From Alicyclobacillus tolerans (lineage in GTDB: Bacteria > Bacillota > Bacilli > Alicyclobacillales > Alicyclobacillaceae), in the NCBI RefSeq assembly GCF_001447355.1, contig NZ_JXBW01000007.1:62001-126000 (forward strand): DNA of 64,000 bases, written 5' to 3'. The notes beneath the pieces are model-generated. The model was given only the letters and a program-made list of their open reading frames with translations. It had not been told where the DNA came from and did not search any database. Shown here piece by piece: positions 1 through 64,000 of this stretch. Numbering within the stretch: position 1 is the stretch's first letter; every line of letters starts with the position of its first letter. A program made the position numbers and the translations under genes.

Positions 1-598
1 GGTGAATGCCGATGAGAATCAGCAGGGCTCCCGCGATGTAAGTTGCCTTGTCACCTAGGGCCTGCGCTGCATAACGGCGGCCCAGATACGCGGCAAGGCC
101 CAACAGGATAAAGGAAAACGCCGTCACGGAGGCTGTCGTCGCCCAGATACTCAAATGTGTAACACCAGCGTCAAAACCACCGGCAAACGCGTTTAACGCA
201 AGGGCAATGCCGAGAATGGACGCCTCCGTCAAGCTGATCGATTGCGAATTGTCAAAGTCGGCCGCCGCGGGATCGTCGAGAATCCGTCCGATCACGCTGC
301 CATTTCGGCGACGTCGTTTCCGTCGACTGCGGATGGGCTCTGTGATAACCCAAAGGCCTACCGCCATAATGACAATGGCACCTAACCAGTTTGAAATCTG
401 TGGGTGAATATAGTGGCTCACGGTATTGCCCAGCCAACCAGATAAAAGTGTCGCGACGCCGCTTATGGCCGCAATAAGCAAGTTTGCAATCGTCGAAATC
501 TGAATTCGCCGCACGCCATATGCAATACCAACGCCTGCATTATCCAAGTTTGCCGCAATACCAAGCCCTACTAGGGTCAATATGGTTGCTGTCGTCAC
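1..598 (-). CDS. ytaF: YtaF family sporulation membrane protein (3' end outside window)
   Basis: Translation of the minus strand from a GTG at 598 gives an uninterrupted hydrophobic protein that runs off the left edge of the window (about 199 residues visible). Its N-terminus has the LDNAGVGIAYGVRRI signature typical of YtaF, a member of the MntP/LysE-like membrane family made in sporulating Bacillota. A second hydrophobic repeat with a matching NAFAGGFDAG motif lies about 125 residues later, and a basic loop (RSRRKRRRR) separates the halves. A purine-rich SD-like GGGGGTGG precedes the GTG. The molecular function is not established in the family; a role in sporulation is known only from annotation and expression. 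The gene diverges from the flippase gene at 725. Confidence 0.85.
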   Translation of the reverse strand, partial: MTTATILTLVGLGIAANLDNAGVGIAYGVRRIQISTIANLLIAAISGVATLLSGWLGNTVSHYIHPQISNWLGAIVIMAVGLWVITEPIRSRRKRRRRNGSVIGRILDDPAAADFDNSQSISLTEASILGIALALNAFAGGFDAGVTHLSIWATTASVTAFSFILLGLAAYLGRRYAAQALGDKATYIAGALLILIGIH

Positions 599-724
599 AC
601 GTCGCCACCCCCGGTCTTCTCAGACACCTTATGTGTATGGCCAGTCCTTGTTTCTGGCGGAAGGATGGCTTTCCACGGCGATTTTCGGGCTGTGCTATAA
701 TCTCATCGAAATGGAGGTGGAGAG

Positions 725-2698
725 GTGAGTCGACCGGGAACGTCCAGCCTCGCCCGCGGAGCCTCTCTCTATGTGATTTGTGTAGCCCTGGCCAAAGTGT
801 TAGGGCTTGTCTGGATCATTCCGGTAACGGCCATCATTGGTCAGACCGGGAACGGCATCTACGGCAATGCGTACGCCATTTACAATATTCTTCAGCAGTT
901 GGCGACAGCCGGCTTCCCACTGGCCATGGGAAAGCTGATCAGCGAACGGCGCGCCAACGGGGAACGGCCGGTTGTGGAACACATCTATCGCGTGACGATG
1001 AGATCACTATTGGTCTTTAGCGTCTGCGCGTTCCTCATCATGTGGTTCTCTCTCTATGTGATTTGTGTAGCCCTGGCCAAAGTGTTAGGGCTTGTCTGGA
1101 TCATTCCGGTAACGGCCATCATTGGTCAGACCGGGAACGGCATCTACGGCAATGCGTACGCCATTTACAATATTCTTCAGCAGTTGGCGACAGCCGGCTT
1201 CCCACTGGCCATGGGAAAGCTGATCAGCGAACGGCGCGCCAACGGGGAACGGCCGGTTGTGGAACACATCTATCGCGTGACGATGAGATCACTATTGGTC
1301 TTTAGCGTCTGCGCGTTCCTCATCATGTGGTTTGGCGCACCCTTGTTCGCTCATGTCATTTCGCTAAAAAGCGGCCAGGCGTCCATCGTGCAAAATGTGC
1401 CATCGATTCGAGCAGTATCGTTGATGCTACTCGTCGTTCCCGCGATGAGCGGTCTACGAGGCTACCTGCAGGGATTTCAAAAATTAGAAGGACCCGCGTA
1501 CTCACAGACATTCGAACAACTTTTTCGCGTCATCGCGATGGTGGTCGGGGCATATCTCGTTGTCGACGTCTGGCACCGCGATCGCGCTGTTGATGGCGCT
1601 GCGGCTGCCACGTTTGGCGGATTTGTGGGGGGCGTCGCCGGGCTTTTGTTGCTGATCGGCTTTGCTTGGAAGTTGCGGCGCAAGGAACGTGCTTTTGGCT
1701 ATGAGGACAGCCCGTTTCGCGATAGGCAAATTCTCCGGATGGTGTATCGACTGGCGCTACCAGTCAGCCTTGGCGGCCTCGTCGTACCCATTGCAAATCT
1801 CGTAGACTCTTGGACGGTTACCAATTTGCTTCAGGCAACTGGGCAAGGTTATTTGCAAGCAGTGGCGAATTACGGCATTCTGACGCGGCAAGCTATGTAT
1901 CTCGTCATGTTGCCGATGGCGTTCGCCTACGCCATCGGCGTCTCTGTGTTGCCAGCTGTATCGGCTGCCCGAGCGAGACGCAGCCATCAGGAACTACAGA
2001 GCAGCATCGTGTTCACGTTACGTAGCATGTTTCTCATGAGCTTCCCTACGTCTGCGGCATTGCTCGTGTTAAGCCGACCGATTAACGAAGCACGGTTTGG
2101 GACAACGGCCGGATCGGCCATTATTTCGACGGTTTCGTTTATGAGCATCTTCGCCAGTATGGAACTCATCTCGACGTATATTTTGCAGGGCTTGGGTAAA
2201 ATGTATCGGCCGGTACGCAATATGTTCATCGGCGTGGGCATCAAGACAGCACTCAATTTTGTACTCATCTTGACCACGCATTCGGTAATTGGCGCTGCAC
2301 TCGCCACCACAATCGGCTATCTTTTCTCATCGTTGCTGAACATCGCTGCGGTACGAAAGTACAGTCAGGTGTATTTTTCGGTGACGCGATTGATGCGGCC
2401 TTTTTTCCGGGCATCGCTCGTCGTGGCGGCCGTTATGTTTGTGGTCAACTGGTTGATACACTGGGCATATACCACAGTGTTGGCGGTAGCACCTTGGCGG
2501 ATCGGCGCCATCGTGCAACTTCTGGTAGCGGGTGGAGCCGGTGTGCTCGTCTATCTTATACTCATTGTCCGATCCGGTGCACTCGGCGACGATGAGTTGC
2601 GAAGCGTGCCTGGCGTAGGGCGGTACCTGGCGCGGTTTGGACGGCGCTTTCGCAAGCCGCGCCGCAGCGGCACCATCCGCTCACGCAAATATCCATAA
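725..2698 (+). CDS. MurJ/YtgP-SpoVB family flippase with an internal duplication
   Basis: The 657-residue multi-TM protein belongs to the MOP-superfamily polysaccharide transporters (YtgP/MurJ, SpoVB) that flip lipid-linked cell-wall precursors across the membrane. Start and middle match YtgP-type proteins (GFPLAMGKLISERRANGE near the N-terminus). The GTG start at 725 has a good SD (GGAGGTGG). Family members are usually 520-560 residues. The excess is explained by an exact tandem copy of residues about 14-108 as residues 109-203; without it the protein would be 562 residues. Two to three extra N-terminal helices would change the membrane topology, so the product may be non-functional, or the duplication may be an assembly fault. 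The 3' end overlaps the convergent bofA by 18 bp. Whether it is the lipid II flippase or the sporulation paralogue SpoVB cannot be decided here. Confidence 0.85.
   Translation: MSRPGTSSLARGASLYVICVALAKVLGLVWIIPVTAIIGQTGNGIYGNAYAIYNILQQLATAGFPLAMGKLISERRANGERPVVEHIYRVTMRSLLVFSVCAFLIMWFSLYVICVALAKVLGLVWIIPVTAIIGQTGNGIYGNAYAIYNILQQLATAGFPLAMGKLISERRANGERPVVEHIYRVTMRSLLVFSVCAFLIMWFGAPLFAHVISLKSGQASIVQNVPSIRAVSLMLLVVPAMSGLRGYLQGFQKLEGPAYSQTFEQLFRVIAMVVGAYLVVDVWHRDRAVDGAAAATFGGFVGGVAGLLLLIGFAWKLRRKERAFGYEDSPFRDRQILRMVYRLALPVSLGGLVVPIANLVDSWTVTNLLQATGQGYLQAVANYGILTRQAMYLVMLPMAFAYAIGVSVLPAVSAARARRSHQELQSSIVFTLRSMFLMSFPTSAALLVLSRPINEARFGTTAGSAIISTVSFMSIFASMELISTYILQGLGKMYRPVRNMFIGVGIKTALNFVLILTTHSVIGAALATTIGYLFSSLLNIAAVRKYSQVYFSVTRLMRPFFRASLVVAAVMFVVNWLIHWAYTTVLAVAPWRIGAIVQLLVAGGAGVLVYLILIVRSGALGDDELRSVPGVGRYLARFGRRFRKPRRSGTIRSRKYP
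763..1332. repeat. Exact 285-bp direct tandem duplication inside the flippase gene
   Basis: Bases 763-1047 are repeated, with no difference that I can see, as 1048-1332. The unit is 285 bp, exactly 95 codons, so the reading frame is kept. The left boundary lies in a CTCTCTCT run (763-770), which recurs at 1048-1055. The bases just outside the repeat differ (C at 762 against T at 1047). The perfect identity argues for a very recent event or an assembly artefact. Confidence 0.98.
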
Positions 2699-2950
2699 CT
2701 TCATCGCAACCAACGCAGCAACACCAGGTACGCCGAGTATTCCCGCTGTCAATGCGGTAACTGGGTTAAATGGCACGTGGAAGTGAAGATAGCTGCCAAC
2801 CCAGTCGACAGCGAAGACAAACAAGCAGCCAAGGGCGACGTTGCGCACAATACGCCACGCCGCCCTGCCCGGTTGCTGAAAGAACTGACTGACGATGAGT
2901 ATCCCGAGCACAACAGCCCCGCACCACAGCCATACCGATGAAATATGCAC
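2681..2950 (-). CDS. bofA: Pro-sigma-K processing inhibitor BofA family
   Basis: This short membrane protein (89 residues) has the BofA C-terminal signature: a PFNPVTALTAGILGVPGVAAL stretch close to the B. subtilis HVPINLVTSAISGILGIPG motif. BofA anchors and inhibits the SpoIVFB protease in the forespore outer membrane, delaying sigma-K activation. I chose the GTG at 2950 because GGAGGTG lies about 8 bases upstream; a TTG 15 bases earlier falls in that SD and is less likely. The gene is last in the dnaX-ybaB-recR-yaaL-bofA series, the order known in B. subtilis, and its 3' end overlaps the flippase gene on the other strand. Confidence 0.88.
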   Translation of the reverse strand: MHISSVWLWCGAVVLGILIVSQFFQQPGRAAWRIVRNVALGCLFVFAVDWVGSYLHFHVPFNPVTALTAGILGVPGVAALVAMKLWIFA

Positions 2951-3003
2951 GCTTAACACCTCCAAAGGCCAACGCCAGATTTCTCAACCCAAATGATCAT
3001 GCA

Positions 3004-3372
3004 CTAATCGATTCGCCATTCATCTGACGTCCAGTCCCATTGCTGGCCATCAAACGAAATCCCATGTTCCCGCGCAAGTCGAAACAAGTAGTTTAACTGG
3101 CGCTCGGCGGCGCCGATGCGGAATACAATGTGATCGATGAGTAGCGGGGCGGAGACGTATTCAAACTGCCTACGGGCAATTTCCAGTTCACGGTGACTCT
3201 TAAGGATTTCACGCAGAAATTTCTCAGGGTTGATAGGATCGATATCGAGGTCGTGTCTGAGGACGGCGTCGTGATCGGCGTGCAGGGCTTGATTTGTTTT
3301 GGCTGCCACGGGCAACGTGGATGGCCTTGTGGCGTCATCCGCAGCGACTGGTCTGGTTTCCGAGTGCGTCAC
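3004..3372 (-). CDS. yaaL: YaaL-like DUF2508 protein
   Basis: The 122-residue protein sits between recR and bofA, the position of yaaL in B. subtilis. Its C-terminal 70 residues have the DUF2508 pattern: a helix with a hydrophobic YVSAPLLIDHIVF segment followed by AERQLNYLFRLAREHGI. The N-terminal 45 residues are an extension rich in Ala, Asp and His that is absent from the 74-residue B. subtilis protein. The GTG at 3372 has GGGAGGG upstream. No biochemical role is known for the family. The assignment rests on synteny plus the pattern. Confidence 0.75.
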   Translation of the reverse strand: MTHSETRPVAADDATRPSTLPVAAKTNQALHADHDAVLRHDLDIDPINPEKFLREILKSHRELEIARRQFEYVSAPLLIDHIVFRIGAAERQLNYLFRLAREHGISFDGQQWDWTSDEWRID

Positions 3373-3694
3373 GGTCCAGTCCCTCCCTTGTCCAAGTTAG
3401 TACATCATAGGCGGGGGAACCCGCGAATATGACTCAATGATGACAATCATATGGAGAAGGAGAATCAAGATGGGGCTATGGTGTGTGACCTAAGGCTCAT
3501 TGTTCTAGGGATAAGAAAGCAGGATGCAGCCATGACGGACAAATCCAACATAACGGGATCCCCGCCAAAGGGAGCCCCGCACCTTGGCACGGGCGCAGGG
3601 CCGTCGCTGAGGATTACATGAATTGACACGCCCGCAAAGGACGGCCAAGCCCAGCACAATCCCGTGCGGTTAGTGAAATGGACCCACGCTTACT
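3373..3694. other. Intergenic stretch, small ORF possible
   Basis: About 320 bp lie between recR and the yaaL-like gene, with no recognisable gene or RNA. On the plus strand a 29-codon ORF (3532-3621, starting MTDKSNITGSPPKG) and a 7-codon ORF behind GGAGAAGGAG near 3470 are visible. Neither has a recognisable product, and the neighbouring genes are on the other strand. I regard both as probably non-coding. Confidence 0.3.
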
Positions 3695-4294
3695 TTACAA
3701 TGCTCGACGTCCCTCCAGCGCCTTGGCGAGCGTAACCTCGTCCGCATACTCCAAATCGCCGCCAACTGGCAGGCCGTGCGCGATACGCGTGATCTTGACG
3801 TGAAACGGCTTCAGCAGGCGCGAGATGTACATCGCAGTGGCCTCTCCCTCGACATTCGGGTTTGTCGCCAAAATGACTTCATCAATGTCGCCTTCGCCGA
3901 CCCGTACAACCAGCTCTTTGATGCGGATATCCTGCGGACCGATGCCCTCCATTGGCGAGATGGCACCATGCAATACGTGGTAGGTGCCATGATATTCATG
4001 CGTTCTCTCCATGGCCATGACATCCTTTGGCTCTTGGACGACGCAAATGACAAGCTTGTCGCGGCGCGGATCTTGGCAAATGGCACACGGGGAGGCCTCT
4101 GTGACGTTGCAGCATATGGAGCACTCCGTGAGTTGCGTTTTTACGTCTTGCAACGCCTTGGCAAACGCAAGCACGTCCGTCTCCTCCATAGACATCACGT
4201 GAAATGCCAGTCTGGCTGCGGTCTTCGGACCGATGCCAGGAAGCTTCATAAACTGCTCAATGACCCGCGCCAGCGGTTCCGGATATCCCCACAT
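3695..4294 (-). CDS. recR: Recombination mediator RecR
   Basis: The 199-residue protein is full length for RecR. It starts with the helix-hairpin-helix segment ([18 protein letters not shown]), followed by a four-cysteine zinc finger (C-x2-C ... C-x2-C near residues 57-72) and a Toprim domain ([28 protein letters not shown]). RecR acts with RecO/RecF to load RecA on gapped single-stranded DNA. It follows ybaB directly in the dnaX-ybaB-recR operon; the start lies immediately after the ybaB stop, so coupled translation is likely. Confidence 0.97.
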
Positions 4295-4295
4295 C

Positions 4296-4607
4296 TTAGA
4301 ACAACCCCGGGATATTCATTCCCTTTGTGTACTTGCCCATCGTTTGTTCCGTGAGTTCATTCACCTTCGTGGATGCATCCTGGAACGCCGCCAAAATAAG
4401 ATCCTGCAGCATGTCGACATCCTCCGGCGAAGCCACGTCAGGACGGATGGAAACGCCAGTAATCTCCTTATGACCGTTCATGGAGATTTTGACGGCGCCA
4501 CCACCAGCCGTACCTTCGACAATCTGCTCGCCCAAAGCCTCCTGTGCTTTGAGAAGCTCCTCTTGCATCTTCTTCGCTTGCCGCATCAATTGGTTCATAT
4601 TTTTCAT
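4296..4607 (-). CDS. YbaB/EbfC family nucleoid-associated protein
   Basis: The 103-residue protein begins [18 protein letters not shown] and ends in the flexible [14 protein letters not shown] tail, both typical of YbaB/EbfC (YaaK in B. subtilis). These small dimeric proteins bind DNA and associate with the nucleoid; the exact role is unsettled. The start codon overlaps the dnaX stop (ATGA at 4604-4607), which indicates translational coupling. Sandwiched between dnaX and recR as in most bacteria. Confidence 0.96.
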
Positions 4608-6334
4608 TCTGTCGATCCCTCATCTTCCGCAATCACTTTATCAGGCCCAAACAGCTGTACGGCAAGTCCAACCAAATCCGGCTCCGTGGCCGTCTCTGAT
4701 TGGGGCTCAGGCGCTTGCGTCAATGACGCCAAATACTCGTCCCAATCCGCCTTTAACAACGCAAACAACTGCATGTCCCGCTCTAAAATCACTTGAAAGG
4801 CTGCTTCAATCGTCTGCCTATCGGCAGGTTTCATGACGGCTTCACGGTGGATCCGACTCACAAATGACATGACAACAGCGCGCTCTGTCGCAAATGCAAT
4901 TTCGCCATGCGTCAGCCAAGCATGTGTCTGTATGCGATCCGCCTTGACTTTATGCAGCACGTCTGGCCAACGCTCGCGAACCATCGCCTCGACGTCGGCG
5001 CTGCGTTCCGCGTATAAACGCGCCAACGTCTCCCGCTTCCGATCCGGCCCTGTTGCACGCCGTGTCGCTCGAGCCCCCTGCGGTCGCTGAGCCTGCCCCC
5101 GCCCCGCTGGCGAGGCGACAGCCTCATGTGCGGAAGCTGTCGGCACGGCACTTCCAGAAGTGGAATTCTCCACTAGAGGCGGTGTTGCTGGCGCTTGCGA
5201 TGCGCCTTGCGGCGCCATTTGCACGGCCGGTTGCTGAGCCAATGTAGGCGCGCTTGGCAAGACCATGCCAAGGAGTGCCGCTTCCAGCGCAAGTCTCGGT
5301 TGGTCCAGATAGCGCAACTGAGTGTACAGTTCCCCCAGCTTGTGCACAGCTGTAAGCAACCATTCACTCGTCACACGCTTGCTTTCGGCCACAGCTCGAT
5401 ACGGCGCTATCGGTTTCCCACCAAGCGCATCGTCCGTCGGCGACAGTTTGACGATAAACAAATCGCGCAGGACTTGCAACAAGTCGTGAACAATGCGGGT
5501 TGCATCCTTACCTGCCGCATACCAGGCGGCCAAGCGACGCAGAGCATCGAGATGTTGAGTTGCGGCGAGATCGGAAACCAATGCGAGGAGCGCTGCCGTA
5601 TCGACACCACCGACGACGCTTGCCACGACCTCGTCACCGATCTCGCCTTGGCCAAACGCCGCTGCCTGTTCCAAGAGGCCGAGGGCATCACGCAAACCGC
5701 CATCCGCGGCTTCGGCCAGCTTCCAAAGTGCACTCTCCTGTGCACTCCACCCTTGATGACGTACAACCTCCTGTAACCGCTCGACGATGGTCTCCGTGGC
5801 GATGCGGTGGAAGTCGAAACGCTTACAACGGGATACAATCGTATTGGGAAGCTTGTGCGGCTCCGTCGTGGCCAGCAAAAACAACACATGTGCCGGTGGC
5901 TCTTCCAGCGTCTTGAGTAACGCATTGAATGCCTCGGTCGTCAACATGTGCACTTCGTCGACAATGTACACTTTTTTCCGAACACTTGTGGGCAGGTAGT
6001 GAACCTTGTCACGCAATTCGCGAATTTCATCCACGCCGCGGTTCGATGCCGCATCGATTTCTTCGACGTCGACATTATTGCCACGGGTAATGGAGACACA
6101 AGCCGCACACTCATTGCACGGCTCAACCCCGTGCGGCGCGAGGCAGTTGACGGCCTTGGCAAACAGTTTTGCCGCGCTCGTCTTACCTGTTCCACGCGGT
6201 CCACAGAACAGATACGCGTGCGCAATTTTCCCACTTTGCAAGGCATTCATCAACGTTTGCCGCACGTGCGGCTGCCCGATGAAATCCGCAAACGATTGCG
6301 GCCTCCAGGTGCGATACAAAGCCTGGTACGACAT
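4604..6334 (-). CDS. dnaX: DNA polymerase III subunits gamma/tau
   Basis: The 576-residue clamp-loader ATPase begins at SYQALYRTWRPQSFADFIGQ. It has a Walker A (GPRGTGKTS), a cysteine zinc site (VNC...CNECAAC), Walker B (VYIVDEVHML) and a sensor/SRC motif (TIVSRCKRFDF). The C-terminal third is Pro/Ala-rich and then carries a tau-like domain that binds polymerase. The ATG at 6334 is preferred over one 51 bases upstream because a GAGGGGGC SD lies just before it and the family starts with SYQALYR. First gene of the dnaX-ybaB-recR run. No obvious programmed frameshift site was recognised. Confidence 0.97.
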   Translation of the reverse strand: MSYQALYRTWRPQSFADFIGQPHVRQTLMNALQSGKIAHAYLFCGPRGTGKTSAAKLFAKAVNCLAPHGVEPCNECAACVSITRGNNVDVEEIDAASNRGVDEIRELRDKVHYLPTSVRKKVYIVDEVHMLTTEAFNALLKTLEEPPAHVLFLLATTEPHKLPNTIVSRCKRFDFHRIATETIVERLQEVVRHQGWSAQESALWKLAEAADGGLRDALGLLEQAAAFGQGEIGDEVVASVVGGVDTAALLALVSDLAATQHLDALRRLAAWYAAGKDATRIVHDLLQVLRDLFIVKLSPTDDALGGKPIAPYRAVAESKRVTSEWLLTAVHKLGELYTQLRYLDQPRLALEAALLGMVLPSAPTLAQQPAVQMAPQGASQAPATPPLVENSTSGSAVPTASAHEAVASPAGRGQAQRPQGARATRRATGPDRKRETLARLYAERSADVEAMVRERWPDVLHKVKADRIQTHAWLTHGEIAFATERAVVMSFVSRIHREAVMKPADRQTIEAAFQVILERDMQLFALLKADWDEYLASLTQAPEPQSETATEPDLVGLAVQLFGPDKVIAEDEGSTE

Positions 6335-6391
6335 GCGAGGCCCCCTCTCGGTTTTACAATATAACAGAAGGGGGCCCATTTTCACGATCCG

Positions 6392-7495
6392 TCAGCAGCT
6401 GCGCCGTGCAACCAGATGATGAACCGAAGACGTGCGCTTAAGTGGCAATGACACCGTGAACGTAGTGCCAAACCCCTTCGATGATACCCGGATTTGGCCA
6501 CCGTGATCGGCAACAATCCGCTGACAAATGGCCAACCCCAGCCCTGTCCCTTTTTCCTTGGTCGTATAGAATACATCAAATATGCGGTCAAATAGATAAT
6601 AGGGAATTCCGGGTCCTGTATCGGCTATTTCAATCTCGACCCGGCCATCCAGCTCCCGGGCTTCGATGCGTAATTTCCCGCCTTTATCCATCGCCTCAAT
6701 TGCATTCTTCACCAAATGCAAAAGCAACTGCCGAATCATATTGCGATCCGCCTGCAACAGGACACCGTCCGCAATATGACACTCCGCTTGAATTCCTGCG
6801 CCGTCGGCAGCGGCTTCGGCCCACGGCAAGATTTCTCTCAACACATCATGGAGATCAAAGGTCGACCATTCCATATCGTGTGGCTTCGACAATAACAATA
6901 ACTCTGTGACAAGCGCATTGACGCGCTCGATTTCCCCCATCATCACCTGCACATAGCGGATTTCTTCATCCATCATTCCGCTGTTTAAGCGCTGTTCAAG
7001 CAGTTGCAGAAAACCTTTGACCGTCGTTAGCGGGTTGCGGATTTCATGTGCAGTGCCGGCTGCAAGCCGCCCTACGGTCGCAATTCGCTCTGCCCGCTGT
7101 GTGTTTTGATTCAGCAGTGCAAAGTTCCCCATGTCCTTCATCACAATGTACATGCCACTTGCACCGTCTTCGTCCTCGTCGAGAAACGTATCGACAAGCA
7201 CGTGGCGCACCAAACCGCCGACTTCCCACTTGACAATGGCGTCTCGATACTCGGATTCACTTTCGACGACATGGACCATGAACTGATACTCTTCCGAATT
7301 GATGTCAAACGCTTCAGACAGCAGAAATGCCTGGTTGGTACCGCGAGGAACCCCAAGAAGATAGCTCGCCATATCATTCTTGACGGACAGCTCCTGCTCT
7401 TTGGAGAGGTAGAAGATCCCCGCATTGAGCAATTGGGCGTCAAACGCATGCTTTGAATGGCGACGGACGTTGTGTGGCTTCCGCAGGGTTTTCAC
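6392..7495 (-). CDS. Orphan PAS-type sensor histidine kinase, sporulation-kinase-like
   Basis: About 367 residues from a GTG at 7495 (AGGTGA upstream). The N-terminal 150 residues look like a cytoplasmic PAS-type sensor, with no membrane segment visible. Next come a HisKA H-box (GTAHEIRNPLTTVKGFLQLL), N-box (HLVKNAIEAM), G1 (DTGPGIP) and G2 (TTKEKGTGLGL) motifs of an intact HATPase. The H-box closely resembles those of Bacillus KinA-KinE phosphorelay kinases. No response regulator is adjacent, which fits a kinase feeding Spo0F, but that is inference. It is inserted between dnaX and the SRP RNA gene, which are adjacent in B. subtilis. The reading frame is open further upstream, but that part looks non-coding. 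Confidence 0.87.
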   Translation of the reverse strand: MKTLRKPHNVRRHSKHAFDAQLLNAGIFYLSKEQELSVKNDMASYLLGVPRGTNQAFLLSEAFDINSEEYQFMVHVVESESEYRDAIVKWEVGGLVRHVLVDTFLDEDEDGASGMYIVMKDMGNFALLNQNTQRAERIATVGRLAAGTAHEIRNPLTTVKGFLQLLEQRLNSGMMDEEIRYVQVMMGEIERVNALVTELLLLSKPHDMEWSTFDLHDVLREILPWAEAAADGAGIQAECHIADGVLLQADRNMIRQLLLHLVKNAIEAMDKGGKLRIEARELDGRVEIEIADTGPGIPYYLFDRIFDVFYTTKEKGTGLGLAICQRIVADHGGQIRVSSKGFGTTFTVSLPLKRTSSVHHLVARRSC

Positions 7496-7656
7496 CAGAA
7501 TCACCTGTCCTATGTGCAGTGTTGTCCTGGGATTATTCGCACGCGAAAGCGAGAATCCTGCACGCCCGACAAAACTTCCATTGGCTCGACACGAGCCGAC
7601 ACTTTCCACCTTTACGCAAGCTTGCTGGCAATACAAACACACCGAAGACGCACGAA

Positions 7657-7798
7657 GCGCGGCCTTTGACCAAGCCCCGACCAGGCACCCCCACGTCGCC
7701 CGAAAGGTCTCCCTTAGTGCTGCTTCCGTCAGGACCTGACACGGTTCAGGAGTTTTCGCCGCATGGGACCCGGTCAGGGCTTGGTCAAAAACCGCGCC
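7657..7798 (-). ncRNA. ffs: Signal recognition particle RNA (4.5S-like)
   Basis: The minus strand holds the conserved SRP core GTCAGGTCC-TGAC-GGAAGCAGC (about 7720-7745). The ends (7657-7682 and 7773-7798) pair over about 25 bp (GCGCGG..TTTGACCAAGCCC with its complement), forming one long hairpin. The loop is TGAC rather than the common GGAA. I see no Alu-domain motif outside the long helix, so this looks like the short type. SRP RNA binds Ffh to target membrane proteins. Location upstream of dnaX and downstream of tadA matches scr in B. subtilis. Confidence 0.9.
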
Positions 7799-7828
7799 CT
7801 AAGCAAGTGTCTTTGCAGTGAAATAGCA

Positions 7829-7860
7829 ATGTCCGATAAGACCTTCGCCCCATCGGACAT
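7829..7860 (-). terminator. Hairpin downstream of tRNA-Ser
   Basis: A 9-bp perfect inverted repeat (ATGTCCGAT / ATCGGACAT) with a 14-base loop lies just after the tRNA-Ser gene on the minus strand. Only a weak T-rich tail follows, so it may be a terminator or processing hairpin. Confidence 0.45.
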
Positions 7861-7869
7861 CGAAAAACA

Positions 7870-7959
7870 TGGCGGAGAGAGTGGGATTCGAACCCACGAG
7901 CCCCTTGCGGAGCTACTCGCTTTCGAGGCGAGCTCTTTCGACCACTCAGACATCTCTCC
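7870..7959 (-). tRNA. tRNA-Ser (CGA)
   Basis: 90-nt class II tRNA with a 7-bp acceptor stem (GGAGAGA/TCTCTCC), encoded CCA end, long variable arm, T-loop GTTCGAATCC and anticodon loop CTCGAAA, giving anticodon CGA. It reads UCG serine codons. The position beside tadA matches conserved synteny in Bacilli. Confidence 0.97.
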
Positions 7960-7979
7960 GCGGTCGATATTGTAGGATA

Positions 7980-8447
7980 CTACGAGCGAAGGGCTCGGAA
8001 GAAATCCCTTAATATATTAGCACACTCGTCCCGCAAAACGCCAGAGGTAATTTCTGGTGTGTGATTCCACAACCCAGGTTCACACAGTCGAATCCTCGAT
8101 TCAATTGCGCCGCCTTTGGCGTCCATTGCACCATAAATCACATGGCGAATGCGCGACAGCACAATAGCCCCCGCGCACATGGGACAGGGCTCTAGTGTCA
8201 CATACAAATCACATTCTGTCAAGCGCCAGCCACCTAGCCGCCGACTTGCCTCGCGCAGTGCAATCACCTCTGCATGCGCCGTACCATCCCGCCAGCTTTC
8301 CCGGCGATTAAAACCGCGGCCCACAACCACATCATCACAAACGACGACGGCGCCAATTGGAACCTCACCGAGTTCTGCCGCCACTTTCGCCATCCCTAGG
8401 GCCTCTTGCATCCAATGTTGATGGCGCAACGGATCATTCATCGTCAC
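7980..8447 (-). CDS. tadA: tRNA adenosine deaminase TadA
   Basis: 155-residue zinc deaminase with the HAE motif (GTAHAEVIAL) and PCPMC motif (TLEPCPMCAGAI), the catalytic and zinc-binding residues of TadA. It converts A34 to inosine in tRNA-Arg(ACG). The GTG start overlaps the stop of the upstream ComFB-like gene (GTGA, 8444-8447), suggesting coupled translation. Lies next to tRNA-Ser and SRP RNA as in other Bacilli. Confidence 0.95.
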   Translation of the reverse strand: MTMNDPLRHQHWMQEALGMAKVAAELGEVPIGAVVVCDDVVVGRGFNRRESWRDGTAHAEVIALREASRRLGGWRLTECDLYVTLEPCPMCAGAIVLSRIRHVIYGAMDAKGGAIESRIRLCEPGLWNHTPEITSGVLRDECANILRDFFRALRS

Positions 8448-8740
8448 GGGGTATCAGCCACCTTGGGCTGTTGCGCGTGATGTGGGTGGCTTGACACTTG
8501 TAGCGCGGAGCGCGTCAACTCTGTCACAATGTCCGATTGCAATTGCGGATGTAAATAGTAAATGGCGTTGACAAACACCCGTCCAGTATCTGTTGTCACG
8601 TACCGTGCAGGCAATCGGTTGAGCGCCATGGCAAGTACATCGCTAATGCACTGTTCACATTTGCACTTGAGAAGGTCATAGATTTCCGAATCCTGCAGTA
8701 GTTGCGTCGCCAGTTGCTCAGTGACATTGACAATCGGCAT
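8444..8740 (-). CDS. ComFB-like late competence family protein
   Basis: 98 residues with the ComFB pattern: a short N-terminal NVTEQLATQLL helix, a cysteine-rich KCKCEQCISDVLAMALNRLP motif and ARYVTTDTGRVFV. ComFB proteins are small, probably zinc-binding, and occur in competence operons or alone; no defined biochemical activity is known. ATG at 8740 has GGGGGA upstream. It is co-directional and overlapping with tadA, not with comFA/comFC. Confidence 0.82.
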   Translation of the reverse strand: MPIVNVTEQLATQLLQDSEIYDLLKCKCEQCISDVLAMALNRLPARYVTTDTGRVFVNAIYYLHPQLQSDIVTELTRSALQVSSHPHHAQQPKVADTP

Positions 8741-8808
8741 GAACAGTCCCCCACAAGGTCATCGTTCGGCACGGCAGCATACGCTGGCCAATGAGAGGTG
8801 AGAACCCC

Positions 8809-9633
8809 GTGCCACGGGCAACGTTAGACGAAGAGCGGCATTTTTTAAACAAATGGCAGATGTACCTTGCCATGCAAGATGCTCAGCCAAAAGGCCTGTA
8901 CTTGCCAGCCACCTGCCTTTTGTCGCAAGCAACGCCGCACCATTTTGAACAGGCCCCATCCTGGTACATCAAGCCGGTCGAAACATGGGGCGGAAATCTG
9001 ATTTCGCGTGTCACCAAGGTTGCATCAGACACATGGACGTTACAACCTATCGTCGGTACAGCACTGACATTCCATCGCGCTGCCGACGTGCTATCAACAC
9101 TGCTCACCATGTACTTGCCAGAGCAAACCATCGCCCAGCAAGCCGCGCCCGTTCTGATGCTGTCTGGTCGGCCATTTGACGTGCGCGTCCTGTGTCAACG
9201 GGACGATGACGACGCTTGGCTGGTAGCCGGCCACTTGGCGCGGGTTGGCGCCGAAAACAGCATCGTCTCAAACATTGGTACGGGCCACGGCGAAGTGATG
9301 CCCACACAGCGTCTGCTTCAACAAGTATACCAAAACCGCGAGTTATCCGGACGTGTGTTGCGCCGCTTACGGCGTATCAGCCTCGCTATCTGCCACATCC
9401 TTGACACGTATGCGGAGTTCGACGAAGTGGGCATTGATTTTGGGCTCGATAGCCATGGACGGATCTGGCTGTTCGAGGTTAACACAAACGACCGCCTTGG
9501 CAAGCCGAGCCATGAGCTGTTTCTGCACCTGCCAAATCGACGAATCTACGACGAGATCGAACATCGCGCAAAGCGCCGCGAGGAGCGCTGGTTCCGTCAG
9601 CTCTTACGCGACGTGGAGCGACATCATCGTTAA
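8809..9633 (+). CDS. YheC/YheD family endospore coat-associated protein
   Basis: About 274 residues. The ATP-grasp-like core of YheC/YheD proteins is seen: WYIKPVETWGGNLI near residue 50, RPFDVRVLCQ near 125, and the terminal VGIDFGLDSHGRIWLFEVNTND metal/nucleotide segment. Members are made during sporulation and locate to the coat; their reaction is unknown. The GTG at 8809 is preferred because AGAGGTGAG lies about 6 bases upstream; an in-frame ATG at 8791 has no SD. Shorter than the usual 350-450 residues. Divergent from the ComFB-like gene. Confidence 0.82.
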   Translation: MPRATLDEERHFLNKWQMYLAMQDAQPKGLYLPATCLLSQATPHHFEQAPSWYIKPVETWGGNLISRVTKVASDTWTLQPIVGTALTFHRAADVLSTLLTMYLPEQTIAQQAAPVLMLSGRPFDVRVLCQRDDDDAWLVAGHLARVGAENSIVSNIGTGHGEVMPTQRLLQQVYQNRELSGRVLRRLRRISLAICHILDTYAEFDEVGIDFGLDSHGRIWLFEVNTNDRLGKPSHELFLHLPNRRIYDEIEHRAKRREERWFRQLLRDVERHHR

Positions 9634-9725
9634 AACTGGGCACCATTCGCCCAGTTCACGCATAAGGTATGGGGATTTTGCCTTGCTTCGCCAAAGGCGG
9701 GCAGTTCCATAAGGAGGATGAGCGC

Positions 9726-11573
9726 ATGTGCGGTATCACAGGTTGGGTCGACTGGTCCAGCGACCTCACATCGGAAACACAAACAGTAAAAGCCATGGGT
9801 GACACGCTTGTTGCGCGCGGACCGGATGCCGACGGGCTGTTCACGGATCCACACGCGCTCTTTGCGCACAGAAGGCTCGTCGTCGTCGATCCCGACGGCG
9901 GCAAACAACCAATGACAAGGCATTTTGGCAATCGCGCGTATACGATTGTATATAACGGCGAGCTGTACAATACGGACGAACTCAGACAACAACTGCAGGC
10001 AGAGGGTTTTTCATTTTACGGCTACTCGGATACCGAAGTACTTCTCGTGTCTTATGTCGCATGGGGCGAAGAATGTGTATCCAAGCTCAATGGCATCTTC
10101 GCGTTCGCCATCTGGGATGCCGCGAATCAGCGGTTGTTTATGGGGCGTGATCGCCTGGGCGTCAAACCGCTCTTCATCAGTCGAGTCGGCCAAGGCATTG
10201 TCTTTGGATCGGAACTCAAAGCGCTGCTTAAACACCCAGCCATCGAACCCGTGATTGACGAACAAGGCCTGGCTGAGATATTTGCGATTGGGCCAGCGCG
10301 CACGCCTGGGGTAGGTGTATTTGTCGGCATCGATGAGCTCCGCCCTGGCCACATTCTCATCGGCACGCCGGACGGCATCCGCACGAAGCGGTACTGGCAG
10401 TTGAAGAGTGTCGAGCACGAGGATTCGCTCGAAAAGACCGTCGAAACGGTACGGGATCTGATGATCGACACGGTGGAGCGCCAACTCGTATCCGATGTAC
10501 CCTTGGCGACCTTTCTGTCCGGCGGCCTTGACTCCAGCGTCGTATCGGCAATTGCCGCACGCTACTTCCAGCGTCAAGGACGCGATGCGCTGCACACGTA
10601 CGCCATCGAATTTCAAGACATGGAGAAGCATTTTACGGCTAACGCCTTCCAGAAGAGTCTGGATGGACCGTGGGCACAAATGATCTCCGAGCATATCGAC
10701 AGCGTCCATCATCGTGTCATCTTTGATACCCCAGATCTCGAGCGGCACTTGCTCGATCCGCTGTTGGCTAGGGATTTGCCTGGTATGGCTGACATCGACA
10801 CATCGCTCTTCCTATTTTGCAGACGGATTAAAGAGGATGTCACCGTTGCCCTGTCCGGTGAAGCCGCGGACGAAGTTTTTGGCGGATACCCATGGTTCCA
10901 TCGGGAAGACGCGCTCGCAGCGGACACCTTCCCCTGGTCATTACGTTTACACGAGCGCATGGGCGTGATGTCGGATGCCTTAAAACAGGCCATCCGCCCA
11001 CAGGCATACGTGCAGGAGAGGTACCTCGAAGCCTTGTCGGAAGTACCCAGACTACCCGGAGAAACAGGCCGTGATGCACGCGTACGCGAGATTGGCTATC
11101 TGTCGATCACGCGCTTTATGCCGACGCTGTTGGATCGCAAAGATCGCATGAGCATGGGTTCCGGGCTCGAGGTCCGCGTGCCGTTTTGCGATCACCGGTT
11201 GGTCGAGTACGTGTTTAACATACCATGGGCCTTTAAAACGGCGGGCAAAGAAGTCAAAGGTGTACTGCGCCAAGCCATGTCGGATTTTCTGCCGCATGAA
11301 GCGCTTTATCGCAAAAAGAGCCCGTATCCGTCGACGCCAAATCCTGCTTATCTGGCGCTGGTTCGCAACAAGGCACTCGCGATGTTGGATGATTCGTCAT
11401 CTCCCATCCTGCCTTTCATTGATGCAAATGCAGTGCGTGCACTTGCGCAGATCAGCAAGCAGCCGTCCGAGCATCGTCCATGGTTCGGTCAAATTATGGG
11501 TACGGCTCAGATGTTCCACTATCTGTATGAGGTCAACGAGTGGCTTCGACGTTACAACGTGCGTGTCAAATGA
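9726..11573 (+). CDS. asnB: Asparagine synthase (glutamine-hydrolysing)
   Basis: 615 residues starting at MCGITGW, so the catalytic Cys2 of the class II glutaminase domain is exposed after Met removal. A strong SD (AAGGAGG) supports this ATG. The N-terminal amidotransferase has the RGPDADG and YNGELYN motifs. The C-terminal synthetase has the PP-loop SGGLDSSVV near residue 265 and the SGEAADEVFGGYPW segment. It makes asparagine from aspartate, ATP and glutamine, or may serve in cell-envelope amidation as some paralogues do. Single gene, followed by a small membrane ORF and a terminator. Confidence 0.96.
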   Translation: MCGITGWVDWSSDLTSETQTVKAMGDTLVARGPDADGLFTDPHALFAHRRLVVVDPDGGKQPMTRHFGNRAYTIVYNGELYNTDELRQQLQAEGFSFYGYSDTEVLLVSYVAWGEECVSKLNGIFAFAIWDAANQRLFMGRDRLGVKPLFISRVGQGIVFGSELKALLKHPAIEPVIDEQGLAEIFAIGPARTPGVGVFVGIDELRPGHILIGTPDGIRTKRYWQLKSVEHEDSLEKTVETVRDLMIDTVERQLVSDVPLATFLSGGLDSSVVSAIAARYFQRQGRDALHTYAIEFQDMEKHFTANAFQKSLDGPWAQMISEHIDSVHHRVIFDTPDLERHLLDPLLARDLPGMADIDTSLFLFCRRIKEDVTVALSGEAADEVFGGYPWFHREDALAADTFPWSLRLHERMGVMSDALKQAIRPQAYVQERYLEALSEVPRLPGETGRDARVREIGYLSITRFMPTLLDRKDRMSMGSGLEVRVPFCDHRLVEYVFNIPWAFKTAGKEVKGVLRQAMSDFLPHEALYRKKSPYPSTPNPAYLALVRNKALAMLDDSSSPILPFIDANAVRALAQISKQPSEHRPWFGQIMGTAQMFHYLYEVNEWLRRYNVRVK

Positions 11574-11631
11574 CGGATTGCATACCTCCTTCGATTCGGC
11601 AGATGCTATGCCCTGAAGGGGGTTGACCGCC

Positions 11632-11724
11632 GTGATCCACGACTGGATTTGGGGTGTTGCATTTCTTGTTGGGCTTGGCGCCGTGTGGGCGTATGTCGAC
11701 CTTCGCTTCCGCCGTCAGGACTAA
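11632..11724 (+). CDS. 30-residue putative membrane peptide
   Basis: GTG start with AAGGGGGTTG upstream; the product (MIHDWIWGVAFLVGLGAVWA...) has one hydrophobic segment followed by a basic, charged tail (YVDLRFRRQD). It lies 58 bp after asnB and just before a strong terminator, so it is probably the last cistron of that transcript. No family recognised. Confidence 0.55.
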   Translation: MIHDWIWGVAFLVGLGAVWAYVDLRFRRQD

Positions 11725-11747
11725 ACCGTCACCGTCCGCATAGCGGC

Positions 11748-11800
11748 AAAAAGCTGCCCAAAAATCAACGGAATCGTTGATCTGGGCAGCCTTTTGCATT
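11748..11800. terminator. Bidirectional rho-independent terminator
   Basis: Stem GCTGCCCA/TGGGCAGC-type arms (11753-11760 and 11783-11790), with an inner ATCAACG/CGTTGAT pairing. A CTTTTGCATTT tail follows on the plus strand, and an AAAAA stretch before it gives a T run on the minus strand. It separates the asnB unit from the convergent small membrane gene. Confidence 0.85.
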
Positions 11801-11976
11801 TATAAGCGCGGATCGTCGATACGGGCCTCCTGAAGCACCTTTTCCCGTGCCCGCATGAAGTGATCCCAATAAATCATGGCAGCCCCAGTCGCCACCACGA
11901 TGCAAAACGAGATGATCATCCACATGACCGTATCGGTGTCGACATCCTGAAACCAAGTGGCCATCTCCGCACCCAT
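11800..11976 (-). CDS. 58-residue single-TM membrane protein
   Basis: The product MGAEMATWFQDVDTDTVMWM... has one transmembrane segment (MIISFCIVVATGAAMIYW, residues about 20-37) and a charged cytoplasmic tail ending EARIDDPRL. A weak GGGCGGTG lies before the ATG. It follows mtnB by 66 bp on the same strand and ends in the terminator. No family recognised; reads as a genuine gene from its amphipathic layout. Confidence 0.6.
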   Translation of the reverse strand: MGAEMATWFQDVDTDTVMWMIISFCIVVATGAAMIYWDHFMRAREKVLQEARIDDPRL

Positions 11977-12042
11977 CTACACACCGCCCTTCGGCATTTT
12001 GGCGTTAGTATCTGCCGAGTCGGGCGGATCGAATACGGCTTT

Positions 12043-12675
12043 TTATGGGCTTGCGAATCCTGCGTTGCGTATGAGCTCCAACCGGTACACATACTCGCAG
12101 AGAAACTCCACCGCTTCCAAGTGCCGGCGCGCCGCGTCCGGTGTATCGCCGAATGCATACACGCCATGCGCACGAACGAGTACGGCAGGCACGTCGGGCT
12201 TTGCCGCATCCGCGACAGCTTGGCCGAGTTGGTGCAGATCCGCCCAGTTCGGGACAATCGGAATCCGCACAGAAGCATCTTCCTCCCAGTGCCCGAGCGC
12301 CTTGAGCAATTCGTGATGCGCAATTTCGACATATCCTTGCCGGGCGAACAGTTCGCTAATCAGATTGTTATACACAGTATGTACGTGCAGGATGCTGCCA
12401 CATGACAGTTTGTCATACAAAGCAACATGAACGGTCGTCTCGGCAGATGGCCTGTATGAGGTCTCGCCTTGCACCCGCATGTCGGCGTCGACGAGTAACA
12501 CATCCCGCTCGGTCAGGCGTTGCTTGTCCGCACCGCTGCGCGTAATCGCAAACAGGAGCGGATCGCGCTCGACCAGAATTGAGAGATTCCCGCTGGTGGC
12601 AGGCAACCAACCCTTGTCAGACGCGAAGCGCGCAAGTTCGATCACGCCCTGTGCCTGTTCAGTGAATGTATGCAT
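12043..12675 (-). CDS. mtnB: Methylthioribulose-1-phosphate dehydratase
   Basis: 210 residues of the class II aldolase/adducin fold. Zinc ligands are visible in ILHVHTVYNN and in RAHGVYAFG, and the glycine-rich substrate loop TSGNLSIL near residue 27 fits MtnB. The enzyme dehydrates 5-methylthioribulose-1-P to diketo-methylthiopentyl-1-P in methionine salvage. The gene overlaps the end of mtnX by 17 bp and is last in the mtnW-mtnX-mtnB operon. Confidence 0.95.
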   Translation of the reverse strand: MHTFTEQAQGVIELARFASDKGWLPATSGNLSILVERDPLLFAITRSGADKQRLTERDVLLVDADMRVQGETSYRPSAETTVHVALYDKLSCGSILHVHTVYNNLISELFARQGYVEIAHHELLKALGHWEEDASVRIPIVPNWADLHQLGQAVADAAKPDVPAVLVRAHGVYAFGDTPDAARRHLEAVEFLCEYVYRLELIRNAGFASP

Positions 12676-13333
12676 GAAGTGAAGCCTCCTTGTCGTCGAT
12701 AGCTGCTACGATATCGTCGAACGTTGTAAAAGGCAGATGTGGAATGCCCCGCTCCTCTACCAATGCCAACAGTTGCGCCCGCGCAAACACGAAGTCTGCC
12801 ATTTGTGCCGCTTTGAAGTCTGTCACGCCATCCCCGATGACGATCACGCTGTCCCCTGGCTGGACAAGTTCCCGAATTACGCTCGGCTTACACAGTCCGC
12901 AACCACCCTCGCAAGCTGGATCACAAGGGTGTGACCATTGCACATGTAGCCGTCGGCCACTTGTATCGAGGTGGTTACAATAGATATCCACAGTCCCTGT
13001 GGAGAATTTGTGGATAACCGGCAACACGAAAAAGTCGAATCCGCCGCTAACTACGGACAGCTTCCACCCAAGTTGTGCACAGGTGTGGATGAATTGTGGA
13101 AAACCGCGCCGAACTTGTGTGTGATCCTGTGCAAACCGGGTAACCTCGTCATATTGATCCGAAGGAATCAGCTGGAACATCGCTTCGACGCCATCCTTCA
13201 CGGTTCGTCGACCTTGCTTGACCGCCTCGATGATGGGCTGGCTTTCCTCAGGTGCAAATCTTTCCATAATCGTAGTAATCATGTCGCGTTCTGAAATCGT
13301 TCCGTCAAAATCGCAAATTACGCGAACCGTCAC
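12659..13333 (-). CDS. mtnX: 2-hydroxy-3-keto-5-methylthiopentenyl-1-phosphate phosphatase
   Basis: About 224 residues of the HAD superfamily: nucleophile motif ICDFDGTIS at the N-terminus, SGGFDFFV (motif II), and VIGDGVTDFKAA (acidic motif). A cysteine-rich cap (CDPACEGGCGLC) is typical of MtnX. It dephosphorylates the MtnW product to give acireductone. The GTG at 13333 overlaps the mtnW stop (GTGA), so I prefer it over an in-frame start 15 bases upstream. The coding sequence is unusually rich in DnaA-box-like 9-mers. Confidence 0.94.
   Translation of the reverse strand: MTVRVICDFDGTISERDMITTIMERFAPEESQPIIEAVKQGRRTVKDGVEAMFQLIPSDQYDEVTRFAQDHTQVRRGFPQFIHTCAQLGWKLSVVSGGFDFFVLPVIHKFSTGTVDIYCNHLDTSGRRLHVQWSHPCDPACEGGCGLCKPSVIRELVQPGDSVIVIGDGVTDFKAAQMADFVFARAQLLALVEERGIPHLPFTTFDDIVAAIDDKEASLHAYIH
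12984..13103. promoter_or_regulatory. Second group of DnaA-box-like sites inside mtnX
   Basis: Within 120 bp of the mtnX coding sequence there is one perfect TGTGGATAA (13009-13017). Four sites have one mismatch to TTATCCACA: 12984-12992, 12998-13006, 13084-13092 and 13095-13103. A further perfect box lies at 13376-13384 in mtnW. Codon content could produce some of these by chance, and binding is unproven. Confidence 0.35.
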
Positions 13334-14577
13334 GCCCGCACCCCCCACTTTGCAATGGCAGCGGCTAAAGCCGGCTTATCCACAGCGGCATCTTGGAGTG
13401 GTACGCCCTCTTGTACAGCCGCGATCGCGTCAAAGAACGCCTGTCCACCCATGCTGGCCCCACCTGGATGGCCATGAATGCCACCGCCTGCATTGAGAAT
13501 GAGGTCAATGCCAAAGTCCCGGTACAACTGCGGAACGAGTCCCGGGTAAATCCCTGCAGATGGTGCTGGTAGAACCTTGCGATGGACGCCGTCCTTACGC
13601 AGGTGCGCAAGTAACCGATCCGTGGCCTCGCCACCCAATGTCACGCTGCCATACATGGACGGGAAAATGCCCATGTCAGCCCCCGCCAACCGCATGAGTT
13701 GACCCAGCACGATATCTGCGGCGATACCGTAATTCGGCGACCCGTAGAGGGCGCCGGATACCGCAGGATGTGCAAGAATTGGTACAGAAACGTCGGGATC
13801 GCGAGCGAGATCGGCGAGGACGTCAAATCCGTAGGCGATGACGTTAAACAGGAGGGCACCGGCGCCAAGGTCGGCCAGTCGTTTTGCCTTCTCGCGCAGC
13901 TGGTGCACAGGTCCCGTCAGGTTGACCGCATACGCCGTTTCCCGCCCGGTCTGTACTGCAATTTGACGCGTCTTCTCGCGATACGCCACAACGCGCTCGG
14001 CCGCCGTCGCATGTGCCTCGCTGAAGAAAATCTCATCGTCCTTGACGAGGTCGACGCCACCCGATGCCTGCTCGCCGAACTGGGCGACCAGTTCTTCCAG
14101 CGTAAGGCCCGCACAAGCTTTGAAAATACTCATCACGAACGGCCGCCCGAATACGCCATAGCGTTCGCGAACGCCGTCGACGCCGAATTTCGGCCCTGGA
14201 TAGACACGCTCCCACGCTTCGGGCAAGGACAACCTCTCTAAGCGAATTTCGCCGTCCATCGAAAGCTTGCCAAACACAGTTGTCAGCAGAGACGCGAAGG
14301 TCGTGTCAAGATTCGCAACAGGGTAAGCAATATCGATTTCAGCAATCACATCGCCTGCTTCTGCCGAATCGACAACGCGAATGCCTTGTACCTGTCCACA
14401 ATGAGCTGCCACCTGCTCCTTACGCAACGACGGCAGATCTGTCCACGTGCCAATTGTCAGCCCAATGGCGATACCCTCCGCACGGGCTGCAAGCCGATTT
14501 TCGCGATCGCGCAACCGATATGTGGCCACGATATAGCGCGAATCGCGATGCATATCTGTACTGGTTACATCGTTCAT
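13330..14577 (-). CDS. mtnW: 2,3-diketo-5-methylthiopentyl-1-phosphate enolase (RuBisCO-like protein)
   Basis: 415 residues of the RuBisCO large-chain fold. The lysine carbamylation/Mg site is present (GGVDLVKDDEIF), as are the phosphate-binding GGGIHGHPGG loop and the KFGVDGVRE segment. This is a form IV (RuBisCO-like) enolase of methionine salvage, not a carboxylase. Its operon partners mtnX and mtnB catalyse the neighbouring steps. First gene of the leftward operon, with the DnaA-box array directly upstream of its start. Confidence 0.95.
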   Translation of the reverse strand: MNDVTSTDMHRDSRYIVATYRLRDRENRLAARAEGIAIGLTIGTWTDLPSLRKEQVAAHCGQVQGIRVVDSAEAGDVIAEIDIAYPVANLDTTFASLLTTVFGKLSMDGEIRLERLSLPEAWERVYPGPKFGVDGVRERYGVFGRPFVMSIFKACAGLTLEELVAQFGEQASGGVDLVKDDEIFFSEAHATAAERVVAYREKTRQIAVQTGRETAYAVNLTGPVHQLREKAKRLADLGAGALLFNVIAYGFDVLADLARDPDVSVPILAHPAVSGALYGSPNYGIAADIVLGQLMRLAGADMGIFPSMYGSVTLGGEATDRLLAHLRKDGVHRKVLPAPSAGIYPGLVPQLYRDFGIDLILNAGGGIHGHPGGASMGGQAFFDAIAAVQEGVPLQDAAVDKPALAAAIAKWGVRA

Positions 14578-14597
14578 CTATGTACACCCCGTTCATC

Positions 14598-14752
14598 CAA
14601 TCCACACGTTTCAACCAAATTATCCACAAGGCTGTTGATGGCCCATTCGTCATTATACACAAGCGTTATGTTCATAGCACAGCACTTCTCCACAGCACAC
14701 TGTGGATAACTGGGGATGAATTGTGGATAAAACCTGTGAGTATTGTGGACAA
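14598..14752. promoter_or_regulatory. Ordered array of DnaA-box-like sites
   Basis: Sites matching TTATNCACA or its complement are: TTATCCACA 14620-14628, TTATACACA 14653-14661, TTCTCCACA (one mismatch) 14686-14694, TGTGGATAA 14701-14709, TGTGGATAA 14722-14730 and TGTGGACAA (one mismatch) 14744-14752. A two-mismatch site starts at 14598. The first three point one way and are exactly 33 bp apart. The last three point the other way, 21 and 22 bp apart. The array covers the region where the mtnW promoter is expected. No dnaA or dnaN lies in the window, so it is unlikely to be oriC. Confidence 0.75.
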
Positions 14753-14799
14753 GTTCATTTGCAACCATGCAATATTTGCGTTAACGTAATAAGAGCAAC

Positions 14800-14925
14800 G
14801 TTTGTTGCCACGCTGAATTCCCGAATGGGGAAGCGGGGGACCCATACCTGGGGTGAAACGCATTTGTCGCGTGGGGCGCCTTTCAGCCCTAACCCGTCAG
14901 CTAACCTCGCAAGCGTCATGAAAGG
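14800..14925 (+). promoter_or_regulatory. c-di-AMP riboswitch (ydaO/yuaA class)
   Basis: The sequence has the hallmark segments of this class in order: CGCTGAA (14811-14817), GAAGCGGGGGACCCA, CTGGGGTGAA, then CCGTCAGCTAACCTCGCAAGCGT. The closing stem pairs ACGCT (14810-14814) with AGCGT (14912-14916). An AGGAG follows directly. These riboswitches sense cyclic di-AMP, and binding usually reduces expression of potassium, osmolyte-uptake or cell-wall genes. The next recognisable coding gene on this strand is the MFS transporter, 290 bp further on. Confidence 0.93.
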
Positions 14926-15216
14926 AGTGCTGTGCCCATGTTGTATACTGCAAGTCCCTTCCGTGCTGTTCTGCTCAAACCTTTCCACGAATCTTCAGCT
15001 GCAGATCCACCATCCAATCCCTGATCTTAAAGCCAAGCACTGTACGCCAACGCAAGGGTTCGCTTTTGGGCGCCCCATCGCCACGGGAAGATGCATACCT
15101 TTATGTTTCGTGCACAGAAAATTTTACGCCCAAAAATCTGAACACCAAGCGAAGCTGTTCATTTGCACGCGCTTGGGCTTCCCGTTGACAGCTCTGTTGC
15201 CAAAAGAAGAAAGGGG
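14926..15216 (+). other. Leader between riboswitch and MFS gene
   Basis: This 290-bp stretch holds no recognised gene. A 28-codon ORF (14938-15024, MLYTASPFRAVLLKPF...) lies 9-10 bases after an AGGAG that abuts the riboswitch. It could be a leader peptide, or the remains of the original regulated gene. I saw no convincing terminator hairpin with a T run. Confidence 0.4.
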
Positions 15217-16623
15217 ATGGATGGTTTGTCTGCAAAAACCACCAACGTGGTGGAAGACGCGAAGTTTAGTCCGTTTCACCTAAAACTGACGATTTACTCT
15301 TCCGGCGGCCCATTTCTCGACGGATACATTCTCAGCATCATCGCGATCGCCCTGACCCAAATTACGCCCCAATTGCATTTGAATGCAATGTGGAGCGGTT
15401 TGATTGGCGCATCTGCGTTGATAGGCATCTTTATTGGCGGATTCCTCGGCTATGTGACTGACAAATTTGGCCGCCAATTGATGTATACCATCGACTTCAT
15501 CTTGCTCATCGTCGCTTCCGTACTGCAGTTTTTCGTTCATAACGCCTGGGAGTTATTTGCCTTGCGCATCGTCCTTGGCATTTCCGTCGGTGCTGATTAC
15601 CCGATTGCGACATCCCTGTTGACTGAATTTGCTCCGCGCCGCCATCGCGGTATGATGCTCGGCGTGACGTTGGTGGCATATTACGTGGGTTCGACGGTCG
15701 CCTATCTGGTGGGCCAGTGGATGCTCGCCATCGGCCCGGAGGCTTGGCGCTGGATCTTGGCTAGCAGTGCGGTTCCTGCCGTCATCTTGGTTCTCTTACG
15801 CATGGGTACACCTGAATCGCCGCGCTGGTTGCTGCAACAGGGCCGTAAGGATGAGGCCCTGCAGGTCTTACAGTCGGTATATGGACCGGAAGCCTCCTTG
15901 GCGGATATCGAAGTACCCGCAGAAAGCAAAGGCCGCACCAGTTACCTGAAGCTGTTCTCGCGTGCATACATCAAACGAACTTTATACGTCGGCCTGTTCT
16001 ACATGGCGGCCGTCGCACCGCTGTTCGCGATGCTGACGTTCGGCCCCGAAATGCTTACGTCCTACCACCTGTTCACGGGTGCATCAGGCTACGGCGCTGC
16101 CATCATCAGCGCATTGTTTCTCATTGGCTGTATTCCGGCTCTCTTTCTGGTCAACCGTTGGGGGCGGCGACGCCTTATCATCATCGCTTTCGCCGGGATG
16201 ACTGTCGGCATTGCCCTTTTGGGCTTCTTCCCAAGCGGGCCACTTGCCATCATTCTATTGGGCTTTATCTTGTACGCGCTATTCTCAGGTGGCCCGAACG
16301 TGATGGAATGGCTTGCGCCTAACGAACTGTTTCCAACAGAGGTACGCGGCACCGCGGGCGGTATTACGACGTGTATCAGCCGCTTTGGCGCAGTATTCGG
16401 AACCTACTTGTTCCCCTGGGGTCTGTCGCGCTTTGGCATCGGACCCACGATGCTCGTTGGAGCGCTCGTGACCCTGGGCGGTCTCATCGTCTGTATCCTG
16501 CTTGCACCGGAAACCACACAACAAACGCTCAACGAAGCCAGCGTTGCCGAGGTGGCGAGATCGCATCGACACAGCACAGCAGGGGCCAGACAATCGCAGT
16601 CGGTTCGTCACATCTCGCGATAA
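15217..16623 (+). CDS. MFS transporter, sugar-porter-like
   Basis: About 468 residues with 12 hydrophobic segments. MFS signature motifs are present: GYVTDKFGRQ between helices 2 and 3 and RWGRRR in the second half, with PESPRWLL in the central loop and the PNELFPTEVRGTA segment typical of the sugar/aromatic-acid porter group. The substrate cannot be told; position between the mtn operon and mtnD suggests a methylthio-compound or related metabolite, but that is inference. The start is uncertain: ATG 15217 (purine-rich upstream) or TTG 15226. The upstream c-di-AMP riboswitch may control it. Confidence 0.85.
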   Translation: MDGLSAKTTNVVEDAKFSPFHLKLTIYSSGGPFLDGYILSIIAIALTQITPQLHLNAMWSGLIGASALIGIFIGGFLGYVTDKFGRQLMYTIDFILLIVASVLQFFVHNAWELFALRIVLGISVGADYPIATSLLTEFAPRRHRGMMLGVTLVAYYVGSTVAYLVGQWMLAIGPEAWRWILASSAVPAVILVLLRMGTPESPRWLLQQGRKDEALQVLQSVYGPEASLADIEVPAESKGRTSYLKLFSRAYIKRTLYVGLFYMAAVAPLFAMLTFGPEMLTSYHLFTGASGYGAAIISALFLIGCIPALFLVNRWGRRRLIIIAFAGMTVGIALLGFFPSGPLAIILLGFILYALFSGGPNVMEWLAPNELFPTEVRGTAGGITTCISRFGAVFGTYLFPWGLSRFGIGPTMLVGALVTLGGLIVCILLAPETTQQTLNEASVAEVARSHRHSTAGARQSQSVRHISR

Positions 16624-16672
16624 TCTGCAGATAGACAAACGTCTACACCAAATTTAAGATAGCGTTAGGTAT

Positions 16673-16692
16673 GGGTGGCCCATCGGCCACCC
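16673..16692 (+). other. Hairpin between MFS gene and mtnD
   Basis: A perfect 8-bp inverted repeat GGGTGGCC/GGCCACCC with a 4-base loop lies 25 bp before mtnD. It is not followed by a T run, so it is more likely a processing or attenuating hairpin than a full terminator. Confidence 0.4.
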
Positions 16693-16717
16693 TTGGTACT
16701 TGAAGGAGGAATGGTCG

Positions 16718-17257
16718 ATGGCGGTCATCCGCATTCGTGACACTGGCACAGAGATCCGCGGCGAAGATGAAGTGCGTACGTTCCTCACCGCGAACGACGT
16801 GTACTACGATCACTGGGACGTCGAGGCAAAAATGCCTGCCCACCTACAAAACAAGTTTGTCTTGACCGATGCAGAAAAGGACGAAATTCTTGCGGCCCTC
16901 AACGAAGACATCCAGGCGCTTAGTCAGAAACGAGGGTACGTCAAATGGGACGTAATTGCCCTGTCAGACAGCACGCCGAATATTGAAGACATGTTAAAGA
17001 AGTTTGAGCAGGTGCACACGCACACGGAGGATGAAGTGCGTGCCATCGCGGCTGGCAGCGGCATTTTCGTGATCAAAGGCAGGGATGGATACTTTGACGT
17101 CGTCCTGCAAGCAGGCGATGTGATCTCGGTGCCGGAAGGCAATCCGCACTTTTTCACATTGACAGACGAACGGAAAGTGGTCGCTGTACGACTGTTTATC
17201 GATCCCGCTGGCTGGGTGGCACACCCTTATGCCGATCCCGCTTTTCAGCAAGCGTGA
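16718..17257 (+). CDS. mtnD: Acireductone dioxygenase
   Basis: 179-residue cupin enzyme. Metal ligands of ARD are present: HTHTEDEVR (His, His, Glu) near residue 95 and the later His in GNPHFFTL. It oxidises acireductone to the 2-keto precursor of methionine plus formate (Fe form). The ATG at 16718 has GAAGGAGGA upstream. In B. subtilis mtnD is in the mtnWXBD operon; here it is transcribed the other way, behind the MFS gene. A strong terminator follows. Confidence 0.95.
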   Translation: MAVIRIRDTGTEIRGEDEVRTFLTANDVYYDHWDVEAKMPAHLQNKFVLTDAEKDEILAALNEDIQALSQKRGYVKWDVIALSDSTPNIEDMLKKFEQVHTHTEDEVRAIAAGSGIFVIKGRDGYFDVVLQAGDVISVPEGNPHFFTLTDERKVVAVRLFIDPAGWVAHPYADPAFQQA

Positions 17258-17273
17258 GTATCCTTTATAAGAA

Positions 17274-17316
17274 GCAAAAAGCGACGGCCGAGATGGGCCG
17301 CCGCTTTTTGTTTTTC
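17274..17316. terminator. Rho-independent terminator after mtnD
   Basis: Near-perfect stem AAAAAGCGACGGCC / GGCCGCCGCTTTTT (one mismatch) followed by GTTTTT. The A run makes it work in either direction, so it probably also ends the convergent small sporulation-type gene. Confidence 0.9.
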
Positions 17317-17321
17317 AGACG

Positions 17322-17432
17322 TCAGCAGGTTGCCGTTGCAACCGGAGCTGCCGGAACGAACAGGAAGAAGAGCACAAAGATGATGAGGAACACAACCGCC
17401 CAACGCGTATACCCACCGAAAACACCGTACAT
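17322..17432 (-). CDS. YjcZ-like 36-residue hydrophobic peptide
   Basis: MYGVFGGYTRWAVVFLIIFVLF... has a Gly/Tyr-rich N-terminus followed by one hydrophobic segment and a short tail. This layout is that of the YjcZ family of tiny sporulation proteins. AAAGGAGG lies about 8 bases before the ATG, an excellent SD. Convergent with mtnD. The family match is by layout only. Confidence 0.6.
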   Translation of the reverse strand: MYGVFGGYTRWAVVFLIIFVLFFLFVPAAPVATATC

Positions 17433-17553
17433 ATATCGTCATCCTCCTTTGTCATGGTGGATTCGATATACGATATGTAAGCCGCTAGGCGGCGCCAAGG
17501 GCATTCGCCCGGTAGCCCGTATTTTGGGCGGATCGCCATCGGAGTAACTTGCC

Positions 17554-18180
17554 TCAGTTCACACCAATGCCATACCATAATAACGAAACGATCTCTTCCG
17601 CGATGGTGTTCACGTCGGCAGCAGCACCTAGCCTTTGCATGTGCCCCTTGCCAATGACCAACAGCGACAAATATGTGCGGGCGATGAACTCCGGGGATGC
17701 TTGGCGAATGCCACCTGCGTGCATCTCTTCTTCAAATGCACTGGCCAAGGCCTCCAGCAAACGCTCCTCTGCCAAGCGCAACTCGGCCAACTGTTCCGTC
17801 GACAATACGTCTTCACTGCCGCGCATAATAAAATTCATGTCCAAGGTGACGTCGATGCTTAGGCGAATACGGGTAAGCCTTTCGAGACGAGCATACAGCG
17901 GCTCTGAACTCTCAAGAATGGCAAGGGTCCGCTGCCGCGAAATCTCCATAACATATAGCAACGAGCGCAGAAACAATTCCGCTTTGGATGCATAGTAATA
18001 GTACAATACGGCCTTCGTCACTTCAGCCTCCCGCGCAACCTCACTCATGCTGACACTGTCAAAGCCAGATTTCATAAAGCATTTCGCGGCAACCTGCAGT
18101 ATCCGGTCCGCAGTAGGCACATCCACCGAATCTGCCGGTGGTCGCCCAGGACGCCGTGACCGTGATTCCTCTTTTCGCAC
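17554..18180 (-). CDS. TetR/AcrR family regulator
   Basis: 208 residues. The N-terminal helix-turn-helix (ADRILQVAAKCFMKSGFDSVSMSEVAREAEVTKAVLYYYYASKAELF pattern, residues 24-70) is a typical TetR DNA-binding domain; the C-terminal part is a ligand/dimer domain without recognisable relatives. It is divergent from the MMPL exporter gene 150 bp away, so it most likely represses that exporter and itself. Confidence 0.9.
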   Translation of the reverse strand: MRKEESRSRRPGRPPADSVDVPTADRILQVAAKCFMKSGFDSVSMSEVAREAEVTKAVLYYYYASKAELFLRSLLYVMEISRQRTLAILESSEPLYARLERLTRIRLSIDVTLDMNFIMRGSEDVLSTEQLAELRLAEERLLEALASAFEEEMHAGGIRQASPEFIARTYLSLLVIGKGHMQRLGAAADVNTIAEEIVSLLWYGIGVN

Positions 18181-18275
18181 GCCACAGCCCTCCTATCCAA
18201 CAGCCATCCGATTCGCATACACATCAGTATAGCATGCCCAAAGCAAACTCTGTGGTTAGCGCCATATAGACAGAC

Positions 18276-18302
18276 AAATTAACCTTCCGGTATATTTAAT
18301 TT
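18276..18302. promoter_or_regulatory. Candidate operator between tetR and MMPL gene
   Basis: An inverted repeat AAATTAA-N13-TTAATTT lies in the divergent promoter region, about 30 bp before the MMPL start. Its place fits a TetR operator; it is A+T-rich and could equally be promoter sequence. Confidence 0.35.
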
Positions 18303-18331
18303 CGGATCGATATCCTAATCTCAAGGAGAGG

Positions 18332-20551
18332 ATGTGTGTGGGAGGAATGGAGGACACAAGTTACCTAGGTGTACTTGCTAAATGGACCACTGGACGAAGA
18401 AGCAAGTGGCTTACGCTTTTTATATGGATTTTCTGCACAGTGGTGGCGTCGCTGGCATTCCCAGCGGCAAACCGAGTAGAAAGCAACAATGCTTCCTATT
18501 TGCCAAATTCCGCTCCCAGTGTGCAGGCAGAAGAACGGATAGAGAAGAATTTCCCTGCATCAACCGGGACACCGGCACTGGTGGTGTGGTATGACAGCCA
18601 AGGGCTCACAAACAAGGATATCGAAATCATCAAAAGCGTTTCCGAGAGGCTCCAGAGTCATCCGGTTGCTTCGCAGATCGCAGTACCGCCTCTTGCCTCC
18701 ATGCCAGCAGCTGCCCTCGCGCCATGGATGTCTAAGGACAAAACGACTCTCGTATTACCGATCACGCTCAAAAGCAGCGCTACACAAGCGCAATTGCATC
18801 AAGCTGTGGTACAGATTCAACACGTTGTGGATGCCGCGGCAGGCAGTCGCGCTATCCAGGGCCCACTGAGCGGCAATGGACTTCACGTGCGAATTACCGG
18901 TCCAGCTGGCATCGCGGTCGACGCGGTCAGTTTATTTCAACACGCGGATTTCGCTTTGCTTATGGCAACGACATTACTCGTTCTCGCACTGCTTATCGCC
19001 ATCTACCGTTCACCCATTCTCGCGTTTGTACCGCTGGTGACCGTCGGGATCGCATATGGGCTCATCAGCCCAATCCTCGGGGAGTTAGCCGCTCACCACT
19101 GGATCACCTTTGACGCGCAAACAACATCCATCATGACAGTCCTACTATTCGGAGCTGGCACAGACTATTGCCTGTTGATGGTCGCCCGGTACCGAGAACA
19201 ATTGTATCAATCCGAAGACAAGTACAGCGCCATTCGCAAAGCTGTCGGCGGATCAGCCGGGGCCATTGCCATGAGTGGACTTACCGTCGCGCTCGCACTC
19301 TTGTCACTGCTTTTCGCACGGTACCAGTCGTACCATGAATTTGCCGTTCCGTTTTGCTTGGCCATTGCCATCATGGCTCTCGCCGGCGTGACACTGTTGC
19401 CCGCCCTCCTTGCCATCCTGGGGCGTGTCGCGTTCTTTCCTTTCATACCGCGCCCAGACGCGGGTACCAAGGCCACGTCCCATCGGCCATCGCGCGTTCG
19501 GCGCGGTGAGCCGGGCGCACTCAGTCGGTGGGTTGGTCACACGGTCACATCGCGATCAGGCATCGTCACGACCTTGGGCATGCTGATTTTAATCGGGCTC
19601 GGATTATTCACGTTTCAGATCCGAACGACGTACAGTCTCATCTCGTCGTTTCCACCATCAATGCCTTCTCGCGAAGGCTATGCCATTTTGTCGGAGCACT
19701 TTGCCAAAGGCGCACTCGCACCCGTCGAATTGCTCGTACCGAGCGATTCTGCACAGGCGGTAACCAAGGCACTCAAAGACGAACCGTACATCGACACGGC
19801 CTACATTGCCGCAACCAATACACACAATCGCGTCGCGCTTGTCGACATCACGTTGGCAACGGACCCGTACAGCAATACAGCAATGGCCGATCTCGCCCGA
19901 ATTCGCAGTGTCGCAGAGAAGGTATTGGACGCGCAATCAACCGATAGCGCAAAGCACCAGGTTTGGATCAGTGGGCCCACGGCCACACAGGCCGATACGA
20001 ATGCTTTGACAAATCGCGATACAGGCGTCGTAGTGCCGATTGTTATTGGCATGATTGCCTTACTCCTGTGCATGTACTTGCGTTCGATTGTTGCAGTGGT
20101 CTATCTCATCGTCACCGTCGTCTTGTCGTACCTCGGCGCACTGGGAGCAGGTTGGCTGGTCATACACTACGCGCTTGGCTCGCCTGCCATCCAAGGTGCG
20201 ATACCGTTGTACGCATTTGTGTTTCTGGTCGCACTCGGGGAAGACTACAACATTTTTGTGTTGTCGCGTATATGGCAAGCAAAGGGTCGCGTACCCCATC
20301 AGGAAGCCATTGAACAGGCCGTAAGTTCGACGAGTGGCGTCATAACATCGGCCGGACTCATCCTGGCTGGCACCTTCGCAGTTTTGGCCAGTCTTCCCAT
20401 TCAAGTGCTCGTTCAATTTGGTATCGTATCTGCCATAGGCGTGCTTTTGGATACGTTTGTCGTCCGTCCATTCATCGTTCCTGCCATCACGTCACTCTGT
20501 GGGCGTTTTGCATATTGGCCATCCTATCCGTCTACGAAAAGCCATCAATAA
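18332..20551 (+). CDS. MMPL/RND-type exporter
   Basis: 739 residues with the two-fold repeat of MMPL proteins: an N-terminal TM, a soluble loop (residues about 35-200), five TM segments, a second TM and soluble loop (about 415-545) and a last set of TM segments. Characteristic motifs are LLFGAGTDYCLLMVARYRE and its second copy ALGEDYNIFVLSRI, holding the Asp and Tyr of the proton relay. It probably exports lipids or hydrophobic compounds. The start is ambiguous (ATG 18332, GTG or ATG a few codons later). Regulated by the divergent TetR, by inference. Confidence 0.88.
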   Translation: MCVGGMEDTSYLGVLAKWTTGRRSKWLTLFIWIFCTVVASLAFPAANRVESNNASYLPNSAPSVQAEERIEKNFPASTGTPALVVWYDSQGLTNKDIEIIKSVSERLQSHPVASQIAVPPLASMPAAALAPWMSKDKTTLVLPITLKSSATQAQLHQAVVQIQHVVDAAAGSRAIQGPLSGNGLHVRITGPAGIAVDAVSLFQHADFALLMATTLLVLALLIAIYRSPILAFVPLVTVGIAYGLISPILGELAAHHWITFDAQTTSIMTVLLFGAGTDYCLLMVARYREQLYQSEDKYSAIRKAVGGSAGAIAMSGLTVALALLSLLFARYQSYHEFAVPFCLAIAIMALAGVTLLPALLAILGRVAFFPFIPRPDAGTKATSHRPSRVRRGEPGALSRWVGHTVTSRSGIVTTLGMLILIGLGLFTFQIRTTYSLISSFPPSMPSREGYAILSEHFAKGALAPVELLVPSDSAQAVTKALKDEPYIDTAYIAATNTHNRVALVDITLATDPYSNTAMADLARIRSVAEKVLDAQSTDSAKHQVWISGPTATQADTNALTNRDTGVVVPIVIGMIALLLCMYLRSIVAVVYLIVTVVLSYLGALGAGWLVIHYALGSPAIQGAIPLYAFVFLVALGEDYNIFVLSRIWQAKGRVPHQEAIEQAVSSTSGVITSAGLILAGTFAVLASLPIQVLVQFGIVSAIGVLLDTFVVRPFIVPAITSLCGRFAYWPSYPSTKSHQ

Positions 20552-20653
20552 ATGAACGTGGCGAGGCATGGCGACCAGCGCCTCCTCGCCGTTTGGGTTT
20601 TGCACAAGCAGCTTCGACACAGACACAATACAAGCGATTGTGCACCGCATTCC

Positions 20654-20694
20654 ACAAAAAAACCGCCGATTCGGATACTCCGAAACGGCGGTTT
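20654..20694. terminator. Terminator of the tRNA operon and the MMPL gene
   Basis: Perfect stem AACCGCCG / CGGCGGTT with an inner TTCGGA/TCCGAA pairing. On the minus strand it is followed by seven T residues, giving a classic terminator for the tRNA cluster. In the other direction a short TTTAT follows. Confidence 0.92.
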
Positions 20695-20701
20695 ATCATG
20701 T

Positions 20702-20778
20702 TGGCGGAGCCGACGGGATTCGAACCCGCGATCTCCTGCGTGACAGGCAGGCATGTTAGGCCTCTACACCACGGCTCC
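20702..20778 (-). tRNA. tRNA-Asp (GTC)
   Basis: 77-nt cloverleaf with acceptor GGAGCCG/CGGCTCC, T-loop GGTTCGAATCC, anticodon loop CTGTCAC (anticodon GTC) and encoded CCA. Last of three co-directional tRNA genes. Confidence 0.97.
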
Positions 20779-20781
20779 AAG

Positions 20782-20857
20782 TGGTTGCGGGGGCAGGACT
20801 TGAACCTGCGACCTTCGGGTTATGAGCCCGACGAGCTGCCAACTGCTCCACCCCGCG
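20782..20857 (-). tRNA. Initiator tRNA-fMet (CAT)
   Basis: 76-nt cloverleaf. The unpaired C1-A72 end and the GGG/CCC base pairs next to the CTCATAA anticodon loop are initiator hallmarks. CCA encoded. Confidence 0.95.
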
Positions 20858-20866
20858 ATATAAAAC

Positions 20867-20942
20867 TGGTGGGTCATGAAGGACTCGAACCTTCAACCTG
20901 CCGATTAAGAGTCGGATGCTCTACCAATTGAGCTAATGACCC
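20867..20942 (-). tRNA. tRNA-Lys (CTT)
   Basis: 76-nt cloverleaf with acceptor GGGTCAT/ATGACCC, anticodon loop CTCTTAA (anticodon CTT), T-loop GGTTCGAGTCC and CCA. First tRNA of the cluster. Confidence 0.97.
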
Positions 20943-20964
20943 GGGTGTTCGGCGAACGCTTATA

Positions 20965-20993
20965 AATATAACACAGGAATTTGCCCTTGTCAA
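20965..20993 (-). promoter_or_regulatory. Sigma-A promoter of the tRNA cluster
   Basis: On the minus strand a consensus TTGACA (20988-20993) is followed 17 bases later by TATATT (20965-20970), about 22 bp before tRNA-Lys. Near-perfect housekeeping promoter. Confidence 0.9.
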
Positions 20994-21208
20994 ACAGAAC
21001 TTACATCTTCGACTTCAAATTCATGTAGCTCCGGGACAAATGGACGATTTTCTGCTGTACGCTCTTCCAAAAATCGGCGAACGAGCTTTTTGACGTCTTG
21101 CATTGCATGACCTTTGTTCTTTCGTAACACCTGACACATAGGAATTTCTGCACAGGTCGCGACATACATACCGTCTGGCAACTGGAACAAGGAAATGTGT
21201 AGCTTCAT
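20990..21208 (-). CDS. Hypothetical protein, HicB-like fold possible
   Basis: 72 residues from the ATG at 21208 (GGGGGAGGA upstream). The start MKLHISLFQLPDGMYVATCAEIP and the following helix (HAMQDVKKLVRRFLEE) faintly resemble the strand-strand-strand-helix of HicB/UPF0150 domains. No HicA toxin partner is adjacent, so a toxin-antitoxin role is not supported. Its 3' end overlaps the -35 box of the tRNA promoter by 4 bp. Confidence 0.6.
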   Translation of the reverse strand: MKLHISLFQLPDGMYVATCAEIPMCQVLRKNKGHAMQDVKKLVRRFLEERTAENRPFVPELHEFEVEDVSSV

Positions 21209-21263
21209 CAGTATTCCTCCCCCATCCCATTGTATACGCCAAACGTCCCACACAAAATGGTCA

Positions 21264-21578
21264 TCAGGCTTTTGCGACAAGCACGATGTCCTCTGCCACA
21301 ACGTCGCACCACGCCAGGGTCTCCCGAATATCGCGGACGAGATCAGGCACGATGTCGTTCAGTTCTTCGTTTGAAATGCCCTGTTCAATCGCCACGGTCT
21401 GATGCACCACAAGGTGGATGGAATCGACATTGGCTGGTCGAATCCGAAACCGCCGGCCAAGCCGACGATGCAAATGGTGCACGCAGATTCGCTGTACCAG
21501 ACACGCGATGAGTTTTTGCTCTTTTTCCGTTAAAGCGATTCCAGGATGCTTAACTTGAATTTGCAATAGATCGGCCAT
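21264..21578 (-). CDS. Hypothetical protein
   Basis: About 104 soluble residues (MADLLQIQVKHPGIALTEKEQ...), with a central basic stretch and an acidic C-terminus. GAGGGG lies upstream and suits either a TTG at 21584 or the ATG at 21578. Same strand and 55 bp ahead of the previous hypothetical gene, so possibly in one transcript. No family recognised. Confidence 0.55.
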   Translation of the reverse strand: MADLLQIQVKHPGIALTEKEQKLIACLVQRICVHHLHRRLGRRFRIRPANVDSIHLVVHQTVAIEQGISNEELNDIVPDLVRDIRETLAWCDVVAEDIVLVAKA

Positions 21579-21722
21579 ACGCAACTATGCCCCTCAAGCA
21601 GCCGGCAATCGACTCTTCATTCGTTCTTATTGTACATGTGAAAAGTTCGATTGTCGTTGGAGAGTGTTGCTAGGGCAAGCGCTGTTTGGTTGCCATAGGC
21701 CGATCAGACTGCGAAGCCAAGC

Positions 21723-22052
21723 TCACGCGTGATATGCCCCGGCGCCAATGATCAGCAACACAAGCGCGATGATCCATCCCGCAATTCGGCGCGATCGCGC
21801 ATGTTGAAGCGACGTCATCACGTGTAAGATGACCACCGCGGCAACCATCAGAATTGGATGGCCGATGAACTGCCAATGCGGCCGCCGAACAATCCATGTA
21901 ATAATGCCCAAAATCACCTGCAAGTCAAATAAACCGACGACGATTCCACGAAACGCCTTCGGCAACCCGGCTTTGCTTGCAATTTCCCAGGCTGTCGCGA
22001 CAATCGCGAGCAGGATCAAAATCACCCCGTAAATCATGTGTACATGGCCCAT
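21723..22052 (-). CDS. Four-TM membrane protein of unknown function
   Basis: 109 residues starting MGHVHMIYGVILILL after a GGGAGGGGA SD. Four hydrophobic segments are visible, with several conserved-looking histidines near the membrane faces (HVHM, HPIL, ILHVMTSLQHA), which could bind haem or metal, but this is inference. Stands alone and divergent from ykuS. Confidence 0.72.
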   Translation of the reverse strand: MGHVHMIYGVILILLAIVATAWEIASKAGLPKAFRGIVVGLFDLQVILGIITWIVRRPHWQFIGHPILMVAAVVILHVMTSLQHARSRRIAGWIIALVLLIIGAGAYHA

Positions 22053-22144
22053 ATCTTCCCCTCCCTTCTGCACATCAACTGCATATTTTCGCGCAGCACT
22101 CAAACACTACCGAATGCATGACCATAACCCTTGGAGGGATGACG

Positions 22145-22387
22145 ATGAAGTCTGTGGCGGTAGAACAAGGTTTGACACCTGTAAAAGAGTACCTACAACA
22201 ACAAGGGTGTCAAGTGGTCGATATGACGGGCGAGCGCCAACAGCCCGGCGTATGTGCGGTCGTCATCACCGGATCCGACAAAAACATCATGGGCATCCAA
22301 ACCGTAGTCAACAATGTCCCGGTCATCTCAGCCGATGGCTTGTCCCCAGAAGACGTATACCAACGCGTCAAAGAGTACATTCACTGA
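22145..22387 (+). CDS. ykuS: UPF0180 family protein YkuS
   Basis: 80 residues matching YkuS: KSVAVEQGLTPVKEYLQQQGCQVV, then VVITGSDKNIMGIQT, then VISADGLSPEDVYQRV, which line up with the 81-residue B. subtilis protein. Function unknown. GGAGGG precedes two close ATG codons (22139 and 22145); the second has better spacing. Convergent with glcK across a short hairpin. Confidence 0.85.
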   Translation: MKSVAVEQGLTPVKEYLQQQGCQVVDMTGERQQPGVCAVVITGSDKNIMGIQTVVNNVPVISADGLSPEDVYQRVKEYIH

Positions 22388-22395
22388 TGTGGCGG

Positions 22396-22419
22396 GCGAC
22401 AGGCAAAGTCGCCTGTCGC
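22396..22419. terminator. Hairpin between ykuS and glcK
   Basis: 9-bp perfect stem GCGACAGGC/GCCTGTCGC with a 6-base loop between two convergent genes. No T run on either side, so termination is uncertain. Confidence 0.45.
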
Positions 22420-22424
22420 TCACC

Positions 22425-23366
22425 TTACACCGTTTCGATTTCCTGAAGAACGAGCCGCGCCGCCCCGAGTACACCCGCCTGGGAACCCAGCTTCGCCGGA
22501 ACAATCGTGCAGGCGCGCGCCACGCGAGCCAAGGCCTCTCGATGAAACGCCTTGCGCAATGGCTCAATCAATGCGTCGCCGGCGTTGACAACCCCACCTG
22601 CGATCACAATGACGTCCGGATTCAGAATGTTGGCTCCGATCGACAAGCCGACGGCAAGCCAGTGAATCATGTCGTCCACAACCGCTTTCGCCTTCGCGTT
22701 GCCCGCCTCTGCCAACTCGAAGATTTCCTTCGAGGTCAATTCACGCCCTTCTTTGCCGACGAGACCAGCTTGTTCCGCATGACGAGACAGAGCTGTCGCT
22801 GACGCCAGAGTTTCCAGGCAGCCATGGTGGCCACAATTGCACAACTCCCCGTCGTTTTTGACCATAATATGGCCAATTTCCCCCGCCATATTGGTCACAC
22901 CGCGGTGAATGCGGCCATTGATGACGATCCCGCCACCAACACCGGTACCCAGCGTCACGCACAAGGCGGTGTTGGCATTGCGCCCCGCACCCAGCCTAAC
23001 CTCACCGAGCGCAGCGACGCTGGCGTCGTTGTCAACGCGAACCGGTTTGCCCAGCTCCCTGGTGAGCCTCTCTCCCAAAGGTACATCCCGCCAATGGAGA
23101 TTGACAGACTCCTCAATCCATCCTCGTTCGACATCAAGAAAGGCCGCCATGCCAACGCCTACCCCGATGACTTCCGCCCAGGCAATTCCCGCCTGGGCAG
23201 TCATCTTCTTGGCTGTTGCGGCAACTTCGCGGCAGAATGCCTCCGCTCCCCGCTCTGGCTCCGTCGGTACGGACTCGCTGGCGATGACCTCACCAGCTTC
23301 GTTGACGAGCGCCAACTTGACGTTCGTACCGCCGATGTCGATGCCTAAAGCCAACTTTCCACTCAT
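22425..23366 (-). CDS. glcK: ROK-family glucokinase
   Basis: 313 residues. ATP-binding DIGGTNVKLALV at the N-terminus, catalytic VDNDASVAALGE, phosphate loop TLGTGVGGGIV and the ROK zinc site CNCGHHGCLE are all present. It phosphorylates glucose to glucose-6-phosphate with ATP in the cytoplasm. It follows pgi with 26 bp between them, so the two form a glycolysis entry operon. Confidence 0.94.
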   Translation of the reverse strand: MSGKLALGIDIGGTNVKLALVNEAGEVIASESVPTEPERGAEAFCREVAATAKKMTAQAGIAWAEVIGVGVGMAAFLDVERGWIEESVNLHWRDVPLGERLTRELGKPVRVDNDASVAALGEVRLGAGRNANTALCVTLGTGVGGGIVINGRIHRGVTNMAGEIGHIMVKNDGELCNCGHHGCLETLASATALSRHAEQAGLVGKEGRELTSKEIFELAEAGNAKAKAVVDDMIHWLAVGLSIGANILNPDVIVIAGGVVNAGDALIEPLRKAFHREALARVARACTIVPAKLGSQAGVLGAARLVLQEIETV

Positions 23367-23392
23367 CCCGTTGCCCCTTCTCCCTTAGTTCA

Positions 23393-24667
23393 TCACTTCT
23401 GCAAGCGAGCCCTCATTTCGCTCTTGTATGCTTCAACGCCGGGCTGATCGAATGCGTTGATACCAAGTAGGTAACCACCAAATGCACAAGCGACTTCAAA
23501 GAAGTATACCAATTCTCCGTAGAGCGATTCGGCATCGCCGCGGGCCTCAATCCGGATATTCGGAACGCCGGCTTCGCTATGGGCAATCATGACCGACTCG
23601 ACGGCAACTTCCTGCAGCTTGTGGAACGAAACGTTCTCCAAATAGCGGTTCTTTTCGTCCAATCCCACTGGCACTTTCAATTCTGGCGCATCATCGATAA
23701 ACGCGTCGAGCACCGTTTCGACGAGCACCTTGCGCGAATCTTGAACGTACTGACCCATCGAATGCAAATCAGTCGTATATTGCAACATGGTCGGGTAAAG
23801 GCCGATACCGTCTTTGCCTTGGCTTTCGCCGAACAACTGTTGCCACCAGCCGGCAAAATCAGCCACGCGCGGCTCATAGGTCACAAGTGCTTCGGCGACA
23901 AATCCTTGTTGATACAACACGTGGCGTGCCAAGGCGTATTGTACCGCTGGATTGGCCGTGATCGCTACTTTCGCAAGCTGATCCCGCATATTGGCAGCTC
24001 CCTGCATCACCTTCCGGTAGTCGACGCCAGCGAGTGCCATCGGCAACAACCCAACCGCCGACAAGACCGAATAGCGACCGCCAATATCGTCTGGAATCGG
24101 CAGCGTCACGTACTTCTTCTCGTCCGCGTACACGCGCAGGCTGCCCTTTTGCGCATCCGTGATGGCACAGATACGAGCGGACGCCTCCGCCTCACCGTAA
24201 CGCTTCTCTAAGTAGTCGCGGAACGTATGGAACACCGCCGACGGCTCCAGGGTCGTCCCAGATTTCGAAACAACCACCAAAGTGACTTCGCGGCTGTCCA
24301 GGTACTTTAAGAGATGAGCATGGTATGTAGGGCTGAGCTGTTGACCAGCGAAGATAACTTCGTGTTTGCCTTCTTTCGTAAACTCTGGCTGCACCATCGA
24401 CAGGACCGAACGAGCACCCAGATAGGAGCCACCGATGCCGATGACGACCGTCACGTTCGACTTCGCACGGAAATCAGAGGCGATTTTGTCGATGTCCGCA
24501 TACAACGACTCGTGATTATCGACAGGCCATGACATCCAACCCTTACCGAATGCATCGCGATCGCGATTCTGCAATTCACCGTAAGCAAACTCAGCAAGTG
24601 GTGCCAAACGTTTCTCATGTTCTTCGGTAAACCATTTTCTCACTTTTTCCAGATGCAGTTGAATCAT
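23393..24667 (-). CDS. pgi: Glucose-6-phosphate isomerase
   Basis: 424 residues. Conserved features are GIGGSYLGARS, the SKSGTTLEPS phosphate-binding loop, the GGRYSVLSAVG segment and the QGKDGIGLYPTMLQYTTDLHSMGQ active-site region with catalytic Glu/His. It interconverts glucose-6-P and fructose-6-P. Slightly shorter than the 450-residue B. subtilis enzyme but with all motifs. First gene of the pgi-glcK pair. Confidence 0.96.
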   Translation of the reverse strand: MIQLHLEKVRKWFTEEHEKRLAPLAEFAYGELQNRDRDAFGKGWMSWPVDNHESLYADIDKIASDFRAKSNVTVVIGIGGSYLGARSVLSMVQPEFTKEGKHEVIFAGQQLSPTYHAHLLKYLDSREVTLVVVSKSGTTLEPSAVFHTFRDYLEKRYGEAEASARICAITDAQKGSLRVYADEKKYVTLPIPDDIGGRYSVLSAVGLLPMALAGVDYRKVMQGAANMRDQLAKVAITANPAVQYALARHVLYQQGFVAEALVTYEPRVADFAGWWQQLFGESQGKDGIGLYPTMLQYTTDLHSMGQYVQDSRKVLVETVLDAFIDDAPELKVPVGLDEKNRYLENVSFHKLQEVAVESVMIAHSEAGVPNIRIEARGDAESLYGELVYFFEVACAFGGYLLGINAFDQPGVEAYKSEMRARLQK

Positions 24668-24729
24668 ATCTGTCCCTCCTAGACCTAACGAATCTCCCTC
24701 AGTATCTTACCACAGTCGACAGTTATCCA

Positions 24730-25344
24730 TTAGATTGCAAGACGATTCACCGCATGGATGCGGACACCTGATGCTTCCGAATATTCAATGATATTCATGC
24801 ACGCGTTCTCTTGTACGATCCGCCGATAATTGCGGGCGTCACTGCCAAGTAAGCCAACCAACAACAAGCGATTAATGGTGTTGTGGGCGACCACGGCAAT
24901 ATCACAATCCGCGAACCGCTCAATAAGCCGAGAAAAGGCAGTCAGTACTTCTTGCTGGCGCTGCCCGATGTCCTCGCCGCCCGGAATGTTGACATCCGCG
25001 GGATCAGCGAGCCATTGCGCGTACATATCCGGATAACGTTTGTTGACCTCGGCGCGTGTCAACCCCTCCCAAGAGCCAAAACCCACCTCGCGAAAAGCCG
25101 GCTCGACATAAAACGCTGCACTCGCCAAGTGCGGATGTGACTCCTGAATGGCCTTCGCCGTTTCTGCCGCACGGCGCAAACCAGAGTGCACAAATGCATG
25201 TACACGCACGCCCGCAAGCATTTGTGCGGCACAGCGAGCCTGCTGCCAGCCAAGTGCAGTCAGGCCGACGTCCGACGTGCCGCAAAACCGTTCGCCATCG
25301 GCGTTGTAGACCGTCTGACCGTGGCGAAACAGGTAAACCATCAT
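24730..25344 (-). CDS. Histidine phosphatase family protein
   Basis: 204 residues of the phosphoglycerate-mutase-like superfamily. The catalytic RHG is in the first line (VYLFRHGQTVYN); the second His is in VVAHNTINRLLL, and the proton donor Glu in REVGFGSWEGLT. Substrate cannot be assigned: alpha-ribazole phosphatase, a sugar-phosphatase or a YhfR/GpmB-like enzyme are possible. Co-directional with helD, 13 bp downstream of it. Confidence 0.88.
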   Translation of the reverse strand: MMVYLFRHGQTVYNADGERFCGTSDVGLTALGWQQARCAAQMLAGVRVHAFVHSGLRRAAETAKAIQESHPHLASAAFYVEPAFREVGFGSWEGLTRAEVNKRYPDMYAQWLADPADVNIPGGEDIGQRQQEVLTAFSRLIERFADCDIAVVAHNTINRLLLVGLLGSDARNYRRIVQENACMNIIEYSEASGVRIHAVNRLAI

Positions 25345-25357
25345 GCCCGCATCCTCC

Positions 25358-27712
25358 TTACGCCTGTGTATAAGTGTCTGCCGGTTGCTCGAGAATCCAC
25401 CGGTTCGGCTTGCCTACACAGGCAATCCGCAGTTCGTGCATCGCGCGCGTACACGCCGTGTAAAACAGCTCTTGCTCAAACGCGCGCCGATACGCCGACG
25501 CTGATCCATCCGCGACGATCACGCCGTCGAATTCCACACCCTTAGCTAGATACGCCGGAACGATGACAACGCCTGCAGAAAATGCACTCGTCGTTTTGTC
25601 AATCTGGCGCACATCGCAACCGACGAGCTTCAATTGCTCCGCCATCTGGCTCGCTTCTCGTTGCGTCCGGCATATCACCGCGATGGACTGATATCCTTTA
25701 CATCGGTACTCTTCAATCCAGGTGCGAATGAGTTGTACCTGATCATCAGGCGCGACCTGCTGCACCACAGGCAACGGCCCTTCGCGATCAAACGGCACAA
25801 TGGCTTCCCCATCCCTTGCCATGCCGCGTGTAAAGCGAACAATGGGCGCCGTCGAACGGTAGCTCTGCGTCAGCTCGATAGTCGTCAAATCCGGAAAGCT
25901 TTGCCGCAATTCGTCGGCCATCGCCATCCCCGGGACGTGGGCGTAGATAGCTTGGTTAGGATCGCCAAGCAATGTCAGGCGGCTGCGGGGAAACAGGCGC
26001 CGGATAACGTGCAACTGTAGAGAGGAATAATCCTGTGCCTCGTCGATGAATACATGGCGAATCGCCGTGTTGACGGCTTGGCCGAGTAACAGCTCCTGTA
26101 AATACAAATAAGGCGTACCATCTTCATACGCCAGTCGACGGTTCGCAATCGCTTGCGTGGTATACATGCACACGGATCGCCAAAGATCTGGAGCTACCTC
26201 AGAAGGAACCGAAAGCTGACCTGCCAAGGCTCGCTCAAACCATTGTTGATAAATGGCTGGTACATCGACAAAGCCGAGGCGTTGAATGAACCGGCGAACG
26301 GGTTTTAACCGGCGATTGAGCAACATCTTTGCGAGTTCATCGCGCTCTGCTTGGTAATCGTCAAACGAATGCTTAGCGTGCCGACGCCTTTTTTCCACTT
26401 GTTTATGAGCTCGCTGATAATCCTCATCGGACATCAACTCTAGCTCATCTTCGACCCAATCGGCAGTCGCTTCCTCCTCGGCAAATGCATCGAGACGTGC
26501 CAGCAACTCTTTTTGTACCGTCTCTATCCGCTGGGGCATCCGCCAGTGCGCCTCTGTCTGTGCGAAAATGGCTGCCACTTCATCCGCAGTGACAACCGTT
26601 CGGTCCATGAACCGGATCGGCAAGAATCGCATACCAGAAAGAGCGAGTTGTGAGACATATTGATGAATGGCATCAGCAAAGGCTGGCGATGCCTTCCACG
26701 AAGCTGAGAGCATCTGCATTTCGGCTTCTGGTCCATCCTCGAGGTTCAAAAGCCGATCGAGCTGGTCAAAACCGTCCTCGACGACAAATTCACCATCTAG
26801 CCGCCGTTTCAGGTAATCGTAAAACGTCGTCTGTTCGATGTTTTGCTCGCCGAGTTCAGGCAACACATTGGCCACATACGAGCCGAACAAGGGATTGGGT
26901 GAGAATAGGAGCATTTGACTGGCTTCTAAGCGCCCTCGATGCTTATAAAGCAGGTAGGCAGCCCGTTGCAACGCAGCCGACGTCTTGCCGCTACCGGCGG
27001 CACCGCGCACGATCAGGACTGGACTCGTGTCATCGCGGATGACGCGATTCTGCTCGCGTTGAATAGTGGCGACAATGTTTTTCATCTTCGCATCCGCACG
27101 GCCGGACAGGGCATACATCAACAGCTCGTCGCCAATCGTAATGCCTGCGTCAAACATCGCAAAAATGGTGCCCCTGCGAATGACAAATTGGCGTTTCAGG
27201 GTCATCTCGCCGCGAATCTCTCCGCGTGGAGCTGCGAAAGCGACGGGACCAGGCGTATGGTCGTAGTACAAGCTGGCAATCGGGGCGCGCCAGTCGTAGA
27301 CCAAAAATTCGTCCGTCTCCTCGTCGCGAAACGAAGCAATACCAATATACACGCGCTCTGTCTCCGCCTCACCTTGCTCCCGAAAGTCGATCCGGGCAAA
27401 AAACGGCGACGATTTCTGCTTTTCCAGAACCTCTGCTGCCTCCGCCGCGCGGTGCCACCGTCGTTCGCGTTCGGCTAAGAGTTCCGCTTGCTGGCGGATC
27501 GCAAAGTGCGTTTCAACGAGATCGTCTGGGTCACTGACGTTGATCGTCACATCGTCCCAGAAATGCCGACGAATGTCGGCCACTTCACCACGAACCTGCG
27601 ACACATCAGCCTGCATTTGCACCAGCTTCGCTTCAATCCTCTGGACAACCTGGTCGACATACGCCTGTTCGCTAGCCCAATCCGGATGACGGCTCTCTTG
27701 GTTTTCTTGCAT
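25358..27712 (-). CDS. helD: RNA polymerase recycling ATPase HelD
   Basis: 784 residues, close to the 774 of B. subtilis HelD. The N-terminal 150 residues are a charged coiled-coil arm; Walker A is RGAAGSGKTSAAL near residue 230, motif II DEAQDYSSLQ, and later UvrD-like motifs (LTQSYRSTAPI). HelD removes and recycles stalled RNA polymerase. The ATG at 27712 follows AAGGAGG and is preferred to one 21 bases upstream. A stable hairpin separates it from the yhgE gene. Confidence 0.93.
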   Translation of the reverse strand: MQENQESRHPDWASEQAYVDQVVQRIEAKLVQMQADVSQVRGEVADIRRHFWDDVTINVSDPDDLVETHFAIRQQAELLAERERRWHRAAEAAEVLEKQKSSPFFARIDFREQGEAETERVYIGIASFRDEETDEFLVYDWRAPIASLYYDHTPGPVAFAAPRGEIRGEMTLKRQFVIRRGTIFAMFDAGITIGDELLMYALSGRADAKMKNIVATIQREQNRVIRDDTSPVLIVRGAAGSGKTSAALQRAAYLLYKHRGRLEASQMLLFSPNPLFGSYVANVLPELGEQNIEQTTFYDYLKRRLDGEFVVEDGFDQLDRLLNLEDGPEAEMQMLSASWKASPAFADAIHQYVSQLALSGMRFLPIRFMDRTVVTADEVAAIFAQTEAHWRMPQRIETVQKELLARLDAFAEEEATADWVEDELELMSDEDYQRAHKQVEKRRRHAKHSFDDYQAERDELAKMLLNRRLKPVRRFIQRLGFVDVPAIYQQWFERALAGQLSVPSEVAPDLWRSVCMYTTQAIANRRLAYEDGTPYLYLQELLLGQAVNTAIRHVFIDEAQDYSSLQLHVIRRLFPRSRLTLLGDPNQAIYAHVPGMAMADELRQSFPDLTTIELTQSYRSTAPIVRFTRGMARDGEAIVPFDREGPLPVVQQVAPDDQVQLIRTWIEEYRCKGYQSIAVICRTQREASQMAEQLKLVGCDVRQIDKTTSAFSAGVVIVPAYLAKGVEFDGVIVADGSASAYRRAFEQELFYTACTRAMHELRIACVGKPNRWILEQPADTYTQA

Positions 27713-27740
27713 CGGGTCTGCCTCCTTCTGCAATGAACAT

Positions 27741-27774
27741 CAACCGTCTCTGCGGCGATGGCGAGAGACGGTTG
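27741..27774. terminator. Hairpin between yhgE-like gene and helD
   Basis: 11-bp perfect stem CAACCGTCTCT/AGAGACGGTTG with a 12-base loop. It lies after the YhgE-like gene? No: genes run leftward, so it sits 16 bp downstream of that gene's stop at 27790. There is little T run, so it is a probable but imperfect terminator. Confidence 0.55.
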
Positions 27775-27789
27775 ACAACAGTTCTCCGA

Positions 27790-29823
27790 TCACGCTTGTA
27801 AAGTGGCCGACTTGCCTGCCATGGCGCCTTTATAGCGCCTGCGGTACATGGCAGCAAAGAACACAAAGGACGAGGCTAAAAAGACAATCCCATAAGCCAC
27901 CAGGCGCCAGATGTCCGTCGTCATGGCAGTCGAATTGCCTCCGCCGATGATATACCGAAAGCCATCTACGGTATAGTGCATCGGCAGCCAGGGTCCCAAC
28001 TTCTGAAAGAACTTTGGCGACAGCACGACCGGATAGGTCCCGGAACTGCTGGTCAACTGCAAAATCAACAGAATTACACCGATAAAACGTCCCGGGTTTT
28101 GCATGGCAGCGACAAAGAACAAAAGGATGGCGGCAAACACCAAACTCGTTAAGACAGAGAACAACACAAACCAAACAGGATGCGTCGTGTGCACACCTAA
28201 TCCTGCAAGTAGTACGAGGTCTGCAAGCAAAGCTTGCACGACTGCCATTGCACCAATCATGAGCCATTTGGAAGCAAACCAAGCGAAGCCGGACGACGGG
28301 ATCGACGGTGGGTCGCGAAACGATATGATGACGCTCATGAGCAGAACGCCGACGTACAGCCCTAATGACAAAAAGTATGGTGCAAACCCGTTGCCATAGG
28401 TGTTGATATTGCCTGCTTCGAGCTGGTGTACCCCTACCGGATCCGCAATGGCGTTGACAATCTGGGTGTGGTGCACGGTCGGCATCGATCGCGCAGCCGA
28501 CTGCAAGTGTGACGCCAGCGTTTGGGCACCCGAGGTGACCGACGCGACGCCGTTCGTATAGCGTTCAATGCCCTGGCGCAAGCCCTGTGCACCGGAGGCG
28601 AGGCGTGCCGCTCCACCCTCTAAACCGCCCATGCCAGCAGCCAGTTGACTTGCTCCACGCGCGACCTTCTCTTCACCTACAGCAAGTTGCTGAGCACCGG
28701 AGGACGCCTTGTCGATCCCGGTGGTCAGAGCCTGACTCCCCTGTGCCACGGCTCCCGCACCACTAGCCAATTTTTGTGCATTTGCCGCAAGCGACTGGTT
28801 TGCCGATGCAACCTGGGCCGATCCGGCCGCGACTTGTTGGCTGGCTGTCAACAACGACTGAAACTGCGTGGAACCGGCCAACGCAGGATTCGCCTTCGCA
28901 AGTGCCGCGAGCCCGTCGGCAACCTGTTGTGCGCCGCCAGCCACCTGGCTCGCGCCGGTTGCAGCGCGACCGGCCCCAGTTGCCAACGCCGCCGACCCTG
29001 ACTGCAATTGCTTTGCTCCGGTCTGCACCTGCGCCGCTCCTTGTGTCAACTGCGCCATGCCAGCGGCTAGCTGCGCCGCTGCTTGCTGTGCTCTTGCTGC
29101 ACCAGACGCAACCTGACCTGCGCCCGTGGCCGCGGTTTGCAGCTTGTTGGCAAGCATTGTGGATCCACTTTCCACCTGTTGTGCGCCACTCATCAAAGAT
29201 CCGCTCGCCGCCTCAAGTTTGTCAGCCCCTGCGGCCACTTGCGATGCACCTTTGCCCGCGGCGCGAATCCCGGCTTGCGCCGAAACCAGACCGCTGACCA
29301 CATTCTCCGCGTACGATCTCGCCAACTGGCTCGCCGTCTGCTCTTCCAACTTGACCATCGCATTACGTCCAACAATGCCCGCAATGTAGTTATGTCGATC
29401 GTTCGTGACACTTTGGATGGTTGGCTGTGGGGCACCTGGCTGCGTCGCCGCGTTTGCCACCTCTTGCGAGAAATTGGGTGGAATCGTGATCGTCATGATA
29501 TACGTTCCATTCACCATGCCTTGTTCTGCCTCTTTGGCATTGACGATCCGCCAACCTAAGTTATGATCCGTTTTCAAGCGGTTGACCATCTGCGCACCGG
29601 CGTCGATACGCTTGCCATCAAGCGTGGCACCACGGTCTTCATTGACCACGGCAACCGGCAATCGTTCAAGGTGCCCATACGGATTCCAAAACGCCCATAA
29701 AAATGTAGCCGCATATAATACAGGAATCAACAGGATTCCGAAAACTTGAATTCGGTTGCGCCAACTTCGCAAGTTCGAGGACCATTCCTGACCAACGGTT
29801 GCCCAAAATCCTCCTGTCTCCAT
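27790..29823 (-). CDS. YhgE/Pip family membrane protein
   Basis: About 677 residues. One N-terminal TM (LIPVLYAATFLWAFWNPYG), a large outer domain, and five to six C-terminal TM segments form the YhgE/Pip (phage infection protein) layout, related to ABC-2 permeases. The outer domain has a long run of about 11-residue ASGA/Q..AxGA repeats (residues about 200-450), typical of the family and probably a coiled coil. Function is tied to cell-envelope export such as ESX-type secretion or phage receptor activity. The ATG at 29823 is backed by AAGGAGGGGG. It follows its TetR regulator with 23 bp between. Confidence 0.88.
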   Translation of the reverse strand: METGGFWATVGQEWSSNLRSWRNRIQVFGILLIPVLYAATFLWAFWNPYGHLERLPVAVVNEDRGATLDGKRIDAGAQMVNRLKTDHNLGWRIVNAKEAEQGMVNGTYIMTITIPPNFSQEVANAATQPGAPQPTIQSVTNDRHNYIAGIVGRNAMVKLEEQTASQLARSYAENVVSGLVSAQAGIRAAGKGASQVAAGADKLEAASGSLMSGAQQVESGSTMLANKLQTAATGAGQVASGAARAQQAAAQLAAGMAQLTQGAAQVQTGAKQLQSGSAALATGAGRAATGASQVAGGAQQVADGLAALAKANPALAGSTQFQSLLTASQQVAAGSAQVASANQSLAANAQKLASGAGAVAQGSQALTTGIDKASSGAQQLAVGEEKVARGASQLAAGMGGLEGGAARLASGAQGLRQGIERYTNGVASVTSGAQTLASHLQSAARSMPTVHHTQIVNAIADPVGVHQLEAGNINTYGNGFAPYFLSLGLYVGVLLMSVIISFRDPPSIPSSGFAWFASKWLMIGAMAVVQALLADLVLLAGLGVHTTHPVWFVLFSVLTSLVFAAILLFFVAAMQNPGRFIGVILLILQLTSSSGTYPVVLSPKFFQKLGPWLPMHYTVDGFRYIIGGGNSTAMTTDIWRLVAYGIVFLASSFVFFAAMYRRRYKGAMAGKSATLQA

Positions 29824-29846
29824 GCTCCCCCTCCTTCGTCCCTTGC

Positions 29847-30437
29847 TCATTCTGTCTTCGCGACTTTGGATGAATTCCGCAGACCGTCTGCAAAAAGTTG
29901 ATGAAACAGGAGAATCAGGTTTTCGTTGGAGAGGGGTTCATGCGTATCTGCCCAATCGTTGACCAATGTCGTATACGTGCGCATCAGAACAAACGCAACG
30001 AGCTCAGGATCACAGGGCTTCACATCCCCTTCCGCGATGCCTCGTTCCAGATATCCTTTCAAGTAGTCGACTATCGAATGCTCAACGTGTCGCAACCCGG
30101 CACGGGCAGGCTCTGTTCCAAATTGCCGCACTTCCTGCGCTAACTTCGCAAATACGGCGTGTTCCTGGCGAAAGGCGACGACCCGACGTAACCCGCGCTC
30201 CAAGTTATCGAAGAAGTCCGCGTTTGGCCGCAACTCCGCTTCTACAGCCTCGCGCAGATGGGCAATTAATGTTTGCAACATATTCCCAAATAGCGCTTCC
30301 TTACTTGGAAAGTGGATGTAAATCGAACCCTTGCTAATTCCTGCTAGACGGGCCACCTGATCCATCGTCGTCGCTTTATAGCCAAACTCAGAAAATGCCT
30401 GTTTTGCAGCCGTCTCTATCTTCTCGCGTAAATCCAT
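29847..30437 (-). CDS. TetR family regulator of the YhgE-like gene
   Basis: About 196 residues with an N-terminal TetR HTH (AFSEFGYKATTMDQVARLAGISKGSIYIHFPSK pattern). ATG at 30437 has GAAGGGAG upstream; a GTG nine bases earlier is possible. It is the first gene of a two-gene operon with the YhgE-like protein, and an inverted repeat in its own promoter region points to autoregulation. Confidence 0.9.
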   Translation of the reverse strand: MDLREKIETAAKQAFSEFGYKATTMDQVARLAGISKGSIYIHFPSKEALFGNMLQTLIAHLREAVEAELRPNADFFDNLERGLRRVVAFRQEHAVFAKLAQEVRQFGTEPARAGLRHVEHSIVDYLKGYLERGIAEGDVKPCDPELVAFVLMRTYTTLVNDWADTHEPLSNENLILLFHQLFADGLRNSSKVAKTE

Positions 30438-30460
30438 CCTGCTCACTCCCTTCGAATTAT

Positions 30461-30495
30461 TTTGACCAAAATACGAATTTGGTCACTTGGTCAAA
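30461..30495. promoter_or_regulatory. TetR-type operator with three half-sites
   Basis: TGACCAAA (30463-30470) and TTTGGTCA (30478-30485) form a perfect 8-bp inverted repeat with a 7-bp spacer. A third half-site, TTGGTCAAA, follows at 30487-30495, so a longer palindrome TTTGACCAA-N17-TTGGTCAAA also exists. It lies 24 bp before the TetR start, the expected place for autorepression. Confidence 0.8.
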
Positions 30496-30590
30496 AATGA
30501 GTATACGACGGGGCATGCATAAGGTAAAGCGCGGCGTCCAAAAGGGATTGCACCCTGGGCCAAGAAATATAATCAAGAGGAGGGATGCGA

Positions 30591-31229
30591 ATGGAGACCG
30601 TTTTATTGACAGGGTTTGAGCCGTTTCAAGGAGAGGTCCTTAATCCCTCGTGGGAAATTGCTCGCACACTAAGCGGCGAAACGCTGGCAAACCGCTTTCG
30701 AATTGTCGCCAAGCGCCTGCCGACGGCATTTTCCACGGTGGCAGACGAATTGTACAGCGCAATCGAGAGTGTTCACCCACGTGCTGTGATCTGCCTGGGA
30801 GAAGCCGGGGGCCGCACACAACTGACGCCAGAGCGCGTAGCCATAAACATCATGGATGCTCGCATTCCAGACAATCAAGGCGCACAGCCCCAGGACGAAC
30901 TCATTAGGCAGGACGGGCCTGTCGGATACTTCTCTTTGCTCCCGCTGCGGCCGATGGTCGAGGCTATCCGGGCTGTCGGTGTGCCCGCGGCAATTTCCGA
31001 TACCGCCGGTACGTTCGTCTGCAATTATGTGTTTTACACCTTAATGCATCACATTCACACGCATAACCTGCAAATTGCAGGAGGCTTTATGCACGTACCC
31101 TATATGACGGAACAGGTGCTCACAAAAAAGGCGCCCGGTTTGCCGCTCGACTTGATGGCGAAAGGCGTGCGTGCCGCCGTCGAAGCCGTCGTGCAAAGTT
31201 TTCCCGAGCGCCCGACTTTGATGTGCTAA
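30591..31229 (+). CDS. pcp: Pyrrolidone-carboxylate peptidase
   Basis: 212 residues of peptidase family C15. Catalytic residues are seen in CLGEAGGRT (Glu), SDTAGTFVCNYV (Cys) and GGFMHVPYM (His). It removes N-terminal pyroglutamate from peptides in the cytoplasm. The ATG at 30591 follows GAGGAGGG. It is convergent with a gamma-glutamyltransferase and near an M29 aminopeptidase, suggesting peptide/glutamyl scavenging. Confidence 0.95.
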   Translation: METVLLTGFEPFQGEVLNPSWEIARTLSGETLANRFRIVAKRLPTAFSTVADELYSAIESVHPRAVICLGEAGGRTQLTPERVAINIMDARIPDNQGAQPQDELIRQDGPVGYFSLLPLRPMVEAIRAVGVPAAISDTAGTFVCNYVFYTLMHHIHTHNLQIAGGFMHVPYMTEQVLTKKAPGLPLDLMAKGVRAAVEAVVQSFPERPTLMC

Positions 31230-31249
31230 GGGTTTGTTAAAAGCGTGCT

Positions 31250-32870
31250 TTATAAAATGGCGATAGCACCGTCCGCACGTGGCTCTGTACCGCCTGCAAG
31301 GACGCTATGGCTATCGCGCCAGATGATTTGTCCACGCCCAAACGGCGTGGAGTCATCGGTAACCTCGATATCGTGCCCTCTATCCACAAGCTTTTGAATG
31401 GCCTCAATACCCAACGCCCGCTCGACCAGAACGTGCTTCCCGCTCATCCATTGCCAACGCGGCGCATCCAGAGCGGCTTGGGGATTGTGGCCTAAATCCA
31501 GGGCTTGGCTCAGCACTTGGACATGCCCTTGAGGCTGCATAAAACCGCCCATGACCCCAAACGGGCCAACCGCCTTGCCATCCCTCGTCAAAAAGGCAGG
31601 AATGATGGTATGGTATGGACGCTTGCAAGGGGCGAGCGCGTTGGGATGACTGGGATCCATGCTGAAGTTGTGCCCACGATTCTGCAAAGACACGCCCGTG
31701 CCTGGCACGACGATGCCAGAGCCAAAGCCCATATAGTTGCTTTGAATGAAGGACACCATGTTACCCTCGCCGTCCGCTGTGCACAAATACACAGTACCCC
31801 CCGGCTGCGGCCGCGAAGGGGGCAGCATAAGGGCCTCGCTCGTGATGCGCGATCGCAACCCAGTGATGAAATCATCCGCCAAAAGCTCACTTGGTGAGCG
31901 ACGCATCGCCGCTGGATCCGCAATTTCGGCAAGACCTACCGAAAACGCGAGCTTGATGGCCTCGATTTCCACGTGGGCACGCTTTTCCGGCAACATGGCG
32001 GAGATGTCGAGTCCCTCGAGAATCGCGAAGGCCATCAGGGCAACAATGCCCTGACCGTTGGGTGGCAACTCCCACACGTCGTAACCTCGATAGCGAACAG
32101 AGAGTGGCTCGACCCACTCGGGTGCGAACGCAGCGAGATCGGAAGCGCGCAACAAACCACCTGTCTCTTGCGCAAAGCGGTCGATCCGCGCAGCAATCTC
32201 ACCCTCATAAAACGCGCGCGCCCCGCTTTCCGCAATGGCCTTAAGCGTTTGCGCCGCGTCGGGATTGCGGAAACAGGCACCGGCTTGTGGGGGAGCGCCG
32301 CCGGGAGCAAAAACCTTGAAAAACGGGTCGTGTAAAGCTCCGCACAGGCGGCTCTGGTACGCCTCGACGGCGCGGCGCCAATTCACCGACGTGACAGGGG
32401 CCACCGGAAATCCGTCCTCTGCATATGCAATGGCTGGTGCAAGCGCTTCCCGCAAAGGGACGCGACCAAACCGCTCGGACAGTGCCGCCCATGCACCTGG
32501 AGCACCTGGCACGGTCACCGGCATCCAACCGTGCGTCGGCATCTCGGCGATCCCCCGCGCCGCAAGCGCATCGAACGATAGCAAGGCAGGAGATCTGCCG
32601 CTACTATTAAGCCCGTACATCTTCCCGTCATGCCAGACGATTGCAAACGCGTCGCTGCCAATGCCGTTTGACGTCGGCTCGACAACGGCCAGCGCAGCGG
32701 CCGGGGCCCCCCCCCGCCGCGTCCACGGCGTTGCCCCCACGGCGTAAAACTTCCACACCCGCCACGGATGCGAGCGGCTGCGACGTCGCAACCATGCCAC
32801 CGCGCGCATAGACGACTGTGCGCCGAGACGGATATGGATAATGTGTTCCATCCAACGAAAGGCTCCCCAT
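31250..32870 (-). pseudogene. Gamma-glutamyltransferase (YwrD-like), frameshifted in a G9 run
   Basis: The gene reads as a YwrD-type gamma-glutamyltransferase in two frames. The first part ([43 protein letters not shown]) is in one frame. From [14 protein letters not shown] to the C-terminus it is in another. The switch is at a run of nine C on the plus strand (32707-32715). Removing one base restores a single 539-residue frame, the family's length. The small-subunit start GGTVYLCTADGEGN holds the catalytic Thr. The start at 32870 has AGGGAGG upstream. It may be a pseudogene, a phase-variable gene or a sequencing error. Confidence 0.88.
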
Positions 32871-32896
32871 CCCTATGCCTCCCTGCACGTGATCGC

Positions 32897-34141
32897 TCAG
32901 GCGTTTCCGTTCGCCCAACGACCCTTGCGAAATACCGGTACTGTATTACCGTCAAACAACTCCGCGTCGATATCGAGATCGGCCGAGCCAATCATGAAGT
33001 CGACGTGCATCAGGCTATCGTTTAGTCCGCGGCCTCCCCATTCGCTCGCCGGGAGACCATGACCGCCTTCAACGAGCGGATACGCACGCCCGATAGCGAG
33101 ATGACAGGACGCGTTCTCGTCGAACAACGTGTTATAGAAAATCTGGTTCATTTGCGCGATGGGCGAATCGACCGGCACGAGAGCAACTTCGCCAAGATAA
33201 TGACTACCTTCGTCCGCCTCAATGATACCCCGCAACGCATCCTGCCCCTTCTCCGCATGATACTCGACAATGCGTCCATGCTCGAAGCGCAAGCGAATTC
33301 CCTCAATCAGCGATCCGTTGTGATTAAGCGGCATCGTGCTGGAGACCGTGCCGTGCACACCTGTCTTCTTCGGCGCGGTGTAGACTTCTTCCGTCGGGAT
33401 GTTGGCGACAAACCGCACGCCCTTTTGATCTGGATGGCCAGCCGCCGCAAAATAGTGACCCTCCGCAAGCTCAATGGCCAAATCCGTGCCAGGTGCACGA
33501 TAATGCAGTGTTTTGATGCGCAAGTCGTTTAGCCACTTTGCCCGCCGCTGCAGGTTTTGAATATGGCGCTCCCAATCGGCAATAGGATCGTCGCCGGTCG
33601 ATCTCGCTGCTTTTAAGATGTCTTGCCAAAGTGCGTCGACCCTTTCAGACTTCGGCAGTTCTTTGTGCACAACATCCGCCCATGCGGCCGTCGGTGCCGA
33701 CGCCAGCGTCCAGCGATGCATGTCGTTGGTGCGCTCATTATCAAAGGCACGGAACGTCTCACGAATGGCTCGCTCCGCCACTTCCACGCGATCCGCGGGC
33801 ACACCATTGTATAGATTCGGGTCGCTTGCCGGGATGGCAATATACGCAGCACCAAGCCCCGCGAGTTTCTCCACCCATTGCAGCTGCCACTTCGCGCGCT
33901 CCCGCAAGAGGTCGAGATCGCCCCGCGCCACCGTTTCGCGCTGCCACCATTCATCGCCCCAATCGACCTGGACGAAACTCGCGCCAGCATCGTAAGCTGC
34001 CGCCACGAGTTTACGTGCAAACTCGACGTGTTCCGGGTATACCTGTCGGCGTCCAAAACCAATCACCAAGGGCTGCCCCGGCTGCAAATTGACGCCGATA
34101 CGAACGATGAGATCGGCGTATTTCCGCTGTAAATCTGTCAT
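32897..34141 (-). CDS. M29-family aminopeptidase
   Basis: 414 residues matching thermophilic metallo-aminopeptidases (AmpS/AmpT/PepS, family M29). Motifs include [11 protein letters not shown] at the N-terminus, the metal-site region [13 protein letters not shown]...AEKGQDAL, and [14 protein letters not shown] and [11 protein letters not shown] near the C-terminus. It cleaves N-terminal residues from peptides with Co/Zn/Mg. The ATG at 34141 has AGGGGCGG upstream. It lies upstream of the gamma-glutamyltransferase gene on the same strand, with 26 bp between. Confidence 0.93.
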
Positions 34142-34330
34142 GATGTGTCCGCCCCTTTTACCGATGCTGAACTGCTGCGCTTCACGAACGCCCTGCACTC
34201 ACTATAACAAATTTGCCTATTTTACGAGACCTTTACCGAAAAGCAATCGATGATTGATGAGCGTTTCACAAACCATGCGTACACTCAAGGCCGGATCGAA
34301 TTTTGCTATGAGTAAAGGGGGGGCATTCGA

Positions 34331-35266
34331 TTGAGCAGGGCTCTTCCAGGCGTCCTCAAAAGCCAAGCTCGTGTACGCCGACAGACAGCGCGGCAAGTCC
34401 AGTCTTCGATCCACGGCTGGATCATGATCTTGCCCGCGCTGGTGTTCTTGACGCTCTTCGTGTTCATTCCCATGGCGTATGTCGTCTATCTGAGCATGTT
34501 TCAATCCAATTTTCTGACTCCAAAGATGAGGTTTGTCGGCTGGGAAAATTACTATCACCTATTGACCGCACCCGACTTTGGCCAAGCGCTGACCAACACC
34601 GCAGTGCTCGCCGCAGGCATGGTGTTCTTATCGTTGCCTCTTGCACTCGCCCTCGCCATATTGGTGAACATGCGGCTTTCGGGTAACAGCGTCTACCGTA
34701 CCGTTCTTTTCGGGCCGTATGTCATCCCACTGGTCGGATCAGGCCTCATGTTCACCCTGCTGTTCAACACCGACGGCGGGCTTGTCAACCGGATCGTCGA
34801 GATATTTGGGGGCCATCCCATCGACTGGCTTGGCGGTCGCCAATCCGCACTCCTGTCGGTTCTCATCCTCTCGATCTGGCAGTATACGGGCTACTACATG
34901 CTCGTCTTTCTGGCGGGCCTACAGAATGTACCCCAACACCTGAAAGAATCCTGCCGGGTCGACGGCGGCGGCCTATGGTCAACGCTACGCCATGTCACGC
35001 TACCCGCGTTGGCCCCAAGCCTGTTTTTTGCCATCGTCGTCTGTCTCATTCAGACGTTTCAGACATTTGACCAAGTCTATGTCATGACCGGGGGCGGTCC
35101 CGATGGCGCCTCCACCACGCTTGCCTATTACATCTTTGAGAAGGGATTTCAAATGTACGACATTGGCACATCGTCCGCAGCCTCGGTCGTCCTCTTTGCA
35201 ATGCTTGCACTTTTAACCTGGCTGCAAGTCTCTTTCAGCAATCGCTGGGTGGAGGAGGAATCGTGA
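34331..35266 (+). CDS. ABC sugar/glycerol-3-phosphate permease (UgpA/MalF-like)
   Basis: 311 residues with six TM segments and the inner-membrane EAA loop (ESCRVDGGGLWSTLRHVTLP). The GGPDGAST segment is typical of MalF/UgpA permeases. The start is a TTG at 34331 behind AAAGGGGGGG. First of four genes: two permeases, a binding lipoprotein and a glycerophosphodiester phosphodiesterase. The cluster has no ATP-binding subunit; a shared MsmX-like ATPase encoded elsewhere is likely. Confidence 0.9.
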   Translation: MSRALPGVLKSQARVRRQTARQVQSSIHGWIMILPALVFLTLFVFIPMAYVVYLSMFQSNFLTPKMRFVGWENYYHLLTAPDFGQALTNTAVLAAGMVFLSLPLALALAILVNMRLSGNSVYRTVLFGPYVIPLVGSGLMFTLLFNTDGGLVNRIVEIFGGHPIDWLGGRQSALLSVLILSIWQYTGYYMLVFLAGLQNVPQHLKESCRVDGGGLWSTLRHVTLPALAPSLFFAIVVCLIQTFQTFDQVYVMTGGGPDGASTTLAYYIFEKGFQMYDIGTSSAASVVLFAMLALLTWLQVSFSNRWVEEES

Positions 35267-36105
35267 TGAATGCGAAACGCCTGCGCCTTCAACTCGCTCA
35301 CAGCACAGTGCACATCGTCCTGATTATCCTATGCGTTGTATGCACCACCCCGCTGTTTTGGATGATCCGCACGGCACTTGCACCAAGCGCCGACATCCTC
35401 TCGTCGCATTTATGGCCCAACCACCTGGCCTTCGGCAACTTCGTCACTGCTTGGCACGCCCAGCCGTTTCTCTTGTTTTTAGGCAACAGCTTGCTGACCA
35501 ACGCCACGATTGTCGCGTGTCAACTCGGAACATCGGCCCTCGCGGCATACTCGCTCGTCTTTATTCCCTATCAAGGCAAGCGCTTGGTTTTCTTCACCAC
35601 TCTGCTCGCCATGATGGTGCCGATGCAGGCAACCTTCGTCCCCATCTACAGCATGCTTTCGACATTCCATCTCATCAACACCTACGGCGCGCTCATCCTT
35701 CCCTTCGTCGGGTCCGCATTCGGCGTTTTCCTGATGCGCCAAGGTTTCCTTTCGATCCCGAAGGAAATGGTGCAGGCTGCGCGCGTCGACGGTGCAACTG
35801 AATGGCAGATTCTCGTCAACATTGTCTTACCGCATGCGAAGCCAACCGTTGCAACTCTTGTGTTGCTCAACTTCGTATACCACTACAACAGCCTGTTCTG
35901 GCCGCTCATCGCGACCAACACGAACAACATGCGCGTCGTTCCGGTCGCACTGTCGTACTTCCTGACTCAGGACGCAGGTCAATCTCTGCAATGGAACCTC
36001 GCCATGGCGTTCGACGTATTTGCGATAGCCCCTGTCGTGATCCTATTCCTGCTTGGCCAACGTTATTTCGTACAAGGTGTCACAGGCATTTCTTTGAAAG
36101 GCTGA
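35266..36105 (+). CDS. ABC sugar/glycerol-3-phosphate permease (UgpE/MalG-like)
   Basis: 279 residues, six TM segments, EAA loop VQAARVDGATEWQILVNIVLP. The ATG at 35266 overlaps the stop of the first permease (TGATG) and has GGAGGAGG upstream, so translation is coupled. Pairs with the upstream permease to form the channel. Confidence 0.92.
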   Translation: MNAKRLRLQLAHSTVHIVLIILCVVCTTPLFWMIRTALAPSADILSSHLWPNHLAFGNFVTAWHAQPFLLFLGNSLLTNATIVACQLGTSALAAYSLVFIPYQGKRLVFFTTLLAMMVPMQATFVPIYSMLSTFHLINTYGALILPFVGSAFGVFLMRQGFLSIPKEMVQAARVDGATEWQILVNIVLPHAKPTVATLVLLNFVYHYNSLFWPLIATNTNNMRVVPVALSYFLTQDAGQSLQWNLAMAFDVFAIAPVVILFLLGQRYFVQGVTGISLKG

Positions 36106-36157
36106 ACAATACGACATGCAAGCATCCAAACACATACAATAAGGAGTGTATTGACGA

Positions 36158-37507
36158 ATGAACAACATCAGGCGTCCACTCGTCTATTTCGGAGTGTTAT
36201 GCACAGCGGGGACACTCGCCACTGGTTGCAGTACAACGAACATTGCGACAAAAGCGAATACGGTCTCAGCATCACACATATCTGACCAATCCGTCATGGG
36301 GGCGGCGAGCCGGAATCCCATCACCATTGCCTTCTGGTACGGCGTCAGCAACAACCTGAGCAACGACATTCAACAAATGGTTGCCGAATTTAACCGTACA
36401 CACCCGAACATTCGAGTCGTCGCTACGTACGAAGGTAGCTATTCAGGGGGCGGCGAGGAACAGCAAAAGCTCCTTGCGGCCATCAAAGCAGGTGACCCGC
36501 CGGCCATTGCTCAAATCGAGGTTCATGCGATGCCAGTGTTTGCTGCCAGTGGCCAATTGGTAGACCTCACTTCCCTGCTGAGGACGAGTTCCATTGACAA
36601 ACCAAGCAACTTCCTGGATGGCATTCTCGTCTCAACACAGTATCAGGGCCGCTACTATGGCGTGCCGTTTAATCGCAGCGTTCCCGTGCTCTATTATAAC
36701 GAGACGCTGTTTCGGCAAGCTGGCATCACTCGGCCACCAGCGAACTGGACGCAACTTATGGCAGACGCCAAAGCCCTGACGAAGGGCGGAGGCAGCCACA
36801 AAATATATGGTTTTGCGCCGCTTGTCGACTGGTGGCCGTGGGAATATGCAGTCTTATCGAACGGTGGAACCATCCTCTCGCACAACCTGACCGAAGCGAC
36901 ATTTGCCAAGCCCAATGCCTTGACCATCCTGAATGCACAAGCCCAGTTGGTCAAAGAAGGCGATGCCAAAGTCGAGGCCGGCCCAAATGCGTGGGACCTC
37001 ATGACGCAGGATTTCATCAATGGCGAAGTAGCTATGGATATTGACTCGATTGGAAGTGCCAGCAAGGTTGCGTCGGGCGTCGGATCGAAATTTAGTTGGA
37101 ACACGGCGTTGCTACCGCGCGGGAAGACGCTCGCTGTGCCTCCTGGCGGTGGCGATCTCGCCATTCTCAAAGGCGTGTCCCCGGCCCAACAACAGGCTGC
37201 CTGGACGTTTATTCAGTGGTGGACTGCTCCTGCACAATCCGTCAAATGGTCAATAGAAACGGGTTATCTTCCTGTGCAGAAAGCCGATTTGGCGAACAAA
37301 ACATACGTGTCATTCATTTCCAAACACCCACAATACAGGACGGCAGTTGACGAATTGAAGTACGAGCAATCCTCACCTGCATCGCCGGCATACCTTGCGG
37401 TGCTCGAACAAGTGCAACAAGCCCTGGAAGGCATCTTTGATGAAGGAAAACCTGTGGCACCGACGATGGAACAAACGGCGGAACAGGTGAACCAAAACTT
37501 AGGCTGA
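36158..37507 (+). CDS. ABC substrate-binding lipoprotein (UgpB-like)
   Basis: 449 residues. The signal peptide ends in a lipobox (LATGC, Cys24) for lipid anchoring. The mature protein is an extracellular solute-binding family 1 fold, with RYYGVPFNRSVPVLYYNE near residue 165, NGEVAMDIDS and the WWTAPAQSVKWSIETGYLPVQ segment seen in UgpB/sugar-binding proteins. With the following phosphodiesterase it probably binds glycerol-3-phosphate or glycerophosphodiesters. The ATG follows AAGGAG. Confidence 0.9.
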   Translation: MNNIRRPLVYFGVLCTAGTLATGCSTTNIATKANTVSASHISDQSVMGAASRNPITIAFWYGVSNNLSNDIQQMVAEFNRTHPNIRVVATYEGSYSGGGEEQQKLLAAIKAGDPPAIAQIEVHAMPVFAASGQLVDLTSLLRTSSIDKPSNFLDGILVSTQYQGRYYGVPFNRSVPVLYYNETLFRQAGITRPPANWTQLMADAKALTKGGGSHKIYGFAPLVDWWPWEYAVLSNGGTILSHNLTEATFAKPNALTILNAQAQLVKEGDAKVEAGPNAWDLMTQDFINGEVAMDIDSIGSASKVASGVGSKFSWNTALLPRGKTLAVPPGGGDLAILKGVSPAQQQAAWTFIQWWTAPAQSVKWSIETGYLPVQKADLANKTYVSFISKHPQYRTAVDELKYEQSSPASPAYLAVLEQVQQALEGIFDEGKPVAPTMEQTAEQVNQNLG

Positions 37508-37538
37508 CAAGACCTCGTCAGCCCGTGGAGGATGAATC

Positions 37539-38291
37539 ATGAACATACAAGAGTGGCTGCAAGCGGACGACGTGGTGTGGATCGCCCACCGCGGCGCAAA
37601 GTCGGAATGCCCCGAAAATACCCTACCTGCGTTCACGCGAGCTGTAGCGATGGGCGCCGATATGATCGAGCTCGATGTGCGCTCCGCCGGCGATGGCTCA
37701 CTCATCGTTCTCCACGACGCAACTTTGGAACGGACGACCAATGGTCAAGGCACCGTCAGTGACATGACCCTTGCACAAATCCGCCAGTACGATGCCGGCG
37801 CCTGGTTCGACCAACGATTTCAAGGTACGGTCATCCCGACGCTGGACGAAGTACTCGTCAAACTGCCGCACACATGTTTGAACATCGAGCTAAAAACTGG
37901 ACCTGCCGAGCGTACCCATGCACTCGTCCGCAGCGTATTAGGCTGTATCTACCGTCATGGCGCAGCCGGACGCGTCCTTTTGTCATCTTTTGATCATACC
38001 GCGCTCGCCGCGGTGCGTTCACTGGATCCGACCATCGCCTTAGGCGCCCTCTTCGTTGGTCGTCTTTGGCCCCCCTTCGATCTCGCTGAGACCTTGCGCC
38101 TTGACAGCCTGCACCCAGACGTAGAACACCTTGATCCCCACTTCGTGGCGCAAGCCAAAGCACGGGGTTATGCGGTGTTTGCTTGGACCGTGCGCAGCAA
38201 AGAGGCCTTATCGTTGTGCCTTCAGGCTGGCGTCTCGGGCGTCATTCTTGACGAATTGACGTATAAACAAACCGCATCTTCGTCCGTGTGA
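37539..38291 (+). CDS. Glycerophosphodiester phosphodiesterase (UgpQ-like)
   Basis: 250 residues of the GDPD family: catalytic AHRGAKSECPENT near residue 18, metal ligands IELDVRSAGDG, and LNIELKTG; C-terminal VFAWTVRSKEAL and GVILDE segments. It hydrolyses glycerophosphodiesters to glycerol-3-phosphate and an alcohol. No signal peptide, so cytoplasmic. It is 31 bp after the binding protein, making a ugpA-ugpE-ugpB-ugpQ order. Confidence 0.93.
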   Translation: MNIQEWLQADDVVWIAHRGAKSECPENTLPAFTRAVAMGADMIELDVRSAGDGSLIVLHDATLERTTNGQGTVSDMTLAQIRQYDAGAWFDQRFQGTVIPTLDEVLVKLPHTCLNIELKTGPAERTHALVRSVLGCIYRHGAAGRVLLSSFDHTALAAVRSLDPTIALGALFVGRLWPPFDLAETLRLDSLHPDVEHLDPHFVAQAKARGYAVFAWTVRSKEALSLCLQAGVSGVILDELTYKQTASSSV

Positions 38292-38380
38292 TACAGTGGA
38301 GTAATGGCACACTGGAGCCCTAGATTACGCTGACAGAGACAAACGATTGGGTACCTTTTAACGACAGTTTGTACCAAGTA

Positions 38381-38405
38381 AGGGCGGCTGCTTCACAGCC
38401 GCCCT
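38381..38405. terminator. GC-rich hairpin between convergent genes
   Basis: 10-bp perfect stem AGGGCGGCTG/CAGCCGCCCT with a 5-base loop. It contains the stop codon of the FAD oxidoreductase gene. Only a weak T-rich tail follows in either direction. Confidence 0.5.
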
Positions 38406-39817
38406 AACAATTGCCTCGCCACGTGTACACCGCTACTCGCGGCCTGTGAAATTCCCCTGGAAATACCCGGGCCATCCCCCGCACAATACAAGCCATCGAT
38501 GTGCGTCTGGAGATCCTTTCCAACTTCCGCGCGTGCCGCGTAAAACTTTGCTTCGACCCCGTAGAACAAGGTGTGATCGCTCGCAATACCCGGGGTTACC
38601 TTGTCGAGTGCCTCAATCATCTCTTGCAGCGCCAACATGGTCTTATACGGCAGAACGAGGCCGAGATCACCCGGTACCGCTTCCTTCAGAGTCGGTTCGA
38701 CGAAGCCCTCCCTAATGCGTTGCTCTGTGCTGCGGCGCCCTTTGCGAAGATCGCCATACTTCTGAACGATGATTGAGCCGTTGGAAAGTTCGTTCGCTTG
38801 ACGACAGATGCTTTTCGCAAATTCGTTCGGTCGATCGAATGGTTCGGTGAAGCGATGGCTGACCAACAGCGCAAAGTTGGTATTGTGGGAGCCGAGTGCC
38901 GGATCGTGATATGCGTGACCATTTGCCGCCATGACACCCGTGTGGTTTTCAACGACGACGTGGCCCGACGGGTTGCTACAGAACGTGCGCACCATAAGAC
39001 CTGTTGCCGGCGATTGATAAAGAAACTTCCCTTCGTAGAGATGGTCGTTGATCTCTTGCATGACAACGTTGCTCGTCTCCACACGAACACCGATGTCCAC
39101 CTGATTGTTGGTCATCCGCAGTTTGTGGCGCCGGAACAAATCGGACAACCAGGTCGCACCGTCTCGTCCTGGTGCGAGAAGAACGAACTTTGCGCGAACT
39201 TGCTCGCCTCCGCGCAGGACGACCCCAGCAATCCGCTCGTCCTCGACAAGCAAATCTTCCACAAATGTGCGGAAGCGAAGATCGATATGTTTTGCGAGGT
39301 AATCGAAAATCGAGTTCATCAATTCGAGATTCATGTCTGTCCCAATGTGGCGCACCCGTGCGCGCAACAACTTCAGCCCTGCAGCCATGGCCCGCCGCTC
39401 AATGGCCGCAACTGCCGGCGTTGAGGGATCCGTGATGACATCTGGGGCACCATGCTTCAAGTTGATGGCATCGACGTACTCGATCAGCGATAAAACTTCG
39501 GATGATGGCAGGTATTCTGTGAGGTATCCGCCAAATTCGGCCGTGATGTTGAACTTCCCATCGCTAAAGCTGCCTGCGCCACCCGCGCCATTGATGACGC
39601 CACATGCTGGCCAACAACTTGCATAAGTCTTGATTTTGTTCGCAGGTGGGCACTTGTCGATACGGCCTTCCATAATCGGACAATGCCTGTACTTCGCCTC
39701 GACGCCTTTATCAATCATCAGCACCTTTGCCCGGGGCGCCTTTTCCGCCAACTCGTATGCCGCGTAGATACCCGCAGGCCCAGCACCAACGATAATCACG
39801 TCATAGTTATCCGCCAC
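38393..39817 (-). CDS. FAD-dependent oxidoreductase
   Basis: 474 residues. The N-terminal Rossmann motif DVIIVGAGPAGIYAAYEL binds FAD. A cysteine-containing segment (CPIMEGRIDKCPPANKIKTYASCWPACG, described here by its four Cys) and GAGGAGSFSDGK follow, and the C-terminal DGLYCAGDGPGISRGI closes the FAD site. This is the COG2509-type uncharacterised FAD dehydrogenase group, related to geranylgeranyl-reductase-like and HI0933-like flavoproteins. Substrate unknown. Single gene, convergent with the phosphodiesterase. Confidence 0.87.
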   Translation of the reverse strand: MADNYDVIIVGAGPAGIYAAYELAEKAPRAKVLMIDKGVEAKYRHCPIMEGRIDKCPPANKIKTYASCWPACGVINGAGGAGSFSDGKFNITAEFGGYLTEYLPSSEVLSLIEYVDAINLKHGAPDVITDPSTPAVAAIERRAMAAGLKLLRARVRHIGTDMNLELMNSIFDYLAKHIDLRFRTFVEDLLVEDERIAGVVLRGGEQVRAKFVLLAPGRDGATWLSDLFRRHKLRMTNNQVDIGVRVETSNVVMQEINDHLYEGKFLYQSPATGLMVRTFCSNPSGHVVVENHTGVMAANGHAYHDPALGSHNTNFALLVSHRFTEPFDRPNEFAKSICRQANELSNGSIIVQKYGDLRKGRRSTEQRIREGFVEPTLKEAVPGDLGLVLPYKTMLALQEMIEALDKVTPGIASDHTLFYGVEAKFYAARAEVGKDLQTHIDGLYCAGDGPGISRGISQAASSGVHVARQLLGRL

Positions 39818-39963
39818 TCAAATTCCTCCTGTTCGGCGGCTGATCGTCCGCAGTGAACAAATGAAAACCCGAACATTGATGTTAAACACAATAACATTGT
39901 TCGGATGAATGACCTTCGTCATTATAGCGGTTACAGCGCTAAGGTCAAGAGGGCCAATGTGGT

Positions 39964-39992
39964 TTGACAATCGAACATACGTTCTGTATAGT
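39964..39992 (+). promoter_or_regulatory. Sigma-A promoter with an embedded LexA (DinR) box
   Basis: TTGACA (39964-39969) and TATAGT (39987-39992) are 17 bp apart, an excellent housekeeping promoter. The spacer contains CGAACATACGTTC (39972-39984), which matches the Gram-positive LexA consensus CGAACRNRYGTTYC except for the last base, and is a perfect GAAC-N4-GTTC palindrome. LexA bound here would block RNA polymerase, so the gene at 40026 should be DNA-damage inducible. Confidence 0.88.
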
Positions 39993-40025
39993 GGCTTTCA
40001 TCCACTGTAGCGGAGGTCATGTAGG

Positions 40026-40379
40026 ATGCGGAGAGTGTACATATCTGGACCCATGACAGGTTTGCCCGACTTGAATCGTCCAGCATTTCTGGAGGCGGCC
40101 AAAAAACTGCGCAGTTACGGCCACGAGGTCATCAATCCCGCCGAGGTGTGTGGCTCTGACGAATCGTGGCCGAGTGCAATGCGCAAGGACATCCGTCTGC
40201 TGATGGATGCCGATTGCATCGTTACGTTGCCCGGTTGGGAACATTCGCGTGGTGCACGGCTTGAAGTGTATGTGGCGAGCCAACTCGAGATGCCAGTCTA
40301 CTCGATGTCGACATTCTTGCGCCTTTGTACACACGCCATTGAGGATGTTGGCGTGCGCCAGCTTGCACTGGATTTATAA
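40026..40379 (+). CDS. DUF4406 protein, nucleoside deoxyribosyltransferase-like
   Basis: 117 residues. YISGPMTGLPDLNRPAFLEAAKKLRSYGHEVINPAE is the typical DUF4406 opening, of a fold related to nucleoside 2-deoxyribosyltransferases (GPM, then Asp, and a later MRKDIRLLMDADCIVTLPGWE). Such proteins are common in phages. Convergent with thymidine kinase, so a role in nucleoside/nucleotide metabolism is plausible but unproven. A GGAGG SD lies before the ATG. Promoter carries a LexA box. Confidence 0.88.
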   Translation: MRRVYISGPMTGLPDLNRPAFLEAAKKLRSYGHEVINPAEVCGSDESWPSAMRKDIRLLMDADCIVTLPGWEHSRGARLEVYVASQLEMPVYSMSTFLRLCTHAIEDVGVRQLALDL

Positions 40380-40404
40380 GGGGAGATTTGCGAGCAGGAT
40401 TGGA

Positions 40405-41001
40405 TTAGAAGTTAGGGGTACGCATCAACCCGCCGACGTCGGGATGAAAGTAATGTTTGCGCCAGACGGATTTGTACAAATCGTTGCCGCCAACCTCGAT
40501 TTGTTCGCCCGCATACACCGGCTTGCCGTCTTTGACTTTTAAAATCATCGTCGCTTTGCGGTCACACCCAGGATTCGCGCAAATAGTCTTGATTTCTTCA
40601 ATGCGGTCGGCCCATAAAATGGCCGCTTCACTGCCTTCAAACAACTGATTGCGATAATCTTTCAACAAGCCGTACGCGATGACAGGAATGTCAAGATCGT
40701 CCGCGATACGAGCCAATTGGCGGACGTGGTACGCACGCAAAAACTGCACTTCGTCGACGAGAACACAGTCGGCAGGATCGCCCTTGACGATTTCATACAG
40801 GTTGGTACCGTCATCGACGACAATGGCCTGCTTCGCAATGCCGACGCGCGACGCAATCACGCCTCGGCCGTAGCGGTCGTCCACGGCCGGCGTGAACAAT
40901 GTCACGCGCTTCCCCTGTTCCTCGTAACTGTGCGCGACGGTCAACAATTGAATCGATTTACTCGCATTCATCTGCCCAAACCGATAATACAATTTGGCCA
41001 A
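40405..41001 (-). CDS. tdk: Thymidine kinase
   Basis: 198 residues of type II TK. The P-loop-like FGQMNASKSIQLL, VDEVQFL (Walker B), and zinc-binding C-x4-C (CANPGCDRKA) are present; the lasso segment has a YGLLKDYRNQLF variant where most enzymes have YGLRTDF. The Cys pair near the C-terminus of many homologues is replaced (YFHPD). It phosphorylates thymidine with ATP in nucleoside salvage. Downstream of the SDR gene on the same strand. Confidence 0.94.
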   Translation of the reverse strand: MAKLYYRFGQMNASKSIQLLTVAHSYEEQGKRVTLFTPAVDDRYGRGVIASRVGIAKQAIVVDDGTNLYEIVKGDPADCVLVDEVQFLRAYHVRQLARIADDLDIPVIAYGLLKDYRNQLFEGSEAAILWADRIEEIKTICANPGCDRKATMILKVKDGKPVYAGEQIEVGGNDLYKSVWRKHYFHPDVGGLMRTPNF

Positions 41002-41027
41002 GTTACAAGATCTCCTTTTATTTCAAA

Positions 41028-41966
41028 CTACACAGTATCCGCTAATGCAATCCAATCGTCCGGACGGATATTCGCCAGCTCAAGGGATAACTCCCAAAGC
41101 CTTTTGGCGGCATCGACATCGTATGACGCATCGCTCGAGCGAACAATGCCTGGGTAACCACGCATACCGCCCACAGGACCGATGTATTCGCCACCAATCA
41201 AATCCGGGTGCGTCGCCGCGTACAGCGTCGGCAAGGCCCCCATCTCACTCGGTTGGGCAAAGCGATTCACCCACCGCGCAAACGGCCGAACCCATGTGGA
41301 CTTTGCAAACATGCCATTGTCGAGCAACGATGTCGCCGCGAAACCTGGATGCGCAGCGATGCTTTGTAGCGCCAATCCCCGGCTTTGCACGCGCCGTTGC
41401 AACTCGTAGGCAAACAACAGATTCGCCAACTTGCTTTGCGAATAACTGGAAAACCGACGATACCTTCCATCTCCACGAAGGTACGGAATATCTAAGGCTT
41501 TAGCCATTGTGTGCGCCATGCTACTCACCGTGACAACACGTGCACCCCGCCCCTTACAAAGCGTCGGTAAAAGGCGCAACGTGAGTGCGAAATGTCCGAT
41601 ATGGTTCGTGCCAAATTGCAGTTCCAAACCTTGCTGCGTCCTTTGATAAGAAGGCGCCATGACACCGGCATTATTTACAAGCAGGTTAACCTTTCGTTCC
41701 CGCTCCATCACTTCATCGGCAAATGCCTGCACCGATGACAAATCGGCGAGATCGATCCGCATGACGGCCACGTCCGCCTGTGGGACCTCCGCAAGGATGC
41801 GATTCTTGGCTGCTGCTCCACGCTCTACACTGCGCACGGCCAAAATGACCCTCGCGTGCCGCGCTGCTAAGGCCTTCGCCGCTTCCCAGCCGATGCCGCT
41901 GTTTGCGCCCGTCACAATCGCGGTCATCCCCCGCAAGCTGGGCATGTTGTCTATCGTCCAGTCCAT
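41028..41966 (-). CDS. Short-chain dehydrogenase/reductase
   Basis: 312 residues. NAD(P)-binding TGANSGIGWEAAK (TGxxxGIG), NNAGVMAP, and the catalytic Ser-Tyr-x3-Lys (VTVSSMAHT ... YSQSKLANLLFAYELQ). The layout resembles retinol-dehydrogenase/WW-oxidoreductase-like SDRs. Substrate unknown. The ATG at 41966 follows GGTAGGAGGG; an in-frame start 42 bases earlier has no SD. Confidence 0.9.
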   Translation of the reverse strand: MDWTIDNMPSLRGMTAIVTGANSGIGWEAAKALAARHARVILAVRSVERGAAAKNRILAEVPQADVAVMRIDLADLSSVQAFADEVMERERKVNLLVNNAGVMAPSYQRTQQGLELQFGTNHIGHFALTLRLLPTLCKGRGARVVTVSSMAHTMAKALDIPYLRGDGRYRRFSSYSQSKLANLLFAYELQRRVQSRGLALQSIAAHPGFAATSLLDNGMFAKSTWVRPFARWVNRFAQPSEMGALPTLYAATHPDLIGGEYIGPVGGMRGYPGIVRSSDASYDVDAAKRLWELSLELANIRPDDWIALADTV

Positions 41967-42127
41967 GGCGGCCCTCCTACCCTCACCGGCAGTTTGGCAA
42001 ATCACCATCTTATACTACTGCAATCCACTCCTGACGGATAGACTGGAAAATGAACACCCATGCATACCAGCACAATCCGCGCTACAATGGCGACTGTCTA
42101 TGCAAGACCTAGAAAGGAAGAATTGCC

Positions 42128-43255
42128 GTGCACGATTGGTTGACCATCGTTCTCGTTGCATGCGTCATCATCTCAGCGCTCCTCGGCTTCGCACGCGGTT
42201 TTACTCGCGAACTGCGAACGACCATCGCGCAGGTCATGAACATCGCCGTCGCCTGCTTGTCGGGTTGGCTCGCCTGGCGCCTTAGCGCATACATCCGACA
42301 CTGGATGACACATCCGGAGGGCATGGTTCACTTGCCACAATGGCTCACACACCTCGCCACAGCTTGGCAACAGGCACCGCGCGTCGGCAACCTAATCTGT
42401 TTTGCCGTACTCTACCTCATTCTATCTAATTTGCTCATGACGATGGTGCGTCCCCTATGGGGCATCACCTTTTCCATATCCCAACGCAAACCGGACATCT
42501 TCGTACGCATGGGTGGCGGCGGCGTGGGCGCCATCGCGGGTTCGCTTCGTGCAGCAGCGCTAGGCGCATGCATTTTTCTTGCAAACCAATACTTGTCGCT
42601 ACCCGCTCTGGTGCGAGCAGCAAACGCTTCGACACCCTACACCATGCTTGAACGCGATGTCTACAAACCGTGGTTACAACCGTTTGCCACTCGCGAGTTG
42701 CCCGTGCTTGCGCAAGGCGCTCTGCATCCCATCGCCCAAAACATTTCGCTGTTTGCGATCCCGACTCCAGGCTCCTCCTCGGAGACTGGCATCCTGATTG
42801 TGCCAAAGCCAGTTGCCGAAAAAGCCTTGCAGATCACGAAAGGCGATTCGACGCCGGAACAAAAGGCCAAGGCATTGTACGAATGGGAAATTCACCACAT
42901 CTCATACAACTGGGCCAAATACGACGACTATGTGTATCACGGTAAATGGGATGCACAATCGCCGTTGCAGACTCTGAAAACCGGCAAAGGTGTATGTGCC
43001 GATTTTGCCCTGTTGTATGCGGATATGGCCCACGCCTGTGGACTTACTGTGCGCATCGACGAGGGCTTAGGTGGTACCGCGGGTGACGAAGGCAGCCATG
43101 CCTGGAATGAGGTTTACCTTCCAGCAGAGCATCGCTGGATCCTCATCGACACCACCTGGGGATCAGAGCAAGATGACTGGTTCAACGTACCGCCTGCACA
43201 GTTTGACCAAACCCATCAAACCGAGACGTCTATCACCTTTTATGCCTCACCTTGA
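42128..43255 (+). CDS. CvpA-like membrane domain fused to a transglutaminase-like domain
   Basis: 375 residues. The first 170 have four hydrophobic segments with a CvpA/colicin V production-type opening (LTIVLVACVIISALLGFARGFTRELR). From about residue 240 a transglutaminase-like domain follows with the Cys-His-Asp triad in GKGVCADFALLYADMAHACGL, GSHAWNEVYL and WILIDTTWGS. The domain between (about 170-235) probably faces outside. GTG start with AAAGGAAG upstream. The catalytic domain suggests cell-surface proteolysis or cross-linking. The pairing is uncommon. Overlaps the next gene's 3' end by 16 bp. Confidence 0.82.
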   Translation: MHDWLTIVLVACVIISALLGFARGFTRELRTTIAQVMNIAVACLSGWLAWRLSAYIRHWMTHPEGMVHLPQWLTHLATAWQQAPRVGNLICFAVLYLILSNLLMTMVRPLWGITFSISQRKPDIFVRMGGGGVGAIAGSLRAAALGACIFLANQYLSLPALVRAANASTPYTMLERDVYKPWLQPFATRELPVLAQGALHPIAQNISLFAIPTPGSSSETGILIVPKPVAEKALQITKGDSTPEQKAKALYEWEIHHISYNWAKYDDYVYHGKWDAQSPLQTLKTGKGVCADFALLYADMAHACGLTVRIDEGLGGTAGDEGSHAWNEVYLPAEHRWILIDTTWGSEQDDWFNVPPAQFDQTHQTETSITFYASP

Positions 43256-45189
43256 ATGGCCCTATCAATCAGCGGCAGGCACATCCGCATGCGCGTGCCG
43301 CCAGGGCCGCTGTCAACCACTTCTATCGTACCTCCGTGCGCAATGGCAACCAAACCACTAAAGGTTAAGCCAAGACCAAGGCCGTTTTTCTTCGTAGAAC
43401 TATAGGGCATGAAAATAGTATCCCAACGCTCCTTCGGAATGCCCACCCCGGTATCGACAAGATCCACTCGCAACTGTTCCCCTTCGCCCTTCGTTTCCAG
43501 CCGCACTTGCCGTACCGGCGCCGATTCCGGTATCGCATCCATCGCGTTTTTCAGCAAATTGACAATGGCTGCAAACACCTTATCTGCGTCAACCTCTAGC
43601 TCGACCTTTGCCATGGCTGTGCCGTCATCGAAAACCAACTGGATGTGTTTACTTTCCATCATCGGTCGACACAACCCGGCTGCCTCCCTTGTAATGGCAA
43701 AGACGTCCGCACGTTTGACAGACAGCCGACCATGCTTAAGGAAGTTTGTAAACTCACGAGAAACGCGGTTTGCATATGCAGAAGCCGAATGCATGCGGTC
43801 GAGAATTTCCACCGCCTTGCTATTCAAGCCTGGTTGCACACGCGGTAAGAGTTCCGACATCTGGCGGATTGCCGCCAATGGGGTACCCAACTCGTGCACC
43901 AACGCATGGGTGGCCATCACGAGATAATTCATGCCCTTGCCGCGCTCGCGCAGCGAAAGTTCACGCAGATAATCAACCAATTTGCGCGACATTTCATTGA
44001 CGTGATCGGCCAATACGCCGATTTCGTCCGAGCGGCGGACCTGAAGCTGCGCCTCGAAGTTGCGATCCGCAATCTCATCCACAGCCTTTGTAATCCGGCG
44101 CAGCGGCTTGGCAATCAGATCCGCCCCTAAGTAGCTGAGCAGCGCAGTCGCGACAAGCAATATCGCAGAAACGATGACCAGGTTGTGGATAAGAAGTGTC
44201 AAAGTGCTGCTGATGGCACGATAATCAGTGACCACTTTGACGACGTAGCGCGTACCACGGACGCTCTGTGGAATAAATGTCTTTAGCACTTTGCGCCCGG
44301 ATACATGATCGATCACGCTCACCGTCCGATTCGACGTGAGGGCTTCGTTTTTTGCTTTCACGTCAACGGCTGGGTTGCGATATTTGTACTCGCCGTACAT
44401 CACCGGCTCATTGGCAACGTCGACCCAAGAGGTGCCATGGTAAGAATAGCGAATCGGTGCTTGCCCGAACGTTCGATTCAATACGGCAATACTAAGAACG
44501 TCCGAATCGGCGGCCTGAATATGGCGAATTGCCGTATTCACGCCAACGTCCTGTTCGTAACCGGGAATCGACGTCGAGACATAGAACGGATCGATAATGT
44601 AGTCGGTACGCCCGTCGTAATAGTACCCCCACTTATCGACTTTTGAAGGGTCCGATGTGGCATTGGAGAACGGTCCTGACCAGTAATTCTGCTCCGCCAT
44701 GCCATAGGTGGATGCCTGTGGACGCCCGGCCAAAAGATCGCGAAAGGCGATGTACCATTTGCCCATGCCCTTTGTCGAGAGGCCAATTTCGCGGGGATCT
44801 GTGGACCGAACACCGACGATGTCGTCGGCGGTCGGCTGAAACAAGGTGATACCACTGACTCCCAACTGCGCCGCGATCCGCTTTAGCTGGCTGTTGGTGA
44901 CGTCTTCCACACGTGGCGGTAGCTGTTCCTCAATGGCGATGGAAGCGATGCGCAATTCATTGCCAAGCAAATTGTCGCTATACGCCTCGCCTGTCCGCGA
45001 GGCAGCAATCTCAAGGTCAATTTGTTGCGCGAGTAATTCCGTCTGTTTCACCGCGTTGTTCAACAACTGTGCTCGCGTCGTACTATAAAATAACGTGTCA
45101 CTGAGAAGCGCGATGAGCAACATGGCACCAAACAGGATGGCCATGATTTTATACCGCAAAGAAAAGCGGACACGAGTCCGACGTTCCAC
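43240..45189 (-). CDS. Orphan membrane sensor histidine kinase with large extracellular domain
   Basis: About 649 residues. TM1 lies near residues 13-35 and TM2 near 335-360, leaving an extracytoplasmic domain of about 300 residues, possibly a dCache-type sensor. HAMP follows (ADLIAKPLRRITKAVDEIADRNFEAQL), then HisKA (VHELGTPLAAIRQMSELL) and HATPase (N-box NLLKNAMDAI, G-box DTGVGIP, KNGLGLGLTF). GTG at 45189 follows GGAGGGAG about 11 bases upstream, and the start is not certain. No response regulator is nearby. Confidence 0.88.
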   Translation of the reverse strand: MERRTRVRFSLRYKIMAILFGAMLLIALLSDTLFYSTTRAQLLNNAVKQTELLAQQIDLEIAASRTGEAYSDNLLGNELRIASIAIEEQLPPRVEDVTNSQLKRIAAQLGVSGITLFQPTADDIVGVRSTDPREIGLSTKGMGKWYIAFRDLLAGRPQASTYGMAEQNYWSGPFSNATSDPSKVDKWGYYYDGRTDYIIDPFYVSTSIPGYEQDVGVNTAIRHIQAADSDVLSIAVLNRTFGQAPIRYSYHGTSWVDVANEPVMYGEYKYRNPAVDVKAKNEALTSNRTVSVIDHVSGRKVLKTFIPQSVRGTRYVVKVVTDYRAISSTLTLLIHNLVIVSAILLVATALLSYLGADLIAKPLRRITKAVDEIADRNFEAQLQVRRSDEIGVLADHVNEMSRKLVDYLRELSLRERGKGMNYLVMATHALVHELGTPLAAIRQMSELLPRVQPGLNSKAVEILDRMHSASAYANRVSREFTNFLKHGRLSVKRADVFAITREAAGLCRPMMESKHIQLVFDDGTAMAKVELEVDADKVFAAIVNLLKNAMDAIPESAPVRQVRLETKGEGEQLRVDLVDTGVGIPKERWDTIFMPYSSTKKNGLGLGLTFSGLVAIAHGGTIEVVDSGPGGTRMRMCLPLIDRAIQGEA

Positions 45190-45255
45190 GTGATCCCCAA
45201 CTCCCTCCGTACCTGCCCATAGCATAGCAGGCTCGATTGGGATCTGTGGACTCTA

Positions 45256-47001
45256 TTATTTACTGGGTGTAGAACCTACTGGAAGCCACTTCAAAATATC
45301 ATGAAGACTCAATGGCCGGCTAAATCGGTAACCTTGGAAGACGTCACAGCCGCGCTCGCGCAGCCAGGTATAGTGCAAATCCGTCTCGACGCCTTCGGCA
45401 ACCACGATGGCACCGAGGTGATGAGCGAGGTCAATGATGCTAGAAACAATGATTTCGCATTTGGGATCTATCCCGATGCCGCGCACAAACGACTGGTCAA
45501 TTTTTAGGATATCCGGGGCGAGATCGCGAAAATAGCGAAATGACGAATAGCCTGTACCAAAATCGTCAATGGCCAGCCGGTGTCCACTATCTTGGAGCGA
45601 CTGTAGCACGGATAGACGCCGCCCAGAGTCGGCGAAAACGCTTTCTGTCACCTCGAATACGATCCGCCGCGGCGGTATTCCATAGTTGCCCAGCACGGCT
45701 TGAACATTTCGTAAAAAGTCGGGATGATCCAATTGGCGTACAGAGCAGTTCACAGAAATAGGGATGTTCGCCATGGCGAGTACGTCGTTGTGCACCAAAT
45801 CGCGGCAGACGACACCCAAGACCCGTAAACCGAGTTTGTGGATGAGGCCGAGTTCTTCTGCAATAGGAATAAACGTGCCCGGCGAGCACGGAAATCTCGG
45901 TTCATGCCAGCGTGCCAAGGCTTCAGCGCCGACGATACGCCCGGTAGCGTCAACCTTGGGCTGATACGCCACGCCAATTTGCCCTTTATCGAGGGCTTCC
46001 ATCAGTCGAAAATACAGCGCATGCTTCTCCTCCATGCCGCGCTTCAAGCTCGGTGTATACCATGTGCTGTTCAGCGACGCTTCTCCCGCGCTATGCAGGG
46101 CAAGTAACGACTGATGTAAAAGTTCGACAAAAGCTACTTTCGTCCCATCCTCCGATTCATCAGGAACAGCGACGCCAAATCTGGCCTGCAGGCGAAAGTT
46201 AAACTCTCTGACGCGTATGGGCTGCTCGACTAGGAAAGTAAGAAAGTTAAGGACCGTTGGGTCAATCGTTCCCGTTCGCAGCGCCACGACAAATTCGTCT
46301 GCTGCCACACGTGCGACGTACGACTTAGGTAGTGCCCTTTGCACGCGCATTAAAAGATTGGTGAAGGCCTCGTTCATGACCTCGTCTCCGTAACTATCCC
46401 GAAGACCGATGAACTTGTTCAACCCAACCGCCACGACTGCGATCTGAGCACCCTTTTGGCTTTGCAACGACATAAGCTTAGCGTGCAACCAATGCTCGTT
46501 TGGAAAGCCTGTCCCACTGTCGAAGTATGAGCGATCCATCAACTTGCGCCATGCACCCATGCGTTCGCCATACGGCCTACAGGTGAACATCCAAAAGTGC
46601 TTGTCGCCGACAGTGAATGGGTTCGCTGCAACTTCAAACGACACCGCACTTCCATCCCTGTGCACGTACGGCATTTCGACAGGCAGAGACACCTCGCCCT
46701 GCTTGCAGATCTCGCTTACAATGTGGTGTCCATCTGGATGTACGATGCATAAGCCACTTTGCCCAAGAAGTTCAAGCGGCTCATAGCCCAATTCCCGGCA
46801 CAGCACATCATTCACGGCGGCAATCGACAGCAGGCGGCCAGATCCGTCTTCAATGCATACGTATACCGCCTCTGGCAGATACCGAATTATGCAGTGTGCA
46901 CTCAAAATTTCTCTAAACCCCTGATGCGTATAAAACGTACCATCTTGCCGAACCCGAAACGAATCCATGGTTCGCGCATCGCCGGTGCGCTGTTGCGTCA
47001 T
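45256..47001 (-). CDS. PAS, degenerate GGDEF and EAL domain protein
   Basis: 581 residues from ATG 47001 (TTGGGAGG upstream). A PAS domain (residues about 20-145) is followed by a GGDEF-like domain in which the signature is replaced (RVAADEFVVAL), so it should not make c-di-GMP. The EAL domain is intact: AEALARW, NCSVRQLD, FEVTES, AIDDFGTGYSS, LKIDQSFV, VAEGVET. It is therefore predicted to hydrolyse c-di-GMP, perhaps gated by GTP binding to the GGDEF-like domain. Co-directional with the kinase gene downstream; the HTH-guanylate kinase gene lies upstream. Confidence 0.9.
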   Translation of the reverse strand: MTQQRTGDARTMDSFRVRQDGTFYTHQGFREILSAHCIIRYLPEAVYVCIEDGSGRLLSIAAVNDVLCRELGYEPLELLGQSGLCIVHPDGHHIVSEICKQGEVSLPVEMPYVHRDGSAVSFEVAANPFTVGDKHFWMFTCRPYGERMGAWRKLMDRSYFDSGTGFPNEHWLHAKLMSLQSQKGAQIAVVAVGLNKFIGLRDSYGDEVMNEAFTNLLMRVQRALPKSYVARVAADEFVVALRTGTIDPTVLNFLTFLVEQPIRVREFNFRLQARFGVAVPDESEDGTKVAFVELLHQSLLALHSAGEASLNSTWYTPSLKRGMEEKHALYFRLMEALDKGQIGVAYQPKVDATGRIVGAEALARWHEPRFPCSPGTFIPIAEELGLIHKLGLRVLGVVCRDLVHNDVLAMANIPISVNCSVRQLDHPDFLRNVQAVLGNYGIPPRRIVFEVTESVFADSGRRLSVLQSLQDSGHRLAIDDFGTGYSSFRYFRDLAPDILKIDQSFVRGIGIDPKCEIIVSSIIDLAHHLGAIVVAEGVETDLHYTWLRERGCDVFQGYRFSRPLSLHDILKWLPVGSTPSK

Positions 47002-47108
47002 AACGTTCCTCCCAAGGAGATCCGTCATCAGTTCCACTCGTCAACCCTTTCGACACAGTTCGAGCAACTTCCTCTCTCGACACTCTGCGATCGCGGGAAA
47101 AAGAACGT

Positions 47109-47897
47109 TTATGCGCGCTTGCGCGTGCATGTGCGAATAATTTGGGCCAGCTCGGCTGTGGCTGTCGGAATGTCATCATTGAAAATCAAATAGTCGAACT
47201 GGTCACTGAGTGATTCCTCGTACTTTAAGCGTTCCATCCGGATTCGAATATCGGCTTCCGCGTCGCCACGCCCGTATAACCGACCCTCGAGATCGTTCAA
47301 CGAAGTCGGGCGAACATAAATTAACACGACGCGATCGCCAAACGCCTTCTTCATATTCAGGGCCCCGTTGACGTCGATGTCTTTAATGACGATATGGCCT
47401 GCGTCGAGTGCCTGTTCGTAAGTTAAGAGATGCGTACCATAGTAATTGCCGTGAATCGATTCGTACTCTAGAAACTCACCGCGCTCCGCCATGGCCATAA
47501 ACTCTTCCGTTGAGACAAAATAGTACGGATTCCCGTTGCGCTCACCTGGCCGCATGGGCCTCGTTGCAAACGATGGAATGAATGTTAGGCCGAGATCGTA
47601 GCGATCCCGCAGCGAATTGATAAGCGTGTTTTTACCGGCCCCAGACGGCCCTGATAGGATAAACAACAGTCCTTTCGTCTCGTGCTCCCCCTTGGGCTCA
47701 TAGCTCATCAAGTCGGACAGTGCACATTGCAAAGCGTCACAAATACTTTGCAAGACTTTGAGATCGACCCGGGAAATCTCATTTTTCTTGATGGCATAGA
47801 GCGTGTTTTTGTTGACGCCGGAACGCTTCATCAGATCGGGAATCTTCCAATTGCGTTCAAACAAGAGCCGATCGAGATGAAATTGCACTTTGTGCAC
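47109..47897 (-). CDS. XRE-type helix-turn-helix fused to guanylate kinase
   Basis: About 262 residues. Residues 1-65 form a Cro/C1-like HTH (FERNWKIPDLMKRSGVNKNTLYAIKKNE), as in YozG-type regulators. A short linker (YEPKGEHETKG) leads to a complete guanylate kinase: P-loop GPSGAGKNT, TRPMRPGERNG (GMP-binding Arg residues), YEFLEYESIHGNYYG, IDVNGALNMK and the lid RGDAEADIRIRMERL. GMP kinases make GDP from GMP and ATP. The fusion suggests DNA binding coupled to the GMP/GTP pool. I prefer the GTG at 47897 over the ATG at 47927 for its upstream GGGG. Whether this is the only Gmk of the cell is unknown. Confidence 0.85.
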   Translation of the reverse strand: MHKVQFHLDRLLFERNWKIPDLMKRSGVNKNTLYAIKKNEISRVDLKVLQSICDALQCALSDLMSYEPKGEHETKGLLFILSGPSGAGKNTLINSLRDRYDLGLTFIPSFATRPMRPGERNGNPYYFVSTEEFMAMAERGEFLEYESIHGNYYGTHLLTYEQALDAGHIVIKDIDVNGALNMKKAFGDRVVLIYVRPTSLNDLEGRLYGRGDAEADIRIRMERLKYEESLSDQFDYLIFNDDIPTATAELAQIIRTCTRKRA

Positions 47898-48062
47898 ACG
47901 AACACATCCCCGTTTTAAAGTTTCCATTCAGTATACACACTTCCGGCGAACAAGTACATGCATCATTGGAATTCTATCGTCATTGTGATTTTGGATAAGT
48001 CGCGCTAGACTACGCATATCAGGATTCGCATGAACATTTCGTCATAGAAAGGTCGACTCGCT

Positions 48063-49350
48063 ATGTCACAAAAGCCATTCTCACCTACACCCCATCCGAA
48101 ACCGCTTTCTACCACCGACCTGGTGATTTTTGGCGCGGTCTTAATGGTTCCTATTGCGCCGATGTCGATGTACGTGTACATCGCGGAACAAAGCGGCGGA
48201 CATAGCTGGCTTGTCATGCTCTTAGGCTGGTTCGGAGCTTGTCTCACGGCATACGCCTATCGACGCCTCGCAGGGGTATTTCCCGGCGGCTCCATATACA
48301 GCTACGTCGGTCGTGCACTACAAAGCGATACCGGATGGATTGCCGCCTGGATCATATTAGCTGACTACTTGTTCGTACCCCGCCACGCTGTATGCCAATT
48401 GTTCGAGTCTTATTGGCGAGTACTTGCCCCAAATCCCCAGCTGGAGCTGGTACGCGGTACTCAGCCTGATCAATCTGGCCTTTGGCTTGTTGCCCATCCG
48501 GCGGCAGATCCGGCTGTATGCGCTGGTGCTCATCAGTGAACTCATCGCCCTAATTGCCTTTATCGTCGTTGCCCTGCACGCTTTGCCACACGCCGGTGTG
48601 CCTGCCAGCTCGCCTGTGCATGTTGGTCCAGCACGAATGCTGTCACTCGTATCGGTAGGCGTGATTGGCTTTCTTGGCTTTGACGGTATTAGCACACTCG
48701 ACGGTGAGGCTGCCCGTCCTACACAATCTGTAGGACGGGCGACGATTTGGGTCGCAGCAGTCATGGGCTTTCTATTCCTACTGCAATGTGCGCTTGCAGG
48801 CGCCATTCATCCCAACTATGCCACACTGGATCCGGCAACCGGCTTTTTCGATCTCGCTCGTTCCATCGGCGGTCCATTCATCGGTTGGCTGTTGATCACC
48901 GTGTTTCTCATCGGATCCGGCATCGCCAACGCAAGCGCAGGCCAAGTGTCAGCCTCTCGGGTGCTGGCCGTACTCCGCGAACAAACCCTGCCCACGTTGT
49001 CAGCAAAGTCCCGACATTTAGACAGAGTTACGATGATCCTCATATCGCTTCTCTCTTTCGTTTTAGCCACTTTTGTGCCCTTACAAACGCTCAACGCGTT
49101 CGTTTCGTTCGGAGCATTTGCGGCTTTCATCATGATTCACGTATCTTTGTTTTATCGATTTTACATACGGGGAACGAAAGGGCCGAAGCGCATTGTCGAT
49201 GGATGGGTGGCAATCTTAGGTTTGCTGGTGATGATCGTGGCACTGATCTTCGAAGAGTCCCCATCGCTTGTGCTCAAACTTGGCGCTCTTTGGCTGCTCA
49301 TGGGTGTGGCCATTTGGGCCATACGGACATGGCGCGAGGCTGAAGTTTGA
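48063..49350 (+). pseudogene. APC-family amino acid permease, frameshifted
   Basis: The N-terminal 105 residues (LVIFGAVLMVPIAPMSMYVYIAEQSGG) and the downstream part (PSWSWYAVLSLINLAFGLLP ... ARPTQSVGRATIW ... GQVSASRVLAVLREQ) are halves of one APC permease in different frames. The shift is at a run of four C (48378-48381). Without one C the sequence joins as DYLFVPATLYAN and the protein would be 428 residues. It lacks an obvious SD. It could be a true pseudogene or a sequencing error. Substrate unknown. Confidence 0.85.
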
Positions 49351-49478
49351 GGTGACGTGCAAATAGAGCCACCCTTCGGCGTCTTGGCGCCCGTGCACGC
49401 CTGATCAGTGAATACAAACTCGATTTCAATTTGTTAAACTCCATAGAATGCACAGAATTGACTAGGCAGGTGAACGAC

Positions 49479-50669
49479 ATGCCATGGTTTGCAGACATGG
49501 TGTCGGCCATTACATGCTTGGCTTGGCTGTTCCTGTTATGCTGCAGAGGGTTCTATTGGCTAATGGGTGACGGGCTAACAGACAAGCGCATGGAAGAGCA
49601 CAACGGTGTCTCTAGTTGGCCAAAGGTTTGTGCAATCGTACCAGCCCGCAACGAAGCGGATGTTTTAGGCGAGACCCTGCCGTCACTTTTGAACCAGAAT
49701 TATGCTGGCGAGTTCCATGTCATTTTAGTGGATGATCACAGTGATGACGGAACCAGCGAAGTGGCACGCAACATTGCACAAACAATGCATCGGGAAGATC
49801 GATTGCAGATTCTGAAGTCAGCTCCTCTACCAAACGGATGGGCCGGGAAGGTTTGGGCTATGCAGAATGGACTGCGCGAAGTCCCTCCCGATGCTGAATA
49901 TGTATTATTGACCGATGCTGACATCCGCCATCCTGAGTCATCTGTGTCCCGCCTTGTTGAACAGGCCAAGCGGCAAAGACGAGATTTCGTCTCGCTGATG
50001 GTACGACTGCATGTAGAGTCAAAGTGGGAGGCCCTTTTGATTCCAGCATTCGTCTACTTTTTTGCAAAACTGTACCCATTTCGTTGGGTTGCTAACGACA
50101 AACGCAAGACGGCTGCGGCAGCAGGTGGCTGTATCCTTGTCAGGCGAGAACTGATCCAAACTGCAGACGGGTTAACCCCCATCGCTGGCGCCGTGATCGA
50201 CGACTGCTCATTGGCAAAACTCGTTCAGTCACGCGGTGCCACGCTGTGGTTGGGCCTGGGCAGCGACTTTGCCAGCATGCGCCGCTATACGTCTTTAGCA
50301 GAGATTTGGAATATGGTCGCTCGCTCAGCGTTCGTACAGCTCAACTACTCCCTTTGGCTCTTGGTCGGCACCACCATCGGCATGACACTACTGTACCTTG
50401 TCCCCGTGGTCACAACTATTGCAGGCATTTGCCTCACTTCTCTGGGACAAGCCGATTGGATCTGGCCAGGCCTGCTTGGTCTTGTTGCGTGGTGCATCAT
50501 GTCCGCTACCTTCGTGCCAATTCTTCGCTGGCACAGGCTGGCGCTGTGGCGAGTCATAACATTACCGGCCGCAGGCTTTTTGTATACGCTGATGACAATT
50601 GACTCTGCGATCCGGTTCTGGCAACGGCGGGCTGGCGCCTGGAAAGGACGCCCGTATGAAATGCATTAG
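49479..50669 (+). CDS. hpnB: Hopene-associated glycosyltransferase HpnB
   Basis: 396 residues of GT family 2. N-terminal TM, then AIVPARNEADVLGETLPSLL, DDHSDDGT, DADIRHP (DxD site), RTAAAAGGCILVRRE-type acceptor loop (here KTAAAAGG), IDDCSLAKLV, and C-terminal TM segments. These match HpnB of hopanoid clusters. It probably works on hopanoid or related lipid precursors; its reaction is not settled. ATG at 49479 with GCAGGTGA upstream. No other hopanoid gene is in the window. The last bases overlap the next gene's stop. Confidence 0.85.
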   Translation: MPWFADMVSAITCLAWLFLLCCRGFYWLMGDGLTDKRMEEHNGVSSWPKVCAIVPARNEADVLGETLPSLLNQNYAGEFHVILVDDHSDDGTSEVARNIAQTMHREDRLQILKSAPLPNGWAGKVWAMQNGLREVPPDAEYVLLTDADIRHPESSVSRLVEQAKRQRRDFVSLMVRLHVESKWEALLIPAFVYFFAKLYPFRWVANDKRKTAAAAGGCILVRRELIQTADGLTPIAGAVIDDCSLAKLVQSRGATLWLGLGSDFASMRRYTSLAEIWNMVARSAFVQLNYSLWLLVGTTIGMTLLYLVPVVTTIAGICLTSLGQADWIWPGLLGLVAWCIMSATFVPILRWHRLALWRVITLPAAGFLYTLMTIDSAIRFWQRRAGAWKGRPYEMH

Positions 50670-51424
50670 ACCTGCTTGGCTTGTCCCCTTACACGCTTGC
50701 GGTACACCCAACGCTCGGCGTCTTCGACGTCCTCATCACCAAATTGGCCGGTAATAAGCCGTTCAGGGTGGTCTAGGCAACCGGCCAACCGCAGCTTGTC
50801 CCGCAAATCCTGCAAACGCCGGCGTTTCTCGCGGACAGAGGGTACAGACTGCAGGGTCTCCTCCAAGGCGTCCCACGAGCGACCGAGTCTGTCGTACATG
50901 ATCATGAGCCAGTAATCAGAGATTTGAAAAGGCGTTAACTCTGTGCTTCCCGCCGGAGCTAACTCCATCCACAGTTCGTCTCCGGTGTATGGAATCCGCT
51001 CGACCAACTTTAGTTGCTTGCCTGCGCAAATCTTGCGATACGCTTCCTCCAAAGCTGCCGTGTCAATATCGACATCAATATCGCGAAGATATACATAGAA
51101 CTGCGACCAACGAGACATCATGCGCCGTGCATTGTCCAGGGTGAGATTAAACCTGTCCCCATCAAGGATGTGGCCCTCAATCCATTCAAGCGCCAACGAA
51201 TATTCCCACCATGGCAGTTCATCCAGGTTTTCAATGCCCGAGCGCTCGAAGTACATCATCAGGGCTTCCAAGTCGCCCCAGGCCCAGTCAAGTTCGTCAC
51301 TCCGCTTCGTAAAATACAATGTGTTTAGATAGGACACAGTCCATCGTTCCGGGAAGAGACGAACTTCCCCGCGCCCACGGTAAAAGTCACGGACCTGGCG
51401 CATCACGTCACTCATACGACTCAT
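50666..51424 (-). CDS. Hypothetical protein
   Basis: About 252 residues from ATG 51424 (TTGGAGGGG upstream). Soluble and rich in charged and aromatic residues, with no TM segment or signal peptide. Sequence such as ERWTVSYLNTLYFTKRSDELDWAWGD and QISDYWLMIMYDRLGRSWDAL suggests an all-helical repeat fold. No family recognised. It ends with overlap onto hpnB from the other strand. Confidence 0.65.
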   Translation of the reverse strand: MSRMSDVMRQVRDFYRGRGEVRLFPERWTVSYLNTLYFTKRSDELDWAWGDLEALMMYFERSGIENLDELPWWEYSLALEWIEGHILDGDRFNLTLDNARRMMSRWSQFYVYLRDIDVDIDTAALEEAYRKICAGKQLKLVERIPYTGDELWMELAPAGSTELTPFQISDYWLMIMYDRLGRSWDALEETLQSVPSVREKRRRLQDLRDKLRLAGCLDHPERLITGQFGDEDVEDAERWVYRKRVRGQAKQV

Positions 51425-51576
51425 CGAATTCCCCTCCAACACAAGTCGTTTATATTGTAACAAATCGTACCGCTTACAAATTTGCACTGCCGTGTGAGAA
51501 GGGTCACAATAATGTAACGTATATCAAAAGCATTCTCTCCTCCAAAGATACACCCTTCGACGCGAGGCAGAACAAA

Positions 51577-52704
51577 ATGAACAAAAACAGGAGATATCAA
51601 AAGCCACAATTACGTTTACGTCAACCAGCCTTAGCCGGAGCTTCGCCGCATGACCCGCCTAAATTGCACCATGCATTCTTGTTGAGAAAAGCGCCATGGC
51701 CTTGGCGCAGGGCCCTTGGCGCAGGGCTGTGTCTCTTTGTTCCATTGCTCGCGGCTACTTTAGCCCACCGACCGCTGTGGGGGTTGCTCGCAACCATCGG
51801 AGGCTTTACGGGCATTTATACAGCTGCCATTCCCCTGCGCCGATTGGCACTCAAGCTTGCCATCGTCGCCTTAGGACTATCGATATCCCTCGGACTTGGA
51901 ACGATGAGCGCCGCATCCCCCGCGAGCATGGCTATCGTTTTTGCCTTGGTCGGGGGATGCGCCACATTTCTGTGCAGTGCGCTGCAAGTTGCGCCCCCCG
52001 GGCCATTCTTTTTTATCATGGCATGTGCCATTGGCACGGGCATGCCAGTGGATCCTGTGGCGGCGCCTGCACGTGCGGCTGTCGCCCTGATTGGTGGCGC
52101 TATCGCGTGGGTGATTTCAATGGGCATAGCCTGGGGTTTATCCTGGCGACAACCGCACCATCATACCGAGTCCGCCAAGCGTTTGATGAACCGGGCACCA
52201 TTCCAATTGGCAGCCTTGCGGTTGCGACAGGCATTGCTCATCCGTTCGCCCTATATGATGGCAGGCCTTCGAATGGCCTTCGGCATCTGTTGTGCCGTAC
52301 TCTTGGCGTATGCACTTGGGGACACTCGCCCGTATTGGGTACCTGTGGGTTGCGCGGCCACCTTGATCGGGACAACCATTATGGGCACCATCCACCGCGC
52401 AATTCAGCGCGCCTTCGGCACGGCATTAGGCGTTCTGATCGCCGGTGCTATTTTATCGTTCCGTCCATCGTACATCGCCCTGGCGTGTATTGTGTTCGTG
52501 CTACAAACAGTGACAGAGTTGCTGATTCCGCGCAACTACGGCTTAGCTGTCATATTTATTACGCCGCTCGCGTTGACGATTACAGAGATTGCACGTGTCG
52601 GCCTCAGCGTTCCCACACTGATTCATGCACGGTTTATTGATACACTGCTCGGATGTTGCATCGGCTTAGTCATCCGCTTACTTTGGTGGCTGCCTGAGAA
52701 ATAG
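51577..52704 (+). CDS. FUSC-family (aromatic acid exporter-like) membrane protein
   Basis: 375 residues. A basic N-terminus (residues 1-45) precedes six hydrophobic segments (residues about 45-180), a short loop with HHHTESAKRLMN and a second set of five to six, the bipartite layout of FUSC/ArAE exporters. GDTRPYWVPVGCAATLIG resembles the conserved core of the family. Probable exporter; substrate unknown. GAGG lies before the ATG at 51577. Upstream codons are open but look non-coding. Confidence 0.8.
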   Translation: MNKNRRYQKPQLRLRQPALAGASPHDPPKLHHAFLLRKAPWPWRRALGAGLCLFVPLLAATLAHRPLWGLLATIGGFTGIYTAAIPLRRLALKLAIVALGLSISLGLGTMSAASPASMAIVFALVGGCATFLCSALQVAPPGPFFFIMACAIGTGMPVDPVAAPARAAVALIGGAIAWVISMGIAWGLSWRQPHHHTESAKRLMNRAPFQLAALRLRQALLIRSPYMMAGLRMAFGICCAVLLAYALGDTRPYWVPVGCAATLIGTTIMGTIHRAIQRAFGTALGVLIAGAILSFRPSYIALACIVFVLQTVTELLIPRNYGLAVIFITPLALTITEIARVGLSVPTLIHARFIDTLLGCCIGLVIRLLWWLPEK

Positions 52705-52908
52705 GCTGCCACCACCTCCTCGAATATTTCCCGGCAAATATCGACGGGCTATTTCCCAATTCCCGTTGAACGTTCACGGTTCTCCAAAAACAGTGAAAAA
52801 AGTAGGTTTACTTATCTCAATCGACACGCATCGACAGCATTCGATTTACAGACCCGCTATTCTATTGTTGTTGTTGTCGGATTTTGCATCCATAGGAGGT
52901 GAAATTCG

Positions 52909-53001
52909 ATGAAAAAGTTTCTTAATAAAGAAGCTTATATGACGGCTGCCGCGATAATCGCGCTTGCCGCGGCAACCATCGCGCCATGGCCTTGGATATA
53001 A
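52909..53001 (+). CDS. 30-residue putative exported peptide
   Basis: The ORF MKKFLNKEAYMTAAAIIALA... ends APWPWI. A consensus AGGAGGTGA SD lies 6 bases before the ATG, among the best in the window. The layout is a short basic N-terminus, a hydrophobic Ala/Ile core and a Trp-Pro-Trp tail, as in secreted peptide pheromones or small membrane peptides. A strong terminator 26 bp downstream makes it a short transcript of its own. DUF5317 and a sensor kinase follow. No known family recognised. Confidence 0.7.
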   Translation: MKKFLNKEAYMTAAAIIALAAATIAPWPWI

Positions 53002-53027
53002 TCCAGCTAATTGCGTTTTTGTTACTG

Positions 53028-53064
53028 GAAGAATCGGTATCTACCGATTCTTCTTTATTTATTC
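53028..53064 (+). terminator. Strong rho-independent terminator after the peptide gene
   Basis: 12-bp perfect stem GAAGAATCGGTA/TACCGATTCTTC with a two-base spacer, followed by TTTATTTATT. It would separate the peptide transcript from the kinase operon. Confidence 0.93.
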
Positions 53065-53129
53065 CTAATATGGGGTTCGCTATGCTCCACATGATAAAAT
53101 AAAACTGCTAATTAAGGTGAGTGATACTC

Positions 53130-53648
53130 GTGCCATATTGCCTTGTAGTTCCGCTTTTGCTGATGCTCATTTTCCGCCGTTCACTGTTATCTTTGATTGA
53201 AATCCGATTTCGGTTTACGCCACTTTTGTTGATAGGCATTGTTGGACAAATTGTGGCTGACAATTTGCGAACGTCAGTGGCGTACGGACTTTTACCTTTA
53301 TCTATGGGTTTCGTTGTTATATGGCTATACCTTAATCGAAAAGTATCAGGGCTCCGTTTCGTGCTGGCGGGAACCGCGATTAACCTTATTGCAATTGTTA
53401 TTTCAGGTGGGAGAATGCCAGTATTGCTTTCCACCGTCCACCTTTTACACCTGGAAGTTGCTCCGAACACCGGTTCACGCCATTCCTTTGCGACGATGCA
53501 TGGCTGGTGGTGGCTGGGTGACTGGATACCCATTCCACCCTTTATCATGAGTCCAGGCGATATTCTTGTCGGCATCGGATTAAGTAGGTTTGCGCTGACA
53601 GAATCACAAACGAGAGCGAGCTATCAACATGAGTCAAATTCGAAATAG
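53130..53648 (+). CDS. DUF5317 membrane protein
   Basis: About 172 residues, four to five hydrophobic segments and a WWWLGDWIPIPPFIMSPGDILVGIG C-terminal segment; the NLIAIVISGGRMPV motif and SPGDILV are typical of DUF5317. Function unknown. The start is either GTG 53121 or GTG 53130; the second has AAGGTGAG at better spacing. The 3' end overlaps the kinase gene by 20 bp, so the two are translationally coupled and likely act together. Confidence 0.82.
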   Translation: MPYCLVVPLLLMLIFRRSLLSLIEIRFRFTPLLLIGIVGQIVADNLRTSVAYGLLPLSMGFVVIWLYLNRKVSGLRFVLAGTAINLIAIVISGGRMPVLLSTVHLLHLEVAPNTGSRHSFATMHGWWWLGDWIPIPPFIMSPGDILVGIGLSRFALTESQTRASYQHESNSK

Positions 53649-55314
53649 CTACCGCACTTTGTTGTTCATAATTGGCACCACTGTGCCAGTTTGCGCAGTG
53701 CTCGCAAGCGTCCTTTACAAGATGCCTAGTATTGGATTTGTTACAATCTTGGCGTGTATATTAGACTACTATCCCTTATATCTACCTGGCGGGGTGCAGT
53801 GGAGCACCTCAATTTTATGCTATATATGGGCAGGTACCGAGTATGGCACGATGGCAGCAGATATGGTCATGACGATGAGTTGCCTTGTTACATTCCTCCG
53901 TGCGTATCATTGGAACTTGCGCGGCATCCGGTGGTTTCGCTATTTTGTGACCCTTGGCATGTTTCAGGTATCCCTGTTCACAAGCGTGGCTGCCTTTCGC
54001 ATTGCAAAGGGACTTCCTGACTTGCTTCAATCTGCTTGTGTGTTCGTTACTTTTGAGGGAGTGAATATACTTCTTTTTCTAGGTGTCCACTGGTCACTTG
54101 GTAGTACCTCATCCGGGTGGTCGACTATTCGTGGCTTTAACTTCCTTTCTGTCGCCATGAGTTCCCTTTTATTTGTACTCATCGGACGCTATGACCGTTT
54201 GGTAGATGCCTTACTTCCCATCGGATTGCTACTCATCTGTTTCATTCTCATGTGGCAGCAGTATTCCAAGGCCGTCAAATCCTCATCAGAGGTCTCAAAG
54301 AAATACCAATTAATCGCCAATCATACGGATGACCTCATCCTGCTTGTCAATACGAGCGGGAACATCACCTTTGCATCGCCGTCGCATGCCCGCCTATTTA
54401 ATAAACCACTTGATGAAATCGTCGGCCAGTCATTTTACACATTTATTCAAGATCCGACGTCGGTGCGTGCAGCATTGCACGCACCCCATGCCTGTACGTC
54501 GCAACACTTGATACGCCTGCAATTTGGCGACAAGGTGATCCCAACGGAGACCAAGATCTCCCCAGTTTATTCGACAAATGACGAGATCGAGTGTTTTATC
54601 GTTGTCTCACGAGACATATCAGAGCGCCTACGCCAACAAGAATATCTGTTGCAAACCGAAAAATTGGCTGTAGCTGGACAATTGGCTGCAGGTATTGCTC
54701 ATGAAATTCGCAATCCATTGACTTCTGTGATGGGGTTTCTACAACTGTTGCGGGAACACTTTGATCAGGTAGCACCTGAATCGTATCGCATCGTCTGGTC
54801 TGAGCTTGTTCGAATATCGGATATTGCAAGCTCGTTACTCGTTCTCGCAAAACCGGAACCAGCCAACTTCCGCGACTGCACCCTTGACAACTTGATCCGC
54901 GACACGATCACGCTGCTCGAAGGACAGGCACACAAAGCCAATGTCTACTTTGAAGCGATGGAGACACCAGATGTCACGTTGCACTGCAACCCTGGTCAAC
55001 TCAAACAGGTCTTTCTAAACCTTTTCAAAAACAGCATAGAGGCCATGGAAGAACGAGGTGGACTGATACAAATCTCGTATGATGTGCAGCCTGAATCTGT
55101 GAGAATAGCGATCACCGATAATGGACCTGGCATACCCAAGCACCTTCTCGCCACCCTAGGTCAACCTTTCTATACAACAAAGGAAAAAGGTACTGGACTC
55201 GGGTTAATGGTCGTATACAACATCATTCAAGAGCACCATGGAAGTATTCAGTTCGATAGCGACGGAATTCGTGGGACACGAGTAACAATTAAACTTCCAA
55301 TCATACAATCATAA
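53629..55314 (+). CDS. KinB-like multi-TM sensor histidine kinase
   Basis: 561 residues. Six hydrophobic segments fill the first 205 residues; no large outer loop is present. A PAS domain (QLIANHTDDLILLVNTSGNIT, residues about 225-335) follows, then HisKA (GIAHEIRNPLTSVMGFLQLL) and HATPase (NLFKNSIEAM, DNGPGIP, TTKEKGTGLGL). The H-box matches Bacillus sporulation kinases and the layout matches KinB. No response regulator adjacent, which fits the Spo0F phosphorelay, by inference. The membrane part and the coupled DUF5317 protein may sense a membrane or peptide signal. Confidence 0.88.
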   Translation: MSQIRNSYRTLLFIIGTTVPVCAVLASVLYKMPSIGFVTILACILDYYPLYLPGGVQWSTSILCYIWAGTEYGTMAADMVMTMSCLVTFLRAYHWNLRGIRWFRYFVTLGMFQVSLFTSVAAFRIAKGLPDLLQSACVFVTFEGVNILLFLGVHWSLGSTSSGWSTIRGFNFLSVAMSSLLFVLIGRYDRLVDALLPIGLLLICFILMWQQYSKAVKSSSEVSKKYQLIANHTDDLILLVNTSGNITFASPSHARLFNKPLDEIVGQSFYTFIQDPTSVRAALHAPHACTSQHLIRLQFGDKVIPTETKISPVYSTNDEIECFIVVSRDISERLRQQEYLLQTEKLAVAGQLAAGIAHEIRNPLTSVMGFLQLLREHFDQVAPESYRIVWSELVRISDIASSLLVLAKPEPANFRDCTLDNLIRDTITLLEGQAHKANVYFEAMETPDVTLHCNPGQLKQVFLNLFKNSIEAMEERGGLIQISYDVQPESVRIAITDNGPGIPKHLLATLGQPFYTTKEKGTGLGLMVVYNIIQEHHGSIQFDSDGIRGTRVTIKLPIIQS

Positions 55315-55419
55315 CTCGAACGATACCTAATACCTCGCTAGGTAATCATTACCTATCGACGAACACTGGGGTGGTCAAGTCACAAACATACCCCCATGTA
55401 CGCACGATGGGCTGGGTCT

Positions 55420-55476
55420 TTGACACGAGCATTACTTTTAGATATAAATATTTTGACAGCGGTGTAAGCGATACCA
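55420..55476 (+). promoter_or_regulatory. Sigma-A promoter with a candidate cre (CcpA) site
   Basis: TTGACA (55420-55425) and TATAAA (55443-55448) with a 17-bp spacer. TGTAAGCGATACCA (55463-55476), 15 bp after the -10 box, fits the cre consensus WTGNAANCGNWNNCW in all but the first base. This predicts catabolite repression of the carboxylate transporter operon. The site is a pattern match only. Confidence 0.75.
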
Positions 55477-55538
55477 TGTTAACTCCCAAACAACGTTCTT
55501 CAACGGCGAAAGCTGTCTGGTAAAAGGAGGTGGCTAGT

Positions 55539-55751
55539 ATGAACGAACCAAAACAAGTTGCATCGCATCGTCGTCGCTGGTGGTATTTGCTCGTCCTTGT
55601 CCCACTTGTCGGCACGCTTTTTCCACAGTTCTATGCGACCGCGTCACCTGCCATCTGGGGAATTCCTCTCTTTTATTGGTACCAGATGATGTGGGTCATC
55701 ATTAGTGCCATCGTTACAGGCTTTCTATATTTCATACTTAAAGATGACTGA
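55539..55751 (+). CDS. DUF3311 small membrane protein
   Basis: 70 residues, two TM segments (WWYLLVLVPLVGTLFP and WYQMMWVIISAIVTGFLYF). DUF3311 proteins are encoded just before SSS-family monocarboxylate permeases (MctP type), of which they are the small subunit or companion. ATG at 55539 follows AAGGAGGTGG. Its stop is 33 bp before the symporter start. Confidence 0.9.
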   Translation: MNEPKQVASHRRRWWYLLVLVPLVGTLFPQFYATASPAIWGIPLFYWYQMMWVIISAIVTGFLYFILKDD

Positions 55752-55783
55752 TGAGTTTGAAAGAAAGGGGGGGCGATCCTATC

Positions 55784-57295
55784 ATGAATTGGACTGCGTT
55801 TACTGTTTTCATTATCTTCTTTATATTTGTTACAGTGCTAGGTTTTATCGCCGCGAGATGGCGACGAGCAGATTTGAATCACCTGGAAGAATGGGGATTA
55901 GCAGGACGGCGCTTCGGAACCCTAATCACATGGTTTTTGGTTGGCGGTGATCTTTACACTGCCTATACGTTCATCGCCGTTCCCGCGCTTATGTATGGCG
56001 CGGGCGCGCTCGGTTTTTATGCCGTACCTTACACCATCGTCGTGTACCCTATGTTTCTATTGATCCTGCCGCGCTTTTGGTCTGTGGCCAAACAGCACGG
56101 CTATGTGACTGCTTCTGACTTTATTGAAGGGCGCTTCGGAGATAAACTGCTCTCGCTTGCCATCGCCCTCACGGGTATTGTCGCGACGATGCCTTACATT
56201 GCACTACAGTTGACCGGTATGCAAGCCGTGATTAGCGCCATTGGCATCGGCGGCGACTGGCCGCTCATCATCGCGTTCATTATCCTTGCCCTGTACACGT
56301 ACACCAGCGGCTTGCGGGCTCCTGCCATGCTTGCGGTGGTAAAAGAATTAATGATTTATATCACCGTGATCGTATCGGTGATTGTCATTCCCATGAAACT
56401 CGGTGGTTTCGGCCACATCTTCCATGCAGCTGCAGCGGCATTGCCGACACACAATCCGCCAGGAACTGCCATTTTGTCGCCAAAACAATATGCAACCTAC
56501 GGTACACTGGCATTTGGCTCTGCACTTGCGCTATTTCTCTACCCGCACGCTCTGACTGGCGTTTTCAGCGCTTCCAGCCGTCGTGTGGTGAAGCGCAATA
56601 TGGCACTCCTCCCAGCCTATTCGTTCGCGCTCGGCATCGTCGCACTGTTGGGCTTCATGGCGCTAGCGGCGGGCGTGCATGCCAAATCCACAAGCCAAGC
56701 GGTTCCATTGCTTTTTCTTAAGGAATTCCCAAGTTGGTTTGCTGGCTTCGGGTTTGCGGCTATCGCAATTGGCGCACTTGTACCAGCGGCCATCATGTCT
56801 ATCGCGGCGTCCAACCTGTTTACACGCAATATCTACAAAACTTACTTTGCCAAAGGCGCTTCATCAGAACATGAAGCACGCGTGGCAAAGATTGTCTCAC
56901 TCCTCGTCAAAGTCGGCGCCCTTGTCTTTATTCTGGGCTTCCCGCAGCAATACGCCATCAGTATGCAACAGGTTGGTGGCATCCTTATCCTGCAGACGGT
57001 TCCCGCACTTGTGCTGGGGTTGTATACGCGCTGGTTCCACAGACGCGCATTGCTGATTGGTTGGCTCGTCGGTATCGTCTACGGCATCTATATGTGGGGA
57101 ACCACCGGTTATAAGTCAACCACGTACGCACTGCACTTGTTCGGTGGTAGCGTCGCAGGCTATGCGGGTATTTTGGCACTAGTCCTGAATGTTATCGTTG
57201 TTGTCTTCCTTACACTGCTGTTCCGCGCGGCAAACCTGAGCAATGGCTCAGATCAGACAAGCCACAGCGATTACCACGTAGAAGCTTCACTTTGA
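55784..57295 (+). CDS. SSS-family monocarboxylate (MctP-like) permease
   Basis: 503 residues, about 13 TM segments. SSS motifs: GRRFGTLITWFLVGGDLYTAYTFIAVPALMYGAGALGFYA near the N-terminus, GYVTASDFIEGRFGD and ASNLFTRNIYKTYF in the middle. MctP-type proteins take up lactate, pyruvate, acetate or similar by cation coupling. The ATG at 55784 has AAAGGGGGGG; an upstream ATG at 55751 overlaps the DUF3311 stop (TGATG) but has no SD. Terminator follows. Confidence 0.88.
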   Translation: MNWTAFTVFIIFFIFVTVLGFIAARWRRADLNHLEEWGLAGRRFGTLITWFLVGGDLYTAYTFIAVPALMYGAGALGFYAVPYTIVVYPMFLLILPRFWSVAKQHGYVTASDFIEGRFGDKLLSLAIALTGIVATMPYIALQLTGMQAVISAIGIGGDWPLIIAFIILALYTYTSGLRAPAMLAVVKELMIYITVIVSVIVIPMKLGGFGHIFHAAAAALPTHNPPGTAILSPKQYATYGTLAFGSALALFLYPHALTGVFSASSRRVVKRNMALLPAYSFALGIVALLGFMALAAGVHAKSTSQAVPLLFLKEFPSWFAGFGFAAIAIGALVPAAIMSIAASNLFTRNIYKTYFAKGASSEHEARVAKIVSLLVKVGALVFILGFPQQYAISMQQVGGILILQTVPALVLGLYTRWFHRRALLIGWLVGIVYGIYMWGTTGYKSTTYALHLFGGSVAGYAGILALVLNVIVVVFLTLLFRAANLSNGSDQTSHSDYHVEASL

Positions 57296-57310
57296 TGCAC
57301 ACATAACGCA

Positions 57311-57353
57311 AAAACGGGCGAGCAAACGTGACTACCGTCTGCCGCCCGTTTTG
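57311..57353 (+). terminator. Terminator after the mctP-like gene
   Basis: Stem AAAACGGGCG/CGCCCGTTTT with a long 22-base loop. The symmetric A/T ends make it usable in either direction. Confidence 0.6.
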
Positions 57354-57437
57354 TCGAAACGTCCCCATTTTGTGCTGAAAGCCCGGTCACCAGCGAGAAC
57401 ACTCCGTCAACCAGATTGCACATACCATCCACATCCA

Positions 57438-58160
57438 TTAAGCGACTTGCCGTTGTGCCCTTCTTTGCGCAACCAGCCAAGATTCTACAGCGACGACATT
57501 GACCACGATGCTTAAGCATACTGCGATGGCGTAGGCAGTCGCATAAGGCAAATGTCCTACATGTCCACCGAGGTAGGTAAACGCCCGATTAAGAACGTTT
57601 GTGTCACAAAACACATAGCTACGTAACATCCATGCCCGATGTCGCGCTACATCGCCCTGCCGTATCCAGACGTAAGCAAGTACCGTAACGATCAACCAGT
57701 ACACGTTCAACGTATTAAACGCCACGGTCGGGAGTTCACCGCCTGTGGCAAAGGGAGCTAAATAACCCGATGTTCCGTCCACACCAAGAACAGACGCGAT
57801 ATATAGATAGCCGACCATGCGATGCACACTATGTTGACGGCGTTCCCCGGTCAGTGTCCAATTGAGCATGCCGCTTACAATGGCAATAACAGCAGCCACA
57901 ATGTGAATATGCAACATCATGATCCATATAGGGTGATTCACATGGCGTGCAATTCCGACCTTATGGGAAAGGAACGATACATCCTGCGGGTCAGCGATGA
58001 AACTAGCAAACAGCATGTACAGGGCATATGCGAGCGCGATGCCGATTGCAGCATCCCCCAGGTAACTTCGTCGCAACATACCAACGCCTCCAATGGGAAT
58101 CATGATACCGCAGGTTGCCAAATTGTGCACGAACAAGCGTAACCATCTATCCCAAGACAC
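57438..58160 (-). CDS. DUF2306 membrane protein
   Basis: About 240 residues with seven hydrophobic segments. The central HIVAAVIAIVSGMLNWTLTGERRQHSVHRMVGYLYIASV, FNTLNVYWLIVTVLAYVWIRQGDVARHRAWMLRSY match the DUF2306 layout, whose paired His residues may bind haem. Function unknown. GTG at 58160 is my best guess; a GTG at 58217 is also open. Preceded by the terminator of the yhaN gene, so independently transcribed. Confidence 0.75.
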   Translation of the reverse strand: MSWDRWLRLFVHNLATCGIMIPIGGVGMLRRSYLGDAAIGIALAYALYMLFASFIADPQDVSFLSHKVGIARHVNHPIWIMMLHIHIVAAVIAIVSGMLNWTLTGERRQHSVHRMVGYLYIASVLGVDGTSGYLAPFATGGELPTVAFNTLNVYWLIVTVLAYVWIRQGDVARHRAWMLRSYVFCDTNVLNRAFTYLGGHVGHLPYATAYAIAVCLSIVVNVVAVESWLVAQRRAQRQVA

Positions 58161-58229
58161 CTTGATTACGAGGTCCTTCGTTTGTCGGTGCCCACGCCAG
58201 CCGAGCGGACGTATCACGCTGGGCTTATA

Positions 58230-58266
58230 GAGAAAAGCCCTGCCACTTTTGGCAGAGCCTTTTCTT
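58230..58266 (-). terminator. Terminator of the yhaO-yhaN operon
   Basis: Near-perfect stem AAAAGGCTCTGCCA/TGGCAGGGCTTTT (one wobble) with a 4-base loop, followed by CTCTAT. It lies about 115 bp after the yhaN stop. Confidence 0.8.
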
Positions 58267-58379
58267 TATGGGTCGCTCAGCGCAGCACGGAAGAGATGTG
58301 GCAACGTTCGTTTCAAGGTGTGCGCTATTTGACGACTACAAACACGCAGCATCACAAATGCCCACACAACGAATCTTGC

Positions 58380-61300
58380 TCACACCATAGACTCCTCGGG
58401 TACCCCCAACAGATGGTGAACCACAACGCGATGGCCGAGCATTCTTTTGGCGGCATCAACTAAAAACTGATGATGCGTAAAGTAAAACACCTGTGTATAA
58501 GCAGACAACTCGCTTAACACTTCAAGCGTTGCCAACGTCCGCTCATCATCAAAATGAACGAGGATATCATCCATCACGAGCGGCAGTCCAGGTGCAAATT
58601 GGAGGTGATTCTCGATAAAGCCAAGGCGCAGTGCCAGATAAAGCTGATCTCGTGTACCATCGCTCAGTTGCGCTACAGTTCTCGCTTTGCCTGACGCATC
58701 CTCAACGACAAGCCGCGATCCGCCTTCTTCATACGCAATATCAATCTTTTCGTAGCGACCGCACGTCAGACGCCGAAAGAACACAGAAGACCGATCCAGA
58801 ACCGTGGACGGATTTTGCTCATGGAACCATTCGATGGCTCTTTGCAACAAGCGCCGAGCCAATTCTACGCGCAGATATTCGCGCCAGGAGCGATCCGCTT
58901 CGGCCAACTTTGCCTCTGCTTCTTGACGTTTTGCTGCGGCATCCGCACGCTCCCGATTCATCTCTTCGAATTGGATTTCACACTCGCGCAGTGCATCGCT
59001 GGTGCGTTCCAGTTGCTCTCGCAAATCGCGCAAGCTGTCGACATGTTCTTGAAGCAAACGCTCAAGTTCGTCCGGATCCGGATACTCAGCCAGTTCGGCC
59101 TGTAACTTTTCAAGTGGCACACCATCCGCTACGGCAAGGACACTCGTCTGCAAAGTGCGCATCTTTTCCTCCAGCTGTCGATACCGCCGCGATTTAGCAA
59201 TCACATGCCGACACGCCTCAGGGGTCACATCGCCGGCGATCCGGCTGTAGCGTTCCATCTCCTGTAAACAAAATTGCAAACTTGACTCCGTATTTCGCAA
59301 TTGCTCGTGGGCGTTCGTCAGTTCCTGCTCCACGCTGTCTAACCGATTCAGTGCTTCTATTGCCTGGCTGACTCGCGCTTGTAGCCGACGAACAACCGTG
59401 CCGTACGATGTCCCGGGAGCCACGGACTCACTCAATTCCTCGAGAATACTGTGTACGTCCTTTTCAAAGCGATCGCGCGAAGCCTTTGCTTCCTGCAAAT
59501 CTCTTGCGAGCCGCTCGACCTGTGCGGCCTGTGTTTGCCATTCAGAGAGCAGACGAACAAATGCCACATCTGGTGTTTCCGGCAGAAGTCGCAACTCTGC
59601 GCGCAAGGCCTGCCACCGCTCAGCATATTGAGCGGCCTTTTGCTCCTGCACCGCAAGCTCGTGCAACCTGTTCTGCTGCCGATCCCGCTCCTCTTCGAAC
59701 GCCTGTTTTGCGGCTTGTTTCTGCTGTGCTAACGTGGCAAAGTCGTGACACTTGCGCAGGATCGCTTGCATCCACTCAGCAATCGTCCATTCCGGGCGAA
59801 TCGCCACCTGCAAGTCGACCGCTGCAAGTTCCAGGCGCGATCGCAATTGCTGGCGAAGCTCCTCGAATTGTTCAAGCTTAGCCGTCTGCTCCAGCAATGT
59901 CGTATATCGATCGCGCACAGGTTGCTGAAACTCAATCAACCACTGCTTCATTTCCCTTGGCGAGCCTGGAACCAGCCCGCAATCCGCCCAGGCGGCCACC
60001 CAATCGCTCGTAAGTTGATCCCTTGTTTCCAACAGATTTTGCATGCACTGCTGCCGCTGCTCGATGCGCCGAAGTGTCTGTTCCTTCCCCAGCGTCTTGG
60101 CCGCGGGAACCGCAAATCGAGCGGCGTCACGTAGCATCTCATCCACAAGCTCGTCGGCATTGGAGATTGCCCGTTCAAACGCCGACGACAACGACGTTTC
60201 ACCCATTTCGTCTACATAATGAGCGACGTCTGCTTCGGTCGAATCGCCACCGGTGATCATCGCCTTGATCAACGCCCAGCCCGCGTCCCGCTGGGCACGT
60301 GCTGCCTGCAAGTCCTCGGCGGTCGGCACGGACGCAAAGCCCTCCAGGCGTTCCAATTCATCTTCCAAGTCGGACACACGTCGCTGTTCCTTCTCCAACT
60401 CGCGACGGAATTCCCGCAATTCCTCGTCGACTTGCGAAAAATCCTTCTCGTATTGGTTTATGGTCTCTTCGAGCGGAATTGGCAACTTGGCCACACGCTC
60501 GATGTCTGGCTCAACGAATCGTTGCCGACTGAGAAGCTGTTCTAGTTTTCTACGCTCAAAGCGAACCGCGTGCTGCAACTCTTGAATGTCTGTGTCGATC
60601 CGATTGTGGCCAGCCTGTAAAGCGTCCTCCAGCCATGTTTGCCAACGTGCAATGTCCGGTACATCGCCAAATGCCAACCAAGCCTCTTCCCGGCGTTTGA
60701 CCTCGTCCGTGGACACATGCAAATCGCTGCGGACGCGCTCGGCATCCTGCATGGCTCTTTGCCATAGCTCGGCGACTTCGTATAGCTCCTCGAGCATCAG
60801 CGTTTCGTGCAACAATTCCGTCGCCCTATCCTCAAGTCGAATGGGCATCCTCTCCAGCATTGCATCGCAACGGCGAACAGCTTCTGTATATTGTTTCTCT
60901 AAACGCGGTAGATCGCTTTCCAGGAGGGTTTCATACTGGCCCACTCGTTCCAGAAGGGCATGCACCTCATCTGCGTAGCGCAATGCTGGCTTGTCGATGA
61001 CAATCGCTTTGCGTTGCTCCTCCAGTTGTTCAATGCGCGTTCGTAACCCATGAAGGGACTGTGCGGATTGTACGCGCAGCTCAAGAATCTGCTCAAGTGC
61101 CCGTTCATCCTCTTCGGTCAGCGGTGACATGTCGGCAAATGAACGCAATTCTTCTTGCAGTGCAGCCAATTCGAGCAAGGAGCCCCGAACTCGTTTCATC
61201 CGTTCGAGCCGTGCCCGCTCGCGCTCGATCACGTGTTTCTGTTCCCGACCGTCAACGCGCATCTGACGCAATTTCTCAATCTCTTGCTGAAGCCGTGTAA

Positions 61301-61901
61301 AGTCCTGGCCCCGCAAGGCTTTTTCGTCGATTTCACGCATGAGCTGGTGATAGAGATTCATCGTTCCCGTGAACTTTCTCGTGATCGCGTTGTTCCTTTG
61401 ACCAACCAATTCCCCCGCTCGCTTGGTCAACGTGTCGATGTGCCGCTGCAACATGGTGATCCCGCCACCAGCCGCAAACAGAGAGGTGGCGGCATCGCCT
61501 TGAGCGGACAACAACCCTTCGCCACCTTCCCGCAGGCGCTCGTGATTCAGTCCATAAAGCATCTCGTACCGGCTGCGGTCGTGCCCTTGCAAGCATGCTT
61601 GCAAATCTTGCTCCAGGGTGGCATCGCCCATGGCGGCGACCAGCTTGTTGCGTTGTATCGTCCGTGCGAAGGCAAGCTCACGGCCATGGGCATTCACCAC
61701 CGTGCCCGAAATTCTCGAGGACCTGGTGTAGTCAAGCGATGGTGTGCCGCCAAACAACCAATCGAGAACAATCTGCAACAGTGTGGTCTTTCCCGCCTCG
61801 TTCGGTCCGTACAACACGTGAAAATTGACGTCGCCGCGAAAATCGAAAGCGAGATCATGAAAATGTTGTACGTGTTGAACGGCAAGTGCCTGTAGTTTCA
61901 T
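58380..61901 (-). CDS. yhaN: YhaN-type AAA ATPase of a Mre11/Rad50-like complex
   Basis: 1173 residues. The N-terminus has a Walker A of the SbcC/RecF class (HVLYGPNEAGKTTLLQ); the C-terminus has the signature AQLSDGTRDQLYLALRLGFIEN and Walker B (LPLVMDDILVHFDDERTLATLEVL). The 900 residues between are charged heptads, an extended coiled-coil arm. With YhaO it forms a SbcCD/MRN-like DNA-end-processing complex. The ATG overlaps the yhaO stop (ATGA) behind GGGGAGGTGA, so translation is coupled. A terminator follows. Confidence 0.92.
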   Translation of the reverse strand: MKLQALAVQHVQHFHDLAFDFRGDVNFHVLYGPNEAGKTTLLQIVLDWLFGGTPSLDYTRSSRISGTVVNAHGRELAFARTIQRNKLVAAMGDATLEQDLQACLQGHDRSRYEMLYGLNHERLREGGEGLLSAQGDAATSLFAAGGGITMLQRHIDTLTKRAGELVGQRNNAITRKFTGTMNLYHQLMREIDEKALRGQDFTRLQQEIEKLRQMRVDGREQKHVIERERARLERMKRVRGSLLELAALQEELRSFADMSPLTEEDERALEQILELRVQSAQSLHGLRTRIEQLEEQRKAIVIDKPALRYADEVHALLERVGQYETLLESDLPRLEKQYTEAVRRCDAMLERMPIRLEDRATELLHETLMLEELYEVAELWQRAMQDAERVRSDLHVSTDEVKRREEAWLAFGDVPDIARWQTWLEDALQAGHNRIDTDIQELQHAVRFERRKLEQLLSRQRFVEPDIERVAKLPIPLEETINQYEKDFSQVDEELREFRRELEKEQRRVSDLEDELERLEGFASVPTAEDLQAARAQRDAGWALIKAMITGGDSTEADVAHYVDEMGETSLSSAFERAISNADELVDEMLRDAARFAVPAAKTLGKEQTLRRIEQRQQCMQNLLETRDQLTSDWVAAWADCGLVPGSPREMKQWLIEFQQPVRDRYTTLLEQTAKLEQFEELRQQLRSRLELAAVDLQVAIRPEWTIAEWMQAILRKCHDFATLAQQKQAAKQAFEEERDRQQNRLHELAVQEQKAAQYAERWQALRAELRLLPETPDVAFVRLLSEWQTQAAQVERLARDLQEAKASRDRFEKDVHSILEELSESVAPGTSYGTVVRRLQARVSQAIEALNRLDSVEQELTNAHEQLRNTESSLQFCLQEMERYSRIAGDVTPEACRHVIAKSRRYRQLEEKMRTLQTSVLAVADGVPLEKLQAELAEYPDPDELERLLQEHVDSLRDLREQLERTSDALRECEIQFEEMNRERADAAAKRQEAEAKLAEADRSWREYLRVELARRLLQRAIEWFHEQNPSTVLDRSSVFFRRLTCGRYEKIDIAYEEGGSRLVVEDASGKARTVAQLSDGTRDQLYLALRLGFIENHLQFAPGLPLVMDDILVHFDDERTLATLEVLSELSAYTQVFYFTHHQFLVDAAKRMLGHRVVVHHLLGVPEESMV

Positions 61902-63151
61902 CGCCGGTCACCTCCCCTCGCCAACTGTGCGTACAACATGGCCTCAGCCTCATCAAGCAAGCGCAGAACGTCGTCGCGCGAGCGAATATACGAAGTGTCA
62001 GCTCCGCGATCGAAATATCTGTGGCGCTCCTGTGTGGACTGCATATCCCTGACAAATTGGTCCAGGAGATCCACATCGCCACGCGCGGCCTGTAGTGCGC
62101 TGACGAGCCAATCCGAGGCCGCTTGATCCAGACGCTGTTCTGCCGCAACTGGCCTGGTCTCGATACAGACCTGCTCAATCCATATGTGTGACCCGATATC
62201 TTGTGCGATGCCTATCACTTCAGCATAGACGCGGTCTTCATCGCCAAGCAAGGCACCGTGTATCTCGGTTTCACCAGTCAGCACAGCGCGCACGGCCAAG
62301 GGATACCCCTGATGTGCATGCGCCAGCTTCGCCAATGAGCTTGCTGTCCGATCCACCACTTCATGGAGATCCGTCACGCCGTCGATCGCGATTTCACACA
62401 CTTCCCAACGCAACACGTCCAAAGGTTGTTGCCGCACCTCGACGACGCGCCCGCCATCGACCCGCACAACGGTACAACCCTTGGCTCCTGTTTCGCGAAT
62501 ATGTCTTCCTTGCAGATTTCCGGGATAAACAATATGGGGGTACTCATGGAGGATCTGGCGCATGTGAATGTGGCCCAAAGCCCAGTAGTCGTAGCCCTTG
62601 TCCCAGAGATCGTCGATGCGACAAGGGGCGTATGGGTCGTGCCCGGCTTGTCCCTGCACTGCCGTATGCAAGAGACCGATGTTGAAATAACCTGGAACAG
62701 GATCCGGATATGAAATGGCCAGATTTTCGCGAACGTCGCGCGTGGCAAAACCTTGGCCATGGATGGCCACGCCAATGTCCTCAAGACGTTGGGTCTCTGG
62801 CTCCGATACGGAAAACTCGAACACGTTATCCGGCAAGCGCAGTTCGCGCGTGATGATACTCGCCGCGTCGTGGTTACCGCGAATGAAAAACACGGGGATC
62901 CCGGCTTCGCCAAGGCGCGCCATGCATTTGCGGAAAAACAGGCCTGTATGATAGTCCTTCCAATCGCCGTCGTAAACGTCCCCGGCGATCACGACAAAGT
63001 GCACCGATTCGCGAACACAAAAATCAACCAGGTTCTCGAGGGCGCGCCTCGTCGCTGACCGCAACTGGTCAATCGGGGCGTCCGCGCGCCCCGACAACCC
63101 GTGCAAAGGACTATCCAAGTGCAGGTCTGCACAGTGTACGAACGTAAACAG
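61898..63151 (-). CDS. yhaO: YhaO-type DNA double-strand-break repair phosphoesterase
   Basis: About 417 residues of the calcineurin-like/Mre11 family: metal-binding VHCADLHLDSPL, GDVYDGDW, RGNHDAAS, LLHTAVQGQ and ALGHIHMRQ. It is the nuclease partner of YhaN. The coding frame upstream of VHCADLH lacks an ATG. An AGGAGGGG SD lies 5-7 bases before a CTG at 63151, and GTG at 63175 has no SD, so a CTG start is my preferred reading. Overlaps yhaN at its 3' end. Confidence 0.88.
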   Translation of the reverse strand: MFTFVHCADLHLDSPLHGLSGRADAPIDQLRSATRRALENLVDFCVRESVHFVVIAGDVYDGDWKDYHTGLFFRKCMARLGEAGIPVFFIRGNHDAASIITRELRLPDNVFEFSVSEPETQRLEDIGVAIHGQGFATRDVRENLAISYPDPVPGYFNIGLLHTAVQGQAGHDPYAPCRIDDLWDKGYDYWALGHIHMRQILHEYPHIVYPGNLQGRHIRETGAKGCTVVRVDGGRVVEVRQQPLDVLRWEVCEIAIDGVTDLHEVVDRTASSLAKLAHAHQGYPLAVRAVLTGETEIHGALLGDEDRVYAEVIGIAQDIGSHIWIEQVCIETRPVAAEQRLDQAASDWLVSALQAARGDVDLLDQFVRDMQSTQERHRYFDRGADTSYIRSRDDVLRLLDEAEAMLYAQLARGGDRR

Positions 63152-63222
63152 ATGAACCCCTCCTGTCCCGATCACGGCTGATGGTTTGATCCATTCGCGA
63201 GATCGGACAAGTGTTCCTTTTG

Positions 63223-64000
63223 TTAGAAGATGGTTCTTCCCTGCTCGTCTGGAATGCCTGACTTTCGATAAAAGTACGTGTTGATCACGTCCCGCCACTC
63301 GATGGCGTCTTGCAACTGCGTGTCTAGGCGAGCACACACGGCATGATGGCGCTCCGGATCGACCTTATCGGCGAGTTCCGCCCAGACCCTGCGCATCCGC
63401 TCCACGGCCTCGACGCCGCTGAAATGAGTGTCGTAGATGTGTTGAATCACCGTTGTCCCCGACTGCAGCCGATGTGTGTAGGGCACGTGGTGGAAGAACA
63501 ACAACAATTCGTCTGGGCAGGTTTCGAGGTTCTCGTATAGGCTCCGATTCGGTTCATGATATTGCCCCGTTTAACCAGTTCCCGTCGCCAACGTACGATC
63601 GGCGCCAATGCCGTAGCAGTCTGCAAAGTGGTACGTCCCCCATTTGGAATACTCGTGCCCGTCGACATTTGGACCATAGTGATGGCCGGGATTGACCATC
63701 CAACCGACGCCAAGCGGGGCGGTATAGTCTTCATAAGTGCGCCATGACGTCAGCAGAATGTCCGTAATTGCCTTGACGACGTCACAATCATCGCCATATG
63801 TCAAGCGCACCCACTCGGCCGTGATGGTTTCCACAGACAGGGACGGATCCCAGGCAAGGCGCCCAAATCCGTATAGATTTGCCTGCGCGAAGGAGTGTCC
63901 CGTCCAATTCGTATCGTCGCCGACATTGACGACGCCGGCGATGCCACCATGGGCACGCCCGAACAGCTCGCCTGACGCACAACGAGCGACGGTTGATCCC
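63223..64000 (-). pseudogene. GH67 alpha-glucuronidase, 3' part with in-frame TAA (5' end outside window)
   Basis: Reading from the right edge, the frame gives [23 protein letters not shown], then [29 protein letters not shown], the catalytic-domain signatures of GH67 alpha-glucuronidases that release glucuronic acid from xylan oligomers. At 63571-63573 a TAA replaces the Tyr expected in TGTGYTGQYH. Beyond it the same frame continues to the natural end ([17 protein letters not shown] ... [16 protein letters not shown]). The lesion removes about 115 residues including the C-terminal domain. A pseudogene or a sequence error; the upstream part and any partner genes are outside the window. Confidence 0.9.

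Follow-up and report, generated by a model that had tools for sequence, protein, structure and literature searches.

Within the 64,000-nucleotide stretch of Alicyclobacillus tolerans DNA analysed here (the window), an open reading frame on the minus strand, with a GTG start at 47897 and a TAA stop codon ending at 47109, encodes a protein of 262 amino acids in which a helix-turn-helix (HTH) domain precedes a guanylate kinase (Gmk) domain. The features of the gene and of its promoter region are the following:

47109–47897, minus strand: coding sequence of the HTH-guanylate kinase fusion (262 amino acids, GTG start, TAA stop), supported by Pfam, NCBIfam and orthologues
47691–47879, minus strand: Cro/C1-type HTH (PF13443, HTH_26; 65.6 bits, cut-off 22), helical in the AlphaFold model
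47667–47690, minus strand: short linker between the Pfam domains, of low model confidence
47133–47666, minus strand: guanylate kinase domain (PF00625, Guanylate_kin, 126.4 bits, cut-off 25.2; TIGR03263, guanyl_kin, 172.7 bits, curated NCBIfam cut-off 160.45)
47628–47651, minus strand: P-loop GPSGAGKN, within the kinase domain
47955–47970, minus strand: candidate operator TCCAATGATGCATGTA, the only exact match of the pattern in the genome, its end overlapping the -35-like hexamer
47953–47958, minus strand: -35-like hexamer TGTACT, picked by eye, 17 bp from TATACT
47930–47935, minus strand: -10-like hexamer TATACT, a similar hexamer lying upstream of other fusions

A preliminary description of this DNA had noted GMP kinase motifs that look intact, preceded by a Cro/C1-like HTH; Pfam, TIGR03263 and the alignments agree with it, both domains being intact. 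HTH_26 and Guanylate_kin were the only Pfam domains above cut-off in the protein, with neither a NadR-type nor a shikimate kinase-like domain among them. An AlphaFold model built from a seven-sequence alignment (mean pLDDT 84.2, pTM 0.64) gave a confident HTH, with 10-residue blocks at pLDDT 82–94 across residues 1–60, a confident kinase domain and a weak linker (pLDDT < 50 at residues 69–72), so that the relative placement of the two domains in the model is unreliable. In the fusions of genus g7 the linker is longer and resembles the N-terminal stretch of the HTH-less relatives. As regards the beginning of the gene, the GTG is preceded by a weak Shine-Dalgarno sequence (GGGG, 10 nt before it), and an alternative in-frame ATG at 47927 would lengthen the reading frame. 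The GTG, the start given in the preliminary description, is the better one, since that ATG directly follows the TATACT hexamer (47935–47930) and since stop codons in two other fusion loci (L034 and L036) put the start near the GTG-equivalent position, the open frame beginning just before it.

The genes around the fusion are shared within parts of the lineage. In the window, the genes behind the fusion encode a PAS-GGDEF-EAL protein (45256–47037) and a HAMP histidine kinase (43240–45225), both on the minus strand like the fusion itself. Upstream, the divergent gene for an amino-acid permease (48063–49350, plus strand) is split into two frames and looks like a broken gene in the strain of the window, a close relative (L039) having a single frame of 428 residues; beyond it lies a gene for the hopene-associated glycosyltransferase HpnB (49431–50669, plus strand; TIGR03469, 505 bits). 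According to BLAST, the histidine kinase follows the fusion in the hesperidum- and acidocaldarius-type clades, and relatives of the EAL protein (51%) and of the divergent permease (45%) adjoin the fusion gene in L040, while the fastidiosus-type and g7 loci have neither the histidine kinase nor the EAL and permease relatives in that arrangement. A lineage-wide conserved operon was therefore discarded, the neighbours being common only within parts of genus g1. The breakdown of c-di-GMP eventually yields GMP, and the link between c-di-GMP and GMP suggested by the EAL neighbour may be a coincidence.

The fusion is conserved, a point that had been proposed as a check. Among 59 genomes of the order searched with a profile of the fusion, 17 hold the same fusion (14 in g1, the genus of the window, and 3 in g7), 17 an HTH-less divergent Gmk (1 in genus g9 and 16 in family f2) and 22 a canonical Gmk, a count that includes three genomes (G061–G063) assigned by profile score only. 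A main Gmk was lacking in three genomes (G019, 91% complete; G052, 73%; G054, 60%), so that a single main Gmk is present in 56 of the 59, and no genome combines two of the three kinds. In the first relatives search, over 61 genomes, the main Gmk matches formed two classes, canonical at 231–244 bits and divergent at 167–185 bits. That the fusion is real and not a chance arrangement can be taken as confirmed at the sequence level, since it recurs in 17 of the 59 genomes and its HTH is about as conserved as its kinase, with synonymous sites near saturation. A scan of 84,980 species genomes detected the full-length fusion in named Alicyclobacillus (hesperidum, at 100% identity, sacchari, acidiphilus, sendaiensis, fructus, suci, fastidiosus, mali and sp. 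ALC3) and in one Bacillota MAG; as the scan relies on exact conserved peptides, fusions that arose independently on other Gmks would escape it. The genome of the window is close to A. hesperidum. A further 18 loci (an Alicyclobacillaceae MAG, Clostridia, Chloroflexota, Spirochaetota, Fibrobacterota and others) matched only over the kinase or just before it. Divergent Gmk relatives were also seen in long frames of 290–348 residues in Spirochaetota, Chloroflexota and Bacillota MAGs (L082, L092, L093, L095, L096 and L097), where about 100–145 residues lie beyond the kinase match and may hold further fused domains. No relative of the fusion was encoded among 201 pattern-matching stretches of viral contigs, and none of the 81 matching phage records covered 80% of the query. 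Plasmid records gave 249 matches, 3 of the 8 matches listed covering at least 80%; none of the three appeared to be a fusion: the aligned stretch of H9 holds a stop, H15 is annotated as a plain gmk and H16, judged by its name, is a gmk.

The own genome of the window (2.81 Mb, 55 contigs, 99.79% complete) gave one PF00625 and one TIGR03263 match in profile searches, both of them the fusion gene. The idea of an extra sensor standing beside a normal gmk has therefore to be given up, the fusion being the only guanylate kinase found in the genome. Second matches in five fusion genomes (G002, G008, G009, G010 and G013), at 19.9–23.9 bits against the cut-off of 160.45, correspond to a short P-loop stretch within frames of 458–508 amino acids and were not counted as Gmks. 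Beside the canonical Gmk, a second, weak Gmk-like protein with the P-loop GPSGSGKT was observed in two genomes (L068 in G027, 73 bits; L069 in G016, 67 bits). In G001, a genome of the same genus with a canonical Gmk, the gene order is yicC-gmk-rpoZ-coaBC-priA, while the genome of the window has yicC-rpoZ-coaBC-priA. No Gmk motif lay between yicC and rpoZ in any of the 8 fusion genomes inspected out of 17, the region being in a single contig in G004, G009 and G020. In all three canonical genomes inspected the Gmk lies upstream of coaBC (the yicC motif was missed in one and that of rpoZ in two); no Gmk was found at the coaBC region of the g9 genome, where the yicC motif was missed, or at coaBC in three f2 genomes, where coaBC was found and the yicC and rpoZ motifs were missed. 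In f2 (L052–L067), a sister family, the canonical gmk is replaced by another divergent Gmk of the GKN type, which has no HTH but carries a short conserved extension at its N-terminus. In most Alicyclobacillus examined, then, the only Gmk found is the HTH fusion, which is probably essential. Since it is the only Gmk found in its genome and the canonical gene is gone, the fusion must be an enzyme first, a predicted GMP kinase (GMP + ATP -> GDP + ADP).

The kinase domain is in keeping with such a function. Alignment with the E. coli and canonical Gmks showed that the P-loop, TR..R.GE..G..Y, LE, YGT, D.D, the lid Arg and an ND near the end are kept; over seven fusions the P-loop, the GMP-binding Ser/Arg/Arg/Tyr/Glu/Tyr and the lid Arg are invariant, the residues of the GMP site, the lid and the aspartates presumably having these roles in the fusion. 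The P-loop reads GKN in the fusion, GKG in the four canonical Gmks aligned and GKS in E. coli, and overall identity to three canonical Alicyclobacillaceae Gmks is 34–36%. A Foldseek search with the fusion model gave guanylate kinases as the best 50 PDB matches, with E. coli 2anb in the first place. The C-terminus is shorter, without the C-terminal tail of the canonical Gmk. Gmk is a (p)ppGpp target in B. subtilis, and, in the experiments described for that enzyme, truncation by ten residues at the C-terminus made pppGpp binding weaker (PMC6783271); another Gmk entry, PDB 4qrh, is titled for (p)ppGpp regulation. As the tail tied to (p)ppGpp control in B. subtilis is absent here, (p)ppGpp sensitivity of the fusion is not to be assumed.

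The HTH is above the PF13443 cut-off and helical in the model. When a profile of the fusions was compared with PDB sequences, one HTH chain was matched (3tyr, E 3.9e-5). An HTH devoid of conserved recognition residues, which had been pointed out as fatal to the regulator reading, is not what the alignment of seven fusions contains, the recognition-helix region N.NTLYA.K.N being largely invariant. Identity over the HTH, compared with that over the kinase, is 86% vs 77% between the window and L034, 78% vs 85% with L043, and 62% vs 63% with L047. For the HTH, pS is 0.98 and pN 0.126 between the window and L034, and over 21 pairs the values are 0.66–0.99 and 0.02–0.27. These comparisons indicate that the HTH is under selection and, between clades, about as conserved as the kinase. 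A separate translation start between the domains had also been raised as an objection to the fusion. Where the HTH ends, a possible start codon is present in all 17 fusions, ATG in the 14 of g1 and GTG in the 3 of g7, the latter in the same column as the g1 ATG in L036 and L047 and in the next codon in L080. None of the 17 has a Shine-Dalgarno-like 4-mer (AGGA, GGAG, GAGG, AAGG, GGGG, AGGG or GGGA) in the 16 nt before this codon. The codon falls within the PF13443 match, and residue conservation inside HTH_26 can by itself explain its presence; an additional kinase-only product initiated there is possible. In the window, an AAAGGA ends 3 nt ahead of TTG 78, a spacing too short for normal initiation.

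The own promoter had been suggested as a target of the protein, and a conserved candidate element was indeed found there: 16 bp, TCCAAYGAWSNNTGTA or a one-base variant of it (L037, L038 and L041), at the promoter of all 17 fusions, which include many close relatives and amount to about five clades. A motif obtained de novo from four distant fusion upstream regions had 15.95 bits, compared with a mean of 11.93 (sd 0.31, maximum 12.80) in 100 dinucleotide shuffles. With leave-one-clade-out weight matrices the element scored 16.1–20.1 bits in 17 of 17 fusions, while the best score was at most 8.6 bits in 17 HTH-less divergent loci (two of them with < 90 nt upstream) and at most 8.3 bits in 15 canonical gmk loci, of 25 fetched. 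The best scores in 400 random 230-nt stretches of the window had a median of 4.8, a 95th percentile of 10.5 and a 99th of 14.4 bits, and in a scan of the full window the gmk site reached 22.2 bits, the next site (33709, inside open reading frames) having 14.4. The element stays with the fusion gene across differing neighbourhoods and, as judged from these scores, tracks with the presence of the HTH. In the hesperidum-, acidiphilus- and acidocaldarius-type clades it ends on a -35-like hexamer (TGTAC-), and the g7 and fastidiosus-type elements occupy the spacer from -35 to -10 and run into TATAAT or TATACT. A generic promoter scan gave no promoter at threshold, the promoter being weak by consensus. 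The dyad symmetry of the element is weak, with 3–5 of 8 pairs, while Cro/C1 dimers usually have clearer palindromes.

Since the gmk sites themselves served to define the pattern, finding it there adds no independent support; such support comes from its rarity elsewhere and from the leave-one-clade-out scores. The strict exact pattern occurs once per genome, at the fusion gene, in 6 fusion genomes. A relaxed pattern, TMCAAYGAWVNNTGTA, matched 20 sites in 16 fusion genomes, of which 16 lie at the fusion gene and the other 4 away from it, with 2 for its reversed control, and 10 in 12 other genomes, where the reversed control also gave 2. The four extra sites, one each in G002, G004, G007 and G011, are all inside open reading frames of at least 100 amino acids; those of G002 and G011 also fit the strict pattern, and in G011 the extra site is the sole strict match, the gmk site being a one-base variant. 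Allowing one mismatch, 40 sites away from gmk were found in about 22.8 Mb (6 fusion genomes), compared with 45 one-mismatch and 3 exact matches in about 23.2 Mb (6 non-fusion genomes), the reversed pattern giving 15 vs 46 in the former and 24 vs 48 in the latter. The excess over the control is read as sequence bias, because non-fusion genomes show it too. Inside open reading frames of at least 100 amino acids lay 27 of the 40 sites, and their neighbours formed two weak cross-genome pairs (27% over 136 and 33% over 49 residues). A wider regulon was therefore rejected, the one-mismatch sites being no commoner than in non-fusion genomes and having no convincing orthologous neighbour; sites other than that at gmk look like background.

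The history of the fusion was approached through the kinase tree, in which the HTH-less Gmk of G022 (genus g9, locus L049) falls beside the g7 fusions (95/92, starred); support is modest (93/77, not starred) for the clade that unites G022 with all fusions. The Gmks of f2 form a separate clade, several of them with TTGACA-like promoters by eye. In G022 the linker and the promoter core GTGTATAATGG are kept, while the TCCAAYGA half of the element is gone (TCTGATACAGTGTGTA, 8.2 bits) and the -10 stays. The simplest reading would be one fusion event, since the g1 and g7 HTHs are alike (59–67% identity), followed by joint loss of HTH and element in g9, a co-loss that rests on one MAG, G022, 85% complete; two separate fusions would also be compatible with the tree.

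Taken together, these data point with reasonable probability to a sole Gmk whose HTH binds the 16-bp element at its own promoter, that is, to a single-target autoregulatory trigger enzyme, most likely a repressor. In the proposed mechanism, the N-terminal Cro/C1 HTH would bind the element at its own promoter, so that the enzyme would set its own level; the fusion would repress its own transcription from an element covering the -35/-10 region, and this repression would ease at low protein levels or with guanine nucleotides bound in the active site. Repression is preferred because of that coverage, the position of the element suiting repression in all clades and activation in some, and the sign of regulation, the enzymatic activity and the DNA binding are predictions. 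Ligand control is a further and more tentative step: the active site might itself be the sensor, with GMP, GDP/ATP or (p)ppGpp moving the lid and thereby switching the HTH on or off its single operator, a proposal that we hold possible and would not yet favour.

Activation instead of repression, with the fusion again as the sole Gmk and its HTH activating its own promoter from a site overlapping -35, has a precedent in lambda CI at PRM and is compatible with the three clades in which the element ends on the -35-like hexamer, as well as with the poor consensus of the promoter at the fusion gene. Nevertheless, the position between -35 and -10, and into the -10, in g7 and the fastidiosus-type clade suits repression, and one would less expect positive feedback for an essential enzyme, so that activation is considered unlikely. 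Somewhat less likely still is an HTH that has given up DNA binding and is kept only for dimerisation or stability, perhaps alongside a kinase-only product initiated at the internal start codon; the element would then be core promoter or the site of another regulator. The weak palindrome, the partial overlap with the core promoter and the positionally conserved start codon at the HTH end could be so understood, and the N-terminal HTH domain of the regulator BzdR is itself described as a dimer (PMC3602430). Against this, the recognition-helix region is largely invariant over seven fusions, the internal start lacks a Shine-Dalgarno sequence in 17 of 17, and the TCCAAYGA half is not core promoter, scores low at HTH-less and canonical loci and has decayed in the HTH-less L049 while the -10 stays.

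The reverse possibility, a protein that is only a transcription factor and whose kinase fold, like that of BzdR or MAGUK proteins, is catalytically dead and acts as a sensor, is very improbable. The shikimate kinase-like domain of BzdR is reported to have lost its activity (PMC3602430), and the P-loop of the fusion has Asn (GKN) where many P-loops have Ser or Thr. Nevertheless, Ser/Thr cannot be required at this position, as four canonical Gmks have Gly there; the GKN P-loop is also found in HTH-less relatives that are themselves sole Gmks, TIGR03263 scores over its cut-off, and the fusion is the only Gmk found in its genome and never occurs with a canonical gmk in the order. For the autoregulatory enzyme preferred here, the preliminary reading of a new regulator thus survives in part: the DNA-binding head is conserved, but the evidence points to a single-target autoregulator and not to a general nucleotide-sensing transcription factor.

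Comparison with known systems helps to place the protein. It shares with Gmk (EC 2.7.4.8; E. coli 2anb, 4qrh) the whole catalytic domain, with P-loop, GMP site and lid, and the occurrence of one per genome, and differs from it in the extra N-terminal HTH, the divergent lineage, the GKN P-loop, the shorter C-terminus and the genomic place. NadR of Enterobacterales is described as an HTH joined to an NMN adenylyltransferase and a ribosylnicotinamide kinase that represses several NAD genes, with orthologues without HTH elsewhere (PMC12421817). As far as that description goes, both are metabolic enzymes with a kinase domain and an N-terminal HTH, and both have HTH-less orthologues, while enzyme, pathway and domains differ and only its own gene is a candidate target of the fusion. 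BzdR, according to its authors, consists of an XRE HTH and an inactive shikimate kinase-like domain that binds benzoyl-CoA; they also built an active HTH-kinase chimera (Q1) and considered the loss of activity a possibly critical step for the regulator to work (PMC3602430). An XRE-type HTH, a linker and a small-molecule P-loop kinase fold are common to BzdR, so described, and the fusion, whose C-terminal domain is in contrast a Guanylate_kin with intact catalytic residues and an enzyme that is needed. PutA and PepA have been reported as single-target trigger enzymes, and the five E. coli trigger enzymes listed in the same source include the NMP kinase PyrH and no Gmk (PMC8249747). With BirA, PutA and other trigger enzymes, as these are described, the fusion would share an enzyme that also acts on transcription, which in its case is predicted, the predicted enzyme and the HTH domain being both present and conserved in one protein. 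It would thus work like the trigger enzymes BirA, NadR and PutA, but is a member of neither NadR nor BzdR. Among the papers listed by searches of the open-licence PMC literature, none dealt with an HTH-Gmk fusion.

Gmk is the gateway from GMP to GDP and GTP, and a whole lineage has replaced the canonical gmk by an HTH-fused one, which seems to be linked to one site only, in its own promoter. Natural controls exist in relatives where the HTH has apparently been lost, in those with a divergent HTH-less Gmk and in those that keep a canonical gmk. If true, this would be a compact case of an essential enzyme acting as the regulator of its own gene, and would show in nature the active kinase-HTH intermediate from which BzdR is proposed to have arisen. 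Moreover, if sensing by the active site were also true, the flux of guanine nucleotides would directly set gmk transcription, and the fusion would represent a natural, still active intermediate on the way from enzyme to regulator, such as has been built synthetically for BzdR.
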